A DNA stretch of 64,000 bases from Liolophura sinensis (lineage: Eukaryota > Mollusca > Polyplacophora > Chitonida > Chitonidae), in NCBI RefSeq assembly GCF_032854445.1, contig NC_088300.1, forward strand, positions 34,763,608-34,827,607. Direction: 5' to 3'. Position 1 is the first letter of the stretch; every line of letters begins with the position of its first letter. Shown here piece by piece: positions 1-64,000 of the stretch. The notes beneath the pieces are model-generated. The model worked only from the letters and a program-made list of their open reading frames with translations. It searched no databases and had not been told where the DNA came from. The translations under genes and the position numbers were made by a program.

Positions 1-317
1 ATCGGTCCACACGGCCATGGGAAATAATCTTCCAACAGGATTATACAAAAAGCTAATTTGTGACGTTTTTCGGTAAGCGGAATATAAACTTCCTAATTTA
101 ATTAATACTCAGGGGCTGGGATTTGGCCAGATTTCAATATCGTTAAAAGCATAGCCAAAAATCAATGATGGAAATTCAACGAAATGCTCTTTTCGAGTCA
201 TGCACAAGAAAGGTAAATTGAAATTAAAAAAAAATGGCTGATGTATTATTGTTTAACGTAGTTAACACAAATGTAACTCCATAATGAAGGTAAGAATTGC
301 AATATAAGCTTAACTGA

Positions 318-537
318 TTGATTTATTTGATTTGTGTTTTACGCCGTACTCAAGAATATGGTGGAAGTAAACCGGGTAGATCCCAGGGGAACCCACGACC
401 ACCCGCAGGCTGCTGGCAGACCTTCCCACGTACAGCCGGAGAGGAAGCCAGCTGAACTCACAGCGACCCCATTGGTGAGAGGCTCCTGGGTCATTACGCT
501 GCGTTACCGCGCTAACCAACAAGGCCACGGAGCCCCC
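318..537 (-). mobile_element. tRNA-headed SINE (family 1), minus orientation
   Basis: The tail (TTTATTTGATT, then GTGTTTTACGCCGTACTCAAGAATA) is at the left and the tRNA-like head (AGCGCGGTAACG in reverse) at the right. It is followed by a G/C homopolymer run at ~532-560 (poly-C on the plus strand). It is absent from the equivalent places in copies B (near 6,225) and C (near 11,860), so it inserted after the large duplication. Confidence 0.8.
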
Positions 538-565
538 CCCCCCCCCCCCACCCCCCCCTCCCTCC
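532..565 (+). repeat. Poly-C low-complexity tract
   Basis: A run of about 25 C interrupted by single A and T residues lies directly beside the SINE head. Open frames through it, such as the glycine-rich one on the minus strand, are artefacts. Confidence 0.9.
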
Positions 566-1162
566 AAACGATTTAAATTGGTTCAGAAAACAGTTAGGAA
601 CACATGGAAGAGCAACACACTGAATGCCTGAATGACCATTCAAAAGAAAGTTATTCAAGATATGGCATATGTAAGCTCACAGTAATAGCGTAATGTCTCA
701 TGTGTTTCATTCAAGCAATGGTTCCATCTTTGTGAACACAAAATAATTTCGCCAGATGATAGCAATAATTCAGGGTTTCTTCCGCAACTCAGTACCCCAA
801 GCTGTTGTGGGAACTAATGACCTAAGTACTCTTCTGTATGGAAGCTTATAATTGTTCAAAGGTTTAAATACTGCGCCGTGTTAACATTATCCATTACAAA
901 GTTTGACCCATGCAGACAACTTTGTCATACACGCATTATTGTTTTGAAGTATCCAATAGTCTGCATACTGCAAACATTAAGTCAACTACCCCAAACTACA
1001 TGTACATGTAGATATGTTTACTGAGAACTTCGGGCTTACTATGATGAACATGTAGTGTCAACTGATTCACTCTTTTGTTTCCGCGTATTCTTGCGCCGCG
1101 TACAGGTGGGGTATACCTGATATTGACAGATCACTCCTCTCGAACTATTTGTCTTTTCCAGT

Positions 1163-1345
1163 ATATAACCGAGTGAATGAACGTCGGTCATCAAAGCGAT
1201 CCATCTCACTTTGATGGGGCTATTCCGGCGGAACCAGGTGAAGTGTCAATAATAGAAGTTGAAGGGACGCCATGCGCTAAAGTCAGATTGTGGGTCCCAA
1301 AGGATGCAGTTAATGGAAAAGTGAAAGAGGGTCATGGTTAATGAA
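1163..1345 (+). other. Conserved open segment in copy A (possible dead exon)
   Basis: The segment reads SHFDGAIPAEPGEV, then EVEGTPCAKVRLW. The same frame stays open in copies B (6,619-6,804) and C (12,430-12,627) despite substitutions. In copy A a pyrimidine tract ending in CCAG precedes it, but a frame break follows that site, so it cannot be spliced simply. I do not recognise the family. It may be the remnant of an exon carried by the duplicated unit, or chance. Confidence 0.25.
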
Positions 1346-3244
1346 ACAATCACGTAATAAAACATTGTACGAGGAAAAGGGTAGGTACAGCTTTATGTGC
1401 TTCTTTCTGAAGCCCAAATACGACTTATCGTCCTTCAGACGACCCGCCATTGCATTGGACCTGTGATTAGGCTGAGTTGGGGGACTCTGCCATACGTTAT
1501 GTGTGTATATTATTGATGACTTATGGGTAACCGGCCAAGAGAAGGCTGTTGGATAAAGATAGATCTGAAATCCAAACTGACACGACCGATCATGCATACG
1601 GTCTTAATGGTAAAGAAAATCAATAGTAACACCTATGCCTGAATCGAAAATATTTCGGCAGAAAGCAAGAAAGATCACAAACAAACGAATATTACAAACG
1701 TGATTTTTGTCATTGGGCAGTTTTGGGGGTAACTCTTGTATTAGTGGATTGTCACCCACTGACCTGAACTCTCTAATGCCTTAGGTAATCAAATAGGTTG
1801 GGTCCAGACATTCAAAACAGGATTACAGCTGACTCAGGGTGCTGTCTGGAACGTTGAAAACTCAGGCAGTTGACTGGTCAAAAACATGACATTGAAAATA
1901 TGTGCAGTTTTGATTTGTCCTGAGCCGACTCGATGGATGTACATTACAAGAGAGCAATGGCCGACATTAATGAGGTCACGCAGTCATGTACACCTATAAA
2001 TGTGTACCAAAAGCTGGCTCTCTGCGGATCTCGTTTACCAAGATTGATGATATATTAACAGATGTCCATTATCTAAAATTATGCAACTTCCCTATAGCTA
2101 GTCTCCACAGCACCGTACACCTTTCTTCCATCTCTATTACATTATGTGACATATCAGAGCAAAAGTTTGAGAAGTGTGATGTATTGCGCAGCAAGCGTTT
2201 GATAAATGTGACGTACGGCACAGCAAACGATTGAGAAATGGCAGACGCATGGTGGGGAAAATGTTCCAATCGCTGCTGTGTTGAAAATTACGACAACAGA
2301 GAGTTTGTAAAAGGACAACGATGTCTTTGCTAGTAACTGTTCTAGAGTTACTTGGGAAATGTAAAAACAGTCAATGGATTTTAACTACATGGCAACGATG
2401 TGTTGCGACATAGTAGTTTTTATATACGGAGTTTCGGTTTCAACGTGGGGCCAGTTAGTGTAGGGACCGTTTGCAGTAGATTTCCCATGATTCAGTTTCA
2501 CAATTTCCACCCAAGAGGTTGGCATATTTCTCCACCAGGTGGCGCGAGCTACTACACAGATGAGGTAACAACGTAATGCGCCTGGAGGCCAACTATAGGT
2601 AAGTCACATACTTCTAGGTAATGGACTCCTGATATTATTTATGAACGTACTTGACGCCTGTTTGCCAATGTAATAAAGCATAACCATGTCAAAATAAACA
2701 TATGTTTCTGAGGAAACCGCCCGTGATGAATGACGAGATTAGCACTCACACGACCTTCATGACCCATTCACACACCAACATCTCCCATTCTCCAAGCTAA
2801 CATAGGGATAGGGCCAACTGTCCATCCTTCGTAAACTGGAAAATGTGGTAGAAGATTTCACGCTGTTTCGCGTTGTGAGTATAGTCCTATAGACATCTCT
2901 GGGCACAGCTTACAAACAAGTCAGCACCGAAGTTGACCTTGTTTGTAGATGCAATCTGTCTCATCTCTCGTCTTTCGGACTAGCAACACGTGTAGTCAAT
3001 ATGGTCGCCTTCCTCGAAGCATAATATACAGGATATAGAAATTTTACAGCGTAATTATCCCCCCCTCTCCCCAATAAACCTGCTAACGAGGTTGGGCCAT
3101 AGTGCCTTGCTTCTGTATACGGCAATGGAATTGGTATTCAGCCTCAGGTATATACAAGTAGGTTTATATATACCATGGCTATTAGAACGTACAAAAGCAA
3201 ACATTGACCATAAGTCCAGTGTCACTTTTGTCAATACATGTTGG

Positions 3245-3480
3245 GAATGAGTGGAATGCACTATTCAGTGGCTTCAGTGTGTAATAGAATTCCCTATTCA
3301 GTTGCTTCATTGTGTCCGGTGGAATTCCCTGTTCAGAGGCTTCAATGTGTTGTAGAATTCCCTTTTCAGTGGCTTCTTTGTGCGGTACTAATCCAATTTC
3401 AGTGGCTTCTAAGTGCAGTAGAATCCCCTATTTAGTAGGTTCAATGTGCGGTAAGTTCCCCGTTTCAGTGGCGTTGACGT
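3245..3480. repeat. 31-bp minisatellite in copy A
   Basis: About seven degenerate units of roughly 31 bp have a core resembling TTCAGTGGCTTCATTGTGCG followed by GTAGAATTCCC. The same family lies at the matching place in copy B (8,640-9,000), with more units there. Frames across it are repeat artefacts. Confidence 0.8.
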
Positions 3481-4884
3481 CGTCCTTGAGACTTGCAGTT
3501 TTACTCAATGAATGTAATAGAAATCTAAGGGCATTAGATTATCAGTTCTCAGCGCAGATGGCGTCTCTCAGTGCCGGTGAGGTCTAACAAGTTCACGCTG
3601 CCTCGGATGCGACCTTACCTGAGGAGATATATCGTATACTAGGTAATTACCGTCCAGTTTTTTCTTCTGGCCATAAATCTGACCTCCGTGCTATAAATGA
3701 GATATTCTTGACTGAGGCTTAAACCCACTTAACATTATCCACTGGACAAATGGTCTTTTTTTGGACAGATTTTTTCCTAGTAACTTGCGCATTACAAACT
3801 AGTAACAGTAACTACAAAATTATGTGGTGTGCATAGTATACATAGACGTCATGTTGATGATCCATAGAAGGCTCATTTTCGTGACAGTTTTCGTCCATTG
3901 TCTTTTGGACATGCCTTACTAAATACAGGCCATGTTGAAATTTTCAACGTACATTAGCTGATATACTCACCCGAACACCACGTTTGTTGATGCACCGCTA
4001 TCATGACTGTCGTCAAGAATGTGGTACGAAAAGGTGCAAAGATGCGAATTATGTTTATAATTAATGTGATCTATCACGCTTTGATTTAAAACGTCTTAAT
4101 TTACATAATTGTCACTCATTTTTTTTCTATCAGCGAATAATGGAATTCACTGGTCACGTGACTTCAAACTGGGCAATATCCCATCCAGTGGACTTCATAA
4201 AAACTGTGTATAGTAAACTTCCGAAATTATTGATTTCTCTGATGAAAATCAGAGAATTTATACAGCCTGTTAAGTTTCATTTCCTCTAAATGCCCCATTG
4301 TCTCTCCTTAATTTATTTTACGTCAGGTTTATTGAAATTGATTACAAGACAGCGTTGACAATTTGATCAAGAAACGCTGTAACTACAACCGATTTCCCTC
4401 ATGGATTCCTTCTATATTTTATAGCTTCCTGATAAGGCAGATTGTATTTTCGCCGGCAATCTAACAGCTTGTCGAGATTTACGACGGTAGCGGTGTTGTT
4501 AAACCATCTCCCTTCACGAAGTTATCGCTTATATTTCATGAATATTCAAAGCCATTCCAAGGACATTAAATACATAAATTCATCATACGCCAATAAAAAT
4601 GTAGGAAACTTAAATGGCGCCAAGCGTTCTCCTTTCAGAAGATAACGGAAGTTGGGGTGCAACTGGTTACTCGTGAACGTCCATGTCATCCCAATTGCAT
4701 AATCCCACGTCTGCCTTGTCCGCGTTAAAACCACATTTGTCAACACCAAACTCCTGTCGTTTGCGCTACTATCTTTCGTTTTATCACATATTTGCTTCTT
4801 TTCTAACAGCATCTCCATTTCGTCTCAGTTTGTCACCTAGATCAATAGCATCTTTATCTCTGTCGAAGAATGATGATCTTTCAG

Positions 4885-4990
4885 AAGCCTGTGGATGATC
4901 GTGGCTTTCCTCCGAGCTCTGTCCGGTTTCAACTTTCCATAATGCTCATCGGCGCCGCTTAAGTGAAATATTCTTGAGATCGCGCAAATA
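4885..4990 (+). mobile_element. Family 1 SINE fragment in copy A
   Basis: The segment contains TGTGGATGATCGTGGCTTTCC, then the near-diagnostic AAGTGAAATATTCTTGAG. It is the 3' half of the element without the A-rich tail. The corresponding part of copy B (10,600-10,690) lacks it. Confidence 0.65.
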
Positions 4991-6618
4991 CCCATTACAC
5001 CTTAACTACATACCTATTGAAAATATAAGCCTATTGTATCCGTTCACCTTCTGTCCAGCATCCTGTGCAACTTACAATGTAGAGAGAAAGGGGCCATATA
5101 ATAAAAACATGCTCTTGACTTGAACGTGTTTCGTCACTGACACGAGGCCACAGTGCTTGTTAAGACGAAACCCCAATTCACTCGCTCTGACAGCATATAT
5201 AACCATCATTCGTTGTTATAAATTTTCTACCCTTATACCATACAATCTCTACAGAAGCATTATAGCCAATTTATATCACTGACTAGCGTCAACATTTAGC
5301 ATTCGATGTCATGGAACGTATTAAATATTTATAACAGAATGCACTGATCCGGCTGTATATCGTAACGCTTTGACACTTCGTCATTCATTGTGCCGAAAAT
5401 GTACATTTATATTATTAAATGTAGTTCATTTGTGTTATTTGGTGAGTCTGTAATGTTTCTGGGTTAATGATAATGGACCTTATAATCAGACATGCAACTC
5501 CGTGTAAACTGGGAGATTGCAGCGAATTCTAAGTTGTCGTAAGATCAAATTATTTAATTAATCAATGTCAATAAATCAATCCTGATGTCCTCTTGAAGCT
5601 AAGCTCTTCAGCTCGTGGAGGACAATATGCGACAATCCGTTGGTTAGAACTAGAACAAATAGTGCGCCCTTATCCACACATGGTTAGAATTCCAAGCCAA
5701 ATTACCACAGCAGCCTGTTGGTGCCATGGAGGTGTAGTATCACATTTTCGATTCCTCAACAGAAACGATTTTGTTATAGACAGTGGCGATGTAAAGCAAC
5801 GGATATCTTTTTCTAGCCAGTCAGGAATCAGTAATGTGACGGCTCACAACTACACGGACATCAATCCAATCAGCCATAAGAAGTGAAAATGCTGCAAAAG
5901 GCTTATACAAAAAGTTATTTAAGACGGTTTATGGTAAACGGGTTATGAACTCCCTACTGTGATTAAAACTCAGGGACAATGACTTGGCCAGATTTTCATG
6001 TCGTTAAAAATAAAGCCGAAAATCAATGGGATTTCAATGTGATTTTTTTCGTGCCTGGAACAGGGCATTCAATAAGTTTAAATCAAAATAAAACTTGCGT
6101 TTGAAACAAACAAATTTTGAAAAGAAAAGCACAAAAGACGGTTTATGTATTATTGTCTAACTCAGTTGAAACAAAAATATCTCGTCCTTAATAAAGGTAA
6201 GAATTGCTATATAATCTCGACTAATTCATTAATTGGTTCATAAAACAGCTAGGAACAAACGGAAGTTAAGAGTAGTACGTTAAATACTTGCAAGCTTGTA
6301 CACATGCTCTTGTGGTAACCCATGCTGTCAGTACAACACTGTGTGCGAGTTTCTAGATGCTTACACGCGCAAATACTGCATTGTGTTAAGATTATCCTCT
6401 GAAGTTTCTGGTCAAAACACACTTTATCATGGAGTAGTGCCGTGATAAATATTTAGACAGTTCGCATTCTGCAAAACTTAAATCATCTACTCAGAATCGC
6501 ATGCATATATGTTTGCTAAGGTCTCCAGGCTTACCATTATTAACATGTAAGGTCAAATAATTCCACTGACATGTTTGCATAAATAGTTGAGCTGCGTACA
6601 GGTAGGGTACACCTGATA

Positions 6619-6801
6619 TTGACGGATCACTCCTCTCGAACTATTTTTCATCTTCGGGATAAAGCCGTGTTATCCAACGTCGGCCATCAAAGCGATCCAT
6701 CTCACTTTGATGGGGCTATTCGAACGGAACCAGGTGAAGTGCCAATAATAGAAATTGAAGGGACTCCATTGAAGGGACTAAAGTCAGATTGTGGATGCAG
6801 T
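6619..6801 (+). other. Conserved open segment in copy B (possible dead exon)
   Basis: This is the copy B counterpart of 1,163-1,345. It reads VGHQSDPSHFDGAIRTEPGE, then a shifted end after EGTP. The 3' half is disrupted by a small duplication of TGAAGGGACT, so it is decayed relative to the other copies. Confidence 0.2.
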
Positions 6802-8279
6802 TAATGGAAAAGTGAAAGATCGCCATGGTTAATGTAACAATCACGTAATAAAGCATTGTACGAGGAAACGGTAAGGGGTAGCCTTATGGGCTCCTTTCTG
6901 AAGTCCAGACTACGGCTTATCGTCCTTCAAACAGCCCGTCGGCTTGTATCGGACTGTGATTAGGCTGAGTTTGGTGACTCTGCCATAAGTTATGTGTGTA
7001 TGTTATTGATGACTTAGGGGTAACCTACCAAAAAAGCGCTGTTGGATAAAGATAGTTGTGAAATCCCAACTGACACGACGGATCATGCATACGATCTTAA
7101 AGGTAAAGAGAACATTACTACCACCTGTGCCTGAATCGAAAATATTCTCGCAGAAAGCAAGGATGGTGTTTTACAATAGCAAACAAACGACTATCATACT
7201 ATTTGTCTTGGGTAGCTTTGGGAGTAGCCCTTGTGGTGGTGGATTATTGCCCAATGGCCTGAGCTCTCTAGACAATCAAATAGGTTGGGTCGAGTTACTC
7301 AAATCAGGAAACAGCTGACTCGGGGTGTCGTCTAAAAGGTTGAAAGAAATATGGGGGGGGGGGGTATTTATCCTGAGTCCATTCAATGGATGTACATTAC
7401 ATGAGAGCAATGGCCGATATCGATGAGAAGGTCACGCTCTCAACTGATGTTACCAAAAACTGGCCCCCTGGGGATCTATTTTACCAGGATCACTTGATTA
7501 TGTATTATTTATGAGATAATTAGACGCCTGGTTCCCAATATAATTAAGCGTAACCAGGTCAAAATAAACATATGTTTCTGAGAGAAACGTCCGTGATGAA
7601 ATGACTCTCGCGATCTTTCCCACGAGATTAGCACTCGGGCAGGCCACAGTCTCATCCATTCTGGGCATGGGCGTATACCCCCACCCAACCCCACCCACGC
7701 ACACACTTACCACTTATTGATACTGGCACAGGGCTAATTGTCCATCCTCGCTAAACTGGAAAATGTGGTACAATCTTTCACATTTGGTGTTGTGATTATA
7801 ATCTTATGGACAGTTCCCGGCACAAGCCACAAAAACGTCACCACCGACGTTTGACACTATTTTTAGACGCAATCTGACTCATTGCTCGCATTTCGAGACT
7901 AACGCACTGTGCTTTTGTCAATATGCTCGCCCACCTTGAAGTACGGTAGGGTAAAAATACGTGTTTACTGCGCCGTTATTCACCTTTCTGGAGACTACCA
8001 AGTTGACAAAATGCTATGACTTCACTTCCAGCAACCACAGCTCAAAACAGTGGTGGCTATGCTAGTTTGATCTTTCTTATGGTGTAGAGAAAAATGCAAA
8101 CTATATATGGTAGTCTGACTTGCGAAATTTAGAGAATATACATAGTTTGAGGTTAAAATTGAGAATTTCACTACATAAATAGTAGGAAAAACCAATGAGC
8201 TTATGTAACCTATAGTGTCTTACATCTATATACGGCATTGAAGCTGCAGTACATGTAGGCACAATTGTATATGTAACAG

Positions 8280-8526
8280 ACGAGGGGCCTCCGTGGCTTA
8301 GTTGGTTAGCGCGCTAGCGCAGCGTGATGACCCAGGAGTCTCTCACCAGTGCCGTCGTTGTGAGTTCGTCCAGCTCATGCTGGCTTCCTCTCGGCCGTAC
8401 GTGGAAAGGTCTGTCAGCAACCTGCGGATGGCCGTGGGTTTCCACCCACCATAATGCTGGCCGCCGTCGTATAAGTGAAATATTCTTGGGTACAGCGTAA
8501 AACACCAATCAAATAAATAAATAAAA
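8280..8526 (+). mobile_element. Full-length family 1 SINE with target site duplication
   Basis: The element begins with a tRNA-like head containing an A-box-like GTGGCTTAGTTGGTTAGCG and a B-box-like TGTGAGTTCGTCC. A body follows (CCACCATAATGCTGGCCGCC, AAGTGAAATATTCTTG) and an (AAAT)n tail. ATATGTAACAG flanks both ends (8,269-8,279 and 8,527-8,537), a perfect 11-bp target site duplication typical of LINE-mobilised insertion. It is the best reference copy in the window. Confidence 0.93.
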
Positions 8527-8639
8527 ATATGTAACAGTACACACTCCATGGCAAATAGAACGTACTGAAGGACGCATATTGGCCATTTCTCATTTTATGC
8601 CTTTTTTTAAAAAAAAACATGTTGTGAGCGGTACACCGT

Positions 8640-9000
8640 TTAGTGAGCTTCAGTGTGCAGTAGATCCCATTGTTCACTAACTTCAGTGTACGATAGAAAC
8701 CCCACGGCGGTGGAATCCCTTACTGATGGGTTCGGTGTGCTGTACAATCTCTCATTTAGTGACTTTTGTGTGCAGTGGAATCCCATATTCAGTGGTTTCA
8801 CTGTGCGGTAGAATCCCATATTCAGTGGTTTCACTGTGCGGTAGAATCTCATGTTCATTGGCTTCAGTGGCTCCATTGTGTGGTAGAATACCCTATCCAG
8901 TGGCTTCATTGTGTGGTAGAATTCCCATTTCAGTGGCTTCATTGTGCGGTAGAAACCCCATTTCAGCGGATTCTCTGTGCGGTGCAATCACCTCTTCCCT
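8640..9000. repeat. 31-bp minisatellite in copy B
   Basis: About eleven units of ~31 bp have the core TTCAGTGGTTTCACTGTGCG and GTAGAATCCC; two adjacent units near 8,790-8,850 are almost identical. Both strands stay open over 260-340 bp because a 31-bp period rotates the frame without hitting stops. I read this as repeat structure, not a protein. Confidence 0.85.
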
Positions 9001-9493
9001 TGTCCTGTTCACGGAAGGTTACCTCATACTAAAGCAACTGAACTGCGTCAGACAGCGTTTGTCTTCCACCAATATTGCGTGCAAGTATTTATGTCATATG
9101 TTTGATTTTGTCAGTGGTTTACCCCGGGCACTCCGATATTCGTCAACAATGAAACTGATTGCCATCGTTTAAGCCTTGATTGTGTCGTTTACAACATGCA
9201 ATTTTACTCAGTGCATTTATTAGAAATTTTAAGGCACTAGCTTGTCAGCCCTCAGCGCAGAATCCAGTGCACGCTGACTCGGCTACGACCTTACATCAGG
9301 AAATATATCGTATACTAGGTAACTACCGTGCGGTTATTTCCTCCACCCATAGGTCTGACCTCCGTGCTATAAATGCGGTACTCTTGATTGAGGCTTAAAC
9401 GTACTTAACATTCTTCACCTCGGTATAGTCTCTTTATCATCGCAGATTTTTCGACAGATTTTTTTCGAGTGAGTATAATTCCTAGTAACTTTT

Positions 9494-9605
9494 GCACTGT
9501 ACTGCAACTTTTGCACACTACTGCAACTCTTGCACGTTACTACAACTTTTGTACATTACTGCAGCTTTTGCACATTATTACAACTTTTGCACATTACTAC
9601 AAAGG
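9494..9605 (+). repeat. 18-19-bp tandem repeat
   Basis: About six units follow the pattern ACTACAACTTTTGCACATT. They are present in copy B but not at the equivalent site of copy A (near 3,785), so this is an expansion after duplication. Confidence 0.85.
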
Positions 9606-12130
9606 GAGTTACGGAAATAGGTGATCTGAATAGTGTATATCGGCATCATGTTGAACCTACCATTCAAAGCTCATTTTCCCGACAGTTTTCGTCCAATACC
9701 TATTGGACATGCCTTTCTAAATACAGACCATTCTTGGCTGGTGATGTGATCATATGCACCAGGGGACTATTAATCTATAAACACATCGCTTGCAGAAAGT
9801 TTAAATTTTCAACACACATTATCTGGTCTTTTCACACGAACAGCACAGTTTCCATGCACGACTGTCAACCCTGCCATCAAGAATGCGGTACAAAGAGGTG
9901 CAGATATATCAATAATTCTTCCAATGAATGTTGTCCATTACGCTTTAATTGTAAACTTCTTTATTTACATAATTGTCACTTATTTCAGCTATCACGGAAT
10001 AATAAAGTTCACTGGTCACATAATTGATAATGAATTACCAATTGCCCAAACTGTGCAATATCCCGTTCACCTATCAGGGAAATTATGGACTCGAAATTAT
10101 CCAGGCCAGCCAGCAGACCTTATGAAAATTGTCAATAGTACCCTTTCCGAGATTATCTATTTCTCTGATGAAATCAGAGAATTTATACAGCTCGTTAAGT
10201 TTCATTTCCTCTAAATACCTCATTGTCTCTCCTTAATTTACTTTACGCCAGGTACATTGAAATTGATTACAAGACAGCGTTGACAGTTTGATCAAGAAAC
10301 GCTGTTACTACAATCGATTTCCCTCATGGGTTCGTTCTATATTTTATAGCTTCATCGCAAGCCAGATTATATTTTCACCGGCAATCTAACGGCTTGTCGA
10401 GATATACGGCCGAATCGCTGTTGCTAAACCATCTCCCTAAAGTTATCTCTTTATATTTCATGCATATTCAGAGTCATCCCCAGGATATTCAGTACATAAA
10501 TTCATCATACGCCAATAAAAATGTAGGAAACTTAAGTGACGCCAAGCGTTCTCATTTCAGGAGATAACGGAAGCTGGGGAGCAACTGGTTACCTGTTAGC
10601 GTCCATATCATTCCGATTTCATCCGTGTCAGAAGGAACAGATTAATCCGCGCCTACGTTGTTCTTGGTAGAACGCTTACCTAGTGAAAATATAAGCCTAT
10701 TGTATTCCTTCGCCTTCTGTCCAGCATCCTGTGCAAACTTACAATAGAGAGAGAAAGAAGTCATATATTAAAAACATGCTCTTGACTTGAACGTGTTCCG
10801 TCACTGACACGAGGCCACAGTGCTTGTTAAGGCGAAACCCCCATTCACCCGCTCCGAAAGCATATATAACTATCATCCGTTGTTATAAATTCTCTGCGCT
10901 TATACCATACAATCTCTACAGAAGCATTATAGCCAATTTATATCACTGACTAGCGTCAACATTTAGCATTCGATGTCATGGGACGTATTAAATATTTATG
11001 AGAGAATGCACTGATCCGGCTGTATATCGTAACGCTTTCACACTTCGTCATTCATTGTGCCGAAAATGTACATTTATATTATTAAATGTAGTTCATTTGT
11101 GTTATTTGGTGAGTCTGTAGTGTTGCTGGGTGAATGATAATGGACCGTCATAATCAGACATGCAACTCCGTGTAAACTGGGAGATTGCAGCGAATTCTAA
11201 AGTCGTTGTAAGATCAAATTATTCATGCAATGTCATCAAATCAGTCCTGATGTCCTTTGCTTATCTCTTCAGCTTCTGAAGGGCACAAATGTGACAATTC
11301 GGTGATGAGAACAAGAACAAATAGTCCGTGCATGGTTAGAATTCCAAGCCAAATTACCACAGCAGCGTGTTAGTGCCATGGAGGTGTAGTATCACATCTT
11401 CGATTCCTCAACAGAAACGATTTTGTTATAGACAGTGGCGATGTAAAGCAACGGATATCTTTTTCTAGTCAGTCAGGAATCAGTAATGTGACCGCTGACA
11501 ACTACACGGACATCAATTCACACCGCCATGAGAAATAATCCTCGAAAAAGCTGATGCAAAAAGTTATTTATAAGGTTTTATGGTAAGACGGTTATACTCT
11601 GATTAATAATGGGATTTGGCCAGATTTTCATGTCGTTAAAAGTGAAGTCAAAAATTAGTGGGATTTCACTGGAATTCTTTTTCGTGCCTTGGACAGGGCA
11701 TTCAATAAAGTTAAATCAAAATAAAACTTGCGTTTGAAGCAAACAAATTTCGTAAAGAAAAGTACAAGAGATGGTTTATGTATTATTGCCTAACTCAGCT
11801 GACACAAAAACATCTCTTCTAATAAATGTAAGAAAGGGTATTATAACCTCGACTGATTCAATAACTGGTTAAAAAAAACAGTTAGCAACAAACGGAAGTT
11901 CAGAGTAGTACGCTAAATACAGGATAATCTAGATTAGCTGCATTTACATGTATACAGTATATTGACTTATGTGTTCCAGTAAGCAATGGTTTAGTGTTTG
12001 AGAACACAGAATAAGATCGCCTGATCTTGGCAGTAACACAGTATAATTCACACGACCTTGCACAGTACTGTATACAAGATTTTAGATCCTTACACGTGCA
12101 AATACTACGATGTGTTAAAATTATGAGTGA

Positions 12131-12196
12131 GTGCTTGGGGGTTTAACGTCATACTTAATAATTTTTCAGTCATATGACGACCATATTATCCATTGA
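12131..12196 (-). mobile_element. Family 2 SINE tail fragment in copy C
   Basis: GAGTGAGTGCTTGGGGGTTT, AACGTCATACTTAATAATTT and TTCAGTCATATGACGACC form the reverse of the family 2 tail. It interrupts the copy C sequence between ATTAT and a second ATTAT, so it is a clean short insertion with a probable 5-bp direct repeat. Copies A and B are uninterrupted here. Confidence 0.7.
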
Positions 12197-12429
12197 AGGT
12201 TTTGTCCCATGGAGCTGTCTTTGTCATTCATGATTTATGATGTCGTGGTGCCTTAGTTAATATTTAGAATGTCCCATACTGTAAAACTTAAATCATCTAC
12301 TCTCAACTAGATGCATATAGGTTTATTAAGGTCTTCAGGCTTACCATTATTAAAATGTAAAGTCAACTAATTCCACTCTTCGGTTTGCACAAAACGTTGC
12401 ACCGCGTACAGGTGGGGTACTATTTTTCT

Positions 12430-12627
12430 TCTTCTGGATATAATCGCGTGAATGTCGGCAATCAAAACGACCCATCTCACTTTGATAGGGCTATTCCGAC
12501 GGAACCAGGCGAAGTGTCAATGATGGCAGTTGAGGGGATTCCATGCGCTACAGTCAGATTGTGGGACTCCCTAAGGATGGAGGTAATGGAAAAGTGGTTA
12601 TTGGAACAATCCGGTAATAAAGCATAA
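12430..12627 (+). other. Conserved open segment in copy C (possible dead exon)
   Basis: The segment reads NVGNQNDPSHFDRAIPTEPG, then EVSMMAVEGIPCATVRLW. Together with copies A and B it shows that the frame has stayed open in all three copies over ~40 codons. A TC-rich tract precedes it, but there is no clean AG acceptor. Confidence 0.22.
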
Positions 12628-12785
12628 TAAGAGAAGTTGTGGATTTATGGACTCCTTTCTGAAGTCAATGCGACTGCCATTGTGTGTTATTGATGACTTT
12701 GGGGTAACCGTCCCAGAAAGCGGCGTTGGATAAGGTTAGTTGTGAAATCCGAAGTGACACGAGCGATCAGGCATGCCGTCTTTAT

Positions 12786-15700
12786 TAATTGATGATAGAG
12801 GACGTATTGGTGGAACATATATTGTAGACTTCAGCCCTAAGAAAATTTATAATGGCATAGGACGCCAAATACACTATAGAACATATTATAACAAACAAGA
12901 ACCCATGCGACAATTTCTATGTACTATATATATGCTAGAACATTATATGCATTTGTTGCCATTTCTTTTATTCCCATTTTCTGTTTAAAAAATAAATTAA
13001 GGTATTCCTCGTATCAAACTGTTAATACTATTTCTCGGCGTACATATACTTTATTTTGGGCTGTTCGATGAGCATATGGTGTAGATGGTTAACAAGTATT
13101 GACATCAGAGCATATCTCCATGCAAAAGCTTTTAATGTATATTTGTATATATCTCGAAAAAGTTATATATATGAACGAAGTGTATAAATTGAGAATTACA
13201 CAGGACTGTAATATATCATAACAAATGAACACGCATGCATGTAGATGAGGAAAACATAACAAACTTACACACTAACGAAAATCTCTAGCTTTATATAATG
13301 TGCCGCGAAATAATTCTAAATAACAAACCAGCCCTGACTTTGGGCCCTGTAAGTTACATGTATGTCTTTAAATAGCAATCAAACCTACCCTAGTGTCCTA
13401 CAAGTTAACTCAGAGTAGCAAAGTTTAAAAATATCTTTTTGCTCCACTTTAATTTAATCCGCAAACTGAAATATATTTGTTCCAGTGCTAGTGTTCGAAC
13501 GGCCTTCCATGATGTCCTACATACTAGTATTAGCTCAAAACGGCAAACCCAGTTGGTCCTTGAGTTTGAAGTAGTATCTCCATAACTATAGCTTAACAAA
13601 AACAGCAATCAAAATCGATATGGTTCTGTTCCCATAGTTCTTTTCCGTGTACATTCAACGAGCACACGTGACTTTTGACGTAATACTTTAGAATTTTGTT
13701 ACAACAATGACGTTAACCTTTACGGCAGCCAGTGAATCAATTTGGTCAGTAATGTACTGAATCGACACAAATAACTGTACCGGTTTGGAATGGGTCATTA
13801 TTACGGTATAGGTGTTGTCAGCTTTTCTTGCAAAGCTTTTTTGGTTTTGTATTGTAGCCCAATGGTGATTGTGGGGTAGATTTTAAGAGCCATCAGCAAT
13901 ACAAGCCACATCCAAATTTCCTCGTAACGCGCTGACGCTGAAACTCGACTACTTGCTTTCCGGGAAAAACGGCCTGTCTTTAAATTGAGTTACCCAGAGA
14001 AAACTCGTTGTCTTGGCCATGAGCAGGCGTAAGTGCAGTGATGCATTGGCTTGTTAAAGTCTTGTAACAAAAAACATCATGGTGTTACCTCATTAAATAA
14101 TCGATGCTCAGCTCTCAAGGGAGGTAACCCTAAGTAGTGGATAGCGATTCTTCACCTTAACTGTAGTATAGGGAGGTCGAATTCTAACAATAACACCACA
14201 CTTGAGCAAAGTTGGTTTAGCACATTTGTATGACTATAGGTTATAGGTTAATCAAGGAAAGCCTGAAGATTGTACAAAACTGTATACCTACATACCAGTA
14301 ACACTTCCTTTGTTTCCATGTATACATGTAGTTCATGACATAACCTGCAAGTCGCCGTATACGTCAAGTAATAGGGAAGACAATGTTGTAGTAAGTGTTA
14401 GAGGAGGTAACTTTAAAAGTACTGCGTGTATTGAGCTTAGGTTTGGCACACGTGTAGAGCATAATAGCATGAGAGGAGTGTTCTATCGTTGATGCGCTGT
14501 GTGCATATTAATTACTGATATCGTTAAGCAAAGGATATTCTTGTGAAAATATTACACTACACCCACCAGAACATAACACTATGGCCTGACTATAGATCAC
14601 ATTGGTAACTGATGCCGGTATAACGTGTACGGGCGACATCGCCTCAGTGCGGGGTTTCACGTCCGGAAATGGGCAAGCTCTAAGAGTTTCACTCCTCTCG
14701 GAGGTCAGTGGGCGGTATATAAAACCAGGAAACGAGATGTTGGCAGATGCTTGTCTAACCTGACATAGACTAATGGCGAATGTCATCACCTTGGCTCGTC
14801 GACTTAACGAGATTGCCTGCTAAAGCCAAATTATTGGTCAGAGCTGGTCACTAACACCCTGACGTTAACCTTTTGCTTCTCACCTCGTAGTGTACACAGC
14901 CCTATTAAATCACATTGGAGAGCTCCTGGAGACGCTGACAATCACCTAAATCCATTAGTGTTAGACGTATGGCAGACTTTTCGGGACAAAGACGATGTTC
15001 CGGTTTCGCAAGCAGACAAACGTAAGTGGGAAATGGACAGGGATTATATACGTAATGGGAGTCGAAATTCCTCTAGCTTGACAGCGTGATTCGTTTCCCT
15101 GGGTATCTACTAGGATCTAATCCATAGTATTGTCACACTTTATTTTCTTGAAATCGCTAAAACTATTTGAAACAATGTGGAATTCCTGTCATGGCCTTTC
15201 TGCTTTTACCATTTTGCAAATTTTCAGAAAACTTTGCTCATACTTGGGCAGAATGGGCAGCTTAATTTTACATATCCGAGATTAATCTGAGACACAGTTT
15301 TCTTTCATCCCATAATGGGCTGATCACTGAAATGAACGTTTGCTCGCTCCCATCTGGTGCCGGATTTGATATTAAACCAGCAGGTTGTTTATGCCTTCAG
15401 ATCAAGATTGGACGCTACTCTTGCAAGAAAATAAAATCAGCAGCAGCAAGCAGCTAGTTCACATCAGTGAACTTGACTTGGTAGATAGGTTGTTAAAACA
15501 TTGAACCATTGCAATACATGATTATAATGGATAATCTTTTTATCCTTCGTATTGCTATGGGTTGAAATCAGGTGATTTAATCTTATCCTGTAGTAGCATG
15601 TTTACATTGGTCTTATTGTGCCGTTGATCAAAAGGTAAAACAGACTGTCAAAATAAACGAACTAAAATTTAAAATACGCCGATCATTGTTTAGCTTTAGA

Positions 15701-17770
15701 ATTTTCGAGAAAAGAACAAATCCTCTTAACTCTTCCAAGTGCACTTTTGAAGAGAAAAATGTTTTGTATTTTTTTTTCTAAAAGAAATGTCAGAGGTGTT
15801 CAGTTTAAAAAAAGAAACCCATGAAAAACAGAAGGTGTTTGAGCCACAAAAAAATGATCAATATTTCTTGTGGGAAGAAGTTTCCAGGAATCGAACCATT
15901 ATTCCGTGAGAAAGATCGTTCCTAAACCTAATTCCAGAGAATAGTAATGCCCCTGGGGCTTTTCTAAAGAAAATGGCCGCAACATCAAAGGACCGATTTG
16001 ACAATGATCGACAGGTTGCTGGAGGCTTTAGATATAATGCAACATCAGTTTATTGGATGGCCCCAAAGAGGCTGGCTGAAGGATGAGCCGAAATTAAGAG
16101 TTCTTCCCCTCATGGAGAATATGTTCAACGTAATGACATAGAACACTGACGTCTCAGTGTAAGAAAACAGTGCTAGATTGATGATAACGTTGTGTCACAA
16201 AGCCGGGCTTGCGTAAACAAAAGTGTGACAGAAAGCAGTGTGATGATTCTGTCGCGATCAGCTCAAAGTACCGAACCATATATAAAGTTCTTCACTACTA
16301 GTACGCACCAGACTTTCACAGTTTTTTTCTCCATAAAAACCAACCTCAGATTGGGAGTTTGTGGTTTCTCACGATTCTCACGTGTTTGTAAAGCATTGGT
16401 TTTTAGTCGAAGCATCACTTAACAAATGCTCATTCTGTTTACGTATCCAACTGCTATCGCTCATATAGCGTAAATCAAGCTGCAGGAATATAGACTTCAT
16501 GCGATCGGCTGGGGCTTTAAGTAAGTGCTAGGTTTCGATCGAATACACATACACACATGTAACTGGGTATAGGGGGTGTGCTATTTTACTCGCTAGTGCC
16601 TCGTCGCAATTCAGAGGTAGAAGTGTGGACATTGGCACAAGCACTAGGCTCCTGTGTTCATTGTCAGCAATTAGTTTTACACGCCATCAGTTTTATTACA
16701 CCTCTAGATATTACCCGAGGGAACTAATCATGTGGAGTTTATTGCATTACGGGAGGCCGAGATATGGATATAACCGGAGGTAGCAAACGGAATCCCCGGA
16801 GTACTTTGCGTTTGGTCACGACACCATTACAATAATTGTCCCTAGAGGCCAGGTGGATGTCAGTCCAGTTCGCCAAGGATTGGCCAAATGTCGACCCAAT
16901 AACTCGCACAACTGAAATCTGCGCTTTCTGTGGCATTTTAATGACGTGACCGACTTAGTCTATACAAACAAGATTTCCTGTATACTCTTCACTACTGCAC
17001 TAGAGTATGACTCCTGTAAGAAACGGGTATGCATTTTGGAAACAAAGTATTATAACGATAACCTTTTTGGCTCTCTTTATAAATTCATGATAGTTTTGTT
17101 ATTTTGGTGGTTTAATTTATCCCTTGTTTGATGATTAGGACTAAAGACTTGAGAAATACCAGTTGAGTCTGCTGTAGCCTACACTACACACGTGCATCGG
17201 GAATAGCCTGATGTCAGGCTTTCACTTGCGTGATACTGAAATAATGTGATACTATGCGTTGTGATGCGTGATAATAGAAAAGTGTATCGCAATGTTTCCA
17301 TAGGCCAGCGTTATAGGCCAGCTCAGAGTGGGACAGCTTGGATATAGTTCCCTAAGACAAGCTAAGGAAATTTTCTGTGTGGTTGACATTATACCTTGTT
17401 TATAACAACAACAAAAAAAATCATCATCATTTCCTTCAAACAGCGATGGCATTCCATTATCGCATGCATGTCGTTATAGAAAACCAATTACCGTATTTTT
17501 CCAGCTAATATTTCATATTATGACACCATATATTATTTATACCGGACGCCAATGGACGCCGACATTGCAAAAGAAGACCTTATATTCACATTATTTTAGC
17601 AGAATGCCCCATTTATATTTAGGCCTTATCAATTTCAAGTCTTTGTATTATTAATTACACCATTAAACCTAACCACGTGCTACTCATCTCTAGTTAAAAC
17701 AATGCTACAAAAAGCCTGATCTGTTACCACACGTTATCCTTATTCCTGGTGAACTAGGATTCCACACAAA
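12786..17770. other. Region with no supported gene
   Basis: The sequence is AT-rich and unique-looking. I see only short frames without splice support. A short ATG-to-donor segment at 14,969-15,021 is the only exon-like element, and it has no partner exon. No tRNA or other RNA gene is recognisable. Confidence 0.6.
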
Positions 17771-17773
17771 TCA

Positions 17774-17920
17774 TGGGCCTCCGTGGCCTCGTAGTTAATG
17801 AGTTTGCGCAATAGAATGATCCAGGAGCCTCTCCCCAGCGCGATCGTTGTGAGTTCAAGTCCAGTCCATGCGTGCTTCCTCTCCGGTCGTGCATTGGAAG
17901 AATTGTAAATAAATATAAAT
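17774..17920 (+). mobile_element. Truncated family 1 SINE (head half)
   Basis: The fragment has the head GGGCCTCCGTGGCCTCGTAG, then GTTGTGAGTTCAAGTCCAGT (B-box-like) and CTTCCTCTCCGGTCGTGC. It loses the 3' body and ends in an AAATAAATATAAAT stretch. Confidence 0.75.
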
Positions 17921-19094
17921 CAATAAAGATTTCACACTACAAAAAATTTCATTAATAAAACACAGATGTAAACAAATATCAGATTAAAAATCACCTGCTT
18001 TTATTTGGTGCGATGAAAATTGCGTGAAGACTATAAATGAGTTCAAATTGTGAAACGATCCACTGGTACTGAAATTTTCGAAGGCCAAACCCGTTATTCT
18101 CGCTGTTTGTAAGGTACATAGAGATAGGCTGTGGTTTAATCCCGGCAACCCGGTTCCTCTCGCCCATAAAAATGACCGTCGTGCTATGAAAAAGGGAAAG
18201 TTTGTAAAATACCAACGGATTAAATAAATATGTTTGTCGACCTAAACTGCTTATTATGTCAAATTCTCCATTAAGGCGTGCCTACCCTGGAGAGAGCCCT
18301 AATCGTTTGTTTCAAGCTTCATCTGAATAGTAAGGATCAAGTGTTGTTGGCGGCATAAAAGCATAGCCGATTTAAAAATTTGTGTTCATTATATGTGGGC
18401 TATATGTCTTTTACGCCGAGTCAATAAATACGTTTACCAGATAGGCCCCAAGGGACTTCAGCGAATGCTATTTGTGGTGATGCCAATGATGTGAAAAGAG
18501 TTAAATTAAGTAAGAATATTCTAAACAACACTTGGCTTATATTCGTTTAAGTGACATTACATTCTCCCTCGACTCATTTTGCAACTCACAATTGTAAATA
18601 AAAAATGAAAAAAAGCACATGGATCCAAATGTCTTTAAAAAGGAGGTCACCTTATATAGGTCTCTGACAAGATTACATTCTGTCATTATAGTACTTTATC
18701 ATCAAATTTCAATACAACATGCAAATGCATAGGCCCTATACAGAGAATTAATCTAAAAATAACTGTTACATGTTAGAAATGAATAGTGCACAATTTTAAA
18801 CAAATAGCCAGGTGTAAGTCTGTACAAGTCTATAGCTGCCTGTAGACATCGGTTTACGTCACACTGATTGCAGCGTCTTCCATCCCAATGTGCCTAATGT
18901 ATGCATTAGCCCCGTACTCTTTTAAGCCATTCGTCCGTGTGTAGACATCTGCAAATCTCAAATGATGATTTTCTCGTACTAAAGGGAAATAAGTACACGT
19001 GTTGTGCCCAAAATTCCCTGCACATTATCTCCCCTTTTTTTAACGCCAACCGTGTTATTGCTCCCCACGAACAGTAACAAGAAGGCACATTACA

Positions 19095-19180
19095 CGTATA
19101 TGCACTCTAAAAAGATCGTCATATGACTCAAAAACTGTTGAGAGCGACGTTTAACCCTGAGAACTCATTCATGCACTCGT
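19095..19180 (+). mobile_element. Family 2 SINE tail fragment
   Basis: GTCATATGACTCAAAAACTG, TTGAGAGCGACGTTTAACCC and a CATTCATGCACTC end match the diverged family 2 tail in sense orientation. Confidence 0.55.
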
Positions 19181-19267
19181 TTTGTGTGAAAAAACGAGGA
19201 TCAATCTGATGAACCTGATTTCAAGGATACGTGAATTTTGTCTCAATGTGTGCTGACTAATTTGACG

Positions 19268-19312
19268 TTTCGTTTGTTTTTTTTTTTTTCGTTTTTTTTT
19301 TTTTTCTTTTTA
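19268..19312 (+). repeat. Poly-T tract
   Basis: Two T runs of more than ten bases are separated by CG. It is low-complexity sequence in the probable downstream flank of the potassium channel gene. Confidence 0.9.
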
Positions 19313-19415
19313 AAATAACCATATTTTGTCTGTAATATATTATTATTATTTTATTTCTCAGTGTTGGGAAAACCGGATTCATAAAAGGAGCACTGTGAGA
19401 AACGCTTCGTCAAGT

Positions 19416-20467
19416 TTTATTTATATTTACAGTATATATTTGCCCAACGTTAGTTATATTCAGCTGATATGATCAGAAATCAAACAAATAATAAGTGATA
19501 GGCCCTAAAATGCGCATGTAGTGGGTGCGAGATTTTTTAAATACGGTTTTTAAATACATTTAACCCAAAAAATATGTATTCAAAGCCTGATGGTTATTTA
19601 GGATACAGTGCCCTCGCTATTATATCATCAAGAAATCATTCTTTATGTACCTCTTGCGCTTTAAAGTCTAGTAAGGCTATATATTGCGGATATATTGCGG
19701 ATGCAGTTATCATTGAGGAATGCATATGGCCACTCTGCTTTTACCCCGAGGCATGTGTAGCATAACAGAGATAGCACCATGTACAACTTGCCCACAGTTA
19801 TAAAAAGAAGACAAATACCCAAACAAAATTTAGTGCCTTTTAACTAAAGTGTCTCACACTTCACAAGATGTATATGTGTATATCTCGTATAGCCGTAGAC
19901 CCATTCATACGTGGATGTACAGCACTTTATCTGTATAGGTCTTAAATGTGTATAAGACACAGTCCATTCTAGATACATGTACATTGTCGTAGCTAGATTT
20001 TTGAATGTTTTAATTAGTAAAAATATTGCCGCCTACAGCAGAAAAAGAGAAGAAACCTTGCCCCAGTGTAAGTAGACACTTATGTGGACAACATTTGAAA
20101 TCGCTAATTAGCAAATATGTTGTCCTGTATAGTATATATCCAAACAATGATAATGTTGCTACCACCTGCGAATTTGTTTCTAATTAAACAATAGTATGAA
20201 ATAGCAATTAGCAAATATATTATGTAGTAAAGAGTAACTTGATCCTGATTGTGTTAGTTAGCATCTATTCAGACAAAACCTTGTTTTCTGATCATGCTAG
20301 TTTGCTGCAATTTACAGCGCACTTGAAATGGTAATTAGTAAATATATTGTAAAATATGACAAAAGACAAATCAAATGTCGCGACCGTTGTACAGGGGCAA
20401 CAAACAGTAAGAATGTTATAGTCTAATAGAAAGAAGTAAGTGTCTTTAATTGGACGATCAGCTATGC
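19416..20467 (-). other. Probable 3' UTR of the K2P gene
   Basis: This region follows the channel stop codon on the minus strand. A candidate AATAAA lies at 19,416-19,421, about 1 kb after the stop. The region contains three copies of an AT-rich element (near 20,096, 20,208 and 20,324) spaced about 112-116 bp apart. The UTR end is inferred from the signal only; transcript data would decide it. Confidence 0.4.
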
Positions 20468-20676
20468 TTACTCCTGGCTGTTCTGTGTTTCGTTTGCACC
20501 GTCTGCAGGCAGGACAGAACTTTTGGATGTGTTCTCTACTTCTGATTTGTGGACATCAGGGGAGACAACTGCAAGAATCTCCGAGATGATAGTTGCTATA
20601 ACCGCCAGCCCAACCACTATCCACGCGGCAGTCAGTAGATTGTACATGACGCCATACTCACTGTGAGTGTTCTGAC
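20468..20676 (-). CDS. K2P exon 4 (M4 and C-terminus)
   Basis: Acceptor AATTCAG completes a glycine codon, then QNTHSEYGVMYNLLTAAW leads into M4 (IVVGLAVIATIISEILAVV). The polar tail ends in TAA at 20,468-20,470. The cytoplasmic tail is only about 30 residues. Confidence 0.92.
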
Positions 20677-23600
20677 CTGAATTCAGACAAAATATTTACA
20701 CACATCTATAGATATACAGTAAGCCTATCATTAAATATTTACACACATCTATAGATATACAGTAAGCCTATCATTAAATATTTACACACATCTATAGACA
20801 TACAGTAAGCCTATCATTCAATATTTACACACATCTATAGATATACAGTAAGACTATCATTCAATATTTACACACATCTATAGATATACAGTAAGCCTAT
20901 CATTAAATATTTACACACATCTATAGATACACAGTAAGCCTATCATTAAATATTTTAATTTACCAAAACAATCCTATTCATAAACCATAGACATTATATT
21001 CGAATAACGTATAGCTAGACCGGTGTTGGCTGCTTGACTTTGTCATAAGCTTGTAGCTGTTTTCTCAAGTGTTTCTTTCTCAAAGAAGGAGGTGAGCGGT
21101 GAAATGCCAGTGTATATACTACATATACTACATTATCTGTACCAGTTGGTTAGCGCGCTAGCGCAGCATAATGTCCCAGAAGTCTCTCACCAATGAGGTC
21201 GCTGTGAGTTCAAGTACAGCTCACGCTGGCTTCCTCCCCGGCCGTACGTGGGAAGGTCTGTCAGCAACCTGCGGATGGTCGTGGGTTTCCCCCGGGATCT
21301 GCCGGGTTTCCACCCACCATAATGCTGACCGCCATCGTATAAGTGAAATATTCTTGAGTTCGGCGTAAAACACCAATCAAATAAATAAATTAATAAATTA
21401 TCTGTACCTGAGTGATTTGCCAGCACAGATATACACCCAAAAGTGTGATGTTGCTACAAGAAACCAAAAAGAGTGCATATAGCTCTGGGGCCGATTCAAC
21501 AAAGCCAAAACTGACTTAAATTTGAAATGTGATTTAAATGCTTTTCTTTTTATACCGTACGTGGGGGTTAAACTTAGATACCTTTTAACAGAGCTTTCGC
21601 TCAAGCAAATTCCAAACACCAATCCGCTGGGGCCATAAATGACCTTTTTGATAGAGGTTTTAAATTTGATGGAAACGGTTATTTTTAGAATCTATAGAAA
21701 TCACAATTTTGTCCATAATTTTTTTTCTTTTGGAAATCTGTCAAAATTTCAGCTTTCAGTACCAACAACTGACCATAATGACGTTTAAAGTCAGAAATGG
21801 CTTTCGCATCGACCTCATGCAGGACCTTTTGTTAAAGGCCGGAAAGCGTTTTACTTGTTTTCCATCAAGAAAATATACCTAGGTAAAAATCTCCGAATCC
21901 TACAGTTGTGAGAGTGATAAATGCGTAGTAAACGGACTCTCCGTAGGTCCATTTTTCCACGTAAGTGAACACAATTGCTGGGAGGAGTATGAGCAAAGAC
22001 AGTATGAGAACATTTACTGTGACCATCTTCACAACGATGTCCACTGTAGAGTGGTGCTTCACCCAGATCTGTCTGTCCATGGTAGCCTTGATGAACTGGC
22101 TAACATTACCGCCTATCCCCGCCAGGTAGATGGCCATGAGAGGTATACCAATCAACAGGTAGATGATACACACGGTCTGTCCTAGCATGGACGTGGGTGT
22201 GAGGTGACCATACCCTAAAATGGAGACACATATGCGTATATTGGTGGCGTGTGGAGTTCTTCCTGACTGCTATACATTTGCATACCAGTTTGCCCTATTC
22301 TCTTCAAACGAGCGCCTGGCCTCGCTGTCTCACATGGTTTAAGAAGGAGAAGCAGCGCGATGCTGGCTTCCTATGCGGTCATACGTGGGAAGGTACTCCC
22401 ACCACAATACTGGCCGCCGTCTTATATGTGAAATATCCATGATTACGGCCCAAAACACCTATCAAATAAATAAAAAAGATTAAAGCTGGACGAAAAGGTA
22501 AAAATAACATAACCTTCAGGTGAAATAATGTGAAAAGTTATTTGGAAATATCGTCTTCAATATATTTTCCAATTTTTCTTTAAGTAGAAAAGGACATTTG
22601 AAAAAAATTTGTATGGTGGCATTTATGAACGCATCTTGGTGTACATATCGCCTTTGCCTAATAATGTACTAAATAAGAATGTGAAGTCTTATAAATATAT
22701 TTGGGGTCGAAGTTGGTCTTTTCTTCGTACAAATGTGTTTAACGCGAATTTTAATGTTTACATTTTCCTTGTTATTATTAAATTTCAGAGCTAAAGAATG
22801 TGTTCAGTTGTATACAACAGATTCCCATTCAAGTAATTCTATTAGATATATATATATATATATATATATCGTCCTTATTTGGAACTATATTATCCAAAAA
22901 CGATATATTCCAAAACATTTCACACCACTTAATGTTTGCATTAATTTAATGTTTTCTTCTGCTTTAAAGCGGGGTGTCACTGCGACTGTCAGGCTTGTAA
23001 CCAGTGAGGTCAAGTGTTCGAAACTCCTGCTGTTTCGGCTGTGGCTTTTAGTCAGGAGCTTTGTCGGGTGTTAAAGCCTATGTATAAGTGAAAAAGTATT
23101 GACGAAAGTTTTGTATTTATTTGATTGGTGTTCAGGCCAAACTCAAGAATATTTCACTTATACGACGGAGGCCAGCATTGTGGTATAAGAAAACCGGGCA
23201 GGACCCGGGGGAAAAACACGACCATCCGCAGGCAGCTGCAAACCTTCCAACGTACGGCCAGAGGGGAAGTCACCATGAGCAGTACTTGAACTCACAGAGA
23301 CCTGAGCCACTGTGCCGCGCTGGCGAATTTCTACGTGCATCTAACGGGCACCATGTAGTCCATTGTACCAGCAAGACTAGAAGGTTCACCGCGGAAGGAC
23401 GGCCATAACAGGACACTTTGTTTTTGGGTCATGTTGTTGCAGCAGATAGCGTTTTCTTGATAATTATTCTCAAATGGTAGCGAGATTCAAACAGTGTATC
23501 TTTGGCTCTGCCCGGTTTCCTCCCACTATAATGCTGGCCACCGTCGTATAAGTGAAATATTCTTGAGTACGGCGTAAAACACCAATCAAATAAATAAATA

Positions 23601-24878
23601 AATAAATAAGTGTATTATTGTACTTCTAGAATTAAAGATGTTGGATCCTTAAGAGAAGTCCTATAACGTATAGTGAAGCAAACAGATATTGTAGCTGCGA
23701 TAAAACGAAAACTTTGATTCGATATTTCAGTATTCCATGTCGCCATCAGCATTTTCTTTTCCATCATCAGGAATCCTGATGCTCTTGATGATGACAAAAG
23801 AATGCTAAAACACTGACCCAAGATGAAGCTTTTTGGGGTTACACTATACTTGTGTATTATGAGAAACATACTTCATCCATACCAAAGCACTAAGGTATAT
23901 TGGTGATAGAAACAGGGCATAGTAGCGCAGGGCAGGTTCCCTGTGCAACCCCATGGCGGCAACAAAGATACATGCCAGATATTCTCAGTGAGACAGCGAG
24001 TCCACCAAAAGCTTTTACTGGAAACCTCATTATTGACTTTTGCTATATTTAGCCTCACCTATGGTGGTGACGCCAGTTATGGTGAAGAAAATGCCACTGG
24101 AGTAATCCCACGTGGGTCTGTACTTTGTTAGGTTACCAATGGACATGCCCTCTTTGTACAGCTGCATTAGATGACGAGCTAAATCTTCCAGATCCGCTTC
24201 ACAAACACACGTGTTGTTGGCTGAAACATGCGATACGTGTCCTTAGACAAAGCTATATATATATATACATACATACATAGTCTGCGTGATCTGAAATGTC
24301 AAAAGAATTTTTCTCTTGAACTCCTATCCCGGAGAGTTGCCGATAAAAAGTTGCTTCACTTTTTATCGGTTTAACTTTTAATGTCATTCACAGCTATTAC
24401 AGCAAAGTTCTTGAACTGCGCCGCCGCCAAATAAGCAGAAATGCTTGAGGCTAGGGTTTTTTCTCATCAGTATGTGTTCTTTGCTATGATTCTACATGTG
24501 ACTTTCCAAAGGTCGGTGCTTTTGCGTCCTCCATCCATAAAACTGACCGCCATCATAAAATATTGTGAACAATTCGTGAGTGTGTTGTCAAGCAACAATG
24601 AAATAAATGAGCAACAACAAATAACAATTTGACAATCATAAATGCCGTGCTTTGTTGAGAATATGTAAAAACGAAAACGACGCGAGAAAGCCAAGCAGTG
24701 GGGCTTTGGGATGAATGAATTAGGTTTCGCACTTACCTAAAAACGCACGCGTCACATCGTGGTAAGTCTCCGTTTGTGTAGTCTCCTGGCTGGATTCAAT
24801 GTGCACAAACATAACTCCACCAAGTATGACGTAGACTATGTTCACAACTGTTAAAATCAGAATAGTCACTTTTTTCAT
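20468..24878 (-). CDS. Two-pore-domain potassium channel (K2P), complete, 4 exons
   Basis: This gene encodes a background (leak) potassium channel subunit of the plasma membrane that works as a dimer. Coding exons on the minus strand are 24,737-24,878, 24,059-24,220, 21,879-22,214 and 20,468-20,676. All junctions are GT-AG and in phase, giving 849 nt and 282 aa. The protein starts MKKVTILILTVVNIVYVILG (M1). It continues with an extracellular cap containing two NNT/NLT-type sequons, the first pore filter TTIGYGH (near residue 100), M2 and M3, the second filter TTVGFGD (near 208), and M4. A short tail ends in NSQE. The sequence PAIVFTYVEKWTYGESVYYA before the second filter and the cap motif CVCEADLEDL resemble TREK/TALK-type channels. 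The subfamily is not settled. The long regulatory C-terminus of vertebrate TREK channels is absent. Confidence 0.93.
20688..20955. repeat. 43-bp tandem repeat in K2P intron 3
   Basis: Six near-identical units of 43 bp have the core AATATTTACACACATCTATA followed by GATATACAGTAAGCCTATC. The array reaches to within about 12 bp of the exon 4 acceptor at 20,677, so the branch-site and pyrimidine region of that intron is itself one repeat unit. Confidence 0.95.
21143..21398 (+). mobile_element. Near full-length family 1 SINE in K2P intron 3
   Basis: The head AGTTGGTTAGCGCGCTAGCG, B-box-like GCTGTGAGTTCAAGTACAG, body and tail CAATCAAATAAATAAATTAA are all present. It is antisense to the channel gene. 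Confidence 0.92.
21879..22214 (-). CDS. K2P exon 3 (M2, M3, second pore)
   Basis: Acceptor TTTTAG completes the glycine codon and continues YGHLTPTSMLGQ. The exon carries M2 (IIYLLIGIPLMAIYLAGIGG), a short cytoplasmic loop, M3 (VNVLILSLLILLPAIVFTYV) and the second filter TTVGFGDFYL. It ends at donor GTATAT. Confidence 0.95.
22345..22480 (+). mobile_element. Partial family 1 SINE in K2P intron 2
   Basis: The body is ATGCTGGCTTCCTATGCGGT, CACCACAATACTGGCCGCCG and TATCAAATAAATAAAAAAG. The tRNA-like head is missing and there is an internal deletion. Confidence 0.8.
22845..22870. repeat. (TA)n microsatellite
   Basis: About eleven TA units lie in K2P intron 2. Confidence 0.9.
23112..23325 (-). 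mobile_element. Family 1 SINE, minus orientation, K2P intron 2
   Basis: Tail-first structure: TTTATTTGATTGGTGTTCAG, then AAGAATATTTCACTTATACG, then the body and a degenerate head ending near CTGTGCCGCGCTGGCG. Confidence 0.85.
23500..23610 (+). mobile_element. Family 1 SINE 3' half
   Basis: GGCTCTGCCCGGTTTCCTCC leads through CTGGCCACCGTCGTATAAG to a clean (AAAT)n tail. The 5' half is missing, as expected from incomplete reverse transcription. Confidence 0.85.
24059..24220 (-). CDS. K2P exon 2 (cap and first pore)
   Basis: Acceptor TTTCAG is followed by NNTCVCEADLEDLARHL. The exon ends at TTIG in the middle of the first selectivity filter, with donor GTGAGG and phase 1. Splitting the filter GYG at this glycine codon is a common K2P intron position. 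Confidence 0.93.
24737..24878 (-). CDS. K2P exon 1 (start, M1, cap)
   Basis: The exon starts at ATGAAAAAAGTG and ends TTTTTAG before donor GTAAGTG, with phase 1 at the exit. It encodes M1 and the start of the extracellular cap. The ATG was chosen because the M1 helix begins directly after it, as in compact K2P channels. Confidence 0.9.
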
Positions 24879-26108
24879 ACTTCCTCAAGAACACAAATCA
24901 CATATAGTTAGGCCAACGGGACATGTTATTAAGCAAATCAACAGCCACAAAGCTTTTTTGCGTGTGTGGTCCCCGTTATGTATACAGCGCCTATACATAC
25001 CATAATGTGCTTCCATTTCAAACAACGAGCGGATGTGGGCCCTGAGGCACATGTGTATATTCATAAATATTACATTTGTTTATCGACCGTAATATTTTTG
25101 TACCATCAGTGCGGTAAAACACGCATATGAACGTACACCGATAATTGTTATTTAATCAAATGGATTAGGCGATACAAAACTTGCATTTGCTTTCTTGCCA
25201 CAAAGTCAACCCAATGCCACATGCACATATAGGGCCTACATATCTCCAGCCACGCTTGAATCACTGACTTATGTTGTGTGTAGGTTGAATTCAACACGTT
25301 TTGTACAATAAAATAGTTCCACTACGCTGTGTATATCTTAATTCTTGTTCTTGAATGTCAAAGAATTGAAACTGGCTTGAATGTTTTTCTAGTCAAATGC
25401 CTGTGAAAGACATTTTACCAGATCTGTTGTGTGTAGGTCGCAGGTAGAATATATACAGGCCTGTATACATGTTCATGAACACAACTAACTGTTTATGTGT
25501 CATTTGATAGATATGTCCAGCCATACAGACATTCGTGAATATACGGTACTAATAACCCGCCATAAAATGTCAATATTTATTTCCGCATCATTTCTCCAAG
25601 AAACACGTCGAAAAAAAAACAAAACAAAAAAAAAAACAAGAAGAAAAAAATACAAATTTTGAATCGAATGAAATGACCTTTCAGATAACACACATTTCAT
25701 TTCTATTAAGGTTTTTTATTTTAAAACAGGCTACATGTCGGTGACCTGCTGTATACTTCTGAAATTGTGTTTTTAAATCATCCTTTAAATATTGTTCGAA
25801 AATGTTAAAAATAGAAGATATATATCGCCTTCCGAGATGATACATATAGTCTTATGCACAAACGTGCTGCATGCGTTTAATCCATCAGAAGAGTTTTCCG
25901 ATGTTAACATTTAGACGCTTGTCGAGAATTATACGTGTTCGTTTTGACAATTTACAGCGCACGAGTTCACTTATTGCCCTATTTCTGTATAGGCTGTGTC
26001 ACAAAATATGTAGAGTGTAGGCCCACCGGCAGGTCTATGTATATATAAATATACAAACCAGTAGTGTACGTAAGTCTACGTTATAGTTCTGTTAAAGTGT
26101 TCAGATTA

Positions 26109-26350
26109 AAGATTTATTTATTTATTTATTTATTTGATTGGTGTTTTATGCCGTACTCAAGAATATTTAACTTATACAACGGCGGCCAGCATTATGGTGG
26201 GAGGAAACCGGGCAGAGCCCCGGGGGAACCCACGAACATCCGCAGGATGCTGGCAGACCTTCCCACGTACCGCCGGAGAGGAAGCCAGCATGAGCTGGAC
26301 TTGAACTCACAGCGACCGCATTGGTGAGAGACTCCTGGGTCATTGCGCTT
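26109..26350 (-). mobile_element. Near full-length family 1 SINE, minus orientation
   Basis: A (TTTA)n tail at the left runs into TTGATTGGTGTTTTATGCCG. The body and B-box region follow, and the element ends near CTCCTGGGTCATTGCGCT. The first part of the head is missing. Confidence 0.9.
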
Positions 26351-27520
26351 AACAAATTAACCCGAGTTTAACACAATCTTTATGCTGAATTAATAAAATA
26401 TAGGGTAGGCGTGTGTTACATCCTTAACAGAATAATCTGAAGTAGTTACAGAATAATCTAAAGTAGTAACAGAATACATTCTATCTCACCCCTCAAATAG
26501 CAAATTCATTTCTTTGTCTATTTATTTTGTTGTTGTTGTTGCTGCTGCTGCTTTTTCTTTCTCTGTTTTTTCATTTATTTAATGCTTTTTTAAGAGTAAC
26601 TAGCCATCAAGAGCATGATGACAAATACTGCAGAACGGGCACATGCCTCTCAGAAAGATATTTTTGTATACATCGCTAAGCTGGACCGTTCATATAAGTC
26701 ATACCATGGATGACACGAGTCAAGCTTAATCCTGTAAAGACAAATTAAATTTTGCTCAATTACATCTCAACATGACAAGTTTCTTAATATGCGATCGATA
26801 CATATAGGCTTATGTCCTTCAACATCCACGTAATGAGTGGTCGACAACTCCTATTTGTTGTCGCGAGGTGGCGCTGTTAACTGTTTGTTGGTTACCGAAT
26901 AAACTTGTTATGACGGACGAGGTGTAAAATCCCTCCCAAGAGATTTTGTCATGGTGGGCCAAACGTCACATTCTGGTATAACATTTGAATCTCATAACAT
27001 AGATAAATCGTTTCTACTTAAAAAGGTACGAGGTTTCTTTCTGATTCTGCCGCTTGAAACACTTTAATTCGGACGCTTTCGTTACGTCGTTTTGTTGACG
27101 TTGTTGTTGCACACTCCCTGACTCAGTTCTCAAACCGTCGTGCTATCAGTTGTCCACTTCCAAGCCATAAATTGCATCCTTGCATTCTGTAAATGTGGAA
27201 ACAGATAGGTTTAGAGTAAACCATTGGGTGCTGTAAAGTGGTAGTGTGACGTTAGTTCAATGAAGAATCTGATTTTCGTATTGGAAATGATGATGAGCTC
27301 AAGTTGATGAGCTCAAATGAAATTGAACCAAGCTGTTAAACGTCGATTATGACGATATTTGATTTCATAGCCACATAAACAGTCATATTGTCAAATTTGG
27401 CCACAATCAGCATTTAATTTATTTAAGCTAAGAAGCGGATCAACCACAGACACAGGCACTTATCACCCTGTGGGTTATCCAATACTTTATTATTTTCACA
27501 AACTTGCTCAGTACTGTGAT

Positions 27521-27955
27521 GTTATCCGAGATTACTCTGACGTTAGGCTTGGCAAAGTTTTATTTAACCAGGAATGGCCCCACACCAACTTACCTCAGAG
27601 TGCACTCTATTTAAAAATCTGATGCAGTTACCTGCCCTTGTCAGATATGTCAAGGTTGGCAGTACAGTCGTTCGCGGAGAGCATTACCAAGGTATCTGGA
27701 CCCATGCGACCCAGGAAATAACTGATCGACTTTGTACTTACCTTTTATGATAAATTGACAGACAAAAAGACAAGGAACATATGTGCTGTGGAGACGTATT
27801 TGACAGTTAAATTTTTGTCTCAAACGCCGTAACACACTGCCACGGCAACTTTATCAGGTTTTTAGATGGAGCACGCTCTGACGTACATTGATTTGGGGCC
27901 ATCCTTGGTCGAGCAAAGTTTTGCCAAAGCTAATGTCAGAGCAATCTGGGACTAA
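27521..27955. mobile_element. Palindromic MITE-like element with ~60-bp terminal inverted repeats
   Basis: The left end near 27,525-27,586 contains GATTACTCTGACGTTAGGCT, TGGCAAAG and AATGGCCCCA. It is the diverged reverse complement of the right end near 27,890-27,952 (TGGGGCCATCC, GCAAAGTTTTGCCAAAGCTA, ATGTCAGAGCAATC). The ~300 bp inside has no meaningful frame. It looks like a non-autonomous DNA transposon. The superfamily is unassigned because exact ends and target duplication are unclear. Confidence 0.65.
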
Positions 27956-28940
27956 GTAAGATGCACCATACATGAATTTTTTCTTTCTTTTTTCTTCACC
28001 TATTGGCTCTCACCTCCTGTTGTTTGTTATTCTGATTACATACTAATTTACAGTACACATTCGATATGTTAAAGTTATTCTCCTTTTCTAGCAACCTGAG
28101 CAGCTTATACATTAACTTGTATGTTGTATGAATTGAATTGTGCATGCTTTTTTTTCTATAATGTTAAGACATGTAAGTAGTTTTTTTTTCCACACCAATT
28201 TATTTCACTGGTTATGTAACAGTCGGCAACTTGTGATTTGGTTGTACATGTGTTTGCTAAAACCAAATAAAGTAGAAATAAATAAATTTACAGGGAAATA
28301 CATAATTCAGCATGCCTTATTTAACATCCTGACATTTACCTTGTCATTTGACCAAATGAATGTAGTTCAAGCTAACATACATGTAACTTTCATGCTTCCA
28401 AATTCGATCTGTTGTCACAGTGTTTGTTGTTGTTGATATTTTGAACCTGCACCATCAAAATTGAACAGCAAGCTAAATGATCTCCCTCCTTATTTAATAT
28501 TCTGACCAAATGAATTTGAGAAATATAAAATATGGAGGTAGGACATTTAACATTTTTGGATGAGGACATACACAGTTGCTATTTGAAACTGAACTACATG
28601 TAACATGAAAATATGAAAGAAGTGTGGAAAGCAGACTGTCTGAGATGAAGAGGGGGTATTCATTGTAGATGTGGTACAGTTGTAATCGCAAGCGTAAACC
28701 ATGTTTAATAATAACCAGCGGTGTATCCATAATGATGCTTTATGATGTGAGAGTGTGTGGCAGTTTATCAAGACCAATGCAAGGCGTCTTCAAATAGGTT
28801 GTAATAAGGGAGATGTGATGACAGTATGGTTGTGCATAATGCCTTCAACAATATGATATTTACTGGTAAATTGTTCCTGATATAAATGCTTAGCTGTTGC
28901 CCTTGCGTTATCAACAGGCCAGCTGACTGGAGGGAACAAA

Positions 28941-28983
28941 ATGGCTGCATCGCTACGGGGTCAGCTGGGGGTCAAAAGCAGCC
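28941..28983 (+). CDS. SPATA7: SPATA7 exon 1
   Basis: ATG in the context AACAAAATGGCT starts MAASLRGQLGVKSS. The exon ends at donor GTAAGTAC in phase 1. It is the only ATG that joins in frame to the conserved exon 2. Confidence 0.85.
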
Positions 28984-31900
28984 GTAAGTACTGCACATGT
29001 ACATTTTTGACATTATTTTTTTTTTAATTTTGTGAACAGTAGATTTTAGATAATCCAGTCTAACAACAAATCAGTTGTTACAGACTGAATTGTATGGGCC
29101 AAAATGAAACATTTTTTTTTTTTTTGATTGAACTAAAACATTATTGTTATTATTACTATTACTAATCGCAAAGTACAGTTATTTTAACAGCAAGGTTAGA
29201 CTTTTTGGAGGACTCAGTATCATTGATGGTACCTTTATGTTGACATTATACTGATGGGTATGTTTGAAAGCTCGTCAGAATGACAACTAGTAGGAGGTAA
29301 AAACCTTGCTCTTACCTCTTATTCTTGGTTTTCTACATTTAAGTTCATGATTGCTTTCCTTTCTAGCACTGTGCCCCACAGCCAGTAAACTGACGACTCA
29401 GTACCTGGTCCTGGATCATATGAACAACCACTATAAGAAACTGTCCAATGTTAAGCGTAAGTATCTTATATGGGTTCAGATGGTTCAGGTCAACATGTGT
29501 TTGTGTATGCGTGTGTATAAATAGGCTGTACATAGATGTAAGTTTATCCCATAAACAAGAAGTTGAGCATCCGGGCACATTACTCACTTGCAGCAGTGAA
29601 AAGCAGATAACTGAAGAGGTGGAAGATGGCATGGGAAGGTATAGGAAAGCAACAACAACGCAGAGAACTATATCTGATATTAACCTATTAATTTACAGTA
29701 TATTAGACAACAGAGCAGTCTGTGCAGCATTATGTAACTTGTTAATGCCAGCATAGTGTAGTTTTGTATTAGCTTTGATATTATTCAGGCGATATTTTCC
29801 CCACCATGTCAGTGCAAAAAAAAACAGGCTAAAGAGCAAATGCCAGATGCCCTCTGTCTTAACGCAAATTAGATTATATCCTAAACTAGAGAAAAAACAC
29901 CTTGTGTAAACTTTTGATGCAAACAAATAGTCATGAAATTTTATTTTTTGATTTTCAGCTTCCATTGACAACACCCCTCCGAAGTCCATTGCAAAGAGCC
30001 AGAAAGGTAATTATCAGAAATTTGACCTGTCACATTTTCAGTTTTTAAGGTTACAAAAGTTGAGAATTCTACTGATATAGAACAATACAATCATGTTATT
30101 CAGGACAAATGAAGAGTGAACACATTGCTGGCCTAGCCTATGTTGACATTATCATTACAGCATGAGTCGTGGTATATAATTCAAAATATATGCATTGGAG
30201 TAAAAGAATAACAATTCCAACATTTATACAGTTGTAAATATTTTGCATTGCATGGACTAACCTGTAAATATGTACAATTAGCTATACTTGTATATGTTTT
30301 ATTTTGTAGACCTGTTTCTTTTCTTTGTGTGTGTCAACCTCATTCCATATCTTTCTCTTGTAAAGCATTACATTCTTTAGACAAATCCTTGACCTTCTTT
30401 AGTTGGGTAGCAGAATGCTTTCTTGATCTGTGATATACATTGTACAGTATGTTACTACTTTAAAGTTCGTGACAGATGCCAGCGTGCTCAAAGCAGCAGG
30501 CCAGGAAGCCGTTACTCAGACCGACCTGCCTCTAGGAATACAGGGCGTCACTCCCAACTGGCAGACTCTGATATCTATGATGAGACTTACTGGGTAGGGA
30601 AATATATATTTAAAACCTTCCATACAGTTATTGGAGTATTGTACATATATAAAAGACCATGCAGTAAGGTCTGTACATGTACATTTACATGTACCTATCT
30701 CTAGCCCGGGTCAGGTCATACCAAAGACTGTCAAAATGGTAGTTGTTGTGCCTCACTTGGTGCTCAGCACTGAGAGGTTAGAGCCAGGAAACAGGACTGC
30801 TTCCAGGTGATACCTCCATAGAACTGCTTCGGTGGACTAATGGTTAGAGTGTCCACTTCGAAGTCAGGAGATCCAGGATCAAACCAGGGCCGGTCATACC
30901 AAAGACTTTAAAACTGGTACTTGTTGCTGCCTTGCTTCACACTCAGCACTGAGAGGTTTAGAAAAAGGAAACAAGATTGGCCCAGTGTCAGTATAATGTG
31001 ACTGGTTGTGGTGTCATATTTGGTGTCTGCGGCGTGATACCTCAGTGGCGGCAGCACTTTGGCTCATGGACACAAGATGACACAGTGTATATGCACACAC
31101 ACCGAATGTCTCCTTATCGTCATATGAGTAAGAAATTGTTAAGTACGTTGTTAAACCCCAAGCTTTCATTCATTCATGATGCTTTAATGGCTGCAGCTTT
31201 TTCTTTGCATGGACTCGCTCCGCCTCAAGAAAACACATTTATAAAGTACACACACCTAATGACTTCTCGTTGTCATATGACAGAAAATTGTGAAGTACTG
31301 TGTAAAGACCCCAAGCATACATATGTAAGCACACATGCACTTATCGGTCACAATATATTGACATGTGTTAATTAAGAAGCATGCATGCTCTATCTACATT
31401 CTCCTAGCATACTGCCTGCCAACACCCTATGGATGGTCATGGGTTTCCCCTGGGCTCTGCCCAGTTTGCTGATTTGCTCACAGTAATGTTGGCCACCGTC
31501 GTATAAATGCATTATTTTGAGCATAGCGTAAAACATCAATCAAATAAATGAATAAAGCTTGGACTGTAACGAGTAATGTGAAAGAAAACGTGAAGGGAAA
31601 ACTGCTACATTTATTAACTATCCTAATTCATCAACCCTTTCACTTATGAAAGAGCAAAGTTTTTTCAGTGCAGTTTGTTGCACATTTTAAATTTGATTTT
31701 GGGGACAATCGGTATATTGGTCACCTTGGCCAATTTCAGGGCTTCACACAAAATATAATTTTACCAGTCTGCACAGCATAATGCCTACAGAATATGCTTG
31801 AATAAACACCTTGCAAACATGCGAAAAGGTTGAAGAATCACAGTACTTGTATATTCCACTTTGCAAATTCCTCTCCTTTATTACAATGTGGTTGTTGGGC

Positions 31901-34900
31901 TAGAAAGATGTTTACCTTGGTGTGGTGTTACATGAATTTCCCACTGTTAGCCTGTGGCATCAGTAATACATGTGTAGGAATAGACATTGTGTTCCTGGAT
32001 GTTGATCATCATAGTCTCATTTCCTTTTATTGAATTATTACATGATGATCAAACCTCTGACTGCAAAGGAGCTACACAAATATGAAGGTTTTCTTCACTG
32101 AACTTCTGAAAGTACGTTATACAACATCATGAAAAATTTGCCCACATTATATTTTATCCCACATCTGCCAGAATTGGACAACACCTGTCACATGGGTGAC
32201 ATGTAGTATGTTCTTGTTCAGTTATGAAAACAATGGTCACCACCAAATAGATTCACATATATACGTCATTCTTCTGCACTGACTTAAATTTGTCATGAGG
32301 TTACACAGTAACAGTATATGGAAATATATAGAGTCATTAACCCTCATATTTCTGTCTCCTATCACTGAGTAACAACATAACTATAAATTGTATCTCATGT
32401 TGTAATGAAGCATATTTTAATGAGGGATATACCAGTGTAACAGTACTATGGAACAGGGCTAATGCAATTTTTACTGACTCTGTGCTTTCTACTTGATGTT
32501 ACAGGGCAACCCAGAGGATGAAGAAGAGACCAATGTCATGAGTATCATGAAGAATGTCCTGAAGAAGTCATCACATAAGTCCTCTGTTCATAGACAGGAC
32601 AATGCTGGGCTGGAGAAGACAATGGCCTGGCCTCAGAGTGTGTCAGCCATACAGCACAGGGAGACAGGGCGGCCACCCCGTCCAGTATCTGCGCGCTCCA
32701 TGGGGTCCACCATGTCCAGGACGGGCATCCACACGGTGGCTGGCAAAACAAGCGGGGATGTACTTGAGAAGAGATCTCACGCATTCACAGAACCCGATCG
32801 GCCATTCACCCCACGCACTCTGAAGTCAACACGTGGCTCCAGGCTCCTTGAGTACAAATACTACACCCCTCCCAAGAAGAGCTCATCAAAACGTGACAGC
32901 AGTGATAAAGATGCTCTAGACTCCCAAACATCACCTATGCACCATACAACACCTACGCCCAAACCCAGAAAACGTGCCCCGTCGGCTAAAAATAGACTGG
33001 ACATCACACAGGACTCTGAGAACACCCTGATGTATGAGACGTTACAAACACGAGACATGTCTCGTGCAAGACCCGACAAGACCCAGATGGTACCGCCTCT
33101 AGACATCTCGGTTGACAAAGACCATATGAGCTGGTTACAGGAACAAGCCACCAAGGCCCAGATCCGTGTCAGCGCCCGGTCCTCACAGGGTGGGAAGGAA
33201 GGAGGTGTCGGACAGAGATCCCCGAGGGATCTCAGGAGATCAGGAGAACAGAACAGGTAGCTGCCTGGCATTCTACATCCTTGGGTAGCTCTGCTTTTAG
33301 GTGGCCTCAGTTGTATGGTGTGCCTAACAGCTTGCCATGGGATATAAAGTTGAGATTGTACATCTGCAACTTGCTGAGCTAGACATGGCTACTATATCTA
33401 TTATACATATCAGCACAGCACTTTCTATTTCATTACTGTCATTTTCTACCATTCGTGACATTGCCATCATTTTTAGGCAACAACTTCCATCATGTCCATG
33501 TTACATAAGCCAGATGTCCGCTTTGTTGTTTTTTTGTTGTTTCTTATTTATTTTATTTCTTTTTGAACATGAAGAAATGTGAGTTTTCCAAGCCTGTTTG
33601 CATCTACATGTATGCACAAATTATTTGTTTACATCTTGTATTGAATGTAAGAATATTGAAGACATGTTTTCTGTATTGAAGATATGTTTTCTGTATACCT
33701 TGGAGATTTTATATACTTATAATATGTACATGCATGCTAATATATGGGAAAAATATGCTGTAAATGAGGATATGATTTAGTGACAGAAGCAGCTAGAAGT
33801 TAAGATTTTTCTGACTGTTGCAGGGGTTTTGGGTCGGGTAGATCCTGGGCTCAGGAGAGATTGTCATCTGAGTGAGTACAGCCTCTATATATAATCTCCT
33901 GATGCCCATCCTATATGCCTGTTAACATTTCTCAGTGTTTTTTTTTCTAGTGTTTGGCAACGCTTGTTTTTGCCTTCTGTTTGTTGTTGTTATTACGTTT
34001 TAGATTTGGCTTCTTGCTGTTTTGAGGCTCTAACAAATGTTTGATTACCAATTTTTAGAAAATTTGCTTTGTTTCACAGTTAGCTATAGTTATCAATATT
34101 CTGTATGTAGCCAGGCTTATGGAGTTCAACAGACTGGATTTGCATTGCTCGGCATAAAACATGGTTTTTAAGGCTATCCATGTGTGAACTTTGCTCTTTG
34201 TGTTTAGTGTACCGTACGTACATTAGGCTGCATTTGCATATCTACTGTGGCTAGCTTCATTCTGTTTCCCTCCACCTATACATGTGAAATGTTATTGTGC
34301 ACAGCATAAAATACCAATCAAATAACTTTCAGCTCATGATTTTGATAAAGATCCAGCTAGTTTAGAATGATATATTTTGCCAATGATTGCATACGACATG
34401 CAAGTTTGTAGCTGGTCAGGTACAGATCTAGCACAGAAAGATGGCGGGGCTCCTCCCAGATTCTCCACGGATGAATCAGACTACCTTTGCATAAGCAAAA
34501 TATTCCTCAGTGTAACATAAATTATAACCCTAAGTTGATTGGTGTTTTCTAAAACACATCCTGACTTAAACTTGCCACTTGTAAGACAACGGTCAGGAGT
34601 GGAGACCTTAGAGCTTTGACAAAAAATTACAACCCATAACCTCCTGACATATTTTAAACAAGTGCTTGACAGTCTGAGCCTCCATCTGAAACTAATCGTA
34701 CAAAAAGGTTGAATTACTATTCACAGTGCACACTGCACATGTATAATATTCTCATAATATACTTTCATTTCACAGGTAGCTACATGTAAGATAGCAGTTG
34801 CATAAAAAACTATTGTTGAAGCTTATTTTTGAAGATGGGATCCAGCATGTTTTTATAGTAGATGTCAGCTTACCAGAGCTTTTAGTTAAATTTCTGTTCA

Positions 34901-37549
34901 TGCAGTTGTAACTTGAAGTCATTGATGTATAGGATTGATTGAAGTTAACCTGGGATTAAGAGACGAAGAGATATGAAACTCCTCTGTCAGAGCCCACAGT
35001 GTTAGACTCGCTGTTGTTTTAGCCCCAGCAGTGGCGCCACAAAGTCTGGGTAGTGCACAGCAAGCCCCGACATGTTTTAGACTGCTTTGGGAACCATCAT
35101 GGGCTGCCCGAGTAGACAGAGCCTATGTCATATCGGACAGACCTGATGAATATAGTCAACTTGCCTGTTGCCATCATGCCTGCTAGGTTATGGTCAAATC
35201 ACCTGCCGCTGTTCACTTCTTCACATACATTAAAAAGTATAACTCCTGATATCAACAGATAGTTGTGTGAAATTATATGTTATTCTATAACACAACCCGG
35301 AAGCTACCACATGATTTCCCTGGTTACAGACCTGGTGGGTGAAGAAATTCGCCTCGCAAAATTTTCTATAGGAAAATGTCTATTTTTAAATGGATGTCGA
35401 CGATAGTGTATTTGTCGGATTTGTGTAATTTTCGGCTTTGCAGATAGTTTGTATGCTTTTGCAGAACTCACATTTTTTGCATAACCTGGGGCTTGCTCAT
35501 CACTGACAGAGTAGAAAATATGTCTCGTCATAAAAGAGTTATGTGTACTTCCGATAGCCTGGAGTGTAATTATAATTTTTTTGTGCATGCTTATAAAGGT
35601 CAAGCAAAGACGCTCACAAAACTTTATATGTGGCTTCCATGTTTTCTTTGCTTCTTTCGCCTTAGCCCTTTTGTTCATAAAAGTCAAACCGGAGGAAGAC
35701 GTTCTCCAGGTATCTGTGACCATTTCTCCAAGAGTCTCCCACGTGTTGTTGTTGATCTCTCTTCCCAGCTCAACCCCCCCCCCCCCCCCCACCCCACTGT
35801 GACTTATAAACATAGGTATCCCCCGATCAGTGCCCAGTTTCCTCCCACAATAATGTTGGCCGCCGTCTTGTGAGTGAAATATTCTTGAGTATGGCATAAA
35901 ACACCAAGCAAAAAAGTATATAGCAACAGGTGTAAAAGACCTTCTCTGTGTGACCATTAATTGCTACATGATCTCCGCTTGTTATCCAAATTTTCCCGAC
36001 CCTGTAGTTGTTCTGACTTAAAAATATAAGTGTTAAAGCAAATCTCTAAAGCAGTAAAAGACACTGACACCAGTCTTAAATCAAAACATTATTTGGTTTA
36101 ACTTTAATAATTATGTATACGTTATTTATCTTACAACTGATATACATGTTAGCGTTATTCAACCACTTCTGCGATCAATATTTTGAAACATTCTGAGAGA
36201 AATATAGGATGTAGAGAAATAATTTGCGGAGTTTAATGAAACTTGCATCTTAAAGTGACTCAAACAAATCATTTTAGCATCATTTTCTTAATAATTCTAT
36301 ACATAGATTTCTCTGAAAAAAGTACTTCAGTAGTAGAAAAGATTGAAGATATACATGCCATCTTAATTTTTAATTTTATATCTCATGGACTCCATATCAG
36401 ACAAAGAATTTATCATATAAAGCAAACTTTAAACCCTGTTTTCTCCCACCATAATGCTGGCCTATAACTGCAGTATTCTCGAGCACGGTGGAAAACACCA
36501 ATCAAATAAGTTTTATAAATTGTTAGCATGTTTTGTACTGGTCAGAGGCCTTTGACCTATGCATTACTTATTTGCTATCATTTTTTCTGTCTTGATTCAT
36601 GTTCATAATTCTAAAAACTTTGCCGTAGACAGGTGTATGTTCTTTGACTGATATGTTTTGTTGCACAGAAGAATTGTTTTCTGACGATTCTGTTCACAAT
36701 TTTTAAATGTGATCGTCAGATGAACAGGTTCTGATCACATCGAAAAAAGATAGCAGAATAAAAAAGTTCATTCGGTAAATGACAAGTGAGCGAAGATGCT
36801 GGACTTTTATAAATGTGCATAAATATTTTCCTTTGGGATATTCAACATCTCAGGGTTTTTAACAGCCAGGTTCCCTAGGACCCCAAGCATTGTAACAAAG
36901 TGACTGAACAGGTGTGATAGGTAAGTAATTGACTGCTTTCCGAAATTTTAAAATTCTTCCTACTGGGGCGAAGGGGACCCAACCATGACTATGCAAGCAT
37001 CAGAGCAAAAATATAAGAGCGTGGCGTAGTCATCCAGGGGTAACTTTAGGCATATTTTGACCACTCTAGGGTAAAGATTAAGAGATGCCTTCTTTAAAGT
37101 TCTGTGGCTGGTGAGTTAATCTTGTGAAGCGAGAGCACGATTCTCAAGCCTGACTGAGCGAGACTAACAGAGCTTCATAATCTTCTGTCTCTCCTGATCC
37201 CAGAGTTAACAAAGCTGACAAGGCCATATTAATTCATATGACCAGATTGACACTGACATTTGAAGTATGACAGTATGGAACCGTGGATCCCTCCTTGTAG
37301 AATATACACGTATGTTATAGTATACGGAGGAAATATGCTTTCATCATATCTCGTTACCATATCTTTTTCATTTTAATATAGATGACCATAATTTTAAGAC
37401 CTGAATTTTAATCTGATCTTGTTTAGCAGTTAATGTAGGCATTTGTGTTTTAGTTACAATTTTCGAAATAAATGCATTTTAATATTATCATTAAGTTGTT
37501 ATTTTTTATTACAGTGTTTTCTGTTTTCCTTTAAATAGACATCATACAT

Positions 37550-37596
<47 letters not shown>

Positions 37597-40500
37597 GATG
37601 TATTTATATCATTTGGTTTTTCCATCTGAGAATGGTTTCACTGTCACATAGACTTCATAACTATAAACAAGATGTCGTTATTTAACAGTAAAAAATATCA
37701 GAATCAGTTGTGGATTTTGAAGATGCATGCAGACAGAATCAAGAAATATAATCCTGTTGCTTATATGGAGTCAAGCTCAGTTCCCTTAAACTTGGACAGG
37801 GTTTTATAGCCATCGGAATTTGGCTGTTTATAAGAATTTATTTTAGTGTTAATATTAAACTCATTATGAAATGAATCCAATTACTTTTCTTCATCTCAGC
37901 AGAAGCATTTGATTCATGGAGTGCACAATAATAATAATACGTTGCTCCAGCCCTTGCTGGATACATGTACATCATGGAATGGGTTCTCCACGAAGACCAT
38001 GGCTCATTGGGTTGTGTGTTCAAATCCAACCTGTGCTGGTTTGTAATGGTGTTACAACACGAGTGTGTTGGTTCTCCTCACGCTTGCATGGTTACCTCCA
38101 CTCAAAAACCAGTCTGCCTGACTCCTAAAATAATCATTCATGTGCATGTACAAAATGTTTCATATAAATTATTTTAGATGGAATATTTTTCTTTCACATT
38201 CATAAAAATACACAAATGATATCTAACTTGTCGTAAATGGTGTCTGGGTTTATAGAGCCAGGTAATGCGATACTATGTGAGAGAAAAATTATGAAAAGTT
38301 GATTTATGAAGTTTAGTGAAAGTGCACAGTACGTCCTTAGGAAAATGACTAAACTGCTTTCATTGTTACAAAATTATCGTGATTATTTTTAAATGAAAGT
38401 CTAGTGATTGGTTGTTTGTTTAATATGTGATTCTCATTACCAATCTGGTTGCTCTCCTGATAGAGACCATAAAGCCCTTTCAGTCATTACACATTCTATG
38501 ATTTGGACATTTGTCAGAGTATATAACTGCCTATGCCCACATGAACTGCTAGATAACATGGGCAAGGCTTGATAGTGACTGAGTACGTGTAACTGTGAGA
38601 CTGTTCTGAATGCAGTATTCCTTATCCTCATTGTTTCGCATTGCCAGGGAAGAGGAGCTGAGATATGTGGAGTTTGTGAGGGCAGTCACTCAGGATGTCT
38701 TAGACAGGGGCATATTTACTAACAGGTTTGTGTACTGTAGAACAGTTACATGTAGTGTCATAAAGTCCATCCCTTGTTGACCAAACATGCAAAGTTGATG
38801 AATACACTGTTCATGGAGGAGACCCATGGCTCTCAACATGCCAGATTATCTAGTATTCATATCTCGGTGTCTTTATACAGTAAATATTAAGTAATATGTT
38901 GTTTTGATAGTTCAGTTTTCTCTTGTCCCATAATATAGCCACGACTACAAATTAAATAGTAAATCTTGAAAACTGAAAACAACCTAAGCTGGGAAGATTT
39001 ACGAATGGTTTTTCCTGTGATGTAGTAAATCAGTCCATTTGGCACTCTAACAAAGATTTGTCTGTGTTTTTGCAGAGTACTTTTGCATGCATTTGAGACT
39101 CACATTGAGAAAAACAAACATCACCTGGATGAGGTAAGTATATACTGGTCACCGCAGTGTCGTGTTTTATCATTATAATAGACTTTTATGCAGTTGCTGT
39201 CTAAGCTAAAATGAAAGCATAGATATACACAATAACAGTTAGCTTTAAGCCTTTTTTGTTTTACTTTTTTAATACTTTTTTTAGGTACTAATGCTGAAAA
39301 ATGGATTAAATTGTCCAGATTCAGATAGCACCTTAAGTCATGAGGTTGTGGCCAGTGGTTCACTCCCAGAACGTTTAATACTCAAAGAATTTTGGACCCA
39401 TAAACCTTACTGATGTGATATGAGTGAAATATTCTTGAGCAGCAATCAGATAAATAATTCAGTAAATACATTAAAGCACCACGGCATAATAACTTCATAC
39501 ATTTTAGCGTAAAATGAGGTCTCTGTTGGCCCAGCTGAGAGAAGATCTGGGGATACCATCCGCTCGTGAGGCTGATATGGATTATGAAAATGTGGGACAC
39601 AGCTCTCGCAGGTCTTCAGGGTATCGCAGAGGAGAATTGAACCATGAGAACACATTAACACCTCAATACAAGCCAAGGGCATACAACTCACTGAGTTTAG
39701 ACAAGACGGGTACTTACAACCCACAGAGTACAGAGATACAAAACTCACTGAGTATGGGCAAGACAGGGGATTACAGCATACATGGTCTAGAGAACACAGG
39801 GATAGGTAACTCACTGAGTATGGACAAAACAGGGGATTACAACAGACACGGCCTAGAGAATACAGGGATGCACAACTCACTGAGTATGGACAAAACAGGG
39901 GATTACAACAGACGCGCCCTAGAGAATACAGGGATGCACAACTCACTGAGTATGGACAAGACAGGGGATTACAACAGACACAGGCTAGAGAACACAGGGA
40001 TGCATAACTCACTGAGTATGGACAAGACTGGGGATTATAACAGAGACGGGCTAGAGAACACAGGGATGCACAACTCACTGAGTATGGACAAGACTGGGGA
40101 TTATAACAGAGACGGGCTAGAGAACACAGGGATGCACAACTCACTGAGTGAAACAGGGGATTACAACCCACAGGGATCAGAGGGAACAGAAATGTACAAC
40201 TCGCTGACTATGCAGAAATCATTGGCATACAATACTAAAGGCTTGGAGAAAACAGGGACAACAACCTGGCTGAGCGAGGATGAGGGAACATTGCGAACTA
40301 CACAGTTAGGGGAGACAACTGAGGACGAGTACTTGATGACACTTACAGGAGGCATGCAGACAAAGGAGCCGTCATATACAGCCACACTGGAGAATGATAG
40401 AGATGAACTGTCGGTCAGCCAGGCCCTGAAGACCTACCAGCTTACCATACAACAGCAAGACTCTCTGGAAAACCCTCTGGCCGGGGACTACACTAACAAC

Positions 40501-41328
40501 TCTGGTCTAAGCCAGGAATCTCAGCTAGACCGGGTGGAGAGCAGAGCTGCCTCGGAGGTGTCTGGGAGGTCAGAGCAAGAAACACCCCGGAGCAAGCGGC
40601 GACAGAAAAGACAACAGTCACAGGTGTCGAATGGCTTCATAGAAAGTGCCTTTCAGTTGGGTGATGATGACAAACAGTCTGTGATGTCCCTGAGCAGAGA
40701 CAATGTCGGAAGCCAAGACAGAGTATCCTCCCCATCTTCACAGATCTCCAGGAACTCCCTGAGAAACACTAGACCCCATCTGAGAGGGGAAGAACAGAAG
40801 ACAGGTGCTTCCAGGTTCATTCATGGATCTGCCGTGGGGAATATGAAATTTAGTAATTCTGTCAGTAATGGCATGGGGAAAGACAATAAATCTGGTGATC
40901 TAGGAGGGTCCAGTCATGGTCATGAAAGCCCTGGTGAAAATGATGATGAATCCAATGTTGATCGATACAAAGACCATGGTTTTCAATCCGCAACTCGCAG
41001 TGATCGTGAATCAGAAGCTGGTGACACCATGAGTCATGAAGGTGAACCCGTTGACAACATTGGTAAAGGATCTTTCGTTTACCACAATGGAACAAGAGAT
41101 GATTCTGACACAGCTGAAAATATTGCACCCTACAGTGCGTCAGCGAAAAGATCATCTAATGCTAGGCAACATCATCGACTCAAGGATAAAGAATCCAATG
41201 CTGAGCCACCTGATGGCGAGGACACCAATGTTGATGACTACGAGGATGACTATGAGGAGGACATGGCTGATGCAGACGATGAGAATGCCACCACCCTGAC
41301 ACACAGGTCATCAGATGATGACTTTTAG
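28941..41328 (+). CDS. SPATA7: SPATA7 orthologue, complete, 9 coding exons
   Basis: The orthologue of spermatogenesis-associated protein 7, a ciliary transition-zone protein; in vertebrates it acts at the photoreceptor connecting cilium with RPGRIP1, and its loss causes retinal dystrophy. Exons are 28,941-28,983, 29,367-29,456, 29,959-30,006, 30,466-30,593, 32,505-33,256, 33,824-33,871, 38,648-38,725, 39,076-39,133 and 39,508-41,328. All are GT-AG and in phase, giving 3,066 nt and 1,021 aa. Family signatures are LTTQYLVLDHMNNHYKK near the N-terminus, FTPRTLK and YKYYTPPKK (residues ~204-228), EEELRYVEFVRAVTQDV, GIFTNRVLL.AFETHIEKNK, and KMRSLLAQLREDLG. Human SPATA7 is 599 aa; the extra length is mainly in the last exon, which has nine tandem copies of a ~22-residue repeat and an acidic tail. 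Confidence 0.94.
29367..29456 (+). CDS. SPATA7: SPATA7 exon 2 (conserved N-terminal motif)
   Basis: Acceptor TTTCTAG leads into PLCPTASKLTTQYLVLDHMN. LTTQYLV..HM..HYKK matches the vertebrate LSTLQLVKNHMAVHYNK region. Donor is GTAAGTATC. Confidence 0.93.
29959..30006 (+). CDS. SPATA7: SPATA7 exon 3
   Basis: A 48-nt exon between TTTTCAG and GTAATTATC encodes PSIDNTPPKSIAKSQK. It is kept because it preserves phase 1 between exons 2 and 4. Confidence 0.8.
30466..30593 (+). CDS. SPATA7: SPATA7 exon 4
   Basis: The exon encodes an Arg/Ser-rich segment (VRDRCQRAQSSRPGSRYSD) ending in YDETYW. The acceptor CTTTAAAG has a weak pyrimidine tract, and the donor is GTAGGG. The fit depends on phase continuity with exons 3 and 5. 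Confidence 0.75.
30705..31335 (+). mobile_element. Composite of family 2 SINEs in SPATA7 intron 4
   Basis: There is a partial body at 30,705-30,805 and then a copy with a tRNA-like head at ~30,822 (GGTGGACTAATGGTTAGAG). Its body carries CAGCACTGAGAGGTT and a tail with GTCATATGAGTAAGAAATTG, TTAAGTACGTTGTTAAACCC. A second tail-like segment lies at 31,230-31,330. The head differs from family 1. The arrangement looks like one insertion next to or into older copies. Confidence 0.75.
31395..31556 (+). mobile_element. Diverged family 1 SINE, head missing
   Basis: The segment contains GATGGTCATGGGTTTCCCCT, GGCCACCGTCGTATAAATGC and CATCAATCAAATAAATGAAT. Many substitutions mark it as an old copy in SPATA7 intron 4. 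Confidence 0.75.
32505..33256 (+). CDS. SPATA7: SPATA7 exon 5 (central conserved region)
   Basis: A 752-nt exon entered at GTTACAG and left at donor GTAGCTGCC after AACAG. It contains the family signature PFTPRTLK followed by EYKYYTPPKK, nearly identical to vertebrate SPATA7. The rest is basic and Ser/Pro-rich and looks disordered. The frame closes a few bases past the donor (after REQNR-type sequence), which confirms that splicing is needed here. Confidence 0.95.
33824..33871 (+). CDS. SPATA7: SPATA7 exon 6
   Basis: A 48-nt exon between TGTTGCAG and GTGAGTAC encodes GFGSGRSWAQERLSS. Phase 2 in and phase 2 out fit exons 5 and 7. Confidence 0.8.
34230..34327 (+). mobile_element. Very diverged family 1 SINE tail
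   Basis: The segment has GTTTCCCTCCACCTATACAT, then GTGAAATGTTATTGTGCACA and AAAATACCAATCAAATAAC. Only the 3' end is recognisable. Confidence 0.5.
35767..35790 (+). repeat. Poly-C tract
   Basis: About 20 C residues broken by one A, next to a family 1 SINE remnant, as in the copy at 532-565. Confidence 0.9.
35815..35912 (+). mobile_element. Family 1 SINE 3' half
   Basis: CAGTTTCCTCCCACAATAAT, TTGGCCGCCGTCTTGTGAGT, GAAATATTCTTGAGTATGGC and AACACCAAGCAAAAAAG are present. Confidence 0.8.
36438..36512 (+). mobile_element. Family 1 SINE 3' fragment
   Basis: TTCTCCCACCATAATGCTGG is followed after a deletion by AGTATTCTCGAGCACGGTGG and CACCAATCAAATAAG. Confidence 0.75.
37551..37593. repeat. (AT)n microsatellite
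   Basis: About 20 uninterrupted AT units in SPATA7 intron 6. Confidence 0.95.
38648..38725 (+). CDS. SPATA7: SPATA7 exon 7 (conserved helical region)
   Basis: Acceptor TTGCCAG leads into EEELRYVEFVRAVTQDVLDR then GIFTN. This parallels vertebrate EEELLYLSFIEDVTDEILKLG..SN. Donor GTTTGTG is weaker than the others in the gene. Confidence 0.94.
39076..39133 (+). CDS. SPATA7: SPATA7 exon 8
   Basis: The 58-nt exon encodes VLLHAFETHIEKNKHHLDE between TTTGCAG and GTAAGTAT. It corresponds to vertebrate FLERLFERHIKQNKHLEEE. Confidence 0.94.
39508..41328 (+). CDS. SPATA7: SPATA7 exon 9 (last; repeat domain and acidic tail)
   Basis: Acceptor CATTTTAG is followed by RKMRSLLAQLREDLGIPS, the conserved end of the helical region, so the vertebrate-like core stops here. 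Then come nine tandem repeats with consensus NSLSMDKTGDYNRHGLENTG. A long polar Ser/Glu/Asp-rich segment follows, and an acidic tail (DDYEDDYEEDMADADDE) ends in DDDF. The stop is TAG at 41,326-41,328. Confidence 0.95.
   Translation, partial: RKMRSLLAQLREDLGIPSAREADMDYENVGHSSRRSSGYRRGELNHENTLTPQYKPRAYNSLSLDKTGTYNPQSTEIQNSLSMGKTGDYSIHGLENTGIGNSLSMDKTGDYNRHGLENTGMHNSLSMDKTGDYNRRALENTGMHNSLSMDKTGDYNRHRLENTGMHNSLSMDKTGDYNRDGLENTGMHNSLSMDKTGDYNRDGLENTGMHNSLSETGDYNPQGSEGTEMYNSLTMQKSLAYNTKGLEKTGTTTWLSEDEGTLRTTQLGETTEDEYLMTLTGGMQTKEPSYTATLENDRDELSVSQALKTYQLTIQQQDSLENPLAGDYTNNSGLSQESQLDRVESRAASEVSGRSEQETPRSKRRQKRQQSQVSNGFIESAFQLGDDDKQSVMSLSRDNVGSQDRVSSPSSQISRNSLRNTRPHLRGEEQKTGASRFIHGSAVGNMKFSNSVSNGMGKDNKSGDLGGSSHGHESPGENDDESNVDRYKDHGFQSATRSDRESEAGDTMSHEGEPVDNIGKGSFVYHNGTRDDSDTAENIAPYSASAKRSSNARQHHRLKDKESNAEPPDGEDTNVDDYEDDYEEDMADADDENATTLTHRSSDDDF
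39685..40260 (+). repeat. SPATA7: In-frame 66-bp coding minisatellite in SPATA7
   Basis: Repeats start at AACTCACTG at 39,685, 39,742, 39,808, 39,874, 39,940, 40,006, 40,072, 40,138 and 40,198. Intervals are 57, six of 66, then 60 bp, all multiples of three. Inner units are nearly identical at DNA level, while the first, eighth and ninth are diverged. This is the pattern of an array growing from the middle. Confidence 0.97.
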
Positions 41329-43400
41329 ATGCCATATACTTGGATGCATAGGTATATAGTAGTACTGCTGACAGTATTTATTTTAACATGGAAACTGCTT
41401 ATATAAAGTGATATGCGACCAATTTACAGAACATACACTACTATTGAGTTTATAGAAGGTAACATCAGTGCATTAGGTAATACTGCTGATAAATAATATT
41501 ACATATCTGTGATACATGTGTTTGTGTTCTAATACATATGTAAAAGAGGTTGAATTATATTTACAAGCACTTCTCATTTTTGATCAGTTGTACAGTTTTA
41601 TCCATACTTGTAATGATCTGAGAGGATAGTAACTTCTGAACAATGTCATCTTGGTTTTTATTCGTTTGTCCATATATAGCAATATATATATAAGTGATGT
41701 ATTCTCGAGTGCAGCGTAAAACACCAATCAAATAAATAAATCATATATAGCAATGAAAGGGGAACATTACAGGAAGATGATGAACTACAGGGCATGGTTC
41801 AAGTGGTTTAAGACTTAATACCAGATTTAACTTTAAGCCAAGTCTTCAGTTTTTTAGTAGTGTAACAGTATATTAAATGTAAACATAAACTGCAGCTGCT
41901 AAACTTTGATTTAGGAGAACTGCATTAGCTGGTGGGTTTGGCCAAATGTTAGATATAAAATATGACTTAATATCAGTATTTGATAATACACGTTCGAACA
42001 ACTGGGCCCACCATTCAAGCATTCAGTTAACCACAAACACATTAATATAGAAAACTTTCTGATATTATTAGCCAGATGTCAGTAAAGATGCTTGGGATTG
42101 CTTTTCCAGCATTTTATTCTGTAAACTTTCGAATACTTTAAATCTTACACCTTTTCCACCGGCTACAGCCCGTTTTTAGTGGAACTAATGCATACAATTA
42201 TTATGAAAATGATGCTGAAAATGATTTGTTGGTGTCATTAAAAATGCAAGCTTCATAAAACTGTGCAAATTATTTCTCTACACCCCATCGTTCTGTCAGG
42301 ATATTGGCTGCAGAGGTGATTGAAAAGGTTGAAGAATTAGGGCAGTCGGTATTGTAAACAAGGGCAGGTAACTCTCACTGGAATAATGAATGATCATTGC
42401 CTCTGTATTCAGTTAATATACGAGTGCATTATAGTCACGGGAATGATCGTAGACACAGATTTGGAAGGAAACCGCTTCAAACCTGTTTTGAGAGTGAGCA
42501 GGATTTCCATACTGATACAGAACTTGTGGAAAGTTAATTTGTATGACTGTTAGTTTTATTTGTACTGTGTTATTTCTTGTCAATCTTAATTTTATTAGTA
42601 CTACGCAACATTAATTTACAGCATGTTTAGATATGCATGTGTGTTTAACAAGTGTCGACGTGTTTGTTTTATTCGTAAAGAAGTTAGAACATTGTAATCA
42701 AAGCTGTACAGTTGTTAATATTATTATCCTAATGAGCAAGATGAATCTAACCTTGTATATTCATTATTATTCATACATCTCATTTACATCAACTTTTGGA
42801 ATTTATCAGTCGTGTTGTTAACACCTTTTATTCATTGAGTTTACTTTAAATTGGCCTTATCATATGGCAAATGTGAATGAATTGCTCAATTGGCTATTTA
42901 CATACTTGTAAGGAATACACTGATTTACCAAACTGTTTGTGATATTACAAATTCCCGTCCATCGTGTGCATACATTATATGTACATGTGTTACATTGTGT
43001 GATGCTTTGAGGTTTTAGCATCAAATGTTTTAATTATCCTGATCCAATTGTTTGCATATGTAGCTTATGACTTCCATGACAAATGTGTTTAAGTTGACAT
43101 AGAAAGGCCATTTGCATGTGGAAGCAAAGAAGACTTGGTACTGTTAGACTCGGGCCTTTTACCCTTTGTTGACTTTTAGCATAATATGCCTTACCTGTAT
43201 ATGCCTCTTAATACATGTACTATTTATATGCATTCTATGTGCATTTTTGAGGATTCCATCAGTCTGTAATAGTATCTCCGTCCATATTTTTTACAGTCGA
43301 ACACCGTGTATTCTGTATGTAACTTTTGCATTAACAACATGCTTTCGCTATACATTTGTTAAAAGAAACAAAATAAAGCAAAGTTTTATTGCATGTAGAT
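41329..43400 (+). other. Probable SPATA7 3' UTR and downstream flank
   Basis: AT-rich sequence after the SPATA7 stop. A candidate poly(A) signal AATAAA is at 43,372-43,377; an earlier one at ~41,730 lies inside a SINE tail (41,690-41,745). No frame with support was seen. Confidence 0.4.
41690..41745 (+). mobile_element. Family 1 SINE tail
   Basis: AAGTGATGTATTCTCGAGTG, then GCGTAAAACACCAATCAAAT and AAATAAAT. Only the last ~55 bp of the element is present. Confidence 0.75.
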
Positions 43401-43689
43401 GTTATACTAGTATTTGGGTTTAATCTATTCTTTTAATACATATATGCTTTTTTTGTATTCTCATGCATCAGCAGGACAATCATTGACTAGGATTTTTCTT
43501 CATCTTTGCTTGCTTCGTTTGGTGTTCCACCCAGTACTGACATCAGACATAACACCAACCCCCCAGTCACAGTATTCTGATGCCACATGATGCCATACCC
43601 ACTCCCAGTATAATGACACCAGACAGAATACTTCACCCTGTGACAATATTTAGACACCAGAAATGAAGCCCCACCCAGGAATGGTATAC

Positions 43690-43791
43690 AGATACCTCTG
43701 CCCAGTTTCCTCCCACCATAATGTATGCTGGCTGTTTTATAAGTGAAATATTCGTGAGTACGGTGTAAAACACCAAATAAATAAATGAATA
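43690..43791 (+). mobile_element. Family 1 SINE 3' half
   Basis: CTGCCCAGTTTCCTCCCACC, ATAAGTGAAATATTCGTGAG and a CACCAAATAAATAAATG tail. It is followed directly by the family 2 SINE, whose target duplication lies in this tail. Confidence 0.8.
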
Positions 43792-44131
43792 CAAAGTGAG
43801 TGAGTGCTTAGGGTTTAACATTTTACTTAGCAATTTTCATATGACAAAGGAGAAGTCCTTTGAGTACATGCACATGTAACAGATTTTCACTGCTCTTTTA
43901 TCTAGTGCTGCTTCACTGAAATGGCTTGTTGAAAGAAAGTAAGCCACCCCACCTGAGCCAGTGCACTGATACAGGTCAACCAGTCGTTGCACTGTACCCT
44001 TAATGCTGAACGCAAAGTGAGGAAGCTACAACTTCCTCTTTTAAGGTCTTAAGTGTGACCCGACCCAGGGTTGACCCTGGATCTACCACCCTTTAAGTGG
44101 ACGCTCTACCAACTGAGCCATCGGGGCCGGT
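43792..44131 (-). mobile_element. Full-length family 2 SINE with target site duplication
   Basis: Read on the minus strand it begins with a tRNA-like head containing GATGGCTCAGTTGGTAGAGC (A box). It continues with a CCCTGGGTCGGGTCA region, an internal body and the tail GTCATATGAAAATTGCTAAG, then TTAAACCCTAAGCACTCAC. AAATGAATA flanks it at 43,783-43,791 and 44,132-44,140. It was inserted into the tail of another SINE. Confidence 0.88.
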
Positions 44132-44294
44132 AAATGAATATAGATACCATACATGATACTGTACACGGTCACAGTGTACTGACATTCCCTCCAGGTCACG
44201 ATATACTGACATAGATAATGACCACCCAAACACAGTATACTGACATCAGGTAATGACATCTCATGCACCCAGTGATAGTGTACAGACATCCCAC

Positions 44295-44620
44295 ATTAAT
44301 CTCAGAGCACCTGCCTTGAAATTGGGAGAACAATGATCAAACCCGGGTCAAATCATACCAAAAGACTTAAAAAATGGCACTTTTTGCTTCCTCGCTCTGC
44401 ACTCAATGAGGTTAGAGCAAAGAAAACGGGACTGGTTGGTCAGGCGCAGTATAACGTTACAGACTGGGATGTTATGTCTGGTGTCTTAAGTGTGATACTT
44501 CAGTGAGGGCACTACTTCACCCTGCCACAAGAAGACACAGTATTTACACAAGTACAGAATAAGTCGTCTTTGTCATGACGGAAAAGTTAAGTACAACATA
44601 AAATTTCAAGCATACATACA
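44295..44620 (+). mobile_element. Family 2 SINE, plus orientation, head incomplete
   Basis: AACAATGATCAAACCCGGGT (B-box-like), then TCATACCAAAAGACTTAAAA, GGTTAGAGCAAAG, a body matching 30,960-31,170, and the tail TTAAGTACAACATAAAATTT. It abuts the regular part of the minisatellite. Confidence 0.8.
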
Positions 44621-45957
44621 TACTGATATATAGGACCTGACATACCACCCAGTCATCAAGTACTGACACCAGAAATGACTCCCCACATACTGGCATATAG
44701 GACCTGACATACCACCCAGTCATCAAGTACTGACACCACAAATGACTCCCCACATACTGCTCAGTCATCAAGTACTGACACCAGAAATGACTCCCCACAT
44801 ACTGGCATATAGGACCTGACATACCGCCCAGTGAAGTACTGACACCAGAAATGACTCCCCACATACTGATGTATAGGACCTGACATACCGCTCAGTCAAG
44901 TACTGACACCAGAAATGACTCCCCACATACTGGCATATAGGACCTGACATACTGCTCAGTCATCAAGTACTGACACCAGAAATGACTCCCCACATACTGG
45001 CACATAGGACCTGACATACCGCACACCAGAAATGACTCCCCACATACTGGCATATAGGACCTGACATATCGCCCAGTCATTAAGTACTGACACCAGAAAT
45101 GACATCCCTCATACTGACACAGTATACTGACACCAGAAATGACTCCCCACATACTGGCATATAGGACCTGACATACCGCCCAGTCATTAAGTACTGACAC
45201 CAGAAATGACATCCCTCATACTGACACAGTATACTGACACCAGAAATGACTCCCCACATACTGATATATAGGACCTGACATATCGCCCAGTCATTAAGTA
45301 CTGACATCAGAAATGACTTCCCTCATACTGACACAGTATACTGACACCAGAAATGACTCCCCACATACTGGCATATAGGACCTGACATACCGCCCAGTCA
45401 AGTACTGACACCAGAAATGACTCCCCACATACTGATATATAGGACCTGACATACCGCTCAGTCAAGTACTGACACCAGAAATGACTCCTCACATACTGGC
45501 ATATAGGACCTGACATACTGCTCAGTCATTAAGTACTGATACCAGAAATGACTTCCCTCATACTGACACAGTATACACATGTTAACACCAGACATGACAC
45601 CCCATCCAGTCACAGTGTAGGCCTATACTGACACCAGAAATGACACCCATTCAATCACAATGTGGTGACACCAGAAATGAAACCCCACCCAGTCACAATG
45701 TACTGACACTAGAAATGGCATGCCATCCTCTACTGACTCTGAACTCATTAAGGTGCACTATTAGCTTTTTCAGCCAGACAGACCATGTGACTCCCATTTA
45801 CAGCAATGCTCCAATATTACAAATCTCCCATGATAATGCATGGAAAGCAGATAGTGCACCTAGCTCTCTGAACTGACCAAGTAAACATAGCCTGTTCACT
45901 TACCTGTATAGTACCTATCATTCATGGAGGTGGAAAACAGACTGATATTTATTTATT

Positions 45958-46178
45958 TTAGGAGCCTCTCACCAATGCGATCGCCGCAAGTTCAAATACA
46001 GCTCATGCAAGCTTCCTTTTCAGTCTCATGCACATGACAAGTTTTCCCTGCAACCTGCAGATGGTCATTGCTTTCCCCAGGGCTCTGACCATTTTTCTCC
46101 CACCATAATACTGGCCGCAGTTTTATAAGTAAAACATTCTTGAGTACTGTGTAAAACGCTGATCAAATAAATAAATAT
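45958..46178 (+). mobile_element. Diverged family 1 SINE
   Basis: Starts within the head at GGAGCCTCTCACCAATGCGA, keeps the B-box-like GCAAGTTCAAATACAG, body, and tail GATCAAATAAATAAATA. More diverged than the copy at 8,280. Confidence 0.88.
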
Positions 46179-49107
46179 TCATTTGCTACTTGTTTTAAGA
46201 TCCTTTTCTGCAGATATTACGCCCAAAAAAAAAAACAAAAAAAAAATCATGTCAATTCATGTCAAATTTTTTGCTATTGTCTAGCCGAAATAATTGCCTT
46301 TCACAAAATACCAGCCTTCTCTGTACATGTTACCATTCAAAATGCATAATGAAGTTCCTGAAGTTCATAACGCAAGTCACATCGTAACGTCTTCAAACTT
46401 TAGAATCCTTGTATAACCATAAATAGTACAGGTACGAGTCTGATATTTACTAATAGGCAATAATTTGATCTATTCATTCTATGTAGGGACAATTAGATCT
46501 GATGAGTGGGTGAACAAGGATTGTTTTACCATCTACCAAGACACAGATAAATTATAGGTACAGTACATCTATATAACTTCAGCTAATGTTCTATCTTTTG
46601 CTGGACTGAGGCATTATTTTTACTGATCTTTCGTGTTTTAAAAGCTAGGACAGGTTGACGTTTCTTCTTCGTTACCAGCAGCCATGCTGTGAAACTGCCG
46701 TGTTCGGTAATGGGTAGTTTTGCTGATGCTATGATGGATTTTTCCCAATCCTTTAAATGCACACACGTTTTCAGCTATTTCTAAATGAGTCCTCCCTGGC
46801 TCCGCTGGCACTCTTATAATGAAGTTAGGAGGTTTGTAAGCAATGTGACAGAAGGGTGATGGTCTGGGTGATGTCCTTTTTCACCCTTTAGCCTGACACC
46901 TGTCTTACCAGTGAGAAATTCTTACATACAGGTGTATTAAAATGCCAATCAAATCGAATAAATAATTCAAAATAAAATCAAGTATCAGTGCTGTACAAGT
47001 TCAAATGCTTAGCAAAGGATGTGAAACATACAATTAGAAAAAAAAATGCAACTGTAACTGCAACAAACATGAAAAAATAATACGTACACAGCAAATTTTC
47101 AATATCAACTGTTTTATTGACATCCAGGAAATATAAAAAAAGTTGCCTTTCATAAAGCTTCTTAAATTGCAAGTAATTTTTTTCCCTTCTGTTTTTTGTT
47201 TTTTTTTTTAGATTGTATAAGTTGTATAAGAATTAAAACAAAAAGACAAAAGACAGCAAGTATGAGACACTGAACATAACCATACTGGTGACAAACCAGC
47301 CTTTTACATATATCAAAGGAAAAAAAAATGCTCATGCAAGGGGAGCTAACTCCTACTGACTGACTGTATACAGACATTTGTCTTAGCTCTGGGCACGTCT
47401 TTCCATTGGTCCCTTTTAAAAATCCCTCAGCATGTCTGGCTAAGTCAGCCCGTCATATTTAAGCACTAACAAGGGCAATAACTCAACTAAACATAAAGGG
47501 AATCTAATATGGTGTTTAGCCAAACAGCACTGCAACTTCAACATAACAGGAATTTTAAAAGTATCCCAGCAAAAAAAAAAAAAAAAACAAAAAAAATCCA
47601 AATAAATGATTAAAAATTTGAATGTCAAACAGAGTAGTGCACAATGTTTTGTGCTTGTCATAATGAGAAACCAGTATGAATTAGGATGCTCAAATCTGTT
47701 AGCAATTTTAAAGATTTCTCCATGATAGTCATAGTTGATAAGGCGATAAAAATGAATTTCAAATCCAAACACATTTACTAGGTCAAAGCTAGGCAAAATG
47801 AAAGTTAACAACTGAGCTTGAGTTACAAATTGCAATACGGCCACTCAGAATATGCCTCAAGGTCACAAATATTGGAAAACCGTTTTTGCAGGAATTGTAG
47901 AAATCGTGCTGTGAATGAGAGTGGGTACATTATTAATTTCCATGAACACCTGTACCTTTACTGACAGGAAACACTGTCGTCATTGCAATGCAAAGTTTGG
48001 CTGACATCAATGACAGTAATAAAAAAAAAATAATAATAAACAAATACCCCAGACTGACAGGAGGTATTTAAACAGGATAAACAATTAACAGGTTTAATTA
48101 ATTGATGGATTTGATAAAATTCAAACCATTAACAGAATAATAAGGTTCTTTCTCCCTCCCAAGTCATGACTAGAGCTATATGTACCTCATATCTTACATG
48201 AGCTCTAAAATATCTTCATTTAATGTCATATACAGCACTTTTACAAAGATTCTGATCGGCATACGTTATTGGGCAGGTCAGTGTTTTCCCACCAATACCT
48301 TGTTTACAATCTTCTTGTCAACCAGATTTATTTCATTACACATGTATATGTACAGATTGATTTTACAAGGTTGTTAAAGAATACAGTTTCCCATGGCTTG
48401 ACCATGGTGGCATTTTCAAAGCTAATATTCCATTGTGGCAATGAAATGCTTGATCACTTTTATGACATTTTTTGTACAAACAATTTTTTTTTTCGATTTC
48501 ATTTAATTTGCACATCTGCAGTGGCTATTTAGTATCATTATTTTTAAACCACCATGTTTGGACTCATGGTCCTAATTATTTGGTTCAAATCATTTCTAAA
48601 ATTAATTGTCCTTTTTGTCGCACAAAGAAGGCATGAAAGTATCAATTGTTTTCAAAAAACATCAAGTTATGTTATATAGAGTACCTGAAAATCTTAAAAG
48701 CGTTATTAAATATCAATAATTAATGGTGGTAGACTGCAAATACACAGATAGCTTTTGCCAGTAAGATTTACTGGATATAATATATAATTTCAGTAAAAAA
48801 AAAAAGAAAAAAAAGGAAAACAAACTGTCTTGAAGACTAAAACTGACATCCATGTATCATTCCCTACTGGTGATATATGAATTCTTGAATACTACAAAAC
48901 CAGTAGTGTAAGCATAATAAATACAGAATTATTCTACCATATTCGTAGCTACATCTGGATGTATTTAGACTCCTTCCAGAGAGTTTGACTGACAGGAGTA
49001 CAACAACAACAACACACGATAAAATAGAGTATAATTTACACACGAACATCACATGTCAAGCTCCAATCACATTGGAGTTTTCATCAGGTACCGTAAGCTT
49101 TTGGTAC

Positions 49108-49132
49108 GGCGAGATATCGGTTATATCTCGCC
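49108..49132. repeat. Short hairpin GGCGAGATAT / ATATCTCGCC
   Basis: A perfect 10-bp stem with a 5-nt loop CGGTT. It could be an RNA structure in the PAS gene 3' UTR or chance. Confidence 0.6.
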
Positions 49133-49527
49133 GGTTATATGACTGACATCTTGTTCATAATGCCTTGTAGAATTACATTATGCTATGTGATATTAGAACA
49201 TGTCATTATTTAATGGGAGCCCTGTGAGTAGAGCGGGTAGTAGCAAAACATACGATGCATAAACGACGCATGAAAATACAAGGTAAATGTATTACGGGGC
49301 ATCATGAGAATTGGTTGCTATATACGAGCCTGATATTCAAAACAACAAATAGTCTAAAATATTAACCAAAACAAATAGCCTAAAATATTCACCCAAAACT
49401 TGAAAATTGACCCAACCTCAACCAATGCACTTTTGGCGCCTTTACGCCAAACGGGATGGTTTTATGTTACAATATATTCCAAAAATTCGAGGAAAATCAC
49501 TAGAATGATTTTGTATGAGTAATAATT

Positions 49528-49567
49528 ATGAATATGACTTGAATTAGTAAATTCAAGTCATATTCAT
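49528..49567. repeat. Perfect 18-bp inverted repeat, 4-bp loop
   Basis: ATGAATATGACTTGAATT, AGTA, then its exact reverse complement. A third partial copy (AATTCAAGTCATATTC) is at 49,645-49,660. Confidence 0.9.
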
Positions 49568-51418
49568 GACTTCAGAGCCTAACAAGTAAGGACTTTTTTT
49601 CAGTTGAAATTAACACATTTACTCAAACACTGTTTTCATTTACTAATTCAAGTCATATTCCTGGAACAAATGGACAAACTTGTGGGATTAGAAAGAAAAC
49701 AGCAAAGAAAAAAGTGGAAGTTAAGGTTTATCATTATGGCACACAAGTGAACAGGAAGACAATAATGTCCAAAATATTCAGGATGACACAGAATAAAAAA
49801 AAAAGCATACATTTTGGCAGGGTAAAATTCACCATTGTCTGGCTTCATCCAGTAGCATATGGCCTAAAACACAATGACACAAGTCATTATAAAAACTGAT
49901 AAAGAATGAATTGACATTGGTATATTCTAAGAAAATAACAACACCAGTTTGATTTCAACTGCATAAGACACGCATAACATCAAATGTTATGTTTAAAAAT
50001 ATATCAAAGGAAAAAGATGCGACCACAAAAACGTTTGAACACATGATGAAAAGTCTGTACGGTAACTGTCCAAAAAATGCAATATTCATAAAACATCTTT
50101 AAAAGACAAGCTTTTATGCAAATGATAATAATAAAAAGAGGACAAGATTATCCTGTCAGGTGAAACTATGGTAAGTGCAAGAGACCCAAAACATCCTTGA
50201 TAAAAATGACTGAAGCATTACATCTCCTGATTACTGAATTCATTATGCATGTTAATATATTATTTCCAAAGATTATGGTTAATATTAAATTATGTTCAAC
50301 TCAGTTAACTGTTATGTTCAGATCTGTTCCACAAAATGCTGCATTCAGCTACATGTAGCAGTTAGAAACAAATTCTTATCACGAAACGTTTGAACATCAC
50401 TGTGCATTTTTTTTAAGCCTGAATATATTTGATGACAGTCGCTAAAATTGGAGAGTCGAAAAATTTGCTTGAACTCTCACAATGGAAAGACAAGACACCC
50501 TGAAATCTGATCCAAAAAATAATAATTTTCAAAGTAAGAGCTTTTAATTCATTTCAATATTTTCAATATTGCCTGACCCATTAATTATTTATCTGACATC
50601 TTTATCTTGACACAGCTGACTGGTTCTAGTCCTACAATTAGAATTTTAAAACAATAATCCCTTTTATTAATCAAATGCTTACCAATATCATTTAGCTAAT
50701 GTCTGACACTATATGTATATTTAAGTTGCACTAGTGTTCAACAAGTTAACCGCAATCACTCTGAAGTTGTCTCCCTTGGATTTTCCAGTTTAACATTGTT
50801 ACATGTATTGCAGTGGTAGGGCGCAAGGATGGGTAACTTTTAAGTGGGTGCAATCTTGAAACTGCATTAAATGTTTGTTTCTTTCTTGCAATACACACAG
50901 AAATCATATTAATTTTCATAATGTAACAGTATTATTACTACTGAATGCAGAGAAGAGAGCTTAACAGATATATTAAGTCTCCACTTCTCTATTGCCTTAA
51001 ATATTCTAAATGATTAAGAATTGAACTGTCATATCACAGTTGCCTGAAACTCTCAACATTCTCGGACTGATTCTGTCGTTTTGGCAAAATACGCAGAACA
51101 TTTGTAAACTGGGATCTGGCTCAGTGTGGTCTCCTAAGGGGCATTTGATCAGAGACTAACTATGAAAACAGATTCGAAAAAGTCCAAATATTCATTAGTT
51201 CAACACAGACAGGAGTTATCTTTCTCATCCTCATACACAGGTCAAGCCATTGCACCAGTACCCCTGGATGGCATGTGTGTAACAGTGTTCTGGTTGTTAG
51301 CACTATAATGGTTCTGTTTTCCTCCTTGTGTCTCTTGATATTCACATCAGGCCCTGTAGAGACCTGTCCTTTCCTGTCTCTTATCCACTCACCCTTGACC
51401 TACTGGCCCCTACAGAGG

Positions 51419-52848
51419 TCATGGAGTGGCGAAGTGAGATGAGTACCAGGAACTGTTAGGCTCCGCCCCAAGGTTTGTGGAGGAGGATGTATAAGAGGAG
51501 AAGCTGGCTCCGGTGCTATTGTATGTGGAAATGTTAGGGTAGCTCAGGTGAGAGCTGCGGTCAGCGTATGCCGGCAGGTGCGCAGGCATGGGCATGGAGT
51601 ACAGCTGGGGCTTGACCGGTAGGCGCTGACAGGGGTCCTCTGTTACCGGGCAGTGGGGAGATGGGCCGTCTGCGTACCCGCCCTCCGAGAATGGAGACAC
51701 AAACTTGTCCTGCGGGGAGACAGATGAGGGCGGTGTCATGTTGTATGGGGTATCAGTCACATGGGTTGTCATGGAGACAGTGATAGGGGTGTTGGTGTAT
51801 GAAGACATGGTAGTGTGATGGTTGGCTGTTTGTTTCCCAGCGGGATACTGGAGTGGGTGTAATGACATCTGCGGAGGGTCTTTATAGCTCTCATTGCCGG
51901 GTGGGGTCAGCATGTTCACTGCCACGTGGTCACCATAGTAATGTGGACGGGTATTGCATATGTTGGTGCGTATCACTGATTCACGGTTTGCATACAGGCT
52001 GCGCAGCAGGTTGGAGGCTGCCAAGGGATCAGGGGCAGGCTGCTGAGAGCCTATCCACTGGATAGTGGACTTTTGTTTTGCATGTAGACATGAGGCCTCT
52101 GACCTGTCGCTCCCGGGGTCAGAAGCCGGGTTCCTTGCCTCTGCTGACCCCTCAGGTAGGACAGGTAAATGTTTATTCATGGCCTCCTCCAAATCCTTGA
52201 CAGAAGAACTCGCTATGCCCTCTTCCTTCACCCCTGAGCCCGTCTTGGGCCATTCTGCATCTGGCGAGGAATTAGGGTTAGTAATGTCAGGTAAGGTCGT
52301 GCCCACTGTTACAGCAGAGGGGAGACCTATAGGTGAGGAGGATGGGGGTTTGACAGACAGGTCCTCTGGGACTGGGGAGACCCCCAGCATGGGATGTGGA
52401 CTAGAGGTGAGATCAGGGGAGATACGGGAATCTCTGTTGTGCAGAGAATGGCTGCCTGGGGTCAGACTCCCACCCGTCACCACACTCATGTCATCCTCGT
52501 ATGAATCAATTCCATTCATGTCACAATCACTCTCAACTTCTCGTTTTCTCTTTCGAGGACGATCCATTTTCCTGCGCGAGTTTTTTCCATCCGGTTTCAC
52601 ACACTCGGGCCTGTCATGAAAGACTGAATCATTCCCAAGGATGGGTGAACTTTGTGGTGAACACTTGACATGAACATCAGAGTCAGAAGGAAACTCCTTA
52701 TGATTATTGTTACACCGCGATGTCTTTGTAGTGGAGGACTGCAGAGACATTTTTGATGCCGTCCCAAATCGAGTTACCTCACTCTCACCAACATGATTTC
52801 TCTCCCTTGATACAGGTTCTTTTTTGCTATCAGTCCGCCTTTCGTTTT
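51419..52848 (-). CDS. PAS gene last exon (C-terminal regulatory region)
   Basis: Acceptor ATTTTAG completes a glutamate codon and continues [19 protein letters not shown]. Then come a basic cluster [15 protein letters not shown] (likely nuclear localisation signal), [11 protein letters not shown], long Ser/Pro/Asn/Thr-rich stretches and a C-terminus ending WYSSHFATP. The TGA stop is at 51,419-51,421. The ATG at 52,748-52,750 is internal, not the start. The exon is GC-richer than its surroundings, as expected for coding sequence. Confidence 0.95.
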
Positions 52849-55800
52849 CTAAAATAATTGGAAAAATTTCATTTACTCAAATGTAAATAAAGATTAAAGA
52901 AATCTTAAAGAAAAAATATTCATCAAATCAATCAATCTATTATCACAAAATTGATATACTGAATAAATCTGCCTTAATTGGCTCATCCACTGGCGGAATT
53001 GAAAATCTGTAGCATCACGTCCCTTGATCTGCTCACCGTTTTTATTCCATTACTGAAAAGAGTGCCAGGTTTATTGGGGAGACAGTTCTCAAGCGTGAAA
53101 CTTTACCGAATACAGTTCAAATATGTAATCAATGAAACATCAACTCTTCCTGAGATTTAACCAACAAAGTATCCTAAATAATGCTTTTGTTAAATGTTAC
53201 TCATGATATACATGTACACACTTTTGACAAACATATTTAAACCTTTTGTTTAAATATTCACAAAAATTACAGTACAGCCCAATCCTAACCATCAATCCTG
53301 CGCCCACTGTGGTCGGATGGTCCGTATATCATACGCCAACTATTTGCTGACCCTGGTCAAACATGCGGTCATACTCCACCTACAATTGGTGTAGGGTCGG
53401 CTCATGGTCCACCGACAGTCCATCCATGGTGGTGCCATGGTCAGAGTATCGTTTTACAACATTCATTCGCTTCCTGCAGTTTGATGTAACGACACCAGAG
53501 TTACACTGCAGGCCTTGTATTATTTATGTGACTTTCGCTATAAATTTTTATAGCTTTATTACTGATTTTGGACATAACACATGCGCAGACGAGACTGATA
53601 TTTCGCGAAAGGTAATTATTGAGGTATTCTAAAGTAACAGCTAAAGTTGGATTGGAATCGCACTAATAGATTTCTGTTTACCGGCACCAAAAAGCTGGGT
53701 GGCAGACCAAAACAATAGGGGTCCCAAAAAGTAAGCTATTGAAACTCGAATTTTGTGCGAAATTCAGGTGCAAGTAAACATGCTGTGAGCCATCACAGTG
53801 TTCCCAAGAGGCATGACAGTCGGCATATCGTACACTGACCACGGGCCAATCATCAGCATGTCCTCCAGACACCATGGCCATGGGACTGATGGTTAGGATC
53901 CAGGTGTACTGTACCTACCTTGGTCTGAGCCTGTGTCACTGTGATCTGAGTGGTCAGTTTCTTGATTTGGCATTGACTTTAACTGACCACTGTCCATCAC
54001 ACAGCCCTGGAATTCTACCCCACTACAACAACAAAATGATTGAAATCAACAAAAAGGCTAGACAGTACCACAGTTTGACCAAAAGAAACATTTGTGTAAA
54101 ATACAGGTTTATTAACTTGAATGGTGTTTTTCACAATGCTCTAAAATTTTTGTCACTTCTATGATGCTGGTCAAGTTTAGCGGTGGAGGAAATCAGAGTT
54201 CCCCGAGTAAACCTTTCCTGGAAGTCTGCATGTTACACCTAGAAAAGATGGCTTACCACATCCATTCCAGTAATGACCAGTCATATAAATGGCTGCCATC
54301 ACATGAGTGAAAAATATTCTGATATGGCATTAAAGTAAAACAACAATCAAATAAACCATTAAAAAAAATGACTTTTAACCAGCGTGAACTTTAGCCTTTA
54401 GAGCCAGAAGATTTGTCTCCAGCAAAGAGACTTACCTCAGTACATAGTTTAAAGCAACAACATTTTGCTCCTCCAAGTTTTTGGCCGTGCAAATGGTGGT
54501 GGCACACGTTTGTATCCACACATAGCCACCATGTTTGTTCATCAGTCGGTAATACTCCGTCATTACCTGTCCTTTTTGTAACACTGACGAACACACAAAG
54601 TCAAAAAATGGTAAGGTGAAGAAACAAACATAGAATGAATGATTATGGTTTAACGCCACATATTTCAGCCATATCGTAGCAAAACAAACATAGAGCAAAC
54701 ACACTAGCCAATGATTCATGGTTCCACTCAGAAATAAAAAATTTTTTCGAGGACTTACAGGAAACATATCCCACGTTTTTCAGTACTGTCAACAACTATT
54801 CAGCCACATTTCTCCCATTCTGAACATAACGTAATATGATATTTAACACTGAAAGATCAAGTACTGTTACTTTCAAATAAACTCATTTTCAAGAACTTCC
54901 ATCCAAGCTTTTAAGTACTTTTAAGGGTGTTTTTTAAGGGAGTAGTAGGAACCCTGCCAAATGGGTACGTACTCAAATCTACAAAAATATGAGTTATCCC
55001 CCCTTATTTCATAGACGCACTTGTATAGAAATGACCACAATGACAGAGAGCAGGCTTACAATCGACATGGGACTTCCGTAACTTCTGTAGGTCAGCAGCA
55101 TGACAGTGGTCATATAAAATATTATTAGTGATATCGTCTGCTGAAAGATCCATTAACTCTGCAATTCTGCAAGAAACGAAAAAAAAGGGGTGTTAGCTAT
55201 AGTTAAAACCAACTTCACTTTTAGCTTCACACCACTGAAGCCTGGTTTTTTTCTTTTGGCTCCCCCTGGTCTCTTCCACATATCAACATGGTCATCATTG
55301 AATTTGTGAAACTCCTGAGAATGACAAACTCCGGTTGAATAAATATTCTGTTATTTTTCAACTTCAAGAGAATCTTCTCTAATTTAACCAACAACCTTAT
55401 GTTGAATTAAGAAACTACATGTACTTCCAGGCACCATGTCAACAAAGGTAGAGACATGACAAAATAAATTTAAATATGACTACAAGAGCTTGGTCAGGCA
55501 ATTTGTGCATCATATCTTTCGTATTTTTCTCGCAAAAAAAAAAAAAACAAACAAAAAAAAACAGCAACAACATGTTTTGTACGAAGCATATGGTACAGAT
55601 GACAACAATTAATTAACACCCATTATTAAAGTAAATAAACCATGAAAAATAGAATTGCTATCATCTAGTTTTCCAGCTTTGAAAAGGCTTGTTTTAAGAC
55701 CAGATTCTGCAAAGACTTATCCCCATTACTTACTTGGGCTCACAATATAGCACCTTGAACTCTGGGCTGAGTCTCGTCACAAAGGTATCATTTTCCATGC

Positions 55801-58800
55801 GAAGCTCAGTGATGGTGGGAGGCGGAAGGGCGATAGCTAGTGCCACTAGCCCTAGCAATGGAGGGGACTGTTTGCGATTTAATGAAAATGAAAACTGGGG
55901 TCGATGGTGAGCTATTATATGAACTACCTGCAAACACAAAGAAAATGGTGTTGCATTTAATTAGAGTAGATAAGAGTAATACAGTACAATTCATAAACAA
56001 TGTAATACATTCTACACTGGCTTTAACTCTGGCACCCAAAACACAATCACAAGCAGCTAAACTGCAGCACACATATTAAAGACAATCACAGTGGTTAACC
56101 TTTCCACATTAAATGTGGATTAAATGTAAATGTTCCATTTTTGAGACTAGCTGTGCCACAAACAAAACATCCGCTTGTACACCTTGACTGGTTAAGGTGG
56201 ACTTACTCTATAACCTGAGGTTTTCACATATGCCCCTTGTATGGTTAAGGTGGACTTACTCTATAACCTGAGGTTTTCACATATGCCCCTGGTTTGGTTA
56301 AGAGTAGACTTACTCTATATCCTGAGATTTTCACATATGCCCCTGGTTTGGTTAAGCGTGGACTTACTCTATAACCTGAGGTTTTCACATATGCCCCTTG
56401 TATGGTTAAGGGGGGACATACTCTATATCCTGAGGCTTTCACATGTGCCCCTGGTTTGGTTAAGGGGGGCCTTACTCTATAACCTGAGGCTTTCACATGT
56501 GCCCATTGTGTAGTTAAGGAGGCCTTACCCTACACATATATCCTGAGGTTTTCACATGTGCCCCTGGTTTGGTTACGTAGGACTTACTCTATATCCTGAG
56601 GTTTTCACATGTGCCCCTAGTTTGGTTCAAGCTGGACTTACTCTATATCCTGATGTATTCACATGTGCCCCTGGTTTGGTTACATAGGACTTACTCTATA
56701 TCCTGAGGTTTTCACATGTGCCCCAGGTTTGGTTATGTAGGACTTGCTCTATATCCTGAGGTTTTCACGTGTGCCCCTTGTTTGGTTATGTAGGACTTAC
56801 TCTACATCCTGATGTATTCACATGTGCCCCTGGTTTGGTTACATAGGACTTACTCAATATCCTGAGGTTTTCACATGTGCCCCTGGTTTGGTTATGTAGG
56901 ACTTGCTCTATATCCTGAGGTTTTCACGCGTGCCCCTTGTTTGGTTACGTAGGACTTACTCTATATCCTGAGGTTTTCACATGTGCCCCTAGTCTGGTTC
57001 AAGCTGGACTTACTCTATATCCTGATGTATTCACATGTGCCCCTGGTTTGGTTACATAGGACTTACTCTATATCCTGAGGTTTTCACATGTGCCCCAGGT
57101 TTGGTTATGTAGGACTTGCTCTATATCCTAAGGTTTTCATGCGTGCCCCTTGTTTGGTTACGTAGGACTTACTCTATATCCTGAGGTTTTCACATGTACC
57201 CCTCGTTTCGTTAAGGTGGACTTCATCCGAATACAAAATGAGCGATCACTACCTTTGTCAGGGTTCAGAGTCATTACACATGCTGAAAAAAAAAAACAAA
57301 AAAAAACAACAATGTGAGAATAGGAGCATAAAGTCTGGCATAGCTTAAATCTTCAGTTTGTTCCCAGAGGCAGAATTAAGCTTATGTTAGTGACACTTAG
57401 TAAATGGTTAATACATGCTGAGCTTGGTTGATTACGCTTTGAAATAGCTGAACCAAAATTCCACCACATTAAGCTTTCACATGGCATTGTAGAGGCAAAA
57501 TTCAAATGGAAAGTTAAAAATCAGATTCAAACCTCACTTGCATCTGTCCAATGTCAGGCTTCATTATTACCATCATTTAATCCATAACATTTTTTTTTTA
57601 TAATCCATTGAGAGTCAGAAAGCATGTGTGAATTCTTTTATGGTGAAACCTTCACTAATGTGTTAGCAATAGGAAATCTTAATATGTCACCGTATTGGTA
57701 ATCTGTCTGCGGAATGGTGTCTACATGTACCTCAAGAGAGGCTGCACAGTACATGTATGAAATATGAAAAAAAAAAGTACTTTTTGCTAAGGTGGTAAAA
57801 ATTCTGAGAACTGAAAAAAACTAGAATGATATTAACAGTTTGAATTACACGGAAAATACCTTTATCTGGGAGAGAAGGACTGATAGACCTGGGGGTACCA
57901 GCATCACTGTCAGACAAAGAGCCTGGGGAGGGAACTCCGCCTGAAACACATTATTCCAACATCATTCTCTCAAATATGTAATTTTATTACATGCTTCTAA
58001 TATTTGATGATATTTACCCTCTTTTCTTTGTGACACACTAGTATAAAAATTCCTGAGAAATTCAATTTTGGGAATCATTAACACACCACAATCATGAACA
58101 AAAATAAAAATTTATGACTGCTTTTATGAAAAAATTTGAAAAATTACCAGTATATTGATAGTCTATTTCTATACACTTTATATGTAAAAAAGAAAGTGTG
58201 TCAATAACTTATCAAATTGAAATATTTCTTCCCTCAGTTTATTCATACCTTGTGGAATTGCTAATCCTAAATGATCAGCCAACTCTGGATGATCTTTGAC
58301 GTGTACATAGTCAAACACACTGCTGCCTGTCATCTCTACCTGCGAACCGCAACATATCAAATAGGGTCAAATACAAATCGTAAATACATTTACAAATAAC
58401 TGTGTTAATGTAATGCTGCATCTCCTGTGCATGTTACATTACTACTGAAGGGACGAGATAGGTTATGGGGAGCTGAACTAGACACCTCTGGTTTTGGAGG
58501 TGCCGCTTGACAACATGTATCAGTATGGCGGAGACAAAATGTTAGAATTCCATTACTGAACTGATGACGGTAACACATAAAAGACCTCTAGAGTTGTGAA
58601 GATTTAAATATACATAAGTATTTCTCTTTAGAGATAAGATTACTTCATAATTAAATAAAATATAAACACACAAAGCCATTGATTTAATTCAGTACAGTCT
58701 GAGATGTAACTACTTGCACTTGTGTTTCCAAACTCCCACGAAATCAAACTCTATCAGTTCATTATCTTGTTTTTAAAGATGTTGCTAATTAATGTCAGTA

Positions 58801-59177
58801 AATTCTCCGTCATATATATCATATCTGGAATCCCAATGTGCTTGTTGGATGGACTTATACTTAGGCCGCATTTCGCCTCAAGTTTGGCATTTTTTCAAGT
58901 GACGTATTTTGCACAATAATTCAAGATTCATCCACCATATGGGGCCCCTTAACAGCTTTTTCTGTGAAATTTTCATTTATTTCACATCAGAAAGTGCTTC
59001 TGAAAGTGTATTTTTACATACCAAGCTTCAGGTGAAATCCAGTATTAATTAAGCCGACAGAGTAATGAAGTTACCATGACAACGTACCTGTGAAAGCCCT
59101 AGGTATATTGACACTGTTTCTGAGACATAGAGAAATCTGCCGTCATTGGAGAGAGCAAACCCAAAACCATCCAGAGA
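51419..59177 (-). CDS. bHLH-PAS transcription factor, NPAS1/NPAS3/Trachealess type, 3' part
   Basis: This gene encodes a nuclear DNA-binding developmental regulator that would pair with ARNT/Tango-type partners. Nine coding exons on the minus strand, all in phase, give 784 residues in the window: 59,088-59,177, 58,249-58,339, 57,860-57,940, 57,173-57,282, 55,734-55,927, 55,060-55,166, 54,436-54,583, 53,919-54,022 and 51,419-52,848. PAS-A is [33 protein letters not shown] and [23 protein letters not shown] is [21 protein letters not shown] through [20 protein letters not shown] to VVALNYVL. These fit NPAS3/Trachealess better than SIM, HIF or AHR. The last exon has a basic stretch ([12 protein letters not shown]), a PEDLS motif and a Ser/Pro/Tyr-rich C-terminus. 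The bHLH-coding exons are not found up to 64,000 and probably lie beyond it. Confidence 0.93.
53270..53911. mobile_element. Mariner-type MITE (TA target site, CAGT termini) in PAS gene last intron
   Basis: TA is followed by CAGTACAGCCCAATCCTAAC at the left. At the right GTTAGGATCCAGGTGTACTG is followed by TA. The termini are inverted repeats sharing CAGTACA and ATCCTAACCATCA, with further diverged inverted similarity inside (CCACTGTGGTC versus GACACCATGG). It is 642 bp long with no transposase frame, so non-autonomous. CAGT…ACTG ends with TA duplication are typical of Tc1/mariner elements. Confidence 0.8.
53919..54022 (-). CDS. PAS gene exon: after PAS-B
   Basis: [20 protein letters not shown] then [14 protein letters not shown], between TTGTTGTAG and donor GTAGGT. 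The vertebrate equivalent is the NPEYKDTPMDIAQL region. It is needed to convert the phase 2 exit of the PAS-B exon to the phase 1 entry of the last exon. The next intron begins directly with a MITE. Confidence 0.9.
54270..54352 (+). mobile_element. Diverged family 1 SINE tail in PAS gene intron
   Basis: TATAAATGGCTGCCATCACA, TGAGTGAAAAATATTCTGAT and AACAACAATCAAATAAACC match the tail with many changes. Confidence 0.5.
54436..54583 (-). CDS. PAS gene exon: PAS-B end
   Basis: [49 protein letters not shown], between TCGTCAG and GTAAGTCTC. The KGQ…T.YYR…GGY.WIQ…A…N…NYVL pattern is the conserved PAS-B core. Confidence 0.95.
55060..55166 (-). CDS. PAS gene exon: PAS-B middle
   Basis: [20 protein letters not shown] then [15 protein letters not shown], between TTGCAG and donor GTAAGCC, phase 1 at exit. 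Confidence 0.93.
55734..55927 (-). CDS. PAS gene exon: end of PAS-A to start of PAS-B
   Basis: [64 protein letters not shown]. It lies between TTTGCAG and GTAAGTAATG, phase 2 at exit. ALPPPTI.E.R…FVTR is the NPAS1/3 signature. Confidence 0.95.
56190..57235 (-). repeat. Exon-plus-donor-derived minisatellite, ~19 units of ~53-54 bp
   Basis: On the minus strand each unit reads AAGTCCACCTTAACGAAACG-like, AGGGGTACATGTGAAAACCT, CAGGATATAGA|GT. This is the end of the PAS-A exon with its 5' splice site. The genuine exon end is the first unit and about 18 more follow inside the intron. Most keep AGA|GTAAGT; at least three have GC in place of GT. Units near 56,240-56,500 are 54 bp and stay open on the minus strand (…[18 protein letters not shown]…). 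The proximal units are mostly 53 bp and form higher-order blocks marked by a CTGATGTATTC variant. Confidence 0.95.
57173..57282 (-). CDS. PAS gene exon: PAS-A, source of the donor minisatellite
   Basis: Acceptor is a long T tract ending CAG at 57,283-57,285. The 110-nt exon encodes [20 protein letters not shown] then [16 protein letters not shown]. It leaves at AGA|GTAAGTCC in phase 0 and joins [10 protein letters not shown] in the next exon. The last 53 bp are the unit of the array that follows. If the first donor is skipped the frame reads VSPT and then a TAA stop, so only this donor gives a full protein. Confidence 0.93.
57860..57940 (-). CDS. PAS gene exon: PAS-A linker loop
   Basis: Encodes [20 protein letters not shown] then SPSLPDK between GTTTCAG and GTATTTTC. 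It is a Ser/Pro-rich insertion in the PAS-A loop, where NPAS1/3 proteins also carry a variable serine-rich insert. The assignment rests on phase continuity. Confidence 0.88.
58249..58339 (-). CDS. PAS gene exon: PAS-A middle
   Basis: [20 protein letters not shown] then [10 protein letters not shown], between TTCGCAG and GTATGAAT, phase 1 at exit. GSSVFDYVH is characteristic of the NPAS1/3 and Trachealess group. Confidence 0.95.
59088..59177 (-). CDS. PAS gene exon: PAS-A start
   Basis: The 90-nt exon, phase 0 at both ends, encodes [20 protein letters not shown] then [10 protein letters not shown]. It lies between acceptor TTTCACAG and donor GTACGTTG. The equivalent vertebrate NPAS3 text is [20 protein letters not shown]. 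Confidence 0.95.
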
Positions 59178-62100
59178 CTGTGAAAGAAAGGAGAAAAAAT
59201 ATTGGTCAGATTTTCCTTCAGTGATTAAACATAACTTATTTCTTGAGTATCATTATTGGTTGTATCTTGATGTTCCAGCAGAGTGCTAGAAAAGGATGAA
59301 CTATGTCAGAAAAATATACTGTAATAGGCCTAATAGGCAGACCCATCATATGACGTCACAGATGTATGCAAGCATAAGGTACACCCGGCATGCGGTCTGA
59401 GTTCATTGGGCTGAAATGTCAACACAAGGTGATGTCACAAAGAGTGCAGTGTCATCATATATATGAATGGTGATGCAACATGCGTGTGATGGAACCTTGT
59501 GTGACATCGCTAACATTATGACAATGCAAAATGCCACTACTTACAGACCAAATCTGGAAATCCGAAGACTAACATTCGCACTGAGAATTGGCACAGAAAT
59601 AATGGATATATTACAAAACATACAGATGGTCCACTTCTTCATTTAATTAGCACAGTTAACATTTCCTGTACTTCTATAACAATATGATCTATGTGAGTGA
59701 ATGTCCTTCAGATTCATTTCTATGACGCAATGGCGGCTTTATGAGAAACTTATGAGAAACTCAGGGGTAAATTCTCCCTTATTAGCAGTACAACTGTTAA
59801 GTGTTTACTCGTGAAAGTTCATAAAATCAGCAAATGTATCAAAATTAACATTAAAAAGGGTATTTATTTTTTTATTTTTTTTAAATAGTGTATTCATTCA
59901 TATGTTTTTATTCAAATAGAATCTGAAAGCTGGTAAATATTTCAAAACATGGTATCATAACACTAAAATAGATACAAATTAATGGAATGTAGATAACACA
60001 CCCATGAAATAACAGCTGTGTATTTATTTATTTATTTGATTGGTGTTTTACCCCATACTCAAGAATATTTCACTTATACCACGGCGGCCAGCATTATGGT
60101 GGGTGGAAACCGAGCACAACCCGGGGGAAACCCACAACCATCCGCAGGTTGCTGGCAGACCTTCCCATGTACGGAACAGCTGTGTACCAAAATGTATTAA
60201 ACAGATGCCCCCAATAATACAGTTTTTGTGTCTCATAACTACAGTAAATCCCAGTATGGAATTTTTTCACCAACTCCATTAGTACAAAAGTGTAATAAGC
60301 TGGGGACAAATTATGTGAAGTTATATATACATGATTTCAGTCTATATTAAAATCTGAAATATTTTTACGTGATTTTTTACCAGCTTGGTGCTGGGGGTAC
60401 ATGAGTGTGACTTCATGATATTATAGGCCTCTTATTGTTTTGTCGTTAAAAAAAATTTAGAAGTGATACATTGCGCAGTGAAAAGGAATGCTGCTATGAC
60501 ATGATTCTTACACAATTTTGTACAGAAATTTGTACATATTATGATATAGTCTATATCAAGTTCAAGTTCAAGTTTACTGGCAGTTATGGTCAGTTTGTCC
60601 ACACACCCAGCTGTACATCTACAGGTAACCATGGTAACAGATCTCCCTTGGGGTGGTCACTGTCTCACACCAACAAACCTCTCCAACACACTCCAATTAG
60701 TCAAATGCTAATTTCTAGCTATTTCCGCATTGCTCTTTTGTATGAACGTACTGGATGACCCCTAGTGTGCAGGCGGATGCATTGACGAGGCTTTCTCGGG
60801 ACCTTGATATGCTTTATCTTCAAGTAAACTATTAGAAGTGGCCCGTCTCAATGTCAACACTTAGTACAAAACTGGCTGACACCATGCCATGCCCAGCTGC
60901 CTACATCAAAGCCTGCCTTCCCTCAGTCCCATAAGCTGTCTAAAACCCGCTGATGCTACCATAATTACCCAGGGCCAAAATGGACCCAATCCGCTCCATC
61001 TGCCCAACAACTTTGTCAATATTTGCTCTCCATTTGTCATAATCTCAAAACAGGCCTATTTACACGAAGACTGCGCCGTTTGGGGAAGGCTACACCTGGG
61101 CAGGATTACAACAACATCACAGCTACTGTGAAGAAGTATGAGTAGCTCCTGCTAGGTATTAGTCTTTCCACAGGCAGACTTAACGAACTTCACTTCACAG
61201 GTAGCCTACAGCTAGCCACAGGTGGCTGGCCAGGTAAACAGAAAGAAATTACACCTCAATACTATAGCGTTATTCAGCAAGGAAAACAGTTTTGTGACTG
61301 TTTATAATGTTTTGAATTTTTGCTACAACAAATATTCTACAGGTAAATAAATGCTGATTTATGAACAAGAGACTATTAAAGCTTTCAGGCCAAAAAAAAC
61401 AAAAAAAAAAAAAAAAACGAAAAAACAACCACAGAAAAAAAACCTTAATAATCACTCTTTTCTAAGTTCCGAAGTTCTCCATTAAAGTTGTTTGCACCCA
61501 ACTCATGTTAAGAGTTCAATTAATATGTCTGAGATAACAAGTTTGATTCCTTCCTGGTAGATGTGAAGACTAAACACTGCCAGTGAGGAGGGCATAGTAA
61601 AGTAGCCTGTTTTTCTGAAAACTTCTACAGGAAGAGAACAGATTTTTTTTCTCTCCAAAGGCCATCAATAACATCTCTGACTTGTAGGCCAAGTGGAGAA
61701 CTCTTGCAGTCCACCAGTTACCTCCCTGTAATCTGTCAGCCTCGCAAGCCATCCATCAGCGGTCTCGAAACTGACCATGTAGAAAACAAATTCCTCCAGT
61801 CATCAATAACAGAACTAACGACAAACGCCATACTGAATATTTCATGTCGCTTCGATTTAACGGCAGACCCAGACTGAAATGGCGGCTATAAATTTCTTTA
61901 AAGTTTTTGCTCTGATAGGAAGTAATTTGGTGTGTTGGAGTGGCATGATTGATGAATGCTACCCTCCATAATTCAACCAATCCTGTTTATTGCCCAGAAA
62001 CTCCGAACAAGACAGGAATATTTTACGCCACTTAAGTAAGGAGTTAATACAGTTTAGGGTCGATGTGCCTACATAAGGTTCGCGAAGTAGACATCATCGT

Positions 62101-64000
62101 ACAGTTTGTTCTTACCCTAAAGACTTCAAGTCAATCCTCCAGTGGACGACATTACAACGTTCAAGGGAGTTAATCCACTGACTATCGCGTTATCTCCGGA
62201 TAATGACGTTGGCACTCAACATATCCAAATTACTTAGTGTTTTGATCTGTCTTAGACACTGAGTTAGTTTGGGTTTATATCCCAGAAGTCTGCCATTTTC
62301 TCTAGACCATATTAGATTCTCCCCAGATCATGCTCCGATTGGTTCAACTCTCCAGGCTATCATAAATAGCCTATTTGTCGGCTTGACGCTTCAATTATTC
62401 TGAGAACATGACAAAAAGCCTTTGTTTGTGCCCATGGGTCTTGATGAGATTAAATATTTGGATGATGGACTGTGGAGGAAGGTGTCAAACTGGATGAGCT
62501 ATCGTCACATTGATGACACTTGTTTGAACCAATATACTCCTTCACCAACCGCAAACTCTGGAACGAAACCTGACTGGAAAGGCCGATGGCGTACAGCCCG
62601 TAAAAACCCTCATTTGTCTTGTGTATTATTTTCACTTATCATCGAGTGTCAGCGGACTAGCTGGTTAGCCTGCCTTTCCTTGCTGGCCAGGCCCTGCATC
62701 GCCGCGGTGACAGTGCGCCCATGGGAGCCAGGGATGGATGAGCTTGCCACCCATCCTGTGATGACGGCCCACTCTAAATGAACTGCTCTGTCAGCGAATT
62801 AACTAAACCCTTGACCTCTGCTCACATTGCCTTTAACATGTCTCTTCTTTTCCACAAAATTTATCTTCTTGAGGAATTGGAGATCAGATCAAATCAAACA
62901 AAACAGGCCATGATACCTTACACCACATCAAGTGTCCAATAAAACGACACTGATGTGATAAAACTTTGATCATGTGGTCACTCTCAACTGGCCAGCTAAG
63001 AGCGCAGACAATTAAAGTTTCATGCTAATTGTAGAAAGCTCTCAGACATGTGTGTTCACTCCTGATGGTTACAACACATACATTAAACAACAAAAATGTT
63101 GTGAATACTTGACAAATCCACAATAATTAACATTTGATTACAATTTGATGGAAGTATAGCCCCATGATAAGGCCACATCTATATTTTCAACTTTAACCTG
63201 AATATTCTCTGAGAAATAAAAACAAACAAAAACAGTAGTAGGCACTAATTAATACGGCTAAATGCAACATCTTTGAAACAGACATTCATATACCAGCCGT
63301 CAACCGAATTCTGGGTAAATAATAAGCACATCACGAGGGTCTTAAAGACGCCAATTTTGATGATTTTGTCATAAGAGATTAATCAAAACTGACAAAAAAA
63401 GGCACTATAAGGCAAATGAATCAATCAGAATCAAGCAACATGTGCCACTTGAAAAATCCTTAATTCAAGTGAAATACAGTGCCTCAAATTATTGCCTTTC
63501 AGTGTTAAACTGACCCTAAAGTTATAATGCAACCCGCTTCATAAATTTTAGAAATTTTATTACCCATTTCGAAGGCGCAGACATTGCTGACAGATTGTGA
63601 AAGGTAATTATCTGGGACTAAAATCACAGCAAATATTTGTTAGCATTTGCACTGATCCATTCTTTGCCAAAAATATTGCCTTTTTGAGGTGCAAGTCTGC
63701 CTCTGTAGTGTACGTACTACATATAATTTGATTACTCTCATCTTTGATAATTTTAAATATCAAAGGGAGCCATTAGACTTATTTCTGCTCCATTCATAGA
63801 CAGCCTACATGTACATGAACTACAGTTCTGTACTTGGTCTACAAATTTGCATTAAAATGCATTTTAAATTGCAAATTAAGGTAATGAAATATTACGTTTG
63901 AAGTCCTACCCTTCAAACGAACCTTAAAACATTTTTCTATTAAAGATGAATAAACAGAATCTGGCAAAGCGAGGAAGCTTTAATGCTCAGTTTCAGAATA
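59178..64000. other. Upstream part of the PAS gene or its flank; no exon found
   Basis: This should be intron or 5' region of the PAS gene. I searched the minus strand for a bHLH exon (R..RR.KEN.EF.EL pattern) and for an exon ending HILQ or similar before a GT donor and found neither. Contents are a young SINE (60,023-60,174), a consensus CRE octamer TGACGTCA at 59,351-59,358, A-rich runs near 61,390-61,440 and unique sequence. A 119-codon plus-strand frame at 62,422-62,781 has no splice or homology support. Confidence 0.5.
60023..60174 (-). mobile_element. 5'-truncated family 1 SINE with 12-bp target site duplication
   Basis: AACAGCTGTGTA occurs at 60,011-60,022 and 60,175-60,186, bracketing a minus-orientation copy. 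That copy starts with the (TTTA)n tail and ends at CTTCCCATGTACGG, losing the tRNA head. It is close to consensus, so fairly young. Confidence 0.92.

Follow-up and report, generated by a model that had tools for sequence, protein, structure and literature searches.

The intron that follows a conserved PAS-domain exon in the chiton Liolophura sinensis holds a tandem array built from the end of that exon together with its 5' splice site (donor), and this array is probably a neutral, exon-seeded minisatellite that leaves with the intron when splicing starts from its first donor. It lies at 56,189-57,223 of the window, i.e., the 64,000-nucleotide stretch of DNA that was analysed, and the gene is read from the minus strand.

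The array-bearing exon (57,173-57,282, minus strand) is 110 nt long and, according to the match to the protein chain 5sy7_B and the splice phases, is a coding exon of an NPAS3/NPAS1-like PAS gene, entered in phase 1, with its first residue split with the preceding exon, and left in phase 0. Its acceptor comes after a T-rich tract ending in CAG, while at 57,173 the exon ends with GGATATAGA, followed by GTAAGTCC (minus strand). The preceding exon (57,860-57,940, minus strand) has the donor AAG/GTATTT, and the next one (55,734-55,927, minus strand), coding for VVHIIAHH...CEPK, has its acceptor after TTTGCAG and the donor CAA/GTAAGT. The splice phases agree from the preceding exons onwards, across 57,282-57,173 and into 55,927-55,734, and the intron with the array is 1,245 bp in length. 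When the joined exons were compared with solved bHLH-PAS structures, 5sy7_B (NPAS3) came first and 5sy5_B (NPAS1) second; E for 5sy7_B was 3.4e-57 with the array exon through PAS-B as query and 8.7e-58 with PAS-A to the start of PAS-B. Pfam recognises a PAS domain both upstream of the array exon (PF00989, E 9.6e-08) and downstream of it (PF08447, E 9.7e-16), while a search of NCBIfam with the joined PAS exons returned no family. Judged by the likeness of its PAS-A and PAS-B, the host is a gene of the NPAS3/NPAS1 type, in agreement with the initial annotation, which had placed the exon in a PAS gene. The 17-residue peptide encoded by the copied segment has a near-identical counterpart in the NPAS3 chain 5sy7_B; the segment thus belongs to an old coding exon, and the array arose from that exon, as had been proposed from its end and donor.

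TRF reports the array with a period of 53, 19.3 copies and a score of 1379, which is far beyond chance, and finds a second, longer period of 372 over almost the same interval. Unit boundaries were set by cutting after each donor GT on the minus strand. Cut in this way, the founder unit u1 (57,171-57,223) consists of the last 51 exon bases and the donor GT, and it is followed by 18 complete intronic copies, u2-u19 (56,205-57,170; delimited by TRF and unit cutting), each ending in a donor or near-donor and measuring 53 bp in 11 cases, 54 bp in six and 59 bp in u13. The last unit, u20 (56,172-56,204), placed by alignment, is partial and decayed; it keeps the exon-like GTAC and matches the exon unit in 26 of its first 33 bases, the likeness fading beyond. 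An exon end with its 5' splice site amplified into about 19 units, as first described, is therefore what the stretch contains. The proximal block, u2-u12 (56,586-57,170, minus strand), shows the unit order A B C D, A B C, A B C D. Next comes u13 (56,527-56,585, minus strand), an A-like unit with a 6-bp insertion just before its donor AGG/GTAAGG, its last exon-like base being 56,529, and then the distal block u14-u19 (56,205-56,526, minus strand), in which four of the six units are 54 bp long and one frame is open over 94 codons. The near units had been said to share CCTACGTAACC and the far ones to keep CCACCTTAACC, which holds only in part: CCTACGTAACC is exact in three of the 18 units (u2, u6, u13), the remaining near units carrying CCTACATAACC, CCTATGTAACC or CCAGCTTGAACC, and the exon-like CCACCTTAACC is exact only in u19 and u20.

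Other repeats were met elsewhere in the window. TRF arrays with periods including 64, 67, 107, and 214 bp span about 1.1 kb at 44,618-45,717, and a minisatellite with a 66-bp unit in 6.4 copies (39,730-40,149) lies inside a 606-codon open frame (39,508-41,328, plus strand), where it encodes 22-residue repeats such as GDYNRHGLENTGMHNSLSMDKT; no Pfam family passed its cut-off there.

As regards the founding event, a tandem duplication most likely took in 53 bp at the 3' end of the conserved PAS-gene exon, from the Lys codon AAG up to and including the donor GT, and unequal exchange or replication slippage would then have given the 18 complete extra copies and the partial one. The initial annotation took the occurrence of AAGTCC in the exon and again in the donor region, one unit apart, as a visible trace of slippage. 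This argument was rejected as largely circular, because in every tandem array whatever opens the unit is met again after one period, and the recurrence is thus no independent evidence. It is nevertheless plausible that AAGT of the consensus donor GTAAGT was a pre-existing four-base microhomology with the codons AAG TCC. The distal end of the array is the decayed partial unit, with no clean native intron junction. Whatever the founding step, the arrangement illustrates that tandem copying of an exon can turn codons for Lys and Ser (AAG TCC) into positions +3 to +8 of the intron at a donor.

The units differ in type along the array: A (u2, u6, u9), B (u3, u7, u10), C (u4, u8, u11), and D (u5, u12), then the A-like u13 and the distal set u14-u19. 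Within the proximal part, sequence recurs at distances of 213 and 372 bp, the latter with an exact run of 135 bp, and u3 is identical to u10 and u4 to u11. Proximal copies of the same type differ from one another by 0-4 positions, and the distal units among themselves by 2-11. In a tree, in which several inner supports are weak, types A, B, and C group together with u13, while the exon joins D, close to the distal set. Distances to the exon are less telling. In an anchored alignment, the mean number of differences from the exon is 7.3 for u14-u19 versus 8.2 for u2-u12, and u12, u15, and u19 come closest to it, each with 6 differences. The view that the far units are more exon-like thus survives weakly, with u19 among the closest but the means hardly apart, and its stronger form, with the distal units clearly the most exon-like, was dropped. 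An older age of the distal part is suggested by the divergence among its units, their distance from the exon being hardly smaller. All 18 copies differ from the exon at three positions of the unit, two of these differences replacing an Arg and a Val that are kept in NPAS3 (u20 has the exon-like base at the Val site), which means that the exon represents the ancestral state and has not been homogenised with the array. The pattern is consistent with an array that was seeded from the exon and has lately grown by blocks on its exon side, its distal part having been undisturbed for a long time. On this reading, the exon-proximal half would have been amplified recently in blocks of 4 and 7 units, with the distal copies unrenewed for longer, and the exon copy would have been held fixed by selection on the protein as the intronic copies drifted.

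Each downstream unit brings a potential donor. The authentic one, AGA/GTAAGT (57,167-57,175, minus strand), scores 7.06 with the donor matrix on which all the scores here rest; with this matrix, four other donors of the host gene score 6.41-9.6. A GT is present in 15 of the 18 downstream donors and a GC in the other three. The authentic nine letters recur in 11 of the 18. AGA/GCAAGT, with a score of 0.44, is found in u2, u6, and u9, and the copy nearest to the exon is thus a GC donor; TGA/GTAAGT in u7 scores 5.6, AGA/GTAAGG in u14 5.83, and AGA/GTATGT in u15 4.41. AGG/GTAAGG in u13 reaches 9.0, above the authentic donor and every other GT donor of the intron. The "about 18 look-alike donors" of the initial annotation are therefore there as 18 sites, of which just 11 repeat the authentic nonamer and three are GC; the scoring of each donor, proposed at the same time, shows the 11 equal to the authentic one and u13 higher, but six lower. 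The predicted probability of being unpaired is 0.006 at the authentic donor and 0.000-0.252 at the 18 others. The ideas that the authentic donor would be chosen for its strength or be the more accessible one were rejected, since it equals 11 copies and is below u13, and since the predicted local pairing leaves little unpaired throughout and gives it no advantage. Both facts count against removal of the array from its first donor.

The consequence of using any of the later donors is uniform. By translation, splicing from each of the 18 would add VSPT and then a TAA stop (57,158-57,160, minus strand), upstream of PAS-B, and the full-length frame is reached from the first donor only; here the initial annotation was right on both points. 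Messages with such a premature stop are expected to decay. The first donor belongs to a 110-nt exon whose upstream acceptor is pyrimidine-rich, and splicing most likely starts from it nearly every time, as is reported for the repeats in intron 7 of human F7; the rest of the array would leave with the intron, and a leak to a later donor would lead to the same premature stop and probably to decay of the message.

The main competing explanation is that the 18 later donors compete by copy number, so that array length sets the ratio of full-length factor to VSPT-stop message. The equality of 11 of these donors with the authentic one and the higher score of u13 would favour such competition, as would the shared stop and the recent block duplications, which suggest that the length is still changing. 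However, selection on the donor copies, looked for over nonamer windows that covered the alignable right-hand part of the unit and the six bases after it, was not seen in the 18 copies and was rejected. The donor nonamer is intact in 11 of the 18, and conservation at least as good is seen in 22 of the 30 nonamer windows, a count that includes the donor itself; per column, the minority count averages 0.89 in the donor versus 0.93 elsewhere in the compared part. Donor copies kept no better than the neighbouring sequence speak against the dosage control offered in the initial annotation. Counted as changes on one tree, a 16-column stretch early in the unit has 27 and the other 38 columns 20 (permutation p 0.00075), the stretch having been picked after viewing the data, with 2 of 54 circular blocks of equal length, itself included, reaching its value; a plain count of variable versus constant columns gives no significant difference (Fisher p 0.38). 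This suggests that the rest of the unit, with the exon tail and the donor but not specifically the donor, changes more slowly, a point against the neutral reading. Competition by copy number is further disfavoured by the three GC donors, with the nearest copy among them, by the same layout in human F7, where, in the text available of PMC6627357, only the first site is normally used, and by the statement in the accessible part of PMC5389562 that occupancy of multiple sites by U1 spares splicing efficiency unless the sites are very close, though it affects site selection. Taken together, competition among the donors is unlikely. It is quite unlikely, too, that array length quantitatively sets the output of the developmental bHLH-PAS factor against a truncated form devoid of PAS-B or a decayed message, and so provides a heritable, rapidly mutating variation in dosage.

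A role of the units at the DNA level or as an RNA scaffold, acting through E-boxes or through repeated donors that hold U1 against early polyadenylation, is very unlikely. It could draw on a raw count of 27 CANNTG motifs in 1,021 bp, on the presence of at least one E-box-like CANNTG in 16 of the 18 intronic units, often within the palindrome CACATGTG, and on the mention in PMC5389562, as far as its available text goes, of a block to polyadenylation by U1 that reaches up to 1 kb away from the sites it occupies. But the E-boxes arrived with the copied coding sequence, the exon unit already having one, the window CACATGTGA is kept in 11 of the 18 copies like many others, and the intron measures just 1,245 bp. 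Still less credible is an in-frame cassette by which the distal units would add 18-residue copies of the PAS-gene peptide, even though 56,529-56,245 is open for 94 codons, with repeated VxPxLTKPGAxVKxSGYR-like peptides and phase-0 donors. This candidate was rejected, since just two of 26 AG dinucleotides join in phase, both at the u13 insertion and neither with a pyrimidine tract; moreover, one frame on the opposite strand is open for longer (99 codons), and openness therefore means little in a repeat. Finally, the intron might have captured a dispersed satellite or mobile repeat, the likeness to the exon being secondary. The genome does hold many minisatellites, but the exon segment is a conserved protein motif in NPAS3 and hence older than the array, and no copies turned up elsewhere with any of three queries. 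The whole region gave one match in the 609-Mb genome; a 34-base pattern spanning the end of the unit and the donor gave 17 hits when up to 3 mismatches were allowed, all inside the array and one of them the exon unit, its reversed control giving none in the genome; and a query of three distal units gave eight matches, again all inside the array. The same array at unrelated loci, which the initial annotation had named as the finding that would overturn its reading, was thus absent from these searches, which skip very common words and to which masked stretches are invisible. Within those limits, the array is at a single location, and a captured satellite, rejected on this ground, is highly improbable.

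Minisatellites abound in this genome. In 12 stretches of 10 kb sampled elsewhere, arrays with a period of 20-120 and at least 3 copies numbered 22 and covered 11,194 of 120,000 bases (about 9%), unevenly, with none in three of the stretches and 4,004 bases (40%) in one; the window, the present array included, has 4.6% in such arrays. At this density, arrays should now and then overlap the edge of an exon, unless selection removes them.

Further features of the assembly were recorded in passing. Seven COX1 matches spaced about 15.5 kb apart lie in one 109-kb contig (C99) and one more in another (C632); the frame contains TGA and gives 512 residues with the invertebrate code. C99 is probably the mitochondrial genome assembled as a concatemer. 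Among the 138 kinase-domain matches listed, close-spaced ones occur on C8 (30,110,489-30,136,174) and C5 (13,465,676-13,476,590), with four open frames of 396 codons and five of 757-1026 codons in the two runs, which look like tandem gene clusters, judged by spacing and frames.

The locus offers a natural test of 5' splice site choice, as 12 donors, the real one and 11 copies, are identical in nine letters and have similar surroundings, and the same intron also has one higher-scoring site further down, in u13. If the first donor is always taken, position and not strength decides, and the report on F7 extends to another animal gene; if it is not, the dosage of a conserved transcription factor could be tuned by the length of the array.

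A literature search for NPAS3 with minisatellites found nothing related, judged by title, and the available portions of PMC3045353 and PMC12783039 do not state an origin from an exon and its donor for the intron repeats they deal with. The array resembles intron gain by tandem duplication in that a duplication across an exon-intron boundary duplicates splice signals, but no new intron is indicated here and the duplicated donors lie inside one existing intron. Comparable, too, are the internal tandem repeats at exon-intron boundaries described, in the accessible text of PMC2812944, for human genes in segmental duplications, which share with it the expansion of a minisatellite at such a boundary, able to create alternative splicing patterns. 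Those cases concern recently arisen paralogs backed by transcripts, in which a unit of about 30 bp occurs about 4 times on average, whereas the chiton locus is single in the searches and is described from genome sequence.

The closest parallel is intron 7 of F7, the human gene for coagulation factor VII. According to the available part of PMC6627357, it contains 37-bp repeats, the first of which holds the authentic 5' splice site and is followed by highly homologous ones; the number of repeats is variable, only the first donor is normally used, and transcripts from the downstream intronic sites encode no functional protein. Variable repeat number and first-donor use are thus reported there, while the chiton array is represented by one assembly and its sequence only. 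The two also differ in unit length (37 bp versus 53/54 bp), in the 18 complete extra copies present here, and in the gene and animal concerned. The chiton array nevertheless shares the layout of F7 as reported: its unit u1 (57,223-57,171, with the exon end at 57,173) carries the authentic donor at the exon-intron boundary, and the later units carry donors of their own (15 GT and three GC of 18), all 18 of which lead by translation to VSPT and a stop. Compared with F7 as described in that source, the present array is not a new kind of structure, the same arrangement being already on record in human F7 intron 7.
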